From Serratia sp. H1w (GTDB lineage Bacteria > Pseudomonadota > Gammaproteobacteria > Enterobacterales > Enterobacteriaceae), in the NCBI RefSeq assembly GCF_000633355.1, contig NZ_AYMQ01000080.1, positions 1 through 53,940 on the forward strand: DNA of 53,940 nt, given 5' to 3'. Below are positions 1 through 53,940 of this stretch, piece by piece (the stretch's first letter is position 1; every line of letters begins with the position of its first letter). Under the pieces are notes generated by a model. The model saw only the letters and a program-made list of their open reading frames with translations. It searched no databases and had not been told where the DNA came from. The position numbers and the translations under genes are program-made.

Positions 1-2
1 CA

Positions 3-779
3 TTGAATACTTGACCCATTTGCAAACAATATGGAAAATTAACTAAAGATCACGTCCCACCGAAAGGTTCGGTAACAATAACAAAAAGAGAGCAACGGAC
101 TATAAGTGAATCACACCCTGACATTTTTGATAATATCAAAGGGTTACCGACATTTAGAGCTAGTACTTTTAAAACCATATGCCGTGACTGTAATAGTACG
201 CTCCTCAGTCAATTTGATAAAGAGATATGTGCGGTAACAAAATCGATAACATCAAAAGTAAAAGACTATTTCACTTTAGCCAATAAAATATATCCTTATA
301 TTGAAGTCCCTTTTGATTCAAAAAAGTTTACAAGAGGTATGATCGGTCACATATTATCAGCATCTTCAATAAAAGCATGCCTTAGCCCAATTCCAGACAG
401 TCCTTTCTTTTCACCATTACGAGACTATGTTTCAGGGAAAACTGTAACATTCGAAGATACTCATGATATATACTACTGGTTCTACCCTCACACTACTCAT
501 ATCAGTGCTCAAGGTTTAGCATTCTTTAATGAAGGGCATATATGTGAGTGTTCACTACTTCATTTTTTCCCCATCGCATTCCTCATTACCTTGAAGGGGC
601 AAGGAACATTTCCCGCCCACGCACAAAGACTCAAACTTAATGATGAGAAAATTCGTTTTCACATGAGTGTATATAATATTTCTTTCAGTTCATTTCCTTT
701 TGTTGAATTAAAAGGAAATCAAATGCTTGCATTCAACGATGAGTTTACCTGCATTAGTTATCCAATAAAAAATGATTAA
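3..779 (+). pseudogene. HNH-like zinc-binding protein, 5' end outside window, in-frame TGA
   Basis: An open frame runs from the left edge to the TAA at 777-779 and is interrupted by TGA at 12-14. After the stop it reads PICK, then DHVPPK (codons 48-65), then CRDCN (180-194). This layout, CxxC ... DHxPPK ... CxxCN, is that of small treble-clef HNH-type proteins, and the TGA sits exactly where the first Cys of a CPIC pair would be expected. There is no ATG, GTG or TTG between the TGA and the ATG at 339, and starting at 339 would discard the whole zinc module. The remaining ~145 residues are not recognised. I read this as a partial gene carrying a nonsense change, or a gene whose start lies outside the window. 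Sequencing error is possible. Base composition is AT-rich like the neighbouring accessory DNA. Confidence 0.5.
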
Positions 780-965
780 ATGGAACGCTTGTCAGGAACA
801 AACCACATGGCTTAACGACACGTAAAATTTATTAAATCCACATGGCTTCTTAATTCATTTTCAATAGAAATTAACTCAATGAATTACAAAAATCATTGAA
901 GTATCTTTGCGAAAAAGGAATCTCGAATTTTAATCATGACGTTTTAATTACACATTGTATATTAA
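780..965. other. AT-rich intergenic stretch
   Basis: AT-rich DNA between the zinc-protein gene and the MITE. I see no convincing ORF, RNA gene or terminator here. It ends in the TAA at 963-965 that is repeated on the far side of the MITE. The stretch from 1104 to 1256 is likewise empty. Confidence 0.5.
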
Positions 966-1100
966 GAGTCTATCTCAATAGGCGATAAAAACAGCACTCA
1001 GAAAAGTAAATTTTGATGCTCAGAGCCATATAATCCGGCGTTCTGGTTACAACCAGACACCAGTTGGAAGCAGTATTCTATTACCTATTGAGATAGGCTC
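966..1100. mobile_element. 135-bp MITE-like element with 17-bp terminal inverted repeats
   Basis: The left end (966-982) reads GAGTCTATCTCAATAGG. The right end (1084-1100) is its reverse complement with one mismatch (GAGCCTATCTCAATAGG). The trinucleotide TAA lies directly outside both ends (963-965 and 1101-1103), as expected of a 3-bp target duplication. The interior has no coding capacity. It carries a small near-palindrome around CTGGTTACAACCAG. From general knowledge, IS5-family subgroups make 3- to 4-bp duplications and have ends beginning GAG or GG, so a non-autonomous derivative of an IS5-type element is plausible; that assignment is inference. Confidence 0.72.
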
Positions 1101-1256
1101 TAAGTGCTTCAACTTTAAAATGCATAGGTAATCCCTTTAACTTTTCATTTAAAATATTTCAGGGCTGGTTTATTAAATTTTAGCAACCTAAAGGCCAGTT
1201 ACCTTAGAAGCAATTTATTCATGAAGTAATAATCTACATTTTAAAAGCGTAAGTAC

Positions 1257-1709
1257 TCAATTTTTTATTACCTTTGCTCGGCTTACGAGTTTTTTTACTA
1301 ACTCATACCCATTCGGAATATCTTGCTGTAGTGGCTTTGGGATTACATTACATGGCATCTCAAAGTTAATAATCGCTGTATAATTAATTCCTTTAGCTAT
1401 TAAGCAGTTCATGTTATCCTCTGATATAGCCATTGGTATTTCAGTCATTCCTTTTAATTTCATCCAACATATTCTATGCCTACCATCAATAACCTTTATT
1501 TCTTCATTTCCATTTATTTTAATTAGTGGAATATAGAATATATTCAAAGGCTCACCTTTAACAATCCACTCTGACCTGGGTTCATCACTTAGTTCAGATA
1601 TCAACCTATCAACATCATCACTTTTCTGCAAACTGTTATACAGTAAGTTAGTATTTATTAGAACAGTATAATAAGACGATTCGATTTTGTTAGCTAAATA
1701 ATACTTCAT
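1257..1709 (-). CDS. ParB/sulfiredoxin-like domain protein
   Basis: A 150-residue protein with the motif IKVIDGRHRICWMKLKG near its middle, followed by MTEIPMAI. This is the GxxR-H-R box plus 'I-P' strand typical of the ParB N-terminal/sulfiredoxin-like fold, which in different relatives binds nucleotide, cuts DNA or serves in plasmid partition or fertility inhibition. I chose the ATG at 1709 because GGGGT stands 7 nt upstream; a TTG at 1772 would add 21 residues but has no clear ribosome site. No HTH domain is visible, so it is not a complete ParB. It sits alone, transcribed away from the tandem array at 1869. The exact role is unknown; partition or antirestriction-type work for the mobile element is a guess. 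Confidence 0.55.
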   Translation of the reverse strand: MKYYLANKIESSYYTVLINTNLLYNSLQKSDDVDRLISELSDEPRSEWIVKGEPLNIFYIPLIKINGNEEIKVIDGRHRICWMKLKGMTEIPMAISEDNMNCLIAKGINYTAIINFEMPCNVIPKPLQQDIPNGYELVKKLVSRAKVIKN

Positions 1710-1868
1710 ATTTTTACCCCATTTTATAAACTTTATTTTTAACAATTGAAGATTTTTATATTTATCCTTCAATTTACATTTTTATTTATCTATCAATCAT
1801 CTTAGAAAAAATTTAATGTAATACTGGATAGTTTTCACTTTTACATTTTATTGGTTAGCCTCTATGTC

Positions 1869-2038
1869 AGTACTTTCAATAAGTACTCCCAGTGGATTTA
1901 GTCAGTACTGTGCCAGTACTTTCAACAAGTACTATCCCAGTGGATTTAGTCAGTACTGTGCCAGTACTTTCAACAAGTACTATCCCAGTGGATTGAGTCA
2001 GTACTGTGCCAGTACTTTCAGTAAGTACTCCCCAGTAG
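1869..2038. repeat. 48-bp tandem array of AGTACT palindromes (putative iterons)
   Basis: AGTACTTTCA begins at 1869, 1915, 1963 and 2011, giving units of 46, 48 and 48 bp plus a partial fourth. Each unit contains the dyad AGTACTT-(5 nt)-AAGTACT, then a CCCAGTGGATT(T/G)AG segment, then the palindrome CAGTACTG. The first unit lacks two bases after AAGTACT. The open frame through the array only translates the repeat and is not a gene. Regularly spaced palindromic units beside a helicase gene fit binding sites for an initiator, partition protein or regulator. It is not a CRISPR: the units are contiguous with no unique spacers. Confidence 0.75.
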
Positions 2039-2080
2039 ATTCAATACTTGAAATAATTTTAAATGACTTGAAATGCGATC

Positions 2081-2301
2081 TTTGTTTTAGTACATGCTCT
2101 GGCCGCAGGGCAAGTATGTACTAAAACAAAATTGCCGGTGATTTGCCTTAGCAAATCGACGTTTAAAACATTATGTAAGCTTTGAAAACAACTCATCATG
2201 TCGAGTTGCCAAGGCAACCCGCCATATTAAGTTATTTCGCAAAAAACATACGGAAAACACTAAATTCAACTCGCTAAAGCGAGCTAAATTTAGTGTTTTC
2301 C
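2081..2301. other. Cluster of four strong inverted repeats
   Basis: Four dyads lie in 221 bp. (1) 2081-2095 with 2116-2130: perfect 15-bp arms containing TAGTACAT, 20-nt loop. (2) 2140-2157: GATTTGC-CTTA-GCAAATC. (3) 2205-2218: GTTGCC-AA-GGCAAC. (4) 2252-2266 with 2287-2301: perfect 15-bp arms around an inner CTCGCT-AA-AGCGAG (2270-2283), so almost the whole 50 nt folds. The last lies just downstream of the helicase gene (leftward transcription) and could terminate it, but the series is more than one terminator needs. Together with the adjacent tandem array it resembles a replication or single-strand processing region. Confidence 0.6.
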
Positions 2302-2428
2302 TTTGTTTTATTGCTTTCATTTTAAAATAGCTAAGAAATCCCTCTATTATATAGAAGGTTATATTAGTTTTTATGAATACCAGTGCGATTAGAAGCAGAG
2401 ATGCAACCATGTACATAGCTACTTACTT

Positions 2429-3916
2429 TTATTTTCTAATTGGCTCAACTGAAATTTGATTTTTGAATTGGTTAAAGTCTACGTCTTTGTACTCTTTGTT
2501 TTTACGTTGTTTCCCTTCCCATTTGTGGTACTTTATCATACTGTCAGCTTTGTTATTGTTCTTGGTTTTCCAATTGCCAAATCTGTTTTTAAGTTCTTTT
2601 GGGGCGTTAATTCCTGAAGGGCGACCTCCAATTGATTTAGTACTCTTTAAACCTAACTCAATCTTTTCAACTGTTCCTGAAGGTATAGAATATGCTTGAT
2701 CTGAATCATATACATATACTGTGACACGTTCCGCACTACTATAATCACGAATTTTAGAGCGATATACAAATTGGTATAGCGTTTCGGTTTCATATTCTTG
2801 CACCATATCCTCAAGTGTAAAGTCAAATAAATCAGATAAATATGCTTCACTATTAGGATGAGCATTCATTGCTGCTATAAAGACACATACTTTCTTATCT
2901 TTTAAATTATTCATACCGCGTTGATTGGGGGTGATCTTAGTACCACGTAATGTGAATAAACTGCGATCATTTGAAGTCCAAAAGAAATCTATATCTTTTA
3001 ACTCGTTTTCCAGAAATTTCATTACAACTTTAACGTTGCTATCCAATTCATCCACAAGCATTTTTTTAGATAAACCACGATCATATTTGGTTGTATCAAA
3101 AAAGTACTTTACATCAATACGTGAATCATTAGCATTAAACTCTTCTTGTTTATCAAGTTTAAAGTCAATCTTTTCAAATATGTGATTCCAACGCTTATAT
3201 AAAAGTGACTTTTCAAAGTCATTACTCATGTAAGTAATATCAATACCTGCATTAACATATTTGGTTAGATCATACCACCCTGCAATAACTAACTGTTTTA
3301 CTTTACCAGTCAATGAATCACCTAAAAGCACTGCCTGATGATAGAACCTCATCTCACGATAAACCTTGTAAAACCCTTTGGTATCATCTGATAAATTTAT
3401 TTCATTATTGATAGTAACTGACTTATATTTGAAATTTACAGGATCATTTTCATCACCACTTATTTCCACATAATCACTTGAGGTAATGAATATTTTGTTA
3501 TAGATACTCAGTATTTCTTCTTGGTCATCACTACCTATACCACGAACTATCAGACTACAAAACTTGTTACAATCATCAATCCAGATTTTCCAGTCCTTTA
3601 ATAAACAAGGATCTATTCGATAAAACATTTTTTCTGTAATCATTACTATATGGGAAGTTTTTTCAGATAGACTCTTTTTTATACGTGGTAGTAGAGCTTG
3701 ATTTTTAGTAAAATCATCATCTGATGAAACCACTACTTTTACATTATCACAGAACTTTTTGTAATCGGATTTGAATTGATTTATTAACTGTTTGGTAGGC
3801 ATCACTACTAAATGAAAATTACCTAAAGTTTCAATTTCATTTTTTATCTCTGATGTAGCATAAACGCCTTTGCCACTGCCACATTTACTACTCAGATACT
3901 TTAATTTACTACTCAT
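2429..3916 (-). CDS. SF2 helicase-like protein of a mobile element
   Basis: A 495-residue protein. Near the N-terminus SSKCGSGKG (residues ~9-17) is a degenerate Walker A, with Gly where Ser/Thr is usual after GK. WKIWIDDCNKF (~108-118) fits a Walker B/DExx-type box with DD. LYQFVYRSKIRD (~390-401) resembles the Q..R..R motif VI of SF2 helicases, and VTVYVYD follows it. The C-terminal ~80 residues are Lys/Arg/Asn-rich, possibly DNA-binding. The start ATG at 3916 has GGGAG 9 nt upstream. Its gene points at the hairpin cluster and tandem array, so replication of the element is the natural guess. No primase or endonuclease motif is visible. The altered Walker A makes true ATPase activity uncertain. 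Confidence 0.6.
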   Translation of the reverse strand: MSSKLKYLSSKCGSGKGVYATSEIKNEIETLGNFHLVVMPTKQLINQFKSDYKKFCDNVKVVVSSDDDFTKNQALLPRIKKSLSEKTSHIVMITEKMFYRIDPCLLKDWKIWIDDCNKFCSLIVRGIGSDDQEEILSIYNKIFITSSDYVEISGDENDPVNFKYKSVTINNEINLSDDTKGFYKVYREMRFYHQAVLLGDSLTGKVKQLVIAGWYDLTKYVNAGIDITYMSNDFEKSLLYKRWNHIFEKIDFKLDKQEEFNANDSRIDVKYFFDTTKYDRGLSKKMLVDELDSNVKVVMKFLENELKDIDFFWTSNDRSLFTLRGTKITPNQRGMNNLKDKKVCVFIAAMNAHPNSEAYLSDLFDFTLEDMVQEYETETLYQFVYRSKIRDYSSAERVTVYVYDSDQAYSIPSGTVEKIELGLKSTKSIGGRPSGINAPKELKNRFGNWKTKNNNKADSMIKYHKWEGKQRKNKEYKDVDFNQFKNQISVEPIRK

Positions 3917-4852
3917 TTGTAAATACTCCCACTGACAATCAACCCTTACTGTCAGTTTACTTTGTCATATATATAGTCCTCCATAAGGATTAATAGGATT
4001 GTGACGGTTATTATAATTACTACATATCATAGAACATTGTTATAATTTATTAATTTGTGCTGTTGTATATACTTGGGGTTAATTAATACATTTTAAATTC
4101 ATCAACATTGATTTATACACAAAAAATGGGGTTGGTCATCGCATAAAGACAACACATTCTCACTCCAATGAATGTCGACATTATAACACAAAAGTTTTTT
4201 TCGTTTCATTTATTTTCAACAAGCCTGGAAGTCAGGGGCGTTAAAAAATACGTAACATTGCTGGTTGCTGATTTCGTGCATACGATAGAAAACAGCTAAT
4301 TTTCCCGTCAACGTAAATGAAAAAGTATTTTCACTATATAAAGTCTAAATTTCCTTGTTCCATTTTAAGTAGTATTAATAGTCTCATAAGGAAGTACTAA
4401 AATAGGCAATGCATATATTACGAAAAGTAGTTCTCTTTGAGGATACATCGTAGATACTTTTTAAGTTTTGTACATTTACTCTGACAAAGTTAGAAGATAC
4501 ATCTTTAAAAACGCTCTGTAAGCCATTATACGGTTGTTTTTCGAAAGTTTGATGGTATTCACTCTGAAATTCTTAAACCTCATAGTGAGCGTCCTACAAT
4601 AGATTTGTCTCATACCCACAAGCAATCGTGACTAACCAGCCTGCTTTACAAGATTGGCACGAACAAATCCCGCACTCTGTTAGCCACTATTCAGTACTTT
4701 CGTAAGCTCTAACAAGCAGCCAAACCCACAGCAACATAGCCACTGACCTGTGACTTCAGCTCTGTACCGAAATGTGGTACATTTTGTGTGTACTATGCAG
4801 TACTGGTGCAGCTTCATGTCCCGAAAAATGGGAGTACTTTGAGGACGTTTTG
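3917..4852. other. Non-coding AT-rich region with scattered AGTACT sites
   Basis: About 0.9 kb between the helicase gene and the recombinase cassette without a convincing ORF. It holds isolated AGTACT motifs (near 4691, 4790 and 4838; the last reads GGGAGTACTTT) and a perfect dyad TGTACC-(7 nt)-GGTACA near 4766-4784. Leftward promoters for the helicase should lie at its left side, but I cannot place one firmly. Confidence 0.4.
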
Positions 4853-4946
4853 GCTATAATAGAACAACCTCATCTCTAACTACTTGATTAGTAGTTAAAA
4901 GTACTCCCACAGTGGAAATGCACGCTTTCAGTACATTTCAGTTGTG
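4853..4946. repeat. Left arm of perfect 94-bp inverted repeat flanking the recombinase gene
   Basis: The 94 bases 4853-4946 are the exact reverse complement of 6112-6205. Inside the arm lies TAACTACT-TGATT-AGTAGTTA (4877-4897), an 8-bp dyad with 5-nt centre that could be a recombinase core site, followed by AAAAGTACTCCCACAGTGG, which shares the AGTACT(AT)CCCAGTGG core of the tandem array. Directly left of the arm is GGACGTTTTG (4843-4852), similar to GGACTCTTTTG just right of the right arm. Confidence 0.9.
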
Positions 4947-4958
4947 CTCAATCTGCTT

Positions 4959-6092
4959 TTAAAGCAGATTGATGATTTCCTTAAGTTTTCCTAAATCACT
5001 GACTTGCTTACCGTATCGTGAATAGGTAATTCCTGTGTTGGATAAATGACCGAGTAGTGCACCTGCGTACTGTTCAGGAATTCCGGCATTTTTAAAGGTG
5101 GTGGCGGCGTAATGCCGTAATGAATGGAATTCCGGCACATCTAACGCCTTTCTGAACTGACTAAACCAACTGATAAAGTATTGTGAATGCCTTTTTTTAT
5201 TGCGGGTTTCAGGGAAAAGCAATTCTTGTCCTTTTTTACTTTCAAAATAGTTCCAAAAGCCCGCATTTATTAATGAGTCGTGAATTGGAACGAATCTTCT
5301 GCTACTGGGTGTTTTTAGTTGTTGTGATGTGTGAGTATTATCTATCCGAAAACACCATAAACCGTCTATCTGCTGAATATCATCAAGATATAGTTGGCAA
5401 ATTTCATTAGCCCGCAAGCCGCTATAACTACCGATCAATATTACCCAGCGTTTCCAAGCCGCTTCAGCAGTACAAACATCCCTTAGCTTTGCCACTTGGT
5501 CTATGGTGTAGGCATCCCGTTTTTCAGATACTGGAACATTATCTTTGATCGATAATCCTTGAAATGGATTTTTTATTTCAATCTCACTTCGTCTGTTCAT
5601 CCAGAGGAAAAAACCACCAATTTTAGATACGTATTTGTTACGCGTTGGAATCGCTGACGTAAGTTGATCGATGAAGAGTGCTGCCTGCCGCTTACTGAAT
5701 GGATCTTTAGTAAAAGCAAGATATCCCCGAATGTTACTTTCTATCGCTCCTAATTCTTGTACTCGAACTTGGCTTTGCTTAATTTTTAAGTACTGATCAA
5801 GTTCTTGCTCAATGTTGGGTGTTTTGCGGGATGGAGCTTTACTATGAGCCACCTTGGCTTCTAAACCCATCTCTTGCAGTGTTTGTAATGATTCAAGCAG
5901 GGTTAACACTTGCTTTGATGTATCCATCATGAGCGGTGTAAGATTTTCTTGATACTTGGCGATACGTTTTTTCGCTTCAGATTTCGAGCGTGTACGCAAT
6001 GAACGCCGGATCTCTCTACGTTTACCAGATGGAAGAACATTTACTTTTCGGTAATACCAGATGCCATGTCGACTCAGCATAAGAGATGCCAT
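4959..6092 (-). CDS. Tyrosine recombinase/integrase
   Basis: A 377-residue site-specific recombinase. The N-terminal ~45 residues (SRHGIWYYRKVN, KRREIRRSLRT) match the DUF6538-type arm domain of phage-like integrases. A SAM-like core-binding region covers ~95-170. The catalytic domain shows R227 (GSYSGLRANEI), K260, H323 and R326 (FHSLRHYAAT), H349 (LLGH), and a Tyr nucleophile at Y360 (SRYGK; Y357 is the alternative), so the active site looks complete. The ATG at 6092 has AAGGAG 8 nt upstream. A 21-nt dyad at 4950-4970 covers the last codons. It is enclosed by perfect 94-bp inverted repeats, which is odd: attachment sites are usually direct repeats. No tRNA is nearby. Probably the integrase of the accessory element. 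Confidence 0.9.
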   Translation of the reverse strand: MASLMLSRHGIWYYRKVNVLPSGKRREIRRSLRTRSKSEAKKRIAKYQENLTPLMMDTSKQVLTLLESLQTLQEMGLEAKVAHSKAPSRKTPNIEQELDQYLKIKQSQVRVQELGAIESNIRGYLAFTKDPFSKRQAALFIDQLTSAIPTRNKYVSKIGGFFLWMNRRSEIEIKNPFQGLSIKDNVPVSEKRDAYTIDQVAKLRDVCTAEAAWKRWVILIGSYSGLRANEICQLYLDDIQQIDGLWCFRIDNTHTSQQLKTPSSRRFVPIHDSLINAGFWNYFESKKGQELLFPETRNKKRHSQYFISWFSQFRKALDVPEFHSLRHYAATTFKNAGIPEQYAGALLGHLSNTGITYSRYGKQVSDLGKLKEIINLL

Positions 6093-6111
6093 TGAAAGTA
6101 CTCCTTGGTGT

Positions 6112-6205
6112 CACAACTGAAATGTACTGAAAGCGTGCATTTCCACTGTGGGAGTACTTTTAACTACTAATCAAGTAGTTAGAGATGAGGTTGTTCTATT
6201 ATAGC
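6112..6205. repeat. Right arm of perfect 94-bp inverted repeat
   Basis: Exact reverse complement of 4853-4946. The core dyad is TAACTACT-AATCA-AGTAGTTA at 6161-6181. The next base after the arm begins GGACTCTTTTG (6206-6216). The core chromosome, with higher GC and a chemotaxis gene, starts immediately after, so this arm probably marks the element boundary. Confidence 0.9.
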
Positions 6206-6293
6206 GGACTCTTTTGTGATTTCCCGTCCTTTTCATCATTGAACCGCAGCCTGGCCGATAACAGCAACATTTCCAGAATAATCCCCTAAGCAG

Positions 6294-6320
6294 TGAAGTT
6301 TCCTCCCCACCTGCCGATAA
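6294..6320 (+). promoter_or_regulatory. Sigma-28 (FliA) type promoter for the chemotaxis receptor
   Basis: TGAAGTTT (6294-6301), an 11-nt spacer, and GCCGATAA (6313-6320). The flagellar sigma-28 consensus is TAAAGTTT-N11-GCCGATAA, so this is 15 of 16 with exact spacing. It lies 94 bp before the receptor ATG and ~90 bp from the element edge. Confidence 0.8.
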
Positions 6321-6414
6321 CTTCCCCAAATAATAACGGTCCAGCCCTGGCTGACCCACCCTTTTGCCTCCTCTACATCTGAAGCTACTTTTTTTCTAAA
6401 GCCGGGAAACACGC

Positions 6415-7968
6415 ATGTTAAATAAGATCACCGTTAAGGCCGGGCTGATTGCCCTGTTGAGCCTGATGACGTTGCTGTTGATTGTTGTCAGCACTATCGG
6501 GGTAAAAGCGATTAATGAAGGCTCGCGTTCGCTACAGATTCTAAACCAGATCCTTGGGGAAGAGCTTGGGTCGTTGGCCAACAGCTCCAACCTGGCGCTA
6601 CGGGCCAGAACGGCCGCCTCGCTGGCGGTACGCCAACGTGAGATTGGTCAGATTGCGGTCGCTGATGCCTCGGTAGGGCGTATCTATGGCTATCTGGATC
6701 AGTCGAAAAAGGAGATGGCGCGCTTTGTCGATGTGGGGACCGTGACGGAAAGGGGGCGCCAATTCTCTTTGCGTATGCAGGCCAGCTATCGCGCCTATCT
6801 GGAACAGGGCATTGCGCCGATGGCCGCAGCGATAAAAGCGGGCAAACTGGATGACTATTATGCCATTCAGGAAAACCACATCTCTAAATTGAGCATTGCC
6901 TTTGAAGCCGATCTCAGCGAGTTTCGGGCATTTGCGATGGAGATTGGCCAACAGCATGTTCATGAAGCCGAAAGTAATGCCAGCACCAAAATTATCCTGA
7001 TCGTCGCCGCCGGGCTGCTTAGCGTGTTACTGGCGGTGCTGGCCTGGTTTGCGCTGCGATTGATCTTGCTGCGCCCGTTGGATGAGTCGATAGTCCAATT
7101 GGAACATATCGCCGCAGGGGATCTGACCCACGAAATTACCGGTGCGGGCGATACTGAAATGGGGCGCCTGGTGCGTGCTCTGCAACGTATGCAGCAGTCG
7201 CTGGTGATGTCGGTCAGCAAAGTCCGTGACGCCAGCAGCCAGATTGACACCGGCTCACGCGAGTTGGCTGCGGGTAACGTTCATCTGGCGCAGCGCACGG
7301 AGGAATCGGCCGCTTCCCTGGAACAAACCGCCGCCAGCATGGAGCAGTTGACCTCTACGGTGAAAATGAATGCCGAAAATTGCGAACAGGCCAACCAGTT
7401 GGCACTGAGCGTCTCCGATATTGCCGAGCAGGGCAGTGACGTGGTCAGCCAGGTGATGAGCAAGATGCAGGCCATTACCGACAGCTCCCGACGCATCGCC
7501 GACATTATCAGCGTGATGGACGGGATCTCCTTCCAGACCAATATTCTGGCGCTCAACGCGGCGGTAGAGGCGGCACGGGCCGGTGAACAAGGGCGTGGCT
7601 TCGCGGTGGTCGCTGGTGAGGTGCGCAGCCTGGCCCAGCGCAGTGCGCAATCGGCCAAAGAGATCAAAGGGCTGATCGAAGTTTCACAACACCGCGTGCG
7701 GGAAGGTGAACAGATGGCGGCGACTGCGGCGAAGACCATGAACGGCATTACGGGGGAAGTCGGGCGCGTTACGGCACTGATGCGTGAAATCTCGGCGGCA
7801 ACTCGCGAGCAAAGTAGCGGTATTGAGCAGGTTAACCTGGCGGTAGTGCAGATGGATCAGGTGGCGCAGCAGAATGCGGCATTGGTGGAAGAATCGGCAG
7901 CGGCAACGCGTTCCCTGGAAGAACAGGCTCAGGCATTGTCACAAAGCATGGCGGTATTCAAACTGTGA
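6415..7968 (+). CDS. Methyl-accepting chemotaxis protein
   Basis: A 517-residue transmembrane chemoreceptor. TM1 is ~10-32, a helical periplasmic sensor (four-helix-bundle type by length) spans ~33-190, TM2 ~193-213, a HAMP domain ~214-268, and a long methylated coiled coil follows. The hairpin tip that contacts CheA/CheW is present (GISFQTNILALNAAVEAARA, ~372-391, then GEQGRGFAVVAGEVRSLAQRSA). The C-terminus ends MAVFKL and lacks the NWETF-type pentapeptide that tethers CheR/CheB in Tar and Tsr. The ligand cannot be told from sequence. It is a single-gene unit, expected to be flagellar class 3 from the sigma-28 promoter upstream, and ends at a hairpin shared with fbp. Confidence 0.95.
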   Translation: MLNKITVKAGLIALLSLMTLLLIVVSTIGVKAINEGSRSLQILNQILGEELGSLANSSNLALRARTAASLAVRQREIGQIAVADASVGRIYGYLDQSKKEMARFVDVGTVTERGRQFSLRMQASYRAYLEQGIAPMAAAIKAGKLDDYYAIQENHISKLSIAFEADLSEFRAFAMEIGQQHVHEAESNASTKIILIVAAGLLSVLLAVLAWFALRLILLRPLDESIVQLEHIAAGDLTHEITGAGDTEMGRLVRALQRMQQSLVMSVSKVRDASSQIDTGSRELAAGNVHLAQRTEESAASLEQTAASMEQLTSTVKMNAENCEQANQLALSVSDIAEQGSDVVSQVMSKMQAITDSSRRIADIISVMDGISFQTNILALNAAVEAARAGEQGRGFAVVAGEVRSLAQRSAQSAKEIKGLIEVSQHRVREGEQMAATAAKTMNGITGEVGRVTALMREISAATREQSSGIEQVNLAVVQMDQVAQQNAALVEESAAATRSLEEQAQALSQSMAVFKL

Positions 7969-7974
7969 TACGAA

Positions 7975-7994
7975 GGGGCGGTAGATACCGCCCC
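7975..7994. terminator. Hairpin between convergent mcp and fbp
   Basis: GGGGCGGTA-GA-TACCGCCCC, perfect 9-bp arms. T-runs are weak on both sides, but it lies between two convergent genes and probably serves both. Confidence 0.65.
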
Positions 7995-8007
7995 TGATTT
8001 ATCGTGC

Positions 8008-9012
8008 TTATTCGTCTGGGAATTCGGCAATAAAGCGCTCTGCGTCTTCTACCATCGACTGAGTACCGACGAAGAATGGCGCACGCTGGTGCAGCTGTTG
8101 CGGCACGATATCCAGAATACGGTTTTTACCATCGCTGGCTTTACCGCCGGCCTGTTCGGCCAGGAATGCCATCGGGTTGCATTCGTACAGCAGGCGCAGC
8201 TTACCCTGAGGGTGGCTGGCGGTGCTTGGATAGATATAGATGCCGCCTTTGAGCAGGTTACGGTGGAAGTCGGCAACCAGTGAACCGATATAGCGTGAGG
8301 TATAAGGGCGCTGCGTCGCTTCATCCTGCTCTTGGCAGTATTTGATGTATTTCTTCACCCCGAGCGGGAACTTGATGTAGTTACCTTCGTTGATGGAATA
8401 CATATTGGCTTTTTCCGGGAAGCGAACTTTCTCGTGGGAGAGGCAGAACACCCCCAGAGATGGATCGTAGGTAAAGGCATGCACGCCATAACCGGTGGTG
8501 TACACCAGCATGGTAGAGGAGCCATAAACCACATAGCCGGCCGCGACCTGGGCATGGCCAGGCTGCAGGAAATCTTCTTCGGTGACTGGCGTGCCAATCG
8601 GGGTGATGCGGCGATAGATAGAGAAGATCGTCCCGACCGAGACGTTCACATCAATGTTGGACGAACCGTCCAACGGATCCATCAGCACTACATACTTGCC
8701 ATTCTCAGCTCGCTCGCCGTCGAAAATCACGATCTCGTCTTCTTCTTCCGAAGCGATGCCCGCAACTTCACCACGCGCCTTCAACGCTGCCTTCAGCTTC
8801 TCGTTCGCGAACAGGTCCAGTTTCATCTGAACTTCGCCCTGAACGTTCGAAATGCCGTTAGTCCCCAGGATATCAACCAAACCTGCCTTGTTGATATCAC
8901 GGTGAATGATTTTGGCACCCAGTTTAATGGCAGAAAGTAATGAGGTCAGCTCACCAGTGGCGTGAGAGAAGTCGTGTTGTTTCTCGACGATAAATTCGCC
9001 TAACGTTTTCAT
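8008..9012 (-). CDS. fbp: Class 1 fructose-1,6-bisphosphatase
   Basis: A 334-residue cytoplasmic enzyme that hydrolyses fructose-1,6-bisphosphate to fructose-6-phosphate in gluconeogenesis. The metal site signature [11 protein letters not shown] covers 111-121, with the upstream acidic run SEEEDE at 88-93 supplying further Mg2+ ligands. Length is within two residues of the E. coli enzyme as I remember it. It is divergent from mpl, with ~170 bp between the starts, and ends against the mcp hairpin. Nothing odd. Confidence 0.97.
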
Positions 9013-9182
9013 GACACAATCCCTGAATCTACGGATGGATAGCGGCTTGTTAACATACCGCCAACGTTTTCGACAGCAGTGTAGCCCAAAGCAAGTTGCG
9101 ATTCATAGGCAAATCCATTTCTTCTGAGCGATTCAGAGCGCTAGAATAGGCAGTAAATCGATGCACTAAAATGAGAAACCTA

Positions 9183-10562
9183 ATGCGCATACATATTCTT
9201 GGGATCTGCGGCACCTTTATGGGTGGGCTGGCCATGTTGGCTCGTTCACTGGGGCATGAGGTGACCGGTTCAGATGCCAACGTCTATCCTCCGATGAGCA
9301 CCTTGCTGGAAAAACAGGGGATCGATTTGATCCAGGGTTACGATCCTTCTCAGTTGGATCCGGCTCCGGATCTGGTGATTATCGGCAATGCCATGAGCCG
9401 TGGTAATCCTTGCGTAGAAGCGGTACTGGAACGGAGTATTCCTTACGTTTCCGGCCCTCAGTGGCTGCATGATTATGTGCTGCGCGATCGCTGGGTGCTG
9501 GCGGTAGCGGGAACGCACGGTAAAACCACCACTGCCGGCATGGCAACCTGGATCCTGGAAGCCTGCGGCTACCAGCCGGGTTTTGTGATCGGCGGCGTAC
9601 CGGGCAATTTTGATGTATCGGCTCGTCTCGGCGGCAGCCCGTTCTTTGTCATCGAAGCCGATGAGTATGACTGTGCCTTCTTCGATAAACGTTCCAAGTT
9701 CGTGCATTACTGCCCGCGTACGCTGATTATGAACAACCTGGAATTCGATCATGCCGATATCTTTGACGATCTGAAAGCGATCCAGAAGCAGTTCCATCAC
9801 CTGGTGCGTCTGGTGCCAGGCCAAGGCAAGATTATCCTGCCGGAAAACGACACTCATCTGAAACAGGTGATGGCGATGGGCTGCTGGAGCGAACAGGAGT
9901 GGGTCGGGGAAGGGGGCGCATGGCGTGCGCACAAACTGACAACGGATGCCAGCCATTACGAAGTGTTCCTCAACGGCGAGAAGGTGGGTGAGGTTAACTG
10001 GTCGCTGGTGGGTGAACACAACATGCATAACGGCCTGATGGCGATCGCCGCCACACGCCATGTTGGTGTCCAGCCAGCCGATGCCTGCCGTGCGCTGGGT
10101 GACTTTATCAATGCGCGTCGTCGTCTGGAATTGCGCGGCGAAGCCAATGGTGTCACCGTTTATGACGATTTTGCCCATCATCCGACCGCCATTTTGGCTA
10201 CCCTGGCGGCACTGCGTGGCAAAGTGGGCGGCACGGCGCGCATTCTGGCCGTGCTGGAGCCACGCTCAAACACCATGAAAATGGGGATCAGCAAAAACGA
10301 TCTGGCTCCTTCACTGGGCCGTGCCGACGAAGTGTTCCTGTACCAGCCTCACCATATCCCGTGGCAGGTAGCGGAAGTGGCCGAAGCTTGTGTCCAGCCC
10401 GCACACTGGAGTGCCGATCTGGATTCGTTGGTAGAGATGATCGTCAAAACCGCGCAGCCTGGCGACCATATTCTGGTGATGAGCAACGGCGGGTTTGGCG
10501 GCATTCATGACAAACTGCTGGCAGGGTTGGCGAACAAGGCCGAACCGAAAGAAACCTACTAA
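9183..10562 (+). CDS. mpl: UDP-MurNAc:L-Ala-gamma-D-Glu-meso-DAP ligase (peptidoglycan recycling)
   Basis: A 459-residue Mur ligase-family enzyme that joins recovered tripeptide to UDP-MurNAc so that it re-enters murein synthesis. The N-terminal Rossmann motif ILGICGTFMGG is near residue 5, the ATP loop GTHGKTTT at ~110-117, and a Mur-type C-terminal domain follows (RRLELRGEANGVTVYDDFAHHP). I start at 9183 (MRIHILG) rather than the in-frame ATG at 9171, because the family begins here. Transcription ends at the strong terminator at 10617. Confidence 0.96.
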   Translation: MRIHILGICGTFMGGLAMLARSLGHEVTGSDANVYPPMSTLLEKQGIDLIQGYDPSQLDPAPDLVIIGNAMSRGNPCVEAVLERSIPYVSGPQWLHDYVLRDRWVLAVAGTHGKTTTAGMATWILEACGYQPGFVIGGVPGNFDVSARLGGSPFFVIEADEYDCAFFDKRSKFVHYCPRTLIMNNLEFDHADIFDDLKAIQKQFHHLVRLVPGQGKIILPENDTHLKQVMAMGCWSEQEWVGEGGAWRAHKLTTDASHYEVFLNGEKVGEVNWSLVGEHNMHNGLMAIAATRHVGVQPADACRALGDFINARRRLELRGEANGVTVYDDFAHHPTAILATLAALRGKVGGTARILAVLEPRSNTMKMGISKNDLAPSLGRADEVFLYQPHHIPWQVAEVAEACVQPAHWSADLDSLVEMIVKTAQPGDHILVMSNGGFGGIHDKLLAGLANKAEPKETY

Positions 10563-10616
10563 CAACGTTTATCTGCATGGGCGCGGAACGCTGCGCCTCT
10601 ACAACAAACGTTATCC

Positions 10617-10638
10617 GGCCGCTGATGCGGCCTTTTTT
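10617..10638 (+). terminator. Rho-independent terminator of mpl
   Basis: GGCCGC-TGAT-GCGGCC followed by TTTTTT (10633-10638). Confidence 0.9.
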
Positions 10639-10646
10639 GCGCCCAT

Positions 10647-10670
10647 AAAAAAGCCCTCGCGAGCGAGGGC
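10647..10670 (-). terminator. Rho-independent terminator for the leftward yhcN-like genes
   Basis: GCCCTCGC-GA-GCGAGGGC at 10653-10670. On the minus strand it is followed by TTTTTT (10652-10647). Confidence 0.85.
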
Positions 10671-10784
10671 AATGGGGTTCGTCGGATAGGACGACGACAA
10701 TTTCCGAGGATAATAGCATTTACCTGAGAACTCGGCAGTGGCAGTGACGAGGGTAGTCAGTTCAGTAAATGCGACCTCGGTTTA

Positions 10785-11048
10785 TTACTTGTAGATTTCA
10801 GCCGTTGCGTGCCAGTTGCCATTTTCATAGGCTTCAATCACACGGTAGGCTTTGGCCCCTTGCTGGTCCGCTTTATCAGACAGCGCCTGACGGATATCAG
10901 AAGGTGCGCCACCCACGCCGCTAGCGGTGATAGTGCCGACAGATTGCAGGTTGCTTGCTTGGGCATCAGTCACCAGGTTAGCTGCAGAAGCACCGAAAGA
11001 AACGGCAGACAGCAGGCTAAGTGCAACGAGAGTAGTTTTCATGTTCAT
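10785..11048 (-). CDS. YhcN-like small periplasmic stress protein (DUF1471), copy 1
   Basis: An 87-residue protein with a cleavable signal peptide (MKTTLVALSLLSAVSFGASA, cut about residue 22) and one DUF1471/YdgH-BhsA-McbA domain: VGTITASGVGGAPSDIRQALSDKADQQGAKAYRVIEAY ... WHATAEIYK (longest run split here by nature at Y). Relatives such as YhcN and BhsA are periplasmic and respond to acid, peroxide or other stress, and one of them sits beside argR in E. coli, as here. Two ATGs, MNM, are possible; AGGA stands 10 nt before the first. It is clearly paralogous to the next gene, ~60% identical by eye. Its terminator is at 10647-10670. Confidence 0.85.
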   Translation of the reverse strand: MNMKTTLVALSLLSAVSFGASAANLVTDAQASNLQSVGTITASGVGGAPSDIRQALSDKADQQGAKAYRVIEAYENGNWHATAEIYK

Positions 11049-11181
11049 GATACTTGGATCCTTAATCGTTCAGAGATAACGGCCTGGAAGGGCTTGATCG
11101 CGTTTTTTATACTTGAAGGCAGTTATCTGTTTAGTTTTTTACCAGAGAGTTGCTGTGCGCTAAGCACCTAACATATTGTAC

Positions 11182-11445
11182 TTATTTATAAATTTCTGCG
11201 GTAGCGTGGTAGTTACCTTCGCTACGAGCTTCGATGACACGGTAAGCGGTCGCGCCTTGGGCATCGGCTTTGGCAGACAGCGCCTGACGGATATCAGAAG
11301 GTGCTGCACCCACGCCGCTGACGGTGATAGTACCGGCAGATTGCAGTTTTTCAGCCTGAGTTGCATCGATGGATTGTGCTGCGAATGCACCGAAAGACAG
11401 CATGGACAGCAGGCTAATGGTTGCTACGGTAGTTTTAATTTTCAT
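11182..11445 (-). CDS. yhcN: YhcN-like small periplasmic stress protein (DUF1471), copy 2
   Basis: An 87-residue paralogue of the neighbouring gene: signal peptide MKIKTTVATISLLSMLSFGA..., then the same GTITVSGVGAAPSDIRQAL core and the YHATAEIYK C-terminus. The 136-bp gap before copy 1 has no obvious terminator, so the two may be cotranscribed or have separate promoters. Being next to argR, this copy is the better positional match to E. coli yhcN. Role in stress or biofilm is family knowledge; nothing here tells the inducer. Confidence 0.85.
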   Translation of the reverse strand: MKIKTTVATISLLSMLSFGAFAAQSIDATQAEKLQSAGTITVSGVGAAPSDIRQALSAKADAQGATAYRVIEARSEGNYHATAEIYK

Positions 11446-11848
11446 GATTTATCCTCTTCGTATTCTTTTATCAGTTCCAATGAACTGTGATTTACGTCAC
11501 GAAAATGAGTATACATCTAGTAACGGCAAAAATTAATAGCTAGCTAACAGTTTCTAGTGAAACTTTATTGGGGTGAGTGTGACTTTTAATAACCTAATGG
11601 AATAAAAAGCGGCGATAAAATGCACTTTCGATGTTAAATTTATGTAATTTCAATGAGCTAAGTGCTTTTGACTAAAAGTGCGGAAACTTCCAGTCACTAT
11701 CACTAGCTACACAAAAATGTCATTGATATGTGCTGTAGGTCGGCTTATTGGCAGTTTTAAACGTGGTAGGCACGGCGGAAGAAGTAACGGAAGGGTTAAT
11801 AAAGGATGAACAGCCCGCGACGGAAAGCCGCAGGCTGTGCTGAAGGCA
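11446..11848. other. Intergenic region between yhcN and argR
   Basis: About 400 bp, AT-rich. It must contain the leftward yhcN promoter and the argR 3' end. I see no ORF, RNA gene or strong terminator in it. Confidence 0.5.
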
Positions 11849-13723
<1,875 letters not shown>

Positions 13724-13750
13724 TCCCTCTGTTCGCCAAGAGTTAAATAA

Positions 13751-13779
13751 GCCGCCGGGTCATATCCGGCGGCTTTTTT
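13751..13779 (+). terminator. Rho-independent terminator of mdh
   Basis: GCCGCCGG-(7 nt)-CCGGCGGC followed by TTTTTT. The convergent sfsB ends 8 bp further on and could use it from the other side. Confidence 0.9.
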
Positions 13780-13786
13780 CGTTTTT

Positions 13787-14047
13787 TCATGATTTGATTC
13801 GGCTTTTCCGATCCAGTAGATGGTGGGTACGCGGATCAAAGTACCTGCTCGGCCAGATCTCCGCCGGGTGTATGTTCAGAGCATCGGCAATCAACCACTC
13901 TCCTTTTGGCCAGGGGCGTGACAGCGCGTTGGCCAACGTCGATGAACTCAACCCTGCCTCTCGGGAAACCGCTGCCAGAGTGGTCCCTCTCTTCTTCAAA
14001 GCCGCGATGACGTCTGCTGGATGCCAATCTGGGTCCCGTGAATTCAT
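13787..14047 (-). CDS. sfsB: Ner-like (SfsB/Nlp) DNA-binding protein
   Basis: An 86-residue HTH protein of the Mu Ner family: DWHPADVIAALKKRGTTLAA, then the recognition segment GLSSSTLANALSRPWPKGEWLIADAL and IWPSRY. E. coli SfsB (Nlp), near ispB, has the same core and activates maltose genes when overproduced. It is divergently transcribed from a Mu-repressor-like gene across a palindromic operator at 14079-14100, an arrangement like the ner/repressor pair of Mu-type phages. Confidence 0.9.
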   Translation of the reverse strand: MNSRDPDWHPADVIAALKKRGTTLAAVSREAGLSSSTLANALSRPWPKGEWLIADALNIHPAEIWPSRYFDPRTHHLLDRKSRIKS

Positions 14048-14078
14048 ATCTTCATTCCTTTTTTGATTAGAGAAAGTT

Positions 14079-14100
14079 CTGTTAGTGGTATAACTAACAG
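14079..14100. promoter_or_regulatory. Palindromic operator between sfsB and the Mu-type HTH gene
   Basis: CTGTTAGT-(6 nt)-ACTAACAG; the core is GTTAGTGGTATAACTAAC. It differs by one base from the palindrome upstream of the second Mu-type HTH gene. It lies in the divergent promoter region. Confidence 0.7.
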
Positions 14101-14228
14101 GTCAGAATTAATCGTTTGAACAACGCGACACGTTTATTCAGAAACTAGGATACCACCAAGTTTCCCAAAAATACCTTATGGTTTCTGAAAAATTTGTATT
14201 GCCACACTATTGTCCCGAGATCATGGCT

Positions 14229-14585
14229 ATGAAAAACGAGTGGTTTGCTGCCAAGGAGCTGATAGGCATCGCAGGATTACCTTCCTCCACACAGGGAATC
14301 AACCTGATGGCTCGGCGTGAAAATTGGCTCAGTCGCCGCCGCAAAGGCGTGCAGGGCAAGGCGCTGGAATACCATATCGACAGCCTGCCAGGCGGTGTCA
14401 AGAGCCTGTTGGCATTGCGGGAAGAACCCGCGATTTATCAAGCCGAACGCCAGGATCCGTTGGCGTTGTGGATCGAATACTACTATCACCTTTCAGACAG
14501 TGAGCGCGGCAAAGTGATGGCATTCTTGATGCGTGAAGGGGTGGACAGCCTGCTGACCTGGATTGCTGAAAAGAATAAACAGTGA
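14229..14585 (+). CDS. Mu-type HTH (Mu repressor N-domain-like) protein, copy 1
   Basis: A 118-residue protein. MKNEWFAAKELIGIAGLPSS opens a Mu-type winged HTH as in the N-termini of MuA transposase and Mu repressor: GINLMARRENWLSRRRKG and ALEYHIDSLP follow. The rest is a short helical tail (LSDSERGKVMAFLMREGVDSLLTWIAEK), possibly for oligomerisation; no transposase catalytic domain. An upstream ATG at 14178 exists, but its paralogue at 14865 begins MDKEWF, so I take 14229 (14223 is the close alternative). It is probably a transcription regulator acting at the shared palindromes. Confidence 0.75.
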   Translation: MKNEWFAAKELIGIAGLPSSTQGINLMARRENWLSRRRKGVQGKALEYHIDSLPGGVKSLLALREEPAIYQAERQDPLALWIEYYYHLSDSERGKVMAFLMREGVDSLLTWIAEKNKQ

Positions 14586-14768
14586 ATCATTTCGGCCCTC
14601 TTAGTCGGCCACTATTTGTTGGGGCGTCGCTGGTTGCGCCCGATTAACCGCATGTCGTGCCCGCCTGGCTTTATTCGCGATCTGAACTCTACTTTCTCTG
14701 CTTTCCTCCCTTTTTTATAAGACTTTCTTGAGTATTTATGGCGGTTTTTTGTGATCGGCAATAGCTGA

Positions 14769-14786
14769 GTTAGTGTTATAACTAAC
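14769..14786. promoter_or_regulatory. Palindromic operator upstream of second Mu-type HTH gene
   Basis: GTTAGTGTTATAACTAAC, 17 of 18 identical to the core at 14081-14098. It lies ~80 bp before the start at 14865 and may overlap its promoter. Confidence 0.7.
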
Positions 14787-14864
14787 GCATTGGCATTAAT
14801 GGTTTGTGCAACTCAAACAGCCGATAAGTCAGTCAGGGTTACGCCGAGATCAAGGAGTAGGGGA

Positions 14865-15239
14865 ATGGACAAGGAGTGGTTTACCGCCGAAGAACTGAAA
14901 AACCAGGGTGAATTAGGCAGTTCCCCGCAGGGCATCAATAAACGGGCACGTGAGAACAACTGGCTATGGCAGCGGCGTTATGGCAAGCAGGGAGTGGCTA
15001 AGGAGTATCACATTAGCTGCCTGCCTCTCTCGACCCAAAATGCGTTGTATCCCCAGCGGTATCCTCTTGCCGCAGAGAAACCCGCAGCGTATACCCCGCT
15101 TTATGATGGCGATCCTTTAGTCCCCTTGCAGGGTTATCTGGCGGGAATGAAACCAGACGAATATGCGGCTCTACTGGAATTCCTGGCGGAGAAAGGGACG
15201 GAGGGGCTAGTGGATTTAATTAGCAAGGCAAATAAATAG
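14865..15239 (+). CDS. Mu-type HTH (Mu repressor N-domain-like) protein, copy 2
   Basis: A 124-residue paralogue of the preceding gene: MDKEWFTAEELKNQGELGSS, GINKRARENNWLWQRRYGKQ, EYHISCLPLS. The C-terminal helical tail is KPDEYAALLEFLAEKGTEGLVDLISKANK. AAGGAG at 14852-14857 supports this start over the upstream ATG at 14790. It is ~280 bp from copy 1 with its own operator, so probably a separate unit. A hairpin at 15238-15256 separates it from convergent ispB. Function is unknown; autoregulation is inferred from the operator. Confidence 0.78.
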   Translation: MDKEWFTAEELKNQGELGSSPQGINKRARENNWLWQRRYGKQGVAKEYHISCLPLSTQNALYPQRYPLAAEKPAAYTPLYDGDPLVPLQGYLAGMKPDEYAALLEFLAEKGTEGLVDLISKANK

Positions 15240-15256
15240 GCCTGCATCGCAGGCCT
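15238..15256. terminator. Hairpin between Mu-type HTH gene and ispB
   Basis: AGGCCTGC-ATC-GCAGGCCT. It lacks a clear T-run. A second perfect palindrome, AGAAACTTAAGTTTCT (15269-15284), touches the end of ispB. Confidence 0.5.
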
Positions 15257-15283
15257 AGTTGAATATTTAGAAACTTAAGTTTC

Positions 15284-16255
15284 TTAAAAGTCTCGTTGAA
15301 CCGCCAGGTGCGCTAATCCTTCCAGCGCGGTGCGATAAGGAGAGACGGGCAAAATCTGCAAGGCGGCTATCGCCTTGTCCGCTTCTTCTTCTGCGCGTTG
15401 ACGTGTATAGGTGAGTGAACCACATTCCTGCATGGTAGCCAGAACTGGCTCCAGCAGATGGCGGCCATTGCCCTGTTCAATCGCACCGCGGATCACCGCA
15501 GACTGCTCAGCATTGCCGTTATGCATCGCATGCAGCAAGGGCAGCGTCGGCTTCCCCTCGTTCAGGTCATCGCCGGTATTTTTACCCAGGGTGACGCCGT
15601 CTGCACTGTAGTCCAACAGATCGTCAATTAGCTGGAATGCCGTACCAAGATAGCGGCCATAGTCTTGCAATGCCTGCTCTTCGGCCGGGCTGGCTTCGGA
15701 GAGGATGGCTGAGGACTGGGCTGCTGCCTCAAACAGGCGAGCGGTTTTACTGTAAATGACCCGCATATAGTTTTCTTCAGTGATATTTGGGTCGTTGACG
15801 TTCATCAACTGCAGCACTTCACCTTCGGCGATCACGTTGACCGCTTCGGACATCACTGCCAGCACGCGCAGTGATTCCAGGCTGGTCATCATCTGGAAGG
15901 CACGCGTATAAATGAAGTCACCCACCAACACGCTGGCGGCATTGCCAAACGCCGCATTGGCGGTCGCTTTGCCACGGCGCATGTCGGACTCATCCACCAC
16001 GTCATCATGCAGCAGGGTCGCGGTATGGATGAACTCTATCAGGGCAGCAACGGCAATGTGTTTCTCGCCTTGATAGTGCAAGGCCCGCGCCGCCAGAACG
16101 GCGATCATCGGGCGAATGCGCTTACCGCCACCGCTGATTATGTAATAGCCAAGTTGATTGATGAGCGTGACATCGGAATTCAACTGTTCGAGAATTGTTG
16201 CGTTCACGGCCGCCATATCTTGCGCGGTTAACTCAGTAATTTGTTCTAGGTTCAT
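15284..16255 (-). CDS. ispB: Octaprenyl diphosphate synthase
   Basis: A 323-residue trans-prenyltransferase that builds the C40 side chain of ubiquinone and menaquinone from FPP and IPP. The first Asp-rich motif DDVVDESD starts at D84; the second, DDLLDYSAD, is near 211. GGGKRIRP (42-49) binds IPP. I start at MNLEQITEL (16255), where the family starts, not at 16357. The upstream leader contains a perfect 26-bp tandem duplication. It is divergent from rplU-rpmA. Confidence 0.97.
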   Translation of the reverse strand: MNLEQITELTAQDMAAVNATILEQLNSDVTLINQLGYYIISGGGKRIRPMIAVLAARALHYQGEKHIAVAALIEFIHTATLLHDDVVDESDMRRGKATANAAFGNAASVLVGDFIYTRAFQMMTSLESLRVLAVMSEAVNVIAEGEVLQLMNVNDPNITEENYMRVIYSKTARLFEAAAQSSAILSEASPAEEQALQDYGRYLGTAFQLIDDLLDYSADGVTLGKNTGDDLNEGKPTLPLLHAMHNGNAEQSAVIRGAIEQGNGRHLLEPVLATMQECGSLTYTRQRAEEEADKAIAALQILPVSPYRTALEGLAHLAVQRDF

Positions 16256-16297
16256 TGTATTTTTTTCAGCTGTGTTTCTGTTGACCGCGATGAGAAC

Positions 16298-16349
16298 GCT
16301 GCTCACATCGGTACATGGCGGTAGCTGCTCACATCGGTACATGGCGGTA
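16298..16349. repeat. Perfect 26-bp tandem duplication upstream of ispB
   Basis: 16298-16323 is repeated exactly at 16324-16349 (core CTCACATCGGTACATGGCGG). It lies 43 bp before the ispB ATG, in its likely promoter or leader. Confidence 0.95.
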
Positions 16350-16476
16350 ACTGTCACCTTTGATTGTACTTGAAAATCGGCCCAGATAAACGCCGAGAGA
16401 GAAACTGTGTTTTTTTTCTTCTTTTTTCACCTTCTGACCCTAATCTGCTCTTGTCATATGCGGAGTTATTGCGTAG

Positions 16477-16863
<387 letters not shown>

Positions 16864-16868
16864 GTTAG

Positions 16869-17138
<270 letters not shown>

Positions 17139-17167
17139 TTTTTCGAGCCTTACGAAATAGATGTTAA

Positions 17168-17194
17168 GCCCCGCAATTCGTTGCGGGGCTTTTT
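17168..17194 (+). terminator. Terminator of rplU-rpmA
   Basis: GCCCCGCAA-TTCG-TTGCGGGGC followed by TTTTT. Confidence 0.92.
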
Positions 17195-17245
17195 ACATTT
17201 ATAGATTGCTTGTGCTTTGCGGCACAACGCACAGACAGTGAGAAG

Positions 17246-18217
17246 ATGGATACAAAACAGCAGGCTGGCGTTGGTATTTTTCTGGCGGTCACCACAGCGG
17301 TTTGCTGGGGCGCATTGCCTATTGCGATGAAAGAAGTGCTGGTCGTGATGGAGCCGTTTACCGTCGTCTGGTACCGCTTTACGATTGCCGCTATCGGCCT
17401 GGGGGTGATCCTGGCGGTACGCGGTCGTTTACCCCCGGTGAAAATGTTCCGTCAACCCCGCTGGTTGCTGTTACTGGCGATCGCCACCGCCGGGTTGTTG
17501 GGCAACTTTGTCTTCTTCAGTTCTTCGCTGCAATATTTGAGTCCGACGGCCTCGCAGGTTATCGGCCAACTCTCGCCGGTGGGCATGATGTTCGCCAGCG
17601 TATTGATCCTGAAAGAAAGGATGCGTATCACTCAGGTGATTGGCGCTCTGATGCTGATCTGCGGGCTGATGCTGTTTTTCAACGTCAGCTTGATCGAGAT
17701 CTTCACTCAGTTTACAGACTACACGCTCGGTGTGTTGTTGGGCGTGTGTGCGGCCATGGTTTGGGTGACCTATGGCGTGGCGCAGAAAGTATTACTGCGT
17801 CGATTGGCCTCACCGCAGATCCTGGTATTGTTGTACACTTTATGTGCGATCGCGTTGTTCCCGTTGGCCAAGCCGGCGGTGATTTTCCAGCTCAGTGGTT
17901 GGCAATTGGCCTGCCTACTGTTCTGTGGTGCTAACACGCTGATTGGTTATGGTGCGCTGGCGGAAGCGATGGCGCGCTGGCAGGCGGCGCAGGTGAGTGC
18001 GTTAATCACGCTGACTCCCTTGTTTACCCTGCTTTTTTCAGATTTATTGGCGCTGGCCTGGCCACAGGTATTTACCGCCCCGGCATTGAATGTCGTCGGC
18101 TATGTAGGTGCTTTTGTGGTGGTTGCAGGCGCCATGTTTTCCGCAATTGGTCACCGTTGGTGGCCGCGACGGGCAGAAACCAACCTGGTTGCTTCTTTGA
18201 AGCCGCCCGGTGAATGA
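17246..18217 (+). CDS. yhbE: EamA/DMT-family inner membrane transporter
   Basis: A 323-residue protein with ten predicted hydrophobic helices in two EamA repeats (e.g. CWGALPIAMKE near residue 19 and FCGANTLIGYGALAEAMARW in the second half). It belongs to the drug/metabolite transporter superfamily; the substrate is unknown. GAGAAG just upstream favours the ATG at 17246 over 17210. It sits between rpmA and cgtA exactly as yhbE does in E. coli, 16 bp before cgtA, so likely cotranscribed. Confidence 0.9.
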   Translation: MDTKQQAGVGIFLAVTTAVCWGALPIAMKEVLVVMEPFTVVWYRFTIAAIGLGVILAVRGRLPPVKMFRQPRWLLLLAIATAGLLGNFVFFSSSLQYLSPTASQVIGQLSPVGMMFASVLILKERMRITQVIGALMLICGLMLFFNVSLIEIFTQFTDYTLGVLLGVCAAMVWVTYGVAQKVLLRRLASPQILVLLYTLCAIALFPLAKPAVIFQLSGWQLACLLFCGANTLIGYGALAEAMARWQAAQVSALITLTPLFTLLFSDLLALAWPQVFTAPALNVVGYVGAFVVVAGAMFSAIGHRWWPRRAETNLVASLKPPGE

Positions 18218-18233
18218 GTTACGGAGACGGTAA

Positions 18234-19406
<1,173 letters not shown>

Positions 19407-19423
19407 TTCTGTGGCGTAAAAAT

Positions 19424-19458
19424 CAAGGGCTCAGTTCAAAACTGGGCCCTTGTTGTTT
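19424..19458. terminator. Hairpin between convergent cgtA and pmrB
   Basis: 12-bp arms 19424-19435 and 19441-19452 with one G-T-type mismatch (CAAGGGC ... GCCCTTG), followed by a T-rich tail. Confidence 0.75.
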
Positions 19459-19509
19459 ATTGAGACGGATGAGTCCCACACAGTGTTCCAGGTACATGCT
19501 GCGCCCGGG

Positions 19510-20574
19510 TTATTGATCCAAAATATTGTAGGGCAACCAGCATTGTGCATTCAGGCCAGTAGCATCGGTGCGGTTTTCCAACCGTAGACAGCCGCGGTGC
19601 AGCTGAACGATACGGATCACGATATTCAATCCCAGCCCGCTGCCGCCGTAACGCTGATCCATCCGGCGAAATGCCTGAGTCAACTCTCCGGCCAGCTCTG
19701 GTTTGATACCCGGCCCTTCATCGAGCACCTGCAACCGCTGCCCGTTATTTTCAGGGGTGAGCTGAACATGGATGGCACTATTTTCGGGACCATAACGATG
19801 CGCATTCTCCACCAGATTCCGTAGCATTAGGCGTAGCAACACCGGATCGCCATGCGTGGGGGCGTTAGCAGGCAGTTGCCAGACAATCTTTTGCCCACGC
19901 TGAGCCGCTAGCTCTTCTAACTCTTCCTGCAAGGGTTGGATCACGTTGCTCACCCAGTCAAACTGCTGGTAATGGCCACTGGCGAAATCCTGCCCGGCGC
20001 GCGACAGCATCAGCAATTGTTCAACCACGTGCATTAGTTGGTCAATGCGGTCGATCAGCAGCTTACTGCCCTGAACTCCCTGCTGTTCCATCAGTTCCAG
20101 ATGCAGACGGATCCCTGCCAGCGGCGTGCGTAATTCATGGGCCGCATCGGCAGTAAATAGCCTCTCTTGCTGGATGGTATGGTCCAGGCGTGAAAATAGC
20201 TGGTTGAGGGCATTGGTGACCGCCACCATCTCCAGGCTGTCGCTGGTGATGGGCAACGGGGTCAGATTATCTGCCGAGCGTTTCTCCAACTTTTCCTGCA
20301 ATTGATTAAGCGGGCGGATGATCCAGCTGATGGCCCAGAAAGAGGCCAGCAGGGTCACCACCATCATGATCAGCGAAGGGGCAAGCAGTGAAGCGATCGC
20401 TTCGGCAATCTCGGTATCGACCCGCTCGTTGCGCACTTTGGCCGACAGGGTTTCGTCCACTAGGAAACTGATCTGCTCCTGGCTTTCGTGCCATAGCCAA
20501 AACGCGCTGATGAGCTGGGTGACCAGCAGGATCAGCGCTAACATCAGCAGCAAACGACGGCGCATGCTAATCAA
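19510..20574 (-). CDS. pmrB: PmrB/BasS-like sensor histidine kinase
   Basis: A 354-residue inner-membrane kinase: TM1 ~8-28, a short periplasmic loop ~29-64, TM2 ~65-85, HAMP, H146 in AAHELRTPLAG, the N-box NLVENAHRYGP and the G-box GGSGLGLNI. The loop keeps one ExxE motif (E30-SQ-E33, in WHESQEQ), the Fe3+-sensing kind known in PmrB. Relatives sense ferric iron, aluminium or low pH and control lipid A modification and polymyxin resistance. It overlaps pmrA by 4 bp and is the last gene of a dacB-pmrA-pmrB run. Confidence 0.88.
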   Translation of the reverse strand: MISMRRRLLLMLALILLVTQLISAFWLWHESQEQISFLVDETLSAKVRNERVDTEIAEAIASLLAPSLIMMVVTLLASFWAISWIIRPLNQLQEKLEKRSADNLTPLPITSDSLEMVAVTNALNQLFSRLDHTIQQERLFTADAAHELRTPLAGIRLHLELMEQQGVQGSKLLIDRIDQLMHVVEQLLMLSRAGQDFASGHYQQFDWVSNVIQPLQEELEELAAQRGQKIVWQLPANAPTHGDPVLLRLMLRNLVENAHRYGPENSAIHVQLTPENNGQRLQVLDEGPGIKPELAGELTQAFRRMDQRYGGSGLGLNIVIRIVQLHRGCLRLENRTDATGLNAQCWLPYNILDQ

Positions 20575-21233
20575 GATGCGGGCTCCAAACGGTAACCGAT
20601 GCCACGTACGGTGCGGATGCGATCTTTGCCCAGCTTGCGACGCAGGTTGTGCATATGGACTTCGAGGGTATTTGAGCCCAGATCGTCGTTCCAGGTATAC
20701 AGATCCTGTTGTAACAGCTCACGGTTGACGGTTTGCCCGGCCCGCATCATCAGACGTGACAGAATGGCAAACTCTTTCGGCGTGACGTCTATCGCCTGCT
20801 GTTGCAGATAGACCTGTTGGCTGGACAGGTTGAGCGTCAAGTCGTCCTGTTGCAGCAGGTTATCACTGTGGCCCTGATAGCGGCGGATCAATGCCCGCAC
20901 CCGGGCTTGCAGCTCAATCAGCGCAAAGGGTTTGACCAGATAATCATCGGCACCGGCGTCCAGACCGTCGACACGGTCTTGCAACGCATCGCGTGCGGTG
21001 AGGATCAACACCGGTATGCTAATATGTTGACGACGCCACTGCCGCAGCAGGCTGGCACCGTCAAGATCGGGCAGGCCGAGGTCGAGGATCACCATGCTGT
21101 ACTGGCTGGTGATGATCAGGCTATTAGCCTGCGCTGCGCTGGTCGCACAGTCACAGGCATAGCCTTCGTTGGACAAGGCCAACGCCAGGCCTTGCAGCAG
21201 CAGTTCATCGTCCTCAACAATCAGTAACTTCAT
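20571..21233 (-). CDS. pmrA: PmrA/BasR-like response regulator
   Basis: A 220-residue OmpR-type regulator. The receiver has the acidic pair E7-D8-D9, phospho-acceptor D51 (VILDLGLPD), T79 and K101. The C-terminal winged helix has NTLEVHMHNLRRKLGKDRIRTVRGIGYRL (read in two pieces: NTLEVHMHNLRRKLGK, then TVRGIGYRL). Sequence is closest to E. coli BasR among the regulators I know. It starts 11 bp after dacB ends. Confidence 0.9.
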   Translation of the reverse strand: MKLLIVEDDELLLQGLALALSNEGYACDCATSAAQANSLIITSQYSMVILDLGLPDLDGASLLRQWRRQHISIPVLILTARDALQDRVDGLDAGADDYLVKPFALIELQARVRALIRRYQGHSDNLLQQDDLTLNLSSQQVYLQQQAIDVTPKEFAILSRLMMRAGQTVNRELLQQDLYTWNDDLGSNTLEVHMHNLRRKLGKDRIRTVRGIGYRLEPAS

Positions 21234-21244
21234 ATCCTTGGGCC

Positions 21245-22678
21245 TTAATTGTTCTGATAGATATCCCGATACAACCGGCTTTCGAAACGTACCAGCGGCA
21301 CGCGGCGCTGTTTCTGATCTTCTGGTGGCACCGCGTAACCCGACAGATATTGGACAAAGGCCAGGCGTTGACCGCTGGCGGTAGTGATAAAGCCCGCCAG
21401 GTTGTAGACGCCCTGCAATGCACCGGTTTTAGCCGAAACCTTACCGTCAACTCCGGCCTCGTGCAGGCCACCGCGATAGCGTAGCGTGCCATCATAGCCA
21501 GCTAGCGGCAGCATCGAGATAAAGTTGAGCTCGCTGTCGTGTTGGGCAATAAATTGCAACGCCTGCATCATGGTTGCGGGGGCTATCAGATTGTGGCGCG
21601 ACAGGCCGGAGCCGTCCACCACGATGCTGTTACCCAGATCGACCCCGGCCTTCTGGCGCAGAACCTGACGCACCGCGTCTGCTCCCGCGCGCCAGGTGCC
21701 CGGTACGCCGAAGCGTTCATGACCGATGGTGCGAAATACGGTGTCGGCAATCATGTTGTCCGACTTTTTCAGCATGATTTTCAGCAGGTCATGCAATGGA
21801 GCAGACTGCGTCTGGGCAATCACCGTCCCCGTCATGCCTGGCTGGGTTTGGCGTTTCAAATGGCCGCCGATCTGGATCCCGGATTTGACCAACTCATCTT
21901 TCAGGATAGCACCGGCATAGCTGGCCCCGTCCTGAATGGCGAACGCCAACGGCAACGGTTCACTGCGCTGGGTCAGGCATCCGGTCAAGGTAAAGCGGTT
22001 CAATTCGCCTGGTACCACATCCAGTTCACAATATTGGGCATCCGGCGAACCTTTCGCCAGCGTTCTTACCTGGCTGAACATATTCACCGGATAAAACGAT
22101 GCCACACGAATAAACGCCATTTCACCGGGGTTCGGTGCGCTGTAAAGAGAAACCGAGAAACAGTTGCGATCGACAATTGCCGCCGCCGGTGGGGCGCTGA
22201 AACATTGGGTCAAATCGTTCCAGGGCCAGCCGGGCGCTTTGTCATGGCTGGCAAATACCGAGGTATCGACCAGTACGTCGCCGCTGATTTCGCGTACTCC
22301 CTGTTTTTTCAGTTCCGCCACCATATTGCGCAGATTTTGCCGCTTAAAGGTGGGATCTCCGCTGAAGCGGGCGATAAGATTGCCACGCAACACGCCATCC
22401 GTGATGTTGCCCTGACTTTCCAGTGTCGTGGTGAAGCGATAATCCGGTCCGAGCTGCAACAATGCCGCCAGCGCGGTAAGCACCTTCTGGGTGCTGGCCG
22501 GGAGTGCCATTTGCTGTGAGTGATAATCGATGGTCGGCGTAGTAGCGCCAATCTTCTGAACTATCAGGGCCAGGTTCGCCCCATCAGGCAAATATTGTGT
22601 GTAATCTTCAACCGGGGCCGCGTGGGCATTAATAGCTAATGCGCAGGCCAATACACTGACAATTCGTGAAAAACGCAT
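21245..22678 (-). CDS. dacB: D-alanyl-D-alanine carboxypeptidase/endopeptidase PBP4
   Basis: A 477-residue periplasmic penicillin-binding protein; signal peptide ends around AINAHA-A (20-21). The active-site triads are all in place: S62-T-Q-K65, S306-D-N308 and K417-T-G419, the same positions as in E. coli PBP4. It trims or cleaves peptidoglycan cross-links. It is divergent from greA, as in E. coli, but is followed at 11 bp by pmrA-pmrB, implying cotranscription. Confidence 0.97.
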   Translation of the reverse strand: MRFSRIVSVLACALAINAHAAPVEDYTQYLPDGANLALIVQKIGATTPTIDYHSQQMALPASTQKVLTALAALLQLGPDYRFTTTLESQGNITDGVLRGNLIARFSGDPTFKRQNLRNMVAELKKQGVREISGDVLVDTSVFASHDKAPGWPWNDLTQCFSAPPAAAIVDRNCFSVSLYSAPNPGEMAFIRVASFYPVNMFSQVRTLAKGSPDAQYCELDVVPGELNRFTLTGCLTQRSEPLPLAFAIQDGASYAGAILKDELVKSGIQIGGHLKRQTQPGMTGTVIAQTQSAPLHDLLKIMLKKSDNMIADTVFRTIGHERFGVPGTWRAGADAVRQVLRQKAGVDLGNSIVVDGSGLSRHNLIAPATMMQALQFIAQHDSELNFISMLPLAGYDGTLRYRGGLHEAGVDGKVSAKTGALQGVYNLAGFITTASGQRLAFVQYLSGYAVPPEDQKQRRVPLVRFESRLYRDIYQNN

Positions 22679-22807
22679 AATCTCGGGGTAACAGCTGGAT
22701 AACGTGCTGTCATACTACGGTGCATCAAGGGTTAAAGTAAACGATGACCCTTAAGGAACTCTAGGCTAAAATGCGTATCAAAATGCAAAATCGACGCTGA
22801 CTTGGAG

Positions 22808-22830
22808 CAAACCTCCGAGCTCGGTTTCTT
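22808..22830 (+). promoter_or_regulatory. Bulged hairpin plus T-rich tail in the greA leader
   Basis: AAACCTCCGAGCTCGGTTT then CTTTTGTTT. It sits ~150 nt before greA. E. coli greA has a leader that yields the small RNA GraL by early termination; this could be the counterpart. Position supports it; sequence identity was not tested. Confidence 0.4.
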
Positions 22831-22982
22831 TTGTTTATCGCCTGGAGACGGAAGGCGCAACGCCTGCCGTAATTTCATACGAACACGTCAGGATGACGAT
22901 AATGCCCTTGAGATGTCGCGCCGCGGTTGGCTAGCAAGAGCAAGGGTATATTTGAACAGGATAGATTTAGAGGTATTTAACG

Positions 22983-23459
22983 ATGAAACAGATCCCGATG
23001 ACCTTGTATGGCGCAGAACAGCTGCGTGAAGAACTGGAATATTTGAAAGGTGTGCGTCGCCCGAAAATCATTGCCGACATCGCCACCGCACGCGAGCATG
23101 GTGACCTGAAAGAAAACGCCGAGTACCATGCAGCCCGTGAACAGCAGGGTTTCTGTGAAGGGCGTATTCAGGAAATCGAGGCCAAGCTGTCCAATGCGCA
23201 GGTGATCGACATCACCAAAATGCCGCAGACAGGCCGCGTGATTTTTGGTGCTACCGTCTCGGTAATGAACCTGGATAGCGAAGATCAGGTGACTTACCGC
23301 ATCGTTGGTGATGACGAAGCTGACTTTAAGAAAAATCTTATCTCCGTCAACTCACCGATGGCTCGTGGCCTGATTGGCAAAGAGCAGGATGATGTTGTTG
23401 TCATCAAAACTCCCGGTGGTGATGTAGAATACGAAATTCTGAAAGTGGAATATCTTTAA
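22983..23459 (+). CDS. greA: Transcription elongation factor GreA
   Basis: A 158-residue factor that rescues backtracked RNA polymerase by stimulating transcript cleavage. The N-terminal coiled coil carries the acidic tip [20 protein letters not shown], followed by the C-terminal FKBP-like domain. Length equals E. coli GreA. It is divergent from dacB, with a ~300-bp leader region, and ends at a bidirectional terminator. Confidence 0.98.
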
Positions 23460-23507
23460 TTTCGCCCGAGTTGGTTAAAAGTTCAGCAGGGTTTTGTAAA
23501 GAAAGGA

Positions 23508-23530
23508 AAAAGGCCGCAAGCGGCCTTTTA
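23508..23530. terminator. Bidirectional terminator between greA and yhbY
   Basis: AAAAGGCCG-CAAG-CGGCCTTTT: A-run left and T-run right, serving both convergent genes. Confidence 0.9.
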
Positions 23531-23576
23531 TCTGAACGCGGCGCATGGCACCGTCTCAGCAAACAGATAGAGCGGA

Positions 23577-23870
23577 TTAGCGCGGCAAAGTGATCTTGCG
23601 CTCTTTCGACGGGCGGTAAAGAATAAGCGTACCGCCGATCACTTGCACATTGCAGGCACCCGTTTCACGCACAATAGCGTCGGCGATCAGGGTTTTGGTT
23701 TCGCGATCTTCGGCAGCAATTTTTACTTTGATCAGCTCGTGATGCTCCAGAGCCTGCTCAATTTCAGCCAACACCCCTTCGGTGAGACCGTTATTACCCA
23801 GCATGACCACCGGTTTTAACGGATGTGCCAGGCCTTTCAGGTGTTGTTTTTGTTTATTATTCAGATTCAT
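23577..23870 (-). CDS. yhbY: CRM-domain RNA-binding protein YhbY
   Basis: A 97-residue single CRM domain protein (KGLAHPLKPVVMLGNNGLTE, the GxxG-type loop; HHELIKVKI). It associates with pre-50S ribosomal particles. It is divergent from rlmE, the standard arrangement. Confidence 0.95.
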   Translation of the reverse strand: MNLNNKQKQHLKGLAHPLKPVVMLGNNGLTEGVLAEIEQALEHHELIKVKIAAEDRETKTLIADAIVRETGACNVQVIGGTLILYRPSKERKITLPR

Positions 23871-24013
23871 TGTCTTTTTTGCTTAAGTTGGGATTGAAAA
23901 CGGTACATTCTACCGCCATCTCATGTGTATCACCAAATCGGTCTGCACCGAATTGAGTTTACGTGAGAAGCGAACCTGGCATGAGACTCTTTTTAGGATA
24001 GTTGGAATACTCG

Positions 24014-24643
24014 ATGGCAAATAAAAAGCGTTCGGCCAGTTCCAGTCGCTGGCTACAAGAACACTTTAGCGATAAATATGTGCTCCAGGCGCAGAAAAAA
24101 GGGCTGCGCTCGCGCGCCTGGTTTAAACTTGATGAAATACAGCAAGGCGACAAACTGTTCAAGCCGGGTATGACAGTCGTTGATTTGGGGGCTGCACCGG
24201 GCGGCTGGTCGCAATATGTGGTAACCCAGATTGGTGGTAACGGGCGTATCATCGCCTGTGATATTTTACCGATGGATCCCATCGTTGGCGTCGATTTCCT
24301 TCAAGGCGATTTTCGTGATGAACTGGTCCTCAAAGCACTGTTGGAACGTGTAGGTGATAGTAAGGTTCAGGTAGTCATGTCTGACATGGCCCCGAATATG
24401 AGTGGCACCCCGGCGGTCGATATCCCAAAATCGATGTATCTGGTGGAATTAGCACTGGAAATGTGTCGTGATGTGCTGGCACCAGGCGGTAGTTTCCTGG
24501 TGAAGGTGTTCCAGGGAGATGGTTTTGACGAGTACCTACGGGAAATTCGCTCCCTGTTTACGAAGGTTAAGATTCGTAAGCCAGACGCTTCTCGCGCACG
24601 TTCGCGTGAAGTGTACATTGTAGCGACAGGGCGGAAACTGTAG
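24014..24643 (+). CDS. rlmE: 23S rRNA U2552 2'-O-ribose methyltransferase
   Basis: A 209-residue heat-shock methyltransferase (also rrmJ/ftsJ) acting on U2552 in 50S subunits. The SAM loop is [11 protein letters not shown] (~58-68). The K38-D124-K164-E199 tetrad positions are retained at this length (K38 seen in RAWFKLDE). I start at MANKKRS (24014), matching the family, not at 24002. It lies ~50 bp before ftsH, normally one heat-shock operon. Confidence 0.97.
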
Positions 24644-24690
24644 TACCCTAACGCTGTTTGTTAACACAGTTGTAATATGAGGTTAATCCC

Positions 24691-26631
24691 TTGAGTGACA
24701 TGGCGAAAAACCTAATTCTCTGGCTAGTCATCGCGGTCGTGTTGATGTCGGTATTCCAGAGCTTTGGGCCCAGCGAGTCTAATGGCCGTAGGGTGGATTA
24801 CACCACCTTCATGTCCGAACTGACCCAAGATCAGATCCGTGAAGCGCGCATCAATGGGCGTGAAATCAACGTTGTCCGTAAAGACAGCAATAAATACACC
24901 ACTTACATCCCGGTCAACGATCCGAAGTTGCTGGATACGTTGTTAACCAAGAACGTTAAAGTTGTCGGTGAGCCACCGGAAGAGCCAAGCCTGTTGGCTT
25001 CGATCTTCATTTCCTGGTTCCCGATGCTGTTGCTGATTGGCGTCTGGATCTTCTTTATGCGGCAGATGCAGGGCGGCGGCGGCAAGGGCGCGATGTCCTT
25101 CGGCAAGAGCAAGGCTCGTATGCTGACGGAAGACCAGATAAAAACCACTTTTGCCGACGTTGCAGGCTGTGACGAAGCAAAAGAAGAAGTGAGTGAACTG
25201 GTAGACTACCTGCGCGAACCGAGCCGTTTCCAGAAGCTGGGCGGCAAGATCCCGAAAGGCGTGCTGATGGTTGGCCCTCCGGGGACCGGTAAAACCCTGC
25301 TGGCGAAAGCGATTGCCGGCGAGGCCAAAGTGCCGTTCTTCACCATTTCCGGTTCTGACTTCGTTGAAATGTTCGTTGGTGTGGGTGCATCCCGTGTCCG
25401 TGACATGTTCGAGCAGGCCAAGAAAGCGGCACCGTGCATCATCTTTATCGATGAAATCGATGCTGTGGGCCGTCAGCGTGGCGCAGGTCTGGGCGGTGGT
25501 CACGATGAACGTGAGCAAACGCTGAACCAGATGCTGGTTGAGATGGACGGTTTTGAAGGCAACGAAGGCATTATCGTCATCGCGGCAACTAACCGTCCTG
25601 ACGTATTGGACCCGGCGTTGCTGCGTCCAGGCCGTTTCGACCGCCAGGTGGTGGTTGGGCTGCCAGACGTGCGTGGCCGTGAGCAAATCCTGAAGGTGCA
25701 CTCCCGTCGCGTACCGTTGGCACCAGATGTTGATGCTTCTGTGCTGGCACGTGGTACTCCAGGCTTCTCCGGTGCGGACTTGGCCAACCTGGTCAACGAA
25801 GCTGCGCTGTTTGCCGCACGTGGCAGCAAGCGTGTGGTGTCGATGGTAGAGTTCGAAAAAGCCAAAGACAAGATCATGATGGGTGCGGAACGTCGCTCTA
25901 TGGTGATGACGGAAGCGCAAAAAGAATCAACCGCCTATCACGAAGCTGGCCACGCCATCATCGGCCGCCTGGTTCCTGAGCATGACCCGGTGCATAAAGT
26001 CACGATCATTCCTCGTGGCCGTGCGCTCGGCGTGACCTTCTTCCTGCCGGAAGGGGATGCGATCAGCGCCAGCCGTCAGAAGCTGGAAAGCCAAATCTCC
26101 ACCCTGTACGGTGGCCGTCTGGCAGAAGAAATTATTTACGGGCCGGAAAAAGTCTCTACCGGTGCATCGAACGACATTAAAGTCGCGACCTCGATCGCCC
26201 GCAACATGGTGACCCAATGGGGCTTCTCTGAGAAGCTGGGGCCATTGCTGTATGCGGAAGAAGAAGGCGAAGTGTTCCTGGGCCGCTCCGTGGCCAAGGC
26301 GAAACACATGTCGGACGAAACCGCACGTATCATCGACCAGGAAGTCAAATCCCTGATTGAGCGCAACTATGTTCGTGCACGTGCGTTGCTGATGGAAAAC
26401 ATGGACATCCTGCATTCGATGAAAGATGCACTGATGAAATATGAAACCATCGATGCACCACAGATCGACGACCTGATGAACCGTAAAGACGTGCGTCCGC
26501 CAGCAGGTTGGGACGACGCGGCGAAAAGCAACAACTCCGACAACGGTGGCAAACCACAAGCCCCAACGCCGGTAGATGAGCCGCGTACACCAAACCCAGG
26601 CAACACCATGTCTGAACAGCTCGACAAATAA
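24691..26631 (+). CDS. ftsH: ATP-dependent membrane metalloprotease FtsH
   Basis: A 646-residue AAA+ zinc protease anchored by two TM helices (~8-25 and ~103-122), which degrades LpxC, sigma-32, SecY and others. Walker A is GPPGTGKT, Walker B IIFIDEID, then the arginine-finger region RPGRFDRQ. Zinc motif HEAGH falls at 417-421 when the TTG at 24691 is codon 1. GAGG at 24679-24682 is 8 nt from the TTG but 17 nt from the next ATG (24700), so TTG is likely used; the ATG would give a 643-residue form. The C-terminal tail ends MSEQLDK. Confidence 0.97.
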
Positions 26632-26651
26632 CATCGGCTGTAGCGTAAAAT

Positions 26652-26677
26652 AAAACCCCGGCCAGCCGGGGTTTTTT
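26652..26677 (+). terminator. Terminator of rlmE-ftsH
   Basis: CCCCGGC-CA-GCCGGGG preceded by AAAA and followed by TTTTTT. Confidence 0.9.
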
Positions 26678-26698
26678 ATTGCTGGCCGAAAAGGGCTG

Positions 26699-26729
26699 CC
26701 TCTCCCTTGGTGAGAGGGGCGGGGTGAGG
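26699..26729. repeat. REP-like palindrome, copy 1
   Basis: CCTCTCCC-TTGG-TGAGAGGGGC with a GGGGTGAGG tail. Same family as the elements at 29075, 43793 and 43932. Confidence 0.7.
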
Positions 26730-26779
26730 CATCCTTACCCCAGAGAACCGATTAGTATTCACTCCAAGGTAGATTAATC

Positions 26780-27613
26780 ATGCAGTTAACCGTGCGCGAC
26801 CAAATCCTCGATCTCAACCATCCGCAGGTGATGGGGATCCTCAACGTTACCCCTGACTCCTTCTCTGACGGCGGGCGGCATAATTCGCTGAATGATGCCT
26901 TGTTGCATGCACACGCGCTGATTTCGGCGGGAGCGACAATGATCGACGTGGGGGGCGAATCTACGCGTCCGGGAGCTGCCGAGGTCAGTGAAGAGGAAGA
27001 GATCGATCGCGTGGTGCCGGTAGTTGAAGCTTTGGCGCAGCGGTTTGAAATCTTTATCTCGGTGGATACTTCCAAAGCGGGTGTGATCCGCGAATCCGCC
27101 AAAGTCGGCGCGCATCTGATCAACGATGTGCGCTCATTGCAAGAGCCTGGCGCGATGCAGGCAGCCGCAGAAAGTGGTTTGCCGGTCTGCTTGATGCATA
27201 TGCAAGGCGAGCCACGTACCATGCAACAGGCTCCGGTTTACGATGACCTGATGGCGGACGTGAATGCGTTTTTCCAGCAGCATATCGACCGCTGTATTGC
27301 AGGCGGTATAGCAAAACAGAAATTGTTACTCGACCCAGGCTTCGGTTTCGGTAAGAATTTAGCGCATAATTATCAGCTTCTGGCCCGATTGGCGGAATTT
27401 CATCACTTTGGTTTGCCATTGTTGGTGGGGATGTCGCGTAAATCGATGATTGGGCAGCTATTGAATGTCCCGCCCGAACAACGGGTTATCGGCAGCGTTG
27501 CCTGCGCGGTGATTGCCGCGATGCAGGGGGCGCAGATAGTCAGAGTGCATGATGTCAAAGAAACCGTCGAGGCGATGCGTGTCGTCGAGGCAACACTTTC
27601 AGCTAAGGGATAG
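26780..27613 (+). CDS. folP: Dihydropteroate synthase
   Basis: A 277-residue TIM-barrel enzyme that joins p-aminobenzoate to dihydropterin pyrophosphate in folate synthesis; target of sulfonamides. Signatures: [14 protein letters not shown] (~14-27), [11 protein letters not shown] (~54-64), DPGFGFGK, and [11 protein letters not shown]. Glycine and threonine positions of the sulfa-sensitive form look normal. It is 7 bp from glmM, so cotranscribed. Confidence 0.97.
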
Positions 27614-27620
27614 TAGAGAC

Positions 27621-28958
27621 ATGAGCGAACGCAAATACTTTGGTACCGACGGCATTCGTGGCAAGGTGGGTGACAGCCCGATAACCCCAGAGTTCGTCCT
27701 CAAGCTGGGCTGGGCTGCTGGCAAGGTATTGGCGCGCCATGGTTCCCGCAAAATCATCATCGGCAAAGATACCCGTATCTCTGGCTATATGCTGGAGTCG
27801 GCGTTGGAAGCCGGGCTGGCAGCGGCGGGGCTTTCCGCTTCGTTCACTGGCCCGATGCCAACCCCTGCGGTGGCCTACCTGACCCGTACTTTCCGCGCGG
27901 AAGCCGGGATCGTGATTTCTGCCTCGCATAACCCGTTCTACGATAACGGCATCAAGTTCTTCTCCATCGACGGTGCCAAACTGCCAGACGATGTGGAAGA
28001 GGCGATCGAAGCGGAAATGGAAAAACCGCTGACCTGTGTCGAATCTGCCGAGCTGGGTAAAGCCAGTCGCATTGTCGATGCCGCTGGTCGTTACATCGAA
28101 TTCTGTAAGGGGACTTTCCCAAGCGAGCTGAGCCTGAACGGCCTGAAGATCGTGGTGGACTGTGCCAACGGTGCGACTTACCACATCGCCCCAAGCGTGT
28201 TGCGTGAACTGGGGGCCACGGTGATTGCCATCGGCTGTGAGCCGGATGGTATGAACATCAACGAAGAGTGCGGCGCTACCGACGTGCGTCAGCTACAGGC
28301 ACGCGTGCTGGAAGAACAGGCTCACGTTGGCCTGGCCTTTGATGGTGATGGCGACCGCGTGATGATGGTGGATCACTTGGGCAACAAGGTCGATGGCGAT
28401 CAGATCCTCTATATCATCGCTCGTGAAGGCCTGCGTCAGGGGCAACTGCGCGGCGGTGCTGTGGGTACCCTGATGAGCAATATGGGCCTGGAGCTGGCAC
28501 TGAAGCAACTGGGCATCCCGTTTGCCCGTGCCAAGGTGGGTGACCGCTACGTGCTGGAAAAGCTGCAAGAGCTGGGCTGGCGCATTGGGGCGGAAAACTC
28601 CGGCCACGTGATCCTGCTGGACAAAACCACCACCGGTGACGGCATCGTTGCCGGCCTGCAAGTGTTGACGGCGATCGTGCGTAATAACATGAGCCTGCAC
28701 GATCTGTGCAGTGGCATGAAGTTACTGCCGCAGATCCTGGTCAACGTGCGCTTTGTGGGTGAGCATAACCCGCTGGAATCAGAAGCGGTATTGAAGGTCG
28801 CCGAGCAGGTCGAAACCGAATTGGCCGGTCGTGGCCGTGTGTTGCTGCGTAAATCGGGGACTGAGCCGCTGATCCGCGTGATGGTGGAAGGCGAGGACGA
28901 ACAGCAGGTTATCGCGTTGGCGCACCGTATCGCCGATGCCGTCAAGCTGGCAGGCTGA
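27621..28958 (+). CDS. glmM: Phosphoglucosamine mutase
   Basis: A 445-residue alpha-D-phosphohexomutase converting GlcN-6-P to GlcN-1-P for peptidoglycan and LPS. Catalytic S102 lies in ISASHNPF. The Mg2+ loop is DGDGDR and the phosphate loop RKSGTEP near the C-terminus. I start at MSERKYFG (27621); the frame is open into folP upstream. Length equals E. coli GlmM. Confidence 0.97.
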
Positions 28959-29013
28959 TAAAACAGACGTCCTAACCCTCTCTGGCAATAGAGCTGCTGT
29001 GCCTGACCTCAAA

Positions 29014-29038
29014 CGGGCGCAGCATGCAGCGCCCCTAC
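29014..29038. repeat. 25-bp dispersed palindrome, copy 1
   Basis: Contains GGGCGCAGCATGCAGCGCCC followed by CTAC. The same 25 bases occur, inverted, at 48422-48446. Confidence 0.85.
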
Positions 29039-29074
29039 GCAGTGCCACATTAGCTGCCAACGACGCTGTACTGG

Positions 29075-29110
29075 CTCCCTCTCCCTGTGAGAGAGGGTTG
29101 GGGTGAGGGG
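29075..29110. repeat. REP-like palindrome, copy 2
   Basis: CTCCCTCTCCC-TGTGA-GAGAGGG then TTGGGGTGAGGGG. It lies between glmM and secG. No other terminator of glmM was seen, so it may also stabilise or end that transcript. Confidence 0.75.
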
Positions 29111-29326
29111 CTGGTGTAAATTAGCGATTAACCCTGTTTTTGCTGTTTTTTTCTGCAAACGCATCGGTGGTTGCAAATTGCCCTTGCGCCTATTGGCGGC
29201 TTTGGTTAGTATTCACACCCGCTTCAGTGGGCTGTTTTAATGACACGCCACGACTTCTTAGTTTGGAAGCATCTGGGGTGAGAAGCATTTGGCACGCGGT
29301 GAACCCGCAAGGATACAGGTACCACT

Positions 29327-29662
29327 ATGTACGAAGCTCTTCTGGTAATTTTCTTGCTGATATCGATTGGGCTGGTTGCTCTGATCATGCTGCAGCAAGG
29401 TAAAGGCGCTGATATGGGAGCCTCATTCGGAGCAGGTGCTTCTGGCACATTCTTCGGATCGACCGGTTCAGGCAACTTTATGACCCGCATGACGGCTGTG
29501 CTGGCGACGCTGTTCTTCGTCATCAGTCTGATCCTGGGCAACCTGAGCACCAATCAGGGCAAGAAAGGCAGCGAGTGGGAAAACCTGGGTCAGCCAGCGC
29601 AAACTGAGCAGACTACTGCTCCGGTAGCACCAGCTAAGCCGGCCAGCGATATCCCGCAGTAA
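29327..29662 (+). CDS. secG: Preprotein translocase subunit SecG
   Basis: A 111-residue membrane subunit of SecYEG. Two TM helices (~2-20 and ~52-72) flank the conserved loop LQQGKGADMGASFGAGASGT. The C-terminal tail is Pro/Ala/Thr-rich. It is followed by tRNA-Leu at 67 bp, as in E. coli (secG-leuU). Confidence 0.97.
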   Translation: MYEALLVIFLLISIGLVALIMLQQGKGADMGASFGAGASGTFFGSTGSGNFMTRMTAVLATLFFVISLILGNLSTNQGKKGSEWENLGQPAQTEQTTAPVAPAKPASDIPQ

Positions 29663-29729
29663 GCCGCAACAGTTTGAAATCGGTTGTTTTCGACCTCAAT
29701 AGAAACAGCCGATAGCAGTAAGAATCAGT

Positions 29730-29816
29730 ACCGAGGTGGTGGAATTGGTAGACACGCTACCTTGAGGTGGTAGTGCCCTAACGGGCTTGTGGGTTCGAGT
29801 CCCATCCTCGGTACCA
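29730..29816 (+). tRNA. leuU: tRNA-Leu(GAG)
   Basis: 87 nt including CCA. Acceptor ACCGAGG/CCTCGGT, anticodon stem CTACC/GGTAG with loop TTGAGGT (anticodon GAG at 29764-29766), a long class II variable arm (TGCCCTAACGGGCTT), T-loop GTTCGAGTC. Position 1 is A, giving a full A-U acceptor pair where E. coli has G-U as I recall. Confidence 0.97.
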
Positions 29817-29876
29817 AATCCCAGAGATAACTTGCGTTTTTGCAATTATCGGCGTAATATTTGCCACGTTTTCGGA

Positions 29877-29953
<77 letters not shown>

Positions 29954-30088
29954 CTTTCCTTTAAGTGTTTATTTTCAAATACACTTTTCGATTGAATTCC
30001 GCTTTTCTCGATCAACATTTGAAAATGACACTTGCTAGAAAGTTGCACCGAAGCCGCTTTGCGGCAAACAGGGTCCAGTTGCATAAAG

Positions 30089-30110
30089 CCCCGAATTTTC
30101 GGGGTTTTTT
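30089..30110 (+). terminator. Terminator/attenuator between metY and rimP
   Basis: CCCCGAA-TT-TTCGGGG followed by TTTTTT. It probably ends most tRNA transcripts, with read-through into rimP. Confidence 0.85.
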
Positions 30111-30170
30111 GTTATTTGGCAACAGAATCACTGGGCTATTAGGCCCTTTTTTTATGTCTTGGGGGTGGGC

Positions 30171-30623
30171 TTGTCCACATTAGAGCAAAAATTAACAGAG
30201 ATGCTTTCCGCACCGGTAGAGGCGTTGGGCTTTGAGCTCGTAGGCATCGAATTTATTCGGGCACGTCAATCGACACTACGCATCTATATTGATAGTGACA
30301 ACGGAATCAATGTTGATGATTGTGCTGATGTCAGCCACCAGGTCAGCGCTGTGATGGATGTCGAAGATCCTATTACGGTGGCTTACAACCTGGAAGTCTC
30401 CTCTCCTGGACTTGATCGTCCTATGTTCACCGCCGAACACTATCAGCGTTTTATCGGTGAAGAAGTCAGCGTTGTTCTGCGTATGGCGATACAAAACCGC
30501 CGCAAATGGCAGGGCATCATCAAGTCTGTAGAAGGCGAGATGATCACGGTTACTGTGGAAGGGAAAGATGAAGTGTTCGCGCTGAGCAATATTCAGAAAG
30601 CGAACCTGGTACCCCACTTTTAA
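30171..30623 (+). CDS. rimP: 30S ribosome maturation factor RimP
   Basis: A 150-residue 30S assembly factor. The family starts (M/L)[10 protein letters not shown], which here is a TTG at 30171 preceded by GGGGGTGGG. An upstream in-frame TTG (30159) would add four residues. VSSPGLDRP and [15 protein letters not shown] are conserved. First gene of rimP-nusA-infB-rbfA-truB. Confidence 0.95.
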
Positions 30624-30644
30624 AGTTTGGATGAGGCAACTAGG

Positions 30645-32153
30645 ATGAACAAAGAGATTCTGGCTGTTGTTGAAGCAGTTTCCAATGAAAAATCCCTACC
30701 ACGTGAGAAGATTTTCGAAGCCCTGGAAACCGCTTTAGCCACTGCCACCAAGAAAAAATATGAGCAGGAAATCGAAGTCCGTGTCAGCATTGACCGCAAG
30801 ACTGGCGATTTCGACACCTTCCGCCGTTGGGTTGCCGTTGATGAAGTGACCCAGCCAACGCGTGAAATCACGCTGGAAGCTGCACAGTACGAAGATCCGT
30901 CCATGGAACTGGGCGGCTATATCGAAGATCAGATCGAATCTGTGACCTTCGACCGTATCACCACCCAGACCGCCAAGCAGGTTATCGTACAGAAAGTACG
31001 TGAAGCCGAGCGTGCGATGGTGGTTGATGCCTTCCGTCAACACGAAGGTGAAATTGTCACCGGCGTGGTGAAAAAAGTTAACCGTGACAGCATTGCGCTG
31101 GATCTGGGTAGCAACGCCGAAGCGGTGATTGGCCGTGAAGACATGCTGCCACGCGAAAACTTCCGCCCGGGTGACCGTATCCGCGGTGTTCTGTACGCAG
31201 TACGTCCGGAAGCGCGCGGTGCACAGCTGTTCGTCAGCCGTTCCAGCCCGGATATGCTCAAAGAGTTGTTCCGCATCGAAGTGCCGGAAATTGGCGAAGA
31301 AGTGATTGAGATTAAAGCGGCAGCCCGCGATCCTGGCTCCCGTGCGAAAATTGCCGTAAAAACCAACGACAAGCGTATCGACCCGGTCGGTGCTTGTGTC
31401 GGTATGCGCGGTGCCCGTGTTCAGGCCGTTTCGAGCGAGCTTGGCGGGGAACGTATTGATATCATCCTGTGGGATGATAACCCTGCACAGTTCGTCATTA
31501 ACGCCATGGCCCCGGCAGATGTTGCCTCGATCGTAGTGGATGAAGACCGGTGCACGATGGACATCGCCGTTGAAGCCAGCAACCTGGCACAGGCGATCGG
31601 CCGTAATGGCCAAAACGTGCGTTTAGCTTCCCAACTGTTGAAACAGCATCGTGATGATGATCGCTGGGAACTGAACGTGATGACGGCGGACGATCTGCAG
31701 GCCAAGCATCAGGCCGAGGCTCATGCCGCCATTGATACCTTCACCAAGTATCTTGATATCGACGAAGATTTCGCCACCGTTCTGGTCGAAGAAGGCTTCT
31801 CTACGCTGGAAGAACTGGCCTACGTGCCAATCAAAGAGCTGCTGGAAATCGACGGTCTGGATGAAGATATGGTTGAAGCGTTGCGCGATCGCGCCAAAGC
31901 TGCATTGACCACGCTGGCCCTGGCACAGGAAGAAAGCCTGGGCGACCAAAAACCTGCTGATGATTTGCTCAACCTTCCAGGTCTTGAGCGCAGCATGGCC
32001 TTTAAACTGGCCGCGCGTGGGGTTTGTACGCTGGAAGATCTTGCCGAGCAGGGTGTTGACGATCTGGCTGATATTGAAGGGCTTAGCGATGAGCAAGCCG
32101 GCGAGCTGATTATGGCCGCACGTAATATCTGTTGGTTTGGCGACAACGCGTAA
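30645..32153 (+). CDS. nusA: Transcription termination/antitermination factor NusA
   Basis: A 502-residue RNA polymerase-binding protein. Domains in order: N-terminal RNAP-binding (~1-125), S1 (~135-200, [21 protein letters not shown]), KH1 and KH2 (~230-345, [14 protein letters not shown] and [12 protein letters not shown]), then two acidic AR repeats (~365-500). I start at [12 protein letters not shown] (30645), 21 bp after rimP. It couples pausing, termination and antitermination, and is probably autoregulated as in E. coli. Confidence 0.97.
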
Positions 32154-32176
32154 TAACTGTAGCAGGAAGGAACAGC

Positions 32177-34864
32177 ATGACGACAGATGTAACCGTAAAA
32201 TCGCTGGCAGCAGAGATACAGACCCCGGTTGATCGCCTGGTACAGCAGTTTGCTGATGCAGGGATCAACAAGTCTGAAACCGACTCTGTGACACAGCACG
32301 AGAAAGAAACTTTATTGGCGCACCTGAACCGTGAACACGGTAGTGCGCCAGGCAAACTCACGTTGCAGCGCAAAACGCGCAGCACCTTGAACATACCGAG
32401 CACCGGCGGTAAGAGTAAATCGGTGCAAATTGAGGTCCGCAAGAAACGCACTTATGTAAATCGCGATCCGCAGGAAGCCCAACAGGCTGAAGCGGCTGAG
32501 CAGGCACAGCGTGAAGCGGAAGAGCAGGCAAGGCGCGAAGCGGAAGAGCTAGCGAAACGCGAAGCAGAAGCAAAGCGCGCAGCCGAAGAGCAAGCCAAAC
32601 GTGAGGCCGCGGAGATTGCTAAGCGTAATTCAGCGGAAAAAGAAAAAGTGACCAATCAACATACCGACGAAATGACCAAGCCAGCTCAGGCGGAAAAAGC
32701 ACGCCGTGAAGCTGAAGCCGCCGAACTGAAACGTAAAGCGGAAGAAGAAGTGCGCCGTAAGGTGGAAGAAGACGCCAAACGCGTAGCGGAAGAAGCGCGC
32801 CGTATGGCCGAAGAAAACGGTGAGAAGTGGGCCGAAGCCGAAGCAGCAAGCGCTGCGGTCGAAACTGCCGACTATCACGTGACCACCTCCGAACATGCCC
32901 GTGCTGCCGAAGACGAAAACGACGCCAAAGTTGAAGGTGAGCGCCGTAGCCGTACTCGCGGTGGCAAAGCGACCAAACAGAAGAAAGGCAACAAGCTCTC
33001 CGAGTCTAAAGCAGACCGCGAAGAAGCTCGTACCATGACTCGTGGCGGTAAAGGCAAGCGTAAGCCAAGCACTCTGCAGCAGGGCTTTAACAAGCCAGCT
33101 CAGGTAGTGAACCGTGACGTTATCATCGGCGAAACCATCACCGTAGCCGAACTGGCTAACAAGATGGCGGTTAAAGGCTCTCAGGTCATCAAAGCGATGA
33201 TGAAGCTGGGCGCAATGGCCACCATCAACCAGGTCATCGACCAGGAAACCGCACAGCTGGTTGCCGAAGAGATGGGCCACAAAGTTATCCTGCGTCGTGA
33301 GAACGAGCTGGAAGAAGCGCTGATGAGCGACCGTGACACTGGCGCAGCCGCCGAGTCTCGTGCGCCAGTCGTGACCATCATGGGTCACGTTGACCACGGT
33401 AAAACCTCTCTGCTCGACTACATCCGCTCCACCAAAGTGGCAGTAGGCGAAGCCGGTGGTATTACTCAGCACATCGGTGCTTACCACGTAGAAACCGAAA
33501 ACGGCATGATCACCTTCCTGGATACCCCAGGACACGCAGCGTTTACTTCAATGCGTGCTCGTGGTGCTCAGGCGACCGACATCGTGGTTCTGGTGGTAGC
33601 AGCAGACGACGGCGTGATGCCACAAACCATCGAAGCTATTCAGCATGCTCAGGCTGCTAAAGTGCCATTGGTGGTTGCGGTTAACAAAATTGACAAGCCA
33701 GAAGCCGATCCAGACCGCGTTAAGCAAGAGCTGTCTCAGTATGGTGTTATGCCAGAAGAGTGGGGCGGTGAAGCGCAGTTCGTCCACGTATCAGCGAAAG
33801 CCGGTACCGGTATCGACGAACTGTTGAACGCAATCCTGCTGCAAGCCGAAGTTCTCGAACTGAAAGCGGTTCGTAGCGGCATGGCGAGCGGTGTGGTTAT
33901 CGAATCCTTCCTGGATAAAGGCCGTGGCCCAGTGGCTACCGTTCTGGTTCAAGAAGGTACGCTGAACAAGGGCGATATCGTCCTGTGTGGCTTCGAATAT
34001 GGCCGTGTGCGTGCGATGCGTGACGAACTGGGCCGTGAAGTGACCTCTGCAGGTCCTTCTATCCCGGTTGAGATCCTGGGCCTGTCCAGCGTTCCTGCTG
34101 CGGGTGACGAAGCGACCGTAGTACGTGACGAGAAGAAAGCGCGTGAAGTTGCGCTGTACCGTCAAGGCAAGTTCCGCGAAGTCAAACTGGCTCGCCAGCA
34201 GAAATCCAAACTGGAGAACATGTTCGCGAACATGACCGAAGGTGAAGTTTCTGAACTGAACATCGTGCTGAAAACCGACGTACAGGGTACCTGTGAAGCG
34301 ATCTCCGATTCACTGCAGAAACTCTCTACCGACGAAGTGAAGGTGAAGATTGTAGGTTCTGGCGTAGGTGGTATCACCGAAACCGACGCTACCCTGGCTG
34401 CAGCATCCAACGCCATCATCCTGGGCTTCAACGTCCGTGCAGATGCTTCTGCCCGCCGCGTGATTGAGTCAGAAAGCCTGGATCTGCGTTATTACTCCGT
34501 CATCTATAACCTGATCGACGAAGTGAAGCAGGCGATGAGTGGTATGTTGGCGCCTGAGTACAAACAGCAGATCATCGGTCTGGCTGAAGTACGTGATGTG
34601 TTCAAATCACCTAAGTTCGGCGCAGTGGCCGGCTGTATGGTGACCGAAGGCAACATCAAGCGTCACAACCCAATCCGCGTGCTGCGTGACAACGTGGTTA
34701 TCTACGAAGGCGAGCTGGAATCCCTGCGCCGCTTCAAAGATGACGTTAACGAAGTCCGTAACGGTATGGAATGTGGTATCGGCGTTAAGAACTACAACGA
34801 CGTGCGCGTTGGCGACATGATCGAAGTGTTCGAAATCATCGAGATCCAGCGCACCATCGCTTAA
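32177..34864 (+). CDS. infB: Translation initiation factor IF-2
   Basis: An 895-residue GTPase that brings fMet-tRNA to the ribosome. A small N-terminal domain (~1-50) is followed by a long, highly charged Ala/Glu/Arg coiled region (~100-240) and a second IF2-N domain (~320-370). The G domain starts at ~398 ([35 protein letters not shown]), and C-terminal tRNA-binding domains follow. I start at 32177 ([10 protein letters not shown]) as in the family. An internal GTG at codon 158 marks the probable IF2-2 start. It is 23 bp after nusA. Confidence 0.97.
32648..32650 (+). promoter_or_regulatory. Internal GTG start for shorter IF2 isoform
   Basis: GTG at codon 158 of infB (…EKEK-VTNQH…). E. coli makes IF2-2 from a GTG at codon 158 in the context KVSNQ, so both codon and number agree. 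Use of this start is inferred. Confidence 0.65.
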
Positions 34865-34892
34865 GCCTCGAAAAACGCTTAAATTTGTTTTA

Positions 34893-34911
34893 GGGGGGCC
34901 TTGTGCCCCCC
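34893..34911 (+). other. G6/C6 hairpin between infB and rbfA
   Basis: GGGGGGC-CTTGT-GCCCCCC with no T-run, 29 nt after infB. Probably an RNA processing or stability element, not a full terminator, since rbfA-truB follow. Confidence 0.55.
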
Positions 34912-34933
34912 GATTTGTCTGGAGGATTTCCAA

Positions 34934-35344
34934 ATGGCAAAAGAATTCAGCCGCGGTCAACGCGTGGCACAAGAAATGCAAAAAGAGATTGCGATCATCT
35001 TGCAGCGTGAAGTCAAAGATCCGCGTGTCGGCATGGCTACCGTTTCAGGTGTTGAAGTATCGCGTGATCTGGCCTACGCCAAGGTTTACGTGACCTTCCT
35101 GAACGTCCTGACCGAAAACCCAGATCCGGATCTGGTGCCTAACGGCATCAAGGCGTTGCAGGATGCTTCTGGCTATATCCGTACGCTGCTGGGCAAAGCG
35201 ATGCGCCTGCGCGTCGTGCCGGAGCTGACCTTCGCTTACGACAACTCACTGGTTGAAGGCATGCGTATGTCCAACCTGGTGACCAACGTAGTGAAGAACG
35301 ATGCCGAACGTCGCAATGCATCAGGCGATGAAGAGGAGGCTTAA
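34934..35344 (+). CDS. rbfA: 30S ribosome-binding factor RbfA
   Basis: A 136-residue cold-adaptation factor binding helix 1 of 16S rRNA during 30S maturation. The start [15 protein letters not shown] has GGAGG 7-10 nt upstream. KH-like region: [20 protein letters not shown]. Its TAA overlaps the ATG of truB by one base (TAATG). Confidence 0.96.
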
Positions 35345-36288
35345 TGAGTCGCCCTCGCCGTCGCGGCCGTGATATCCACGGCGTACTGCTGCTGGACAAA
35401 CCGCAAGGCCTGTCGTCCAACGACGCCCTGCAAAAAGTAAAGCGTATCTACAATGCCAACCGTGCGGGCCACACCGGCGCGCTCGATCCCCTGGCGACCG
35501 GTATGCTGCCAATCTGTCTGGGTGAAGCCACCAAGTTCTCCCAGTACCTGCTTGATTCCGATAAACGTTACCGCGTGATTGCCCGTTTGGGTCAGCGTAC
35601 GGATACCTCGGATGCCGACGGTCAGATCGTGCAGGAGCGGCCGGTGAACTTCACCCAGGCTCAGCTCGATGCCGCGTTGGACACCTTCCGGGGTGATATC
35701 CAGCAGGTGCCTTCGATGTTTTCCGCACTGAAATACCAGGGCAAAAAGCTGTATGAATATGCTCGCCAGGGTATCGAAGTACCGCGTGAAGCACGCAGCA
35801 TCACCGTGTATGAGTTGCAGTTTATCCGCTGGGAAGGGGATGAGCTGGAGCTGGAAATTCACTGCTCGAAAGGCACCTACATCCGTACCATTACGGATGA
35901 CCTCGGTGAACTGCTGGGCTGTGGCGCACACGTGATTTATCTGCGTCGTTTGCAGGTGGCGAAGTATCCGATCGCCCGTATGGTTACGCTGGAACAGCTG
36001 AATGCGTTATTGGAACAGGCACAGGAGCAGGACATCGCGCCAAGCGAACTGCTCGATCCGTTGCTGATGCCAATGGACAGCCCGGCCGAAGACTTCCCTG
36101 AAGTGAATCTGCTGCCAGCGGTTGCGGGTTACGTCAAACAGGGGCAGCCGGTGCAGGCCGCAGGGGCTCCGGCCTCAGGTCTGGTGCGCATCACCGAAGG
36201 CGAAGAACGTAAATTTATCGGCATTGGCGAGATTGCCGATGATGGTCGAGTCGCGCCGCGCCGGCTGGTTGTCGAATATTTCGACTGA
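35344..36288 (+). CDS. truB: tRNA pseudouridine-55 synthase
   Basis: A 314-residue enzyme forming Psi55 in the T-loop of all tRNAs. Catalytic D48 lies in [22 protein letters not shown] is also conserved, and a PUA-like domain ends the protein. It is translationally coupled to rbfA by the 1-nt overlap. Confidence 0.97.
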
Positions 36289-36403
36289 CCTGCCCGCCTT
36301 GCGATCGCCCTGCGCTAAGAGTAGAATGGCGCAGCTTATGCATTGGGTTGCTGAATTAGAGATCGGCGCCTGTATTTATTATCTATAATTTTGGAGTATG
36401 ACA

Positions 36404-36673
36404 ATGTCTCTAAGTGTTGAAGCTAAAGCTAAAATCGTAGCTGACTTCGGTCGTGGTACTAACGACAGCGGTTCTACCGAAGTTCAGGTTGCCCTGTTGA
36501 CTGCGCAGATCAACCATCTGCAAGGCCACTTCTCAGAGCACAAAAAAGATCACCACAGCCGTCGTGGTCTGCTGCGTATGGTTTCTCAGCGTCGTAAGCT
36601 GCTGGACTACCTGAAGCGTAAAGATGTAGCACGTTACACCAGCCTGATCGAGCGTCTGGGTCTGCGTCGCTAA
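36404..36673 (+). CDS. rpsO: 30S ribosomal protein S15
   Basis: An 89-residue ribosomal protein ([18 protein letters not shown] ... [19 protein letters not shown]). I start at the second ATG (36404), giving the standard length. GGAG is 5-8 nt before the first ATG at 36398, so the first is not excluded. Usually cotranscribed with pnp by read-through of the terminator that follows. Confidence 0.97.
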
Positions 36674-36690
36674 TCTAGCAAGTTTCAGTA

Positions 36691-36718
36691 GAAAGGGGCC
36701 TATTTGGCCCCTTTCTTC
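36691..36718 (+). terminator. Terminator of rpsO
   Basis: GAAAGGGGCC-TATTT-GGCCCCTTTC then TTCT. Equivalent to t1 of the E. coli rpsO-pnp operon. Confidence 0.85.
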
Positions 36719-36775
36719 TAGGAAGCATAAGCAAATCAGGTTAATGTATTACTGAGGATCTTCCGGTACAGAGGT

Positions 36776-36833
36776 TCGCGCGGCTAATGAGAGGCTTTAT
36801 CTCAAGGGAGATAAGGATTGTCATTAGTCGCGA
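36776..36833 (+). promoter_or_regulatory. RNase III-type hairpin in the pnp leader
   Basis: Long imperfect stem: TCGCGCGGCTAATGA pairs with TCATTAGTCGCGA, with an inner CTTTATCTC/GAGATAAG stem. It lies 80 nt before pnp. In E. coli the comparable leader stem is cut by RNase III and then used by PNPase to destroy its own mRNA. Confidence 0.8.
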
Positions 36834-36912
36834 GGATGTAGTGAGAAGGTCAAAGAACCACAGGCGTGTCGAGTCGAAGAACGATTGCGCGCCACCAATT
36901 AAGGATTAAATT

Positions 36913-39033
36913 TTGCTGACTCCGATTATTCGCAAATTCCAGTATGGCCAACACACCGTGACCCTCGAGACCGGTATGATGGCACGTCAAGCCACTGCCG
37001 CTGTGATGGTGAGCATGGATGACACCGCAGTATTCGTCACCGTTGTAGGCCAGAAAAAAGCCAAGCCAGGCCAGAGCTTCTTCCCTCTGACCGTGAACTA
37101 TCAGGAGCGTACCTACGCTGCTGGCCGTATCCCGGGTAGCTTCTTCCGTCGTGAAGGCCGTCCGAGCGAAGGCGAAACCCTGACTTCCCGTCTGATTGAC
37201 CGTCCGATCCGCCCACTGTTCCCAGATAGCTTCCTGAACGAAGTGCAAGTGATCGCAACCGTGGTGTCCGTGAACCCACAGGTCAACCCAGACATCGTAG
37301 CGATGATTGGTGCCTCTGCTGCCCTGAGCCTGTCCGGTATTCCGTTCAATGGCCCGATCGGTGCTGCACGCGTAGGTTACATCAACAATCAATACGTTCT
37401 GAACCCAACTGTCGACGAACTGAAGCAAAGCAGCCTGGATCTGGTTGTTGCCGGTACCGCAGGCGCGGTATTGATGGTTGAATCCGAAGCGGACGTGCTG
37501 AGCGAAGATCAAATGCTGGGCGCGGTCGTCTTTGGCCATGACCAACAGCAAATCGTCATCGAAAACATCAACGCTCTGGTTGCTGAAGCTGGCAAACCGA
37601 AGTGGGATTGGCAGGCACCGGCAGTTAACGAAGCGCTGCACGCACGCGTAGCCGAACTGGCCGAAAGCCGTCTGGGCGATGCTTACCACATCACCGAAAA
37701 ACAAGAGCGTTATACTCAGGTTGATGCGATTAAAGACAGCGTAGTCGAAGCTCTGCTGGCACAAGACGAAACTCTGGACGCGTCTGAAATTCAGGACATC
37801 CTGGGCACCGTTGAGAAAAACGTGGTACGTAGCCGTGTGCTGCGTGGCGAGCCACGTATCGATGGCCGTGAAAAAGACATGATCCGTGGTCTGGACGTGC
37901 GCACTGGCGTTCTGCCACGTACTCACGGTTCCGCACTGTTCACCCGTGGTGAGACTCAGGCGCTGGTTACTGCCACCCTGGGTACTGCACGTGACGCACA
38001 GAACATCGATGAGCTGATGGGCGAGAAAACCGACAGCTTCCTGTTCCACTACAACTTCCCTCCGTACTCTGTTGGTGAAACCGGCATGGTAGGTTCACCG
38101 AAGCGTCGTGAAATCGGTCATGGTCGTCTGGCAAAACGTGGCGTTTTAGCTATGATGCCTAAACCAGAAGATTTCCCGTACACCGTACGTGTGGTGTCTG
38201 AAATCACCGAATCCAACGGTTCTTCTTCAATGGCTTCCGTCTGTGGTGCTTCTCTGGCACTGATGGACGCAGGTGTGCCAATCAAGGCTGCTGTTGCGGG
38301 TATCGCGATGGGCCTGGTGAAAGAAGATGAAAACTTTGTGGTGCTGTCTGATATTCTGGGTGACGAAGATCACCTGGGCGACATGGACTTCAAAGTGGCC
38401 GGTAGCCGCGACGGTATCACCGCGCTGCAGATGGACATTAAAATTGAAGGTATCACCCGCGAAATCATGCAGGTGGCTCTGAACCAGGCCAAGGGTGCGC
38501 GTCTGCACATTCTGGGCGTCATGGAACAGGCTATCAGCACACCGCGCGGCGATATCTCTGAGTTCGCACCACGTATTCACACCATCAAGATCAATCCAGA
38601 CAAGATCAAAGATGTGATCGGTAAAGGCGGCTCAGTCATCCGTGCGTTGACCGAAGAGACCGGCACCACCATCGAAATCGAAGATGACGGTACAGTGAAA
38701 ATTGCTGCTACCGATGGCGACAAAGCGAAATTCGCTATCCGCCGCATCGAAGAGATCACTGCCGAGATCGAAGTTGGCCGTGTGTATCAGGGTAAAGTGA
38801 CCCGTATCGTTGATTTTGGTGCCTTCGTGGCCATCGGTGGCGGCAAAGAAGGCCTGGTACACATCTCTCAAATCGCTGACAAGCGCGTTGAGAAAGTGAC
38901 CGACTATCTGCAGATGGGTCAGGAAGTACCGGTTAAGGTACTGGAAGTTGATCGCCAGGGCCGTGTGCGCCTGAGCATCAAAGAAGCTACAGCGCCAGAA
39001 TCCGCTGCGGCTCCTGCACCAGAAGCAGAATAA
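36913..39033 (+). CDS. pnp: Polynucleotide phosphorylase
   Basis: A 706-residue 3'-5' phosphorolytic exoribonuclease, trimeric, core of the RNA degradosome. Two RNase PH domains (~1-215 and ~310-545), a KH domain ([12 protein letters not shown], ~560) and an S1 domain ([18 protein letters not shown], ~620). It starts with TTG at 36913; AAGGA is 7 nt upstream and the E. coli gene also begins with TTG as I recall. Confidence 0.97.
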
Positions 39034-39049
39034 CTGTATCAACAGTTTT

Positions 39050-39080
39050 ACAGCTCCCTGCCGTTGGCAGGGGCTGTTCT
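39050..39080 (+). terminator. Probable terminator of pnp
   Basis: ACAGC-T-CCCTGCC paired with GGCAGGG-GCTGT across a 3-nt loop (one bulged T), then TTCTTAT. Confidence 0.65.
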
Positions 39081-39159
39081 TATCGCGTGGGTAGGATACT
39101 CGCGTATTAGCAAGCGGAGGACAGGACGTTCATCCAATGTTTGTCTTCGGGAGTGGGAA

Positions 39160-40044
39160 ATGAAGCCTTTCTTGCGCTGGTGTTACGTTGCGACAGCACT
39201 ATTGCTGGCAGGATGCAGCAACCATGATTGGCGTAAAGACGAAGTTCTGGCTATTCCTTTGCAGCCCACGCTGCAGCAGGAAGTGATCCTGGCGCGCATG
39301 GAACAAATACTTGCCAGCCGGGCATTAACGGATGATGAGCGCGCGCAGCTTTTATATGAGCGCGGTGTGCTGTATGATAGTCTTGGTTTGCGTGCGCTAG
39401 CGCGTAATGACTTTTCACAAGCGCTAGCGATACGTCCTGATATGCCAGAAGTTTTCAACTACCTGGGCATTTACTTAACGCAGGCAGGCAATTTTGATGC
39501 TGCCTATGAAGCGTTTGATTCTGTACTAGAGCTTGATCCAACTTACAATTACGCGCGTTTAAACCGGGGCATCGCACTGTATTATGGCGGCCGCTTCCCG
39601 TTGGCGCAGGATGATCTGCAGGCGTTTTATCAAGACGACCCAAACGATCCCTTCCGTTCGCTGTGGCTCTATCTGGTGGAAAGAGAAATCGATCCCAAGA
39701 TGGCTACCGTATCGCTCCAGCAGCGTTACGACAAATCGGACAGAGGGCAATGGGGATGGAATATTGTCGAATTCTACCTGGGCAAGATCAGCGAAAAAAC
39801 GCTGATGGAACGCCTCAAGGCAGATGCAACGGATAACACTTCGCTCGCTGAGCATCTCAGTGAAACTGACTTCTATTTAGGTAAGCACTACCTAAGTCTG
39901 GGGGACAAGGACACCGCTTCGGCGCTGTTCAAACTGACGGTGGCTAACAATGTTCATAACTTTGTTGAGCACCGCTATGCATTGTTGGAATTGGCGCTGT
40001 TAGGCCAAGAACAAGACGACCTATCGGAATCGGACCAGCAATAG
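39160..40044 (+). CDS. nlpI: TPR lipoprotein NlpI
   Basis: A 294-residue outer-membrane lipoprotein that guides the protease Prc to the murein hydrolase MepS. The lipobox LLLAGC places the lipidated Cys at residue 19. TPR motifs run from ~60 on ([38 protein letters not shown]). I start at MKPFLRWC (39160), matching the family length exactly; 39064 would destroy the signal peptide. Confidence 0.97.
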
Positions 40045-40161
40045 CTGACGGACAACTATCAGCCTGATATACATTGGTTTTTTGACCAAAGTAATCGTCT
40101 TAACGGGCGAGGGCTTTTTTGTCTGTTTTATAATCTAATTTGAGCCGGTTCACACTTTTCA

Positions 40162-40242
40162 ATGAAAATGACTGAAAATTTTCTCGACGAGTTATGTAGA
40201 CTGGCTGCCATTATTAATGAGGCACGTGTACATGACTACTGA
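40162..40242 (+). CDS. yrbN: Small leader protein YrbN overlapping deaD
   Basis: A 26-codon [15 protein letters not shown] ... NEARVHDY, ending TGA at 40240-40242. E. coli has the 26-residue yrbN at this exact place between nlpI and deaD. It overlaps the deaD start (ATG 40232) by 11 nt in another frame, which suggests translational coupling of the helicase to the small ORF. Function unknown. Confidence 0.8.
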
Positions 40243-42202
40243 GCTTGAAACCTCTTTTGCTGACCTGGGGCTGTCTGCTCCGATCATTGCTGCCCTGACC
40301 GATCTGGGCTACGAAAAACCATCACCGATCCAGGCTGAGTGTATTCCTCACCTGTTGAACGGCCGCGACGTGCTGGGCATGGCGCAGACCGGTAGTGGTA
40401 AAACTGCGGCGTTCTCGCTGCCCCTGCTGCACAACCTCGATGCAGCCCTGAAAGCACCACAAATCCTGGTACTGGCTCCTACCCGCGAACTGGCGGTTCA
40501 GGTAGCTGAAGCCATGACCGATTTCTCCAAGCACATGCATGGCGTGAACGTGGTTGCCCTATACGGCGGCCAGCGTTATGACGTGCAGCTGCGCGCTCTG
40601 CGTCAAGGGCCGCAAATCGTGGTAGGGACTCCTGGCCGTCTGCTGGATCACCTGAAACGTGGCACCCTGAACCTGTCTGGCCTGAAAGGCCTGGTTCTGG
40701 ACGAAGCCGACGAAATGCTGCGCATGGGCTTTATCGAAGACGTAGAAACCATCATGGCTGAGATCCCGGCTGAACATCAGACCGCGCTGTTCTCTGCAAC
40801 CATGCCGGAAGCGATCCGTCGTATTACTCGTCGCTTCATGAAAGATCCACAGGAAGTGCGCATTCAGTCCAGCATCACCACTCGCCCGGATATCAGCCAG
40901 AGCTACTGGACCGTGCAGGGCATGCGTAAAAACGAAGCGCTGGTGCGTTTCCTGGAAGCGGAAGATTTTGACGCGGCGATCATCTTCGTGCGTACCAAAA
41001 ATGCGACCCTGGAAGTGGCCGAAGCGCTGGAGCGCAGCGGTTACAACAGTGCCGCACTGAACGGTGACATGAACCAGGCACTGCGTGAGCAGACCCTGGA
41101 GCGTCTGAAGAGTGGCCGTCTGGACATTCTGATCGCTACCGACGTTGCCGCTCGTGGTCTGGATGTTGAGCGTATCAGCCTGGTAGTAAACTATGACATC
41201 CCTATGGATTCAGAGTCTTACGTTCACCGTATCGGTCGTACCGGCCGTGCTGGCCGTGCTGGCCGCGCGCTGCTGTTCGTAGAAAACCGCGAACGCCGCC
41301 TGCTGCGCAACATCGAACGCACCATGAAGCTCACCATTCCTGAAGTGGAGCTGCCAAACGCAGATCTGCTGGGTGAGCGCCGTCTGGCCAAGTTCGCCGC
41401 TAAAGTTCAGCAGCAGCTGGAAAGCAGCGATCTGGATATGTACCGTGCGCTGCTGGCTAAGCTGCAACCGGGCGAAGATCTGGATATGGAAACGCTGGCC
41501 GCAGCATTGCTGAAAATGGCACAGGGCGAACGTCCTCTGATCCTGCCACCCGATCCAGTGTTCAAACCACGTCAACGTCGTGAATTCAACGATCGTGACG
41601 ACCGTGGTGGCGAGCGTAGCAATGACCGTCGTCGTGACGCACGTCCAGACAGCCGTGATGGTGGCGCTGAGCGTCCACGTCGCGAACGTCGTGACGTTGG
41701 CGAAATGCAGCTGTACCGCATTGAAGTGGGCCGTGATGACGGCGTGGAAGTTCGTCATATCGTTGGCGCAATTGCTAACGAAGGCGACATCAGCAGCCGT
41801 TACATCGGTAACATCAAGCTGTTTGCTTCCCACTCCACCATTGAGCTGCCAAAAGGTATGCCGGGCGAGATCCTGAATCACTTCACTCGCACCCGCATTC
41901 TGAACAAGCCGATGAACATGCAACTGCTGGGCGACGCACAGCCGCATGAACGTCGTGAGCGTCCTGCCGGTGGTAACGGTGGTGAGCGTCGTGGCGGTGC
42001 TCGTTCATTCAACGGCGAACGTCGTGAAGGCGCTGGCGCCGGTGCTGGTGCACCACGTCGTACTTTCAGCGATCGTCGTGAAGGCGGTAATGCTGCCGGT
42101 GGCGAACGTCGTGGCGGCAACTTCAACCGCGACAAGCCAGCACCACGTCGTGACGATGTAGCAGCTCCTGCCGCACCACGTCGCCGTTTCGGTGATGCGT
42201 AA
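40232..42202 (+). CDS. deaD: Cold-shock DEAD-box RNA helicase
   Basis: A 656-residue helicase (also csdA) used in 50S assembly and mRNA decay at low temperature. Motif I AQTGSGKT (~52-59), DEAD box [10 protein letters not shown] (~155-164), SAT, and [15 protein letters not shown] DbpA-type RNA-binding domain follows at ~490-565, then an Arg/Gly-rich tail with many RRD/GERR repeats. I start at MTTELETSF (40232); 40217 lacks family support. Confidence 0.97.
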
Positions 42203-42238
42203 TCGTTGATTGACCGTTTACGGTTAATTCGCTTAGAA

Positions 42239-42264
42239 ACCAGCCTTCGGGCTGGTTTTTTTTT
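42239..42264 (+). terminator. Terminator of deaD
   Basis: ACCAGCC-TTCG-GGCTGGT then eight T. Confidence 0.93.
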
Positions 42265-42339
42265 GCCTGACCGCACGGTTAATGCGGGTAAATGGCGTAT
42301 CATTCGCAAGGTTTATCTTACGGATCTTCAGGAGCTGCC

Positions 42340-43554
42340 ATGACCTGGCAACAATTCAAATCGCAATATCTGGTGCGCTTTTGGGCACCTTTACCGGCAG
42401 TGATCGCCGCCGGGATCCTTTCTACCTACTATTTCGGCATGACAGGCACTTTCTGGGCGGTAACCGGCGAGTTTACCCGCTGGGGCGGCCATATCTTGCA
42501 GTGGTTTGGTTTTCACCCCGAGCAGTGGGGCTACTTCAAGGTGATCGGTCTACAGGGTACGCCGCTGGAGCGTATTGATGGGCGGATGATTATCGGCATG
42601 TTTGCGGGCTGTATCGCCGCCGCGCTGTGGGCCAATAACATCAAGTTGCGTATGCCACAGCATCGTATTCGTATTGTGCAGGCATTGCTGGGCGGCATTA
42701 TTGCCGGCTTTGGCGCACGTCTGGCGATGGGTTGTAACCTGGCGGCCTTCTTCACCGGCATTCCACAGTTCTCACTGCATGCCTGGTTCTTTGCGCTAGC
42801 GACCGCGGCGGGGTCTTACTTCGGGGCCAAGTTTACCTTGCTGCCGATGTTCCGTATTCCGGTCAAGCTGCAAAGAGTGAAAGCGGCCTCACCATTGACG
42901 CAAAAGCCTGAGCAGGCGCGCCGCCGTTTCCGCTTGGGGATGGTGATTTTTTGTCTTGCTGTAGCCTGGTCATTATGGACGCTGTTTGATGCGCCGAAGC
43001 TCGGCATTGCCATGCTGTTTGGCATCGGTTTTGGTCTGTTGATCGAGCGGGCGCAGATCTGCTTTACCTCGGCGTTCCGCGATCTGTGGATCACTGGCCG
43101 TACCCATATGGCCAAAGCGATTATTATCGGCATGGCGGTCAGCGCCATCGGTATTTTCAGCTATGTGCAGTTGGGTGTTGCGCCGAAGATCATGTGGGCC
43201 GGGCCAAACGCGGTGTTGGGTGGCTTGCTGTTTGGCTTCGGTATTGTGCTGGCTGGCGGTTGTGAAACCGGCTGGATGTATCGTGCGGTGGAAGGGCAGG
43301 TCCATTATTGGTGGGTAGGGTTGGGCAATATCATCGGTGCCACGCTGTTAGCCTACTACTGGGACGATCTGGCGCCAGCCCTGGCGACCAACTACGACAA
43401 GATTAACCTGCTGGACACCTTCGGACCGATTGGCGGATTGCTGGTAACCTATCTGCTGCTGGCCATCGCCTTTGCTGCGATGCTGTGGTGGGAGAAACGG
43501 TTCTTCCGTGCCAAACCGGATGCGCAGGTGGTGAACTTGAGGAGTGAAGTATGA
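42340..43554 (+). CDS. yedE: YeeE/YedE-family membrane transporter
   Basis: A 404-residue polytopic inner-membrane protein with about nine helices. Conserved cysteine motifs are MGCNLAAFF, AQICFTSAFRD and LAGGCETGWMYR. Characterised relatives (TsuA) import thiosulfate through cysteine relays; YedE itself is linked to sulfur or selenium handling. GGAG precedes the ATG at 42340 (start by family; 42292 is further up). The last 4 bp overlap yedF. Confidence 0.92.
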   Translation: MTWQQFKSQYLVRFWAPLPAVIAAGILSTYYFGMTGTFWAVTGEFTRWGGHILQWFGFHPEQWGYFKVIGLQGTPLERIDGRMIIGMFAGCIAAALWANNIKLRMPQHRIRIVQALLGGIIAGFGARLAMGCNLAAFFTGIPQFSLHAWFFALATAAGSYFGAKFTLLPMFRIPVKLQRVKAASPLTQKPEQARRRFRLGMVIFCLAVAWSLWTLFDAPKLGIAMLFGIGFGLLIERAQICFTSAFRDLWITGRTHMAKAIIIGMAVSAIGIFSYVQLGVAPKIMWAGPNAVLGGLLFGFGIVLAGGCETGWMYRAVEGQVHYWWVGLGNIIGATLLAYYWDDLAPALATNYDKINLLDTFGPIGGLLVTYLLLAIAFAAMLWWEKRFFRAKPDAQVVNLRSEV

Positions 43555-43790
43555 AACAGGCAGAGATAGTGCCGGATTACCGGTTGGATATGGTGGGAGA
43601 ACCTTGCCCATACCCGGCGGTAGCGACGTTAGAAGCGATGCCGCAGCTTAAGCCGGGCGAAATACTGGAAGTGATCAGCGACTGCCCACAGTCGATCAAT
43701 AATATCCCGCTCGATGCCCGTAACCACGGCTACAAGGTACTGGATATCCAGCAGGATGGGCCAACCATTCGTTACCTGATCCAGCGCTGA
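43551..43790 (+). CDS. yedF: TusA-like sulfur carrier protein YedF
   Basis: A 79-residue SirA/TusA-fold protein with the CPxP motif: C19 in VGEPCPYPAVATLEAM. The Cys can carry a persulfide or similar. The ATGA overlap with yedE means coupled translation, so the pair probably imports and then hands on a sulfur (or selenium) species. Confidence 0.94.
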   Translation: MKQAEIVPDYRLDMVGEPCPYPAVATLEAMPQLKPGEILEVISDCPQSINNIPLDARNHGYKVLDIQQDGPTIRYLIQR

Positions 43791-43792
43791 TC

Positions 43793-43829
43793 CCCCTCAC
43801 CCCAACCCTCTCCCTCAGGGAGAGGGAGC
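43793..43829. repeat. REP-like palindrome, copy 3
   Basis: Inverted orientation relative to copies 2 and 4: CCCCTCACCCCAA then CCCTCTCCC-TCA-GGGAGAGGG. It lies directly after the yedF stop. Confidence 0.8.
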
Positions 43830-43931
43830 TAATAGCCCCAGCTCGTTTGGAAGTAAAGCAGTCATCTCAGCAAACTTGATCGTCTCCACATACTAGGTAA
43901 ATCGCTACAATTGCAAACACGCTCGATCGGT

Positions 43932-43966
43932 CCCCTCTCCCTGTGGGAGAGGGTTAGGGTGAGGGG
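43932..43966. repeat. REP-like palindrome, copy 4
   Basis: CCCCTCTCCC-TGTG-GGAGAGGG then TTAGGGTGAGGGG. It faces copy 3 across ~100 bp and abuts the yhbW stop codon (43967), so the pair forms a BIME-like unit between convergent genes. Confidence 0.8.
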
Positions 43967-44980
43967 TTATCCCTTCAGCAAATCGCCTTGCACCCCGGCA
44001 ACAATCTCAAACGATCGTAAACGTGCCTGATGATCGAAAATCTGGCCGTTAACCATGATCTCATCGGCACCCGTTTCGCGCAGCAGGCTTTGCAGGCCGT
44101 GGCGGACGGTGCTTTCGCTACCGACGATCGACATACGTAGTGCCTGATCAACACCGTACTGCTCACCTGCGGTCCACAGCGCGTGGATATTATCTACCGG
44201 CGGCGGCAGTGGGCCAGGCGAGCCACGGCGCAGATTGATGAACTGCTGCTGCATGGAGGTAAACAGGAAGCGGGCGTTTTGATCGCTGTCTGCGGCTACC
44301 ACGTTCACACATACCATCGCGTGTGGCTGCTGGCATTGCTCAGACGGTTTAAAGTTCTCACGGTACAAATTCAGTGCCTGGAACAGCATCTCTGGCGCAA
44401 AGTGCGACGCAAAGGCAAACGGCAGGCCGAGTTGTGCCGCCAACTGTGCGCTATACAGGCTGGAACCCAACAGCCAGATTGGTACATGTAACCCCTGGCC
44501 CGGCACTGCTTGCACCGCTTGCCCCGGCTGCACTTCGCCAAAGTAATGTTGCAGTTCCTGCACGTCACGCGGGAAGTTGTCCACTTCGCCGGAGAGGTGA
44601 CGGCGCAGTGCCATCATGGTGCGTTGGTCGGTGCCCGGCGCACGGCCAAGACCCAGATCGATACGCCCCGGATACACAGATTCCAGGGTGCCGAACTGCT
44701 CGGCGATCACCAGCGGTGCATGGTTTGGCAACATCACGCCGCCGGAACCGAGGCGAATGCTCTGGGTGCCGGATGCCAGATAGCCCAGTAATACCGACGT
44801 CGCCGCACTGCCGATACCGGTCATATTGTGGTGTTCCGCTAGCCAGTAGCGCTGATAGCCCCACTTTTCGGCATGCTGCGCCAAATCCAGCGAGCAATGG
44901 AACGCATCGCGTGGCTTGGCTCCCTGTGGGATCGGGGATAAATCCAGTACCGAAAGTGGCACCTGTGTGTTTGCTGTCAT
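43967..44980 (-). CDS. yhbW: Luciferase-like flavin monooxygenase YhbW
   Basis: A 337-residue bacterial luciferase-superfamily (LLM) protein of TIM-barrel type: [11 protein letters not shown] at the start, [20 protein letters not shown] (~41-60), and [18 protein letters not shown]. Substrate unknown. I take the ATG at 44980 (MTANTQVP), aligning with the family; 44992 adds four residues. It is divergent from the HlyD-permease operon. Confidence 0.92.
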
Positions 44981-45184
44981 TTCATCGTCCATCGTGCTTA
45001 TCGGGTTGATCGCTTAAAGGGCGATTGCAGGGATCTGCAACTAAAAAAGCAATTATGCTTTTTGTGTTAAAAGCATAATGCAATTTACGGTTATAAAAGG
45101 GGATATATGTGCTTGCAATAGCCACATTATAAATATGGATATGACGATGTTCGTTTGCACGCTGATGGTCAAGGGGCTGTAGTA

Positions 45185-46156
45185 ATGAAGAAAAAGACGC
45201 TGTTCACTCTGCTGCTGATGGGGGTAGCAATCGCGATGGCGGTGCTCTTCCGCGCGCACAATCAGGATTTGTTATTGCAGGGAGAAGTGGACGCCCCCGA
45301 AGTGATTGTCGCCTCCAAGGCCAAGGGCCGGGTGATTGAGCGCCTGGCGGAGCGCGGAGATGATGTAAAAACCGGACAACTGTTGCTGCGGCTGGAAAGC
45401 CCGGAATTAATGGCCCAACTGCGTTCGGCGCAGGCGTCACGGGATGAAGCCCAGGCACAGTTGGATCAGTCGCTGCATGGCACTCGTGAAGAAAGTATCC
45501 GCAACCTGCGCGCCAATCTGGCTCAGGCCGAAGCGCAATACCAGAACGCCCAGCACGATTACGATCGTAACCTCAGCGTCGCCAGCAAAGGCTACGTCTC
45601 CAAATCCGAATTGGACAGCTCACGACGTGCACGTGATACCGCCTATCAACAAGTGCAGGCTGCCAAAGCCAATCTGGATGAAGGCGTCAATGGCGATCGC
45701 ATCGAACTGCGGCAGAAATACGAGGCCGCCTTGCGAGCTACAGAGCAAGACCTGTTAGAAATTCAGGCCCAGACCGACGATCTGTTGGTTAAGGCACCGG
45801 TCGATGGTGAGGTGGGGCCGATCCCGGCAGAAGTAGGGGAACTGCTTAATGCGTCCAGCCCGTTGATGACGCTGATCCGCGTACCGGATGCTTACTTCGT
45901 GTTTAACCTGCGGGAAGATATCCTGGCGCATGTCCGCAAGGGCGATAAAGTCCAGCTGCGCGTACCGGCGCTGAAAGATCAGATGGTTGAGGCCGAGGTG
46001 CGCTACATCGCGCCGTTGGGGGACTACGCCACCAAACGCGCCACGCGCGCTACCGGTGATTTTGATCTGAAAACCTTTGAAGTTCGTTTGTATCTGTCGC
46101 AGCCGGTCGATGGCTTGCGTCCAGGGATGAGTACCTTATGGCAATGGAAAGAGTAA
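45185..46156 (+). CDS. HlyD-family periplasmic adaptor
   Basis: A 323-residue membrane-fusion protein. An N-terminal anchor (~5-22) is followed by the biotinyl-lipoyl half VDAPEVIVASKAKGRVIERL (~40-59), a long alpha-hairpin (~80-200) rich in Gln/Ala/Glu, then VKAPVDGEVGPIPAEVGELL and a beta-barrel region (FNLREDILAHVRKGD). It resembles the YhiI/YbhG type. The ATG at 45185 is the start by its signal-anchor; the upstream frame is unlikely. Its end overlaps the first permease by 19 bp. Confidence 0.9.
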   Translation: MKKKTLFTLLLMGVAIAMAVLFRAHNQDLLLQGEVDAPEVIVASKAKGRVIERLAERGDDVKTGQLLLRLESPELMAQLRSAQASRDEAQAQLDQSLHGTREESIRNLRANLAQAEAQYQNAQHDYDRNLSVASKGYVSKSELDSSRRARDTAYQQVQAAKANLDEGVNGDRIELRQKYEAALRATEQDLLEIQAQTDDLLVKAPVDGEVGPIPAEVGELLNASSPLMTLIRVPDAYFVFNLREDILAHVRKGDKVQLRVPALKDQMVEAEVRYIAPLGDYATKRATRATGDFDLKTFEVRLYLSQPVDGLRPGMSTLWQWKE

Positions 46157-47292
46157 GGGCAGGCTGGCGCTGCTTCAGCCACGCGTTCAGTAACGAGTGC
46201 CGCATCGCTTTTCGCCGCCCGGTAGTTCACTGGCTGGGCTGGATCTTCCCGTTGATCCTGTTCGGCCTAATCAGCAGTAACTTCTCGGAAGGCACCTTGC
46301 TCGATCTACCGGTTTCGGTGGTGGATAACGACCACAGCCCGTTGTCGAAATCCCTGATCCGCAAATTGGATGCTGGCTCTCATGCCCATGTGCAAGCCTA
46401 TGACGGCGGTCTTGATGAGTCGTTGCGCCGTCTGCGTAGCGCACAAGATTACGCTTTGCTGTCTATCCCGGCCGATTTTGAGGCGGATGCGCTGGCGGGC
46501 AATCAGCCTAACGTGGTGCTGTATTACAACGCGTTGTTTTACGGTGCCGGGCTGTATGCCACCCAGGATTTTAGCGGCCTGATGACCGAGGCCAACGCCA
46601 ATTACCGCTCTATTATTGCCGGGGCGATGGGCAAGTCGCTGCCGCCGCTGGCGGATGTCACCCTCAACTATGGTAGCCTGTTCAATGCCAGCGGCAGCTA
46701 TATCTATTATCAGCAGTTCGCGGCCACCATTCATATGCTGCAACTGTTTGTCGTCACCTGCATGATTTACGTGATGGCGCGTAGCAAATCCTTGCTGAAG
46801 GCCAAACCCTTCAGCCTGGCCTTGCTGGGGAAACTGGCTCCTTATACCCTGTGCTTTACCACCTTGCTGATGGTTGAGATTGCCGCGCTAGTGGGCATTT
46901 TTGACGCTCGTGTCAGCGGCAATCCGCTGTTTATGCTGATGATTGGCTTTTTCTACGTGATGGCGGCGCAAAGCATCGGCCTGTTGCTGTACACCTTTAC
47001 CGGCAGCGCTATAACCGCCTATACCCTGATTGGCATGTTGGTGAGTATTGCACTGACGTTCTCTGGCATGGCAGTGCCCGAGCTTTCCATGCCCTTACCG
47101 GCGCGCATTATCTCCAATATCGAGCCTCTTACCCACGCGCTGTACGCGATGTTCGATGTGTTCCTGCGACAGGTGCCAGCCAGCGCCATCCTCAGCGTGT
47201 GCGCGTTGCTGGTGGTCTACCCATTGGTGACCGCGTTTCTAGTACGTAACCGACTGCTGAAGCGCCTGGCGAAAGAGGAGACGGTAGGATGA
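46138..47292 (+). CDS. ABC-2 type permease, subunit 1
   Basis: A 384-residue membrane protein of the YhhJ/YbhR-like ABC-2 type: TM1 ~30-48, a large periplasmic domain (~50-220) starting with LPVSVVDNDHSPLSKSL, then five C-terminal helices (LQLFVVTCMIYVMAR ... LMIGFFYVMAAQSIGLLLY). It overlaps hlyD by 19 bp and the next permease by 4 bp. No ATP-binding subunit is present in this operon. Confidence 0.9.
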   Translation: MAMERVRAGWRCFSHAFSNECRIAFRRPVVHWLGWIFPLILFGLISSNFSEGTLLDLPVSVVDNDHSPLSKSLIRKLDAGSHAHVQAYDGGLDESLRRLRSAQDYALLSIPADFEADALAGNQPNVVLYYNALFYGAGLYATQDFSGLMTEANANYRSIIAGAMGKSLPPLADVTLNYGSLFNASGSYIYYQQFAATIHMLQLFVVTCMIYVMARSKSLLKAKPFSLALLGKLAPYTLCFTTLLMVEIAALVGIFDARVSGNPLFMLMIGFFYVMAAQSIGLLLYTFTGSAITAYTLIGMLVSIALTFSGMAVPELSMPLPARIISNIEPLTHALYAMFDVFLRQVPASAILSVCALLVVYPLVTAFLVRNRLLKRLAKEETVG

Positions 47293-48425
47293 GTAGTTAC
47301 TGGAAAACCTTCAGCAAGGTATTGATGAGCATGCTGGAGCGGCCTATGTGGCTGATGCTGATCCTGTCGTTGTGCATCATGAGCATGGTTTATGCCAACC
47401 GCACAGTATGGGATCTGCCAGTGGGGGTGATCGATCAGGATCATAGCACTGCCAGCCGCCAGCTTATCCGCCAGTTGGATGCGACCCCGAAGATCGCTAT
47501 TCAAACCTACGACAGCCTGGATGAGGCGAAGCGCGATCTGGGTTGGCGCAAACTGTTTGCGGTGATCATCATGCCGGTGGATCTGGAGAAGAAGATCCTC
47601 AACGGCAAGAACATTGAGATCCCGGTGTTCGGTGATGCGACCAACCGGCTGGCGAACGGCCAGATCCAACAGGACGTGGTGGCGGCTTATCAGCAGTTAC
47701 TGGGCCAGTACAACACCTCACTGCTAATGCGCAGCGGTTTCAGTGAACGGCAAGCTCAGGTGATCATGATGCCGATCCAGAGCCAAACGCTGGACGTATT
47801 CAATCCCGGCATCAGCTTTGCGGCGATTATCTTCCCTGGTTTGTTAGTGATGTTGCTACAGCACTCACTGCTGATTGCCTGTGTGCGTGTCAGCATTGTG
47901 TTGAAAGGCACGCCCGGTGGTAAGCCATCGCTCCCCGTGTATTTGGGCGGTCTGTCGGCTTTGCTGCCGATCTGGTTGTTCCTGTCGATCGTGCTATTTG
48001 TGCTGTGGCCTTGGGTCTTGGGCTATCGCCAGACGGCGACGATCCCAGAGATCTTGCTGCTGACTTTCCCGTTCCTGCTGGCGGTGCTGGGGTTGGGCAA
48101 GTTGGTGACCGAATGCTTGCGTAGCGTAGAGATGATCTACCTGACGCTATCGTTTATCACCACCCCAGTGTTTTACCTTTCCGGCACCATTTGGCCGCTG
48201 CAAGCCATGCCACAGTGGGTCAGGGCAGTTTCATCGATGATCCCCTCCACCTGGGCAACCAAGGCCATTGCCGGTGTGAATCAGATGGGGCTATCGCTGC
48301 GGGATGTTGGCGGAGACGTGGCCATGCTGCTACTGCTGGGGGCTGTTTATACGCTGATTGGTATTGGTGTGGGCGCAGTGCGTAACCGTGTCGGCTTACG
48401 AAATCTATTCCGTAAACGTACGTAG
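47289..48425 (+). CDS. ABC-2 type permease, subunit 2
   Basis: A 378-residue paralogue of the previous gene with the same plan: N-terminal TM (PMWLMLILSLCIMSMVYA), periplasmic domain beginning DLPVGVIDQDHSTASRQLI, and C-terminal helices including LSFITTPVFYLSGTIWPLQAMP. The two presumably pair in the membrane with the HlyD adaptor. Transported substrate and energy source unknown. Confidence 0.9.
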   Translation: MSSYWKTFSKVLMSMLERPMWLMLILSLCIMSMVYANRTVWDLPVGVIDQDHSTASRQLIRQLDATPKIAIQTYDSLDEAKRDLGWRKLFAVIIMPVDLEKKILNGKNIEIPVFGDATNRLANGQIQQDVVAAYQQLLGQYNTSLLMRSGFSERQAQVIMMPIQSQTLDVFNPGISFAAIIFPGLLVMLLQHSLLIACVRVSIVLKGTPGGKPSLPVYLGGLSALLPIWLFLSIVLFVLWPWVLGYRQTATIPEILLLTFPFLLAVLGLGKLVTECLRSVEMIYLTLSFITTPVFYLSGTIWPLQAMPQWVRAVSSMIPSTWATKAIAGVNQMGLSLRDVGGDVAMLLLLGAVYTLIGIGVGAVRNRVGLRNLFRKRT

Positions 48426-48446
48426 GGGCGCTGCATGCTGCGCCCG
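48422..48446. repeat. 25-bp dispersed palindrome, copy 2
   Basis: Exact inverted copy of 29014-29038. It overlaps the stop codon of the second permease (TAG at 48423-48425) and may help end that operon. Confidence 0.85.
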
Positions 48447-48492
48447 CTAAAAACCATCGCAGAACGATAACTCCTGCTCTGCGACAGTGGGT

Positions 48493-49371
48493 TTACTGCA
48501 CCAGTTCTAACCCGGACACGCGCCGCCAGTAGCCGTTACACTCAGCGTGATTGGTTAACGTCAGCGGCTGAGTCCCCTGCTCGTTGGCACGGAAGCTGTC
48601 GAGCAGCGCGAGGGTTGCTACACCCTGTGGCGACAGACGCACGATATCCACCAACCCCTGCATGCTGGTCAGTTCATTACCGAGGTTGTAGCAGTAACCG
48701 CTCATAGTCTGAATGCCGTTGAGCACAAACACCTGTTGGTTCTCTTGCGAGTTGACGATGCGGCCTTGCGGATATTTGATACAGCAGGTTTCGCATTCAT
48801 CTTTGCCCCGGTTTTCTGAGCGGGCGGTAAAGCAGCGTGCGGAATAGGCCAGTGGCAAATGGCCGTAGCTCAACACTTCCACTTCAAACCTTTGGCGGAA
48901 GCCTAGCTCATCACATTGCTGCAATACATTGGCCAACCAGTCACGTGAAAGCTCGACTGGCATACACCAGCGCGTCATGCCTTGCTTATGCAGCAGACGC
49001 AGGGTGTAGGCGTTGTAGCAATTGAGGGCATGTCCGGCGACAAACGGCAAGCCGCGATCGGCGGCCATGTTTACCGTACCCAGATCGTTGGCTTCGATCA
49101 GAAATTCCCCGTTCTCCACATAACGCTTCAGTTCGTTCAGCTCTGAAGGGGCCTGTAGCAAAGCCAGAGTGGAGATCACCACCTGTTTGCCAGATTTGGC
49201 GATCTCCTGCGCCAGCGCCAGCCAGTCACCGACTTTCATCTCGCGCCGTTTGGTACACACGCTCTCGCCAAGATAGATAATATCGGCACTGCTGCTCATC
49301 GCTTGCTGATAGAAGGCTTCTATCTCGCTGTTTGGCCAGTAGTAGAGCACCGGGCCTAATGCATATTTCAT
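48493..49371 (-). CDS. ubiV: O2-independent ubiquinone hydroxylation protein UbiV
   Basis: A 292-residue U32-peptidase-like protein (yhbV). With UbiU it holds a 4Fe-4S cluster and hydroxylates the quinone ring without oxygen. The cluster cysteines are visible: C in GESVCTKR (~39), SARCFTAR (~180) and CETCC (~193-197). I start at MKYALGPVLYYWP (49371), the family length. It begins 11 bp after ubiU ends. Confidence 0.95.
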   Translation of the reverse strand: MKYALGPVLYYWPNSEIEAFYQQAMSSSADIIYLGESVCTKRREMKVGDWLALAQEIAKSGKQVVISTLALLQAPSELNELKRYVENGEFLIEANDLGTVNMAADRGLPFVAGHALNCYNAYTLRLLHKQGMTRWCMPVELSRDWLANVLQQCDELGFRQRFEVEVLSYGHLPLAYSARCFTARSENRGKDECETCCIKYPQGRIVNSQENQQVFVLNGIQTMSGYCYNLGNELTSMQGLVDIVRLSPQGVATLALLDSFRANEQGTQPLTLTNHAECNGYWRRVSGLELVQ

Positions 49372-49382
49372 GGTTTCTCCTG

Positions 49383-50378
49383 CTACTGCCATTTACGGTG
49401 GTACGCGCCAAGCGTGGTCTGGGTGCCTTCGGACATGGCACCCAGCGTTTCCATCCATGCGGCATCGGCCTGATAGCCAGTCGGGTTGGCCATGCAGCGA
49501 TCGATCGCCTGGCGCCAGACGCGAGCTACCTGGCTAACATAGGCGGGGCTGCGTTGGCGGCCTTCGATCTTCACGGAAGCAATATTGGCGGCCAGCAACT
49601 CTGGCAACAGTTCCAGCGTATTCAGGCTGGTGGGTTCTTCCAACGGGTGATAGAGCACGTTATCCACCAGATAGCGGCCTTTGCACAGCGTGGGGTAACC
49701 GGCGTTTTCCCCGTCCTGATAACGGTCGATCAGCACGTCATTGAGGCGTGATTCCATCCCCTGCGGCGTTTGCTGCCAGCGTACAAAGCGGGCCGGTGAG
49801 CAAGCTCCAACGGTATTGGGCGATTCTCCTGTCAGATAAGAGGAGAGATAGCACCGTCCTTCGGCCATGATGCACAAACTGCCAAAGGCAAATACTTCCA
49901 ACGGTACTGGGCTGGTACGTGATAGCTGCTTCACTTGGTGCATCGATAGCACGCGCGGCAGCACCACTCGGGCAACATCAAAATGGCGCTGATAAAAACG
50001 GATGGCTTCTTCATTGGTCGCAGAGGCTTGCACCGAGACATGACGCTCCACCTGCGGATAACGTTCTGCGGCATATTCCAGCATCGCCAAATCGGCCAGG
50101 ATCAGTGCATCGGCCCCCAGTTGCGCTGCCATATCCACGGCGCGCTGCCAGCGGGCATAGCCATCGGGATGGGCAAAGGTGTTGATGGCGATGTGCAACT
50201 TACGGCCATGGCGGTGCACATAGTCGGCCGCTTCCTGTAGTTTCTTCTCGGTAAAGTTCAGCCCGGCAAAGTGGCGCGCATTGGTATCGTCTTTCAGGCC
50301 GATGTACACGGCATCTGCGCCATTATCTACCGCGGCTTTCAAGGCTGGCAGGTTGCCAGCGGGGCAAAGCAGCTCCAT
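49383..50378 (-). CDS. ubiU: O2-independent ubiquinone hydroxylation protein UbiU
   Basis: A 331-residue U32-family protein (yhbU), partner of UbiV. Cys ligands: FGSLCIMAEGRCYLSSYL (~169 and 176), GACSPARF (~193) and TLCKGRY (~232). The frame stays open 93 codons upstream, but MELLCPAGNLPALKAA is the family start and gives the standard length. First gene of ubiUV, divergent from ubiT over 253 bp. Confidence 0.95.
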   Translation of the reverse strand: MELLCPAGNLPALKAAVDNGADAVYIGLKDDTNARHFAGLNFTEKKLQEAADYVHRHGRKLHIAINTFAHPDGYARWQRAVDMAAQLGADALILADLAMLEYAAERYPQVERHVSVQASATNEEAIRFYQRHFDVARVVLPRVLSMHQVKQLSRTSPVPLEVFAFGSLCIMAEGRCYLSSYLTGESPNTVGACSPARFVRWQQTPQGMESRLNDVLIDRYQDGENAGYPTLCKGRYLVDNVLYHPLEEPTSLNTLELLPELLAANIASVKIEGRQRSPAYVSQVARVWRQAIDRCMANPTGYQADAAWMETLGAMSEGTQTTLGAYHRKWQ

Positions 50379-50631
50379 AACTCTATCCTGATTCAACGCT
50401 GTGGTAAGCGTACCGGGCGATTGGCTTGTCCGGTAATGATGTAAATGGGGAAGCAATTTTAGTGAACCCGAGGTTAACAAGCTTTGATTTGAGGCAGCTT
50501 CTGGCGTATTGATATTCAAGTGCCACAGAACAAGATGAGCGTTAATTGCACCATTTGTTGATATAGACCGGTTACGCATAGCCGCAATGTGGCAAAATAA
50601 CCTCAGACTGAGTGGAAAGGAGTGAATAACA

Positions 50632-51153
50632 GTGTTGGAAAAACTACGAGCACGCATTGTGCGTCAAGGGCCGTCGCTGTTGCGCGTACCGTTAAAATTC
50701 ACGCCGTTTGCTCTGCAGCGTCAGGTGTTGGAACAGGTGCTGAGCTGGCAGTTCCGCCAGGCGCTGGCTGAGGGTGATTTGGCGTTTCTTGAATCACGCT
50801 GGCTGAAAATCGAAGTGCGTGATTTGGCGCTGCAATGGTTTATGACAGTAGAAAACGATAGGCTGGTGGTGAGCCAACAGGCTGAGGCGGACGTCAGCTT
50901 CAGCGGCGAAGCCAACGATCTGATCTTGATTGCGGCACGTAAGCAAGATCCCGACACGCTGTTTTTCCAGCGTCGGTTGCAGATTGAAGGAGATACCGAA
51001 TTGGGCCTGTATGTAAAAAATCTGATGGACGCCATCGATCTGGATGCGATGCCTACGCCGTTGCGCGTTGGCCTGCTGAAGTTGGCGGACTTTGTTGAGG
51101 CAGGGTTGCAGGAGGGCACGGAGCCAACTTCCCGTGTGCCGCAGCCATGCTGA
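50632..51153 (+). CDS. ubiT: SCP2-domain ubiquinone biosynthesis accessory factor UbiT
   Basis: A 173-residue lipid-carrier-like protein (yhbT) needed for anaerobic ubiquinone synthesis; the SCP2 domain spans ~25-150 (QADVSFSGEAN-like stretch EADVSFSGEAN, RKQDPDTLFFQRRLQIEGDT). It starts with GTG at 50632, with AAAGGAG at a normal distance; a TTG follows directly. It overlaps yhbS by 7 bp. Confidence 0.93.
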   Translation: MLEKLRARIVRQGPSLLRVPLKFTPFALQRQVLEQVLSWQFRQALAEGDLAFLESRWLKIEVRDLALQWFMTVENDRLVVSQQAEADVSFSGEANDLILIAARKQDPDTLFFQRRLQIEGDTELGLYVKNLMDAIDLDAMPTPLRVGLLKLADFVEAGLQEGTEPTSRVPQPC

Positions 51154-51650
51154 TCCGTGTAGAAATTCCGGTAGATGCCGCAGGCATTGATGCGCTGTTG
51201 CGTAATGCTTTTGGCCGTGATGACGAAGCCGATCTGGTACAACAACTGCGTGAAGACGGGTTGCTGACGCTGGGCATCGTAGCTACGGACGATGAAGGTG
51301 GCGTAGTGGGTTATGCTGCTTTCAGTCCGGTGGACGTTGCAGGTGAGGATCGTCAGTGGGTGGGGCTTGCGCCGTTGGCGGTAGAGGAAAGCCTGCGTCG
51401 CCAAGGGCTGGCCGAAAAGCTGGTTTACGAAGGGCTGGATGCGCTGAATGAGTTCGGCTATGCCGCCGTTGTGGTGCTGGGTGAACCTGCTTACTACGGG
51501 CGTTTTGGCTTTAAAAATGCCGCCCAGTACGATCTGCACTGCCGCTGGCCAGGAACGGAAGCCGCATTCCAGGTTTATCCACTGGCGGAAGATGCACTTG
51601 ATGGCGTACAAGGGCTGGTGGCATTTTCAGAGCCGTTTAATCGGTTTTAA
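51147..51650 (+). CDS. yhbS: GNAT-family acetyltransferase YhbS
   Basis: A 167-residue GNAT protein. The acetyl-CoA loop is [14 protein letters not shown] (~90-103); PLAVEESL precedes it and [14 protein letters not shown] follows. Substrate unknown. Translationally coupled to ubiT. The last 14 bp overlap convergent yhbQ. Confidence 0.93.
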
Positions 51651-51933
51651 CCACCGGCAGTAGGTATGCCAATGAGAGAGGCGGGTTTGTCACCAGCCTC
51701 TCTTTTTGTGTTTTGCTCAACTGTTTCACCCGATACTCCAGTCTTAGCGCCATTGAACGATCTCCCACCTGGCTGTGGAAAACCAGCTGCAATTCCCCTT
51801 TGCCACGCAAGGCTTTGGCCCCTTTGCCCGCTTGGTGCTGCGCAACACGCCGGGCGACATCTGTCGTTATGCCGGTATACAACATCCCGCTGGGCATCCG
51901 CAGCACATAGAGGTGCCAGATTGTTTCATTCAT
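51637..51933 (-). CDS. yhbQ: GIY-YIG nuclease-domain protein YhbQ
   Basis: A 98-residue protein with the GIY-YIG fold of UvrC-type nucleases: [18 protein letters not shown] at the N-terminus, [19 protein letters not shown], then [18 protein letters not shown] with the catalytic Glu. I take [10 protein letters not shown] (51933) as start; an ATG four codons upstream exists. Confidence 0.92.
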
Positions 51934-52117
51934 AATGGCCTGCACAGGGTTGATATGATCAGGGGATTGATGGTGCTATTTTTCAATGCTGTTCACCAGA
52001 GTTCAACCAATAATTCACAGCTATACTCTAACGTACTTGAGGTGCGTTTCCAGTTCCTCCTTTCCCAGAACCAATGCTGAAGCTCTCACTTTGACGCAAG
52101 CTATGAAAGCTTACATT

Positions 52118-52136
52118 AAAAATGATAATCATTTTT
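52118..52136. promoter_or_regulatory. Fur-box-like palindrome
   Basis: AAAAATGATAATCATTTTT matches 15 of 19 bases of the Fur consensus GATAATGATAATCATTATC, including the entire central ATGATAATCAT. It lies ~84 bp before the small membrane protein gene. Confidence 0.65.
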
Positions 52137-52219
52137 CTTGCCTGTACTCTCAGATTTGGTAGTCTGAACCTTGGATAGATTAGTATGTGATGAACAAAAG
52201 TGTGTAAGGGATATAATGC

Positions 52220-52537
52220 ATGGATGATAACGATTTAAAAGTCAAGCTAATTAGGCTAGGCATGAAGGAAGTTGATGCTAAGTCACTAATAAAAATAGCT
52301 AGGTATCAGAATATTAGTATTGAAAGAGCATTTGCAAATAGCTTTATGGGAACATATCGGTGTGTTGCCATACTTATTTTTGGGTATTTTTTCTTTGTTT
52401 TTTACATGAGTAAGGAGAATATTTTTTTATTTTCATTTATATATATATCATTCAACGCAATTGTTTTTTTTCTTACTCCCTTTTTCAAAGGATTCTTTTG
52501 GAGTTTAAAGGTTCTGTTTGCACTGAGAGAGAGGTAA
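52220..52537 (+). CDS. Small two-helix membrane protein
   Basis: A 105-residue protein, not recognised. The soluble N-terminus (~1-44: KVKLIRLGMKEVDAKSLIKI) is followed by two hydrophobic helices (CVAILIFGYFFFVFYM and LFSFIYISFNAIVFFLTPFF) and a short basic tail. AAGGGA lies upstream of the ATG. It is one base from the next gene, so cotranscribed. AT-rich codon use, unlike the core genes. It could be an immunity protein for the product that follows; this is a guess from context. Confidence 0.6.
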   Translation: MDDNDLKVKLIRLGMKEVDAKSLIKIARYQNISIERAFANSFMGTYRCVAILIFGYFFFVFYMSKENIFLFSFIYISFNAIVFFLTPFFKGFFWSLKVLFALRER

Positions 52538-52538
52538 A

Positions 52539-53324
52539 ATGGATAGTTTCTCGCTTGTCACCTTGGAAAGAAAAAAGGAAGAGATCAATCGTCAAGCCAA
52601 AAGTGTCGCTTTTTCATATTTAAGTGATATAAGGATTGCTAACAGCTTTATTTATAGTGAAGATCAATTGGCTGAGTTTTGTATAGCGCAATATAAATCA
52701 GGTAAAACTTCATATTCTGATGTTATGGCGCAATTGCAAGAGCAGTATGATATTCTTTATAAAAGAAATGTTGAGCTAATGATGGGATCTGCAAAAATAT
52801 ATGCTATTGCTGAAAGAAAAAAAGAGCAAAATTCCACATTAAACATAATATTAAAACAGGTAGGGTTTGTTAGTGGAGGCATACAAGCAATCGGTGGATA
52901 TGGAATATGCTATGCAAGTGTAGGTTCAGCATGTGCTTATTTAGGAACACCGTTGGTAATGCATGGACTAGAAAATATGTGGGAGAATGGTTACTTTCTT
53001 GCAATGCGTAGCGAACCTACTGATATGCCACTTCGGGAGGCCTATAGGCAAGCAGCAAAGATACTTGGCGGAGATGGTAGAGATGGGGATATTGCATACT
53101 CTATTGGTGACCTAGCTCTTTCGGCTGGTTCAATGTTTAAGGTTGAACTTGTACCTAATGCTTGGAAATTATTCTATTATATTAGGGATGATTATATTAT
53201 GAGTTGGAAGACAATGGGGGCTGCAGGGATCGGTAGTGAAATTGTTGGAGACTCAGCAGTAGGGTTCTCTCTATATCAGTTGATCAATAACTCTGAACAG
53301 TGGAATAATTTATCAGAAAATTGA
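52539..53324 (+). CDS. Probable DUF4225-family protein, T6SS-associated
   Basis: A 261-residue protein. A charged helical N-half (~1-90) is followed by a Gly/Ala-rich hydrophobic stretch, GFVSGGIQAIGGYGICYASV (~108-127) and CAYLGTPLVMHGLENMWENG, which I associate with DUF4225, a family often encoded beside Hcp genes. The C-half is soluble and ends NNSEQWNNLSEN. GAGAGG precedes the ATG. It is convergent with hcp 60 bp away. A membrane-acting effector is possible; no enzyme motif is visible. Confidence 0.55.
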   Translation: MDSFSLVTLERKKEEINRQAKSVAFSYLSDIRIANSFIYSEDQLAEFCIAQYKSGKTSYSDVMAQLQEQYDILYKRNVELMMGSAKIYAIAERKKEQNSTLNIILKQVGFVSGGIQAIGGYGICYASVGSACAYLGTPLVMHGLENMWENGYFLAMRSEPTDMPLREAYRQAAKILGGDGRDGDIAYSIGDLALSAGSMFKVELVPNAWKLFYYIRDDYIMSWKTMGAAGIGSEIVGDSAVGFSLYQLINNSEQWNNLSEN

Positions 53325-53346
53325 GTCGTGGCATGCTGACATAAAA

Positions 53347-53398
53347 ATAGAGTATGTTAATTATATGTAAGCGATGCCTCAATATTAATATACTCTAT
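53347..53398. other. Imperfect inverted repeat overlapping the hcp 3' end
   Basis: ATAGAGTATGTTAAT (53347-53361) is the reverse complement, with one mismatch, of ATTAATATACTCTAT (53384-53398), which contains the last codons of hcp (DRVY-stop). It may act as a terminator for either gene, or be a remnant of a duplicated hcp end. Confidence 0.5.
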
Positions 53399-53864
53399 CA
53401 TCCCATACGCTATATCCAGTAGTTCCTGCGATATGGTGAGTCCATTTAATATCATTGTAAGAAACGCTCAATACTTCTTCGGGTTGACTATCGGCATTTG
53501 TCAGTAAATGAGGATAGTTCATTCCTACCCGCTTAAGGTTAGCTTTTCTTATTTCAACAGAGAAGTATTTTTCTTGTTGTCCTTGACTAGATGTCCTGTA
53601 GAAATCTAACAGTAGATACAGTTCTTCATTATTAGATATTGCCATACCGATCAGAGGTGTAGCTTTGTCTACTGGTTTGGTGATAATAAATGGCTGGTGA
53701 GAAACGTGCTGCTCTCGGTTAATCCCGTGTGCGAGCGCATATATCATACATTGATCGGCATGCCCTGACTGGAACTTGTTGCCAACGGAGTCAAACGAAG
53801 AACAACCAGCAGATATTAAACCTTGTTTTTCACCCTTCAACGTCATATATATTAGATTTGCCAT
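53385..53864 (-). CDS. hcp: Hcp-family type VI secretion tube protein
   Basis: A 159-residue Hcp protein, complete: MANLIYMTLKGEKQGLISAG, then CSSFDSVGNKFQSGHADQ, NREQHVSHQPFIITKPVDKATPL (in pieces), and YNDIKWTHHIAGTTGYSVWDD. Hcp hexamers stack into the inner tube of the T6SS and are also a chaperone for small effectors. No other T6SS structural gene is in the window, so this is an orphan copy or the edge of a cluster. Upstream (53865-53940) only its leader is visible. Confidence 0.92.
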   Translation of the reverse strand: MANLIYMTLKGEKQGLISAGCSSFDSVGNKFQSGHADQCMIYALAHGINREQHVSHQPFIITKPVDKATPLIGMAISNNEELYLLLDFYRTSSQGQQEKYFSVEIRKANLKRVGMNYPHLLTNADSQPEEVLSVSYNDIKWTHHIAGTTGYSVWDDRVY

Positions 53865-53940
53865 GTAACTCCCTTACATAGATGCATAAAATTGTACAAT
53901 ACACCGCTTCATCCAAAATTTGGTCATGTATTCAATGTGT

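Follow-up and report, generated by a model that had tools for sequence, protein, structure and literature searches.

The stretch of DNA analysed here, 53,940 nucleotides from Serratia sp. H1w (the window), most probably includes the right-hand end of a genomic island that has three att sites, was inserted at the ppa gene by a lambda-type tyrosine integrase and carries a presumably invertible cargo; we assign this reading a probability of about 0.75. The order of such an island would be chromosome junction, integrase module, inverted complete attP, cargo module and chromosome junction (Table 1). The window is the whole of contig C80; the island extends past its left end, and its right end lies inside the window. 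The host island is thus split over at least two contigs, and the stretch of cargo that separates window base 1 from the end of a second contig, C62, is unassembled.

Table 1. Features of the island's right end in the window
Feature	Position	Strand	Basis
Cargo gene, 146 aa, no assigned function	339..779	+	53% homologues in Raoultella and Citrobacter ffs-island loci
Cargo gene, 171 aa, no assigned function	1257..1772	-	40%/33% homologues in E. coli ffs islands L050/L043
48-bp tandem repeat, 3.7 copies, 93% matches, 11 AGTACT sites, iteron-like	1868..2041	.	Repeat and motif scan
Helicase-like cargo gene, 495 aa	2429..3916	-	Pfam hits to DEAD and ResIII, both weak
Cargo arm, left half of central attP	4621..4852	+	Inverted copy of C62 island end beside ppa
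Core of central inverted attP, GCTATAATAG on + strand	4853..4862	-	Junction alignment
Inner integrase arm (outer arm inverted), right half of central inverted attP	4853..4946	+	Inverted-repeat match
Tyrosine integrase gene, 377 aa	4959..6092	-	Pfam PF00589, 1.6e-16
Outer integrase arm (P' arm plus core), 94 bp	6112..6205	-	Perfect inverted repeat with 4853-4946
Core CTATTATAGC at chromosome junction, mcp side; host DNA from 6206	6196..6205	.	Empty sites in relatives

An integrase module at a chromosome junction

As the initial annotation had reported, the two integrase arms are exact reverse complements of each other (94/94 bp; self-BLAST E = 5e-46), and the tyrosine recombinase is indeed the sole gene of note between them. 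Its product belongs to the phage integrase family of Pfam (Phage_integrase), the best-matching sequence among proteins of known structure is lambda integrase (1.9e-5), and it is 50-52% identical to integrases of Phytobacter, E. coli and Limnobaculum. The module is present once in the host genome (6.1 Mb in 240 contigs).

The insertion site is recognised from four relatives (G004, G002, G001 and G031), in which it is empty and reads ..GGCGG CTATTATAGC GGA... The island-free order in these genomes is ppa ..GGAGTGGCGG CTATTATAGC GGA(C/G)TCTTTT.. mcp, where ppa (inorganic pyrophosphatase) and mcp are what we take the neighbouring genes to be from their translations. The empty attB shares its core with the junctions, as is characteristic of tyrosine-integrase genomic islands. 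In the window, the core is bordered by host DNA on its right side and by the outer integrase arm on its left. On contig C62 an island end lies beside ppa and is the reverse complement of 4621-4862; the cargo arm of the window matches G000:C62:54751-54982, reversed, at every one of 232 bp, and the arm is at least 232 bp long, as C62 ends there. From the empty sites we infer that the C62 end and the window are the two ends of one island, the stretch between them being unassembled. Reading from ppa to mcp, there are thus three junctions: ppa-core-cargo arm, cargo arm-core-integrase arm (4621-4946), and integrase arm-core-mcp. Between integrase and cargo, the second of these forms a full attP in inverted orientation. 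The proposal that the module might be the end of a larger integrative element has accordingly held up, with the outer arm stopping at the chromosome junction and the inner arm abutting the cargo of the same element.

Two details of the initial annotation are to be read differently. The flanks of the arms, GGACGTTTTG on the left and GGACTCTTTTG on the right, do exist; they had been taken for a slightly decayed target duplication, which we reject because the right flank is host DNA in the empty sites and the left flank belongs to the cargo arm. The former occurs in the element-free relatives G004, G002, G001 and G031 with one to two base changes, and the latter, the end of the cargo module, recurs inverted beside ppa on contig C62. 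Likewise, an 8-5-8 dyad, TAACTACT-TGATT-AGTAGTTA, is present in each arm as described, but the junctions share CTATTATAGC and not the dyad. The dyad is rejected as a crossover core in favour of CTATTATAGC, which occurs in the empty site and at each of the three junctions.

The core CTATTATAGC is the complement of GCTATAATAG and includes TATAAT, which makes the target of insertion an apparent -10 box of the ppa promoter. The last ~40 bp of the cargo arm, GAAAAATGGGAGTACTTTGAGGACGTTTTGGCTATAATAG, match the sequence upstream of ppa in G003, G005, G006 and G022 at 82-88%. An integrase homologue was absent from G003, G005 and G006 by protein search, and none was found at 1e-50 in G022. Further DNA matches to ppa-like sequence, as matches alone, occur in G191, G262, G329, G388 and G400. 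These similarities suggest that the element supplies a ppa-like promoter half in place of the one it displaces, and such a promoter at the cargo end would keep ppa transcribed after insertion. Other members of the ppa type were found in none of 6 other genomes of the genus by protein, and no other attP-like match was found among 392 family genomes by DNA. In G003, G005 and G006 (L014-L016), an ORF of 197-237 aa takes the place of mcp between fbp and ppa, possibly a trace of past exchange at the site.

Related islands at ffs

A protein search of 295 family genomes, evenly drawn from a larger group, at a cut-off of E ≤ 1e-50 returned integrase homologues in eight other genomes. Seven of them sit at ffs, the gene for 4.5S RNA, and the eighth (G009) is on a contig that begins within the gene. 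These positions bear on the earlier idea of an autonomous IS-like unit moved by its tyrosine recombinase. A gene enclosed by perfect inverted repeats would fit such a unit, but with one copy in the host genome, seven of eight homologues at the same gene, and the module of complete relatives placed at an att site adjoining a cargo module, we regard it as extremely improbable.

In Phytobacter diazotrophicus (G295), the integrase lies at the 3' end of ffs, enclosed by a perfect inverted repeat of 140 bp, and the island is complete at 14.87 kb: ffs junction, integrase, inverted attP, cargo and far junction, the cargo being bounded by perfect 140-bp repeats as well. The entire three-att plan is also present at a Citrobacter werkmanii locus, and a Raoultella ornithinolytica locus has the integrase module and central attP only. 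The integrases of the ffs islands are about 50% identical to that of the window, and the plan is complete in Phytobacter, Citrobacter and E. coli.

The E. coli islands were reached through short matches of ~74% to the window module in 14 of 5,426 genomes, none of which covers 80% of it. At least 80% of the ffs-type integrase module adjoins ffs in 50 of the 5,426 complete E. coli genomes, and ybaA and ffs adjoin each other in island-free genomes (five rows, H140-H144). Thirteen E. coli loci were inspected (L043-L053, L068 and L069). Both cargo arms were located in 10 of them by self-comparison and in L069 by its sites; for L068 they are deduced from the similarity to L050. The annotated E. coli relatives carry a single annotated tyrosine integrase per island, and an IS lies within the integrase in 3 of the 13 loci (L043, L052 and L053). 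In L049 (NZ_CM172715.1), the integrase module is kept at ffs with IS1 in place of the cargo; no far junction was found at this locus, and neither pdeB nor ybaA is annotated between ylaC and the island.

Homologues lacking the inverted repeat (no-IR) were found as well. In the other six ffs homologues of the protein search (L037-L042; 47-48% identical), the gene is not enclosed by a perfect inverted repeat, and the 14-16 kb retrieved contain no second long copy of the core; in L039 a 14-bp repeat of the core lies 4.2 kb off. Two of the six (L029 and L031) have a 36-bp inverted match of 86% that starts before the gene and stops within it. The retrieved stretches of the six contain no match to DUF2188, and two have a distant (28%) serine recombinase. 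For the Limnobaculum homologue (50%), no inner arm was found past the gene, and the contig begins inside the gene. A Serratia quinivorans locus (L064:9890-10657) has an ffs-type integrase cut short near a contig end, with ~205 matched residues, and a variant ffs core, GGCAGGGCCTCCACC. In a protein tree the window integrase joins the no-IR group at 85/90, on long branches, and not the integrases of the ffs islands with inverted repeats (IR-type). Since the long branches leave it unplaced, the inverted attP may have had one or two origins. Outside chromosomes, the plasmid collection gave no DNA match to the window module or the E. coli module, 10 phage records gave distant protein matches (0 covering 80%; the best-covering at 27% identity), and two viral contigs carry distant relatives, in which self-BLAST found no inverted repeat.

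Orientation of the integrase module and the cargo

In each of the 50 E. coli genomes that have 80% or more of the integrase module, the module runs into ffs in one and the same orientation. An inverted module would be expected as a match ending near query base 1543 with ~84% coverage, and no such match was seen (0/50). These relatives give no support to the suggestion of a self-inverting switch flipping its own integrase; the part that is flipped is the cargo. The form of the switch that we considered has the observed orientation as off and the inverted one as on and transient. A module flanked by inverted att sites with homogenised arms is in line with such a switch, yet besides the 0/50 count, the arms of the ffs islands extend into the first codons of the integrase, and both orientations would therefore share the proximal promoter region. 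We consider a switch of this kind quite unlikely.

Cargo orientation was scored with a probe running from ybaA through DUF2188 and the serine-recombinase end. The DUF2188/serine-recombinase end is beside ybaA in 39 E. coli genomes and away from ybaA in 16, counts that come from genomes that are not independent samples. In all 16 flipped cargos, the strand of the probe is opposite to that of the integrase hit, and four of them (L046, L048, L068 and L069) were also inspected by annotation. The clearest pair is L044 and L069, near-identical islands in which a 7,181-bp cargo is inverted at 99.7% identity with the breakpoints within the arms. A second inverted pair with a different cargo, L045 and L048, matches over 6,795 and 3,385 bp at 99.6-99.8%, and L044 and L046 have an inverted match over 6,257 bp at 98.4%. 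With two cargo types each found in both orientations, at least two inversions must have taken place. The cargo of the E. coli ffs relatives is thus an invertible segment; it is in these relatives that inversion is seen, the cargo of the window island being unassembled.

What inverts the cargo may be considered in three ways. We favour the island's own integrase, which would most likely recombine the central attP with the far junction, perhaps aided by the homology of the arms. This is the simplest choice, as the sites that lie inverted are att sites of that same integrase. One observation sits oddly with this: were the integrase to act freely on inverted att sites, integrase modules would also be expected to invert, and 0/50 have done so.

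A second candidate is a small serine recombinase whose gene lies at one end of the ffs cargos; it could invert the cargo as in the Mu G and P1 C segments. It has a Resolvase domain (2.2e-23; source L044), lies near one cargo arm and is conserved in the IR-type loci: 9 of 10 others searched encode a protein 81-98.6% identical over at least 209 aa, and in the tenth, L060, a 98% match over 100 aa is cut at the locus end. However, the genome that hosts the window has no close homologue (best 33%, contig C177), yet its cargo end is an inverted repeat too, and no crossover site for a serine recombinase was identified. We regard this candidate as unlikely.

Third, the cargo arms might simply recombine by homology, making inversion passive and the second attP a functionless relic. 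The cargo arms are 138-146 bp long, repeats of this length suffice for RecA recombination, and the inversion breakpoints fall inside them. Against this, the plan is common to integrases only ~50% identical at two target sites, and all three cores match the local target, whereas a relic would be expected to decay. Passive recombination thus seems possible, though we doubt it, and inversion by the integrase remains our preferred reading.

Concerted evolution of the arms

The perfect identity of the integrase arms had been ascribed to recent duplication or ongoing recombination, and it is the latter that is borne out, since the integrase arms evolve in concert. Sixteen ffs islands in which both integrase arms are present were examined over 139 of the 143 columns. 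Of these columns, 29 are polymorphic among the outer arms, which form 9 haplotypes; in 15 of the 16 islands no compared column differs between an inner arm and its outer partner, and 457 of 464 polymorphic cells are concordant. The exception, the Citrobacter locus L061, has an integrase module recombinant between two lineages, its first ~800 bp being of the L046/L047 type and the remainder, with the inner arm, nearest the L044/L051 type. In L043 the integrase arms have one mismatch in a longer match of 165 bp. Mismatched integrase arms thus arise but are rare. The cargo arms are less strictly matched: in ten E. coli islands, the initial 120 bp agree at 95.8-100% within each island.

Given that site-specific inversion by itself swaps arms but does not equalise them, either conversion between copies or a replicative step would be needed. 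The identity would, in our reading, be maintained by gene conversion between the inverted copies ~1.1 kb apart. The replicative route has the inverted attPs as a replication device: in the excised two-module circle, inversion by the integrase during replication would convert theta forks to double rolling-circle replication, giving an amplified circle with identical arms and cargo in either orientation, a bacterial counterpart of the 2-micron plasmid, with AGTACT and the 48-bp array (see below) as sites of replication or copy control. This idea, which fits the two inverted sites but is drawn from analogy, is distinctly improbable in our estimate.

AGTACT motifs and cargo genes

The hexamer AGTACT is strongly concentrated in the island. 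Window positions 1-6205 contain 23 copies, a single tandem array accounting for 11, against a mean of 1.8 and a maximum of 6 in 500 first-order simulations, and positions 6206-53940 contain 1 copy. Seven ffs islands have 17-33 copies versus 1.7-3.3 simulated (200 simulations each). The regions of six no-IR homologues have 0-2 copies per 5.7-8 kb, and the Limnobaculum stretch has 4 in 15 kb. Both central attPs are dense in the motif, with 4 in 326 bp and 5 in 259 bp, densities reached in 0 of 2000 simulations. In the Phytobacter island, a 5.2-kb gap in the motif spans most of a large AEP-TOTE/reverse-transcriptase gene. AGTACT may be an arm site of the integrase, a dispersed operator or a set of replication iterons.

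Three window cargo genes were tested, and each has homologues in ffs-island loci; for the helicase-like protein these are 28-29% identical and occur in Phytobacter, Raoultella and two E. coli islands. PADLOC models were matched by 5 of 10 cargo proteins tested (E ≤ 0.001), the clear matches being to PDC-M45C and methyl-directed restriction enzymes and two others, including the window helicase, being weak. The Phytobacter cargo encodes a CI/S24-type repressor in addition to the AEP-TOTE/RT gene; the latter is a 1,789-aa ORF (L035:16984 onward, read across L035 and L054) with TOTE primase and reverse transcriptase domains in its first 672 residues. DUF2188 is absent from the genome that hosts the window. 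Within the window cargo, 144 bp (962-1105) are 98% identical to G000:C1:5679-5822, a small contig.

Comparison with known systems

The second attP, inverted, intact and homogenised, recurs with integrases ~50% identical to each other and at two unrelated target sites. Its retention in such divergent elements suggests a function in cargo inversion, replication or copy control. As follows from the integrated map, the excised circle would carry two inverted attP sites separating integrase from cargo, and excision would join the two outer junctions. Such a structure may explain short-read contigs that end at these islands, and an integrase in perfect inverted repeats ending in the target core provides a marker for finding more of them. 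Defence-like genes are found in some ffs islands, and their expression could depend on which way round they lie.

The usual description of an integrative element has two junctions and a single attP. Like other islands of lambda-type tyrosine integrases, the one described here has one integrase, an attP with repeated arm motifs, site-specific insertion at a core that the empty site shares, and variable cargo; unlike them, it has a second complete attP inverted between integrase and cargo, and hence three att sites and an invertible half. The Mu G and P1 C systems are invertible segments in inverted repeats with a small serine recombinase nearby. They resemble the ffs islands in having an inverted-repeat segment found in both orientations near such a gene. 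In contrast, the repeats here end in the att core of an integrase, and the flipped segment is the whole cargo.

In the open-licence literature we found no description of islands that carry an inverted attP internally, nor of this type of island at ffs or ppa; the accessible part of one further report (PMC5001619) concerns other elements. Strand-biased circularizing integrative elements are, as far as the accessible part of their description goes, defined by a requirement for intA, tfp, intB and srap at one end (PMC10214605). They too are gammaproteobacterial integrative elements moved by tyrosine recombinases (PMC10214605), whereas the window has one integrase gene at its junction and no intA-tfp-intB operon there, the other end of the island being unassembled. 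GInts, in the part of the source consulted, have ginABCD with three integrases and direct imperfect repeats as flanks (PMC5385486). The likeness is an integrase end plus variable cargo (PMC5385486); the difference is one integrase, without a ginABCD set, at the window junction, and one annotated per E. coli island, a comparison likewise made with the window island's other end unassembled. The yeast 2-micron plasmid encodes Flp and carries inverted FRT repeats, as outlined in the accessible portion of PMC3147054. Although our island integrates in the chromosome, its circle, deduced from the integrated map, would resemble the plasmid, as there portrayed, in that two inverted recombinase sites would split it into two modules; inversion isomers exist in the plasmid as in the ffs islands.
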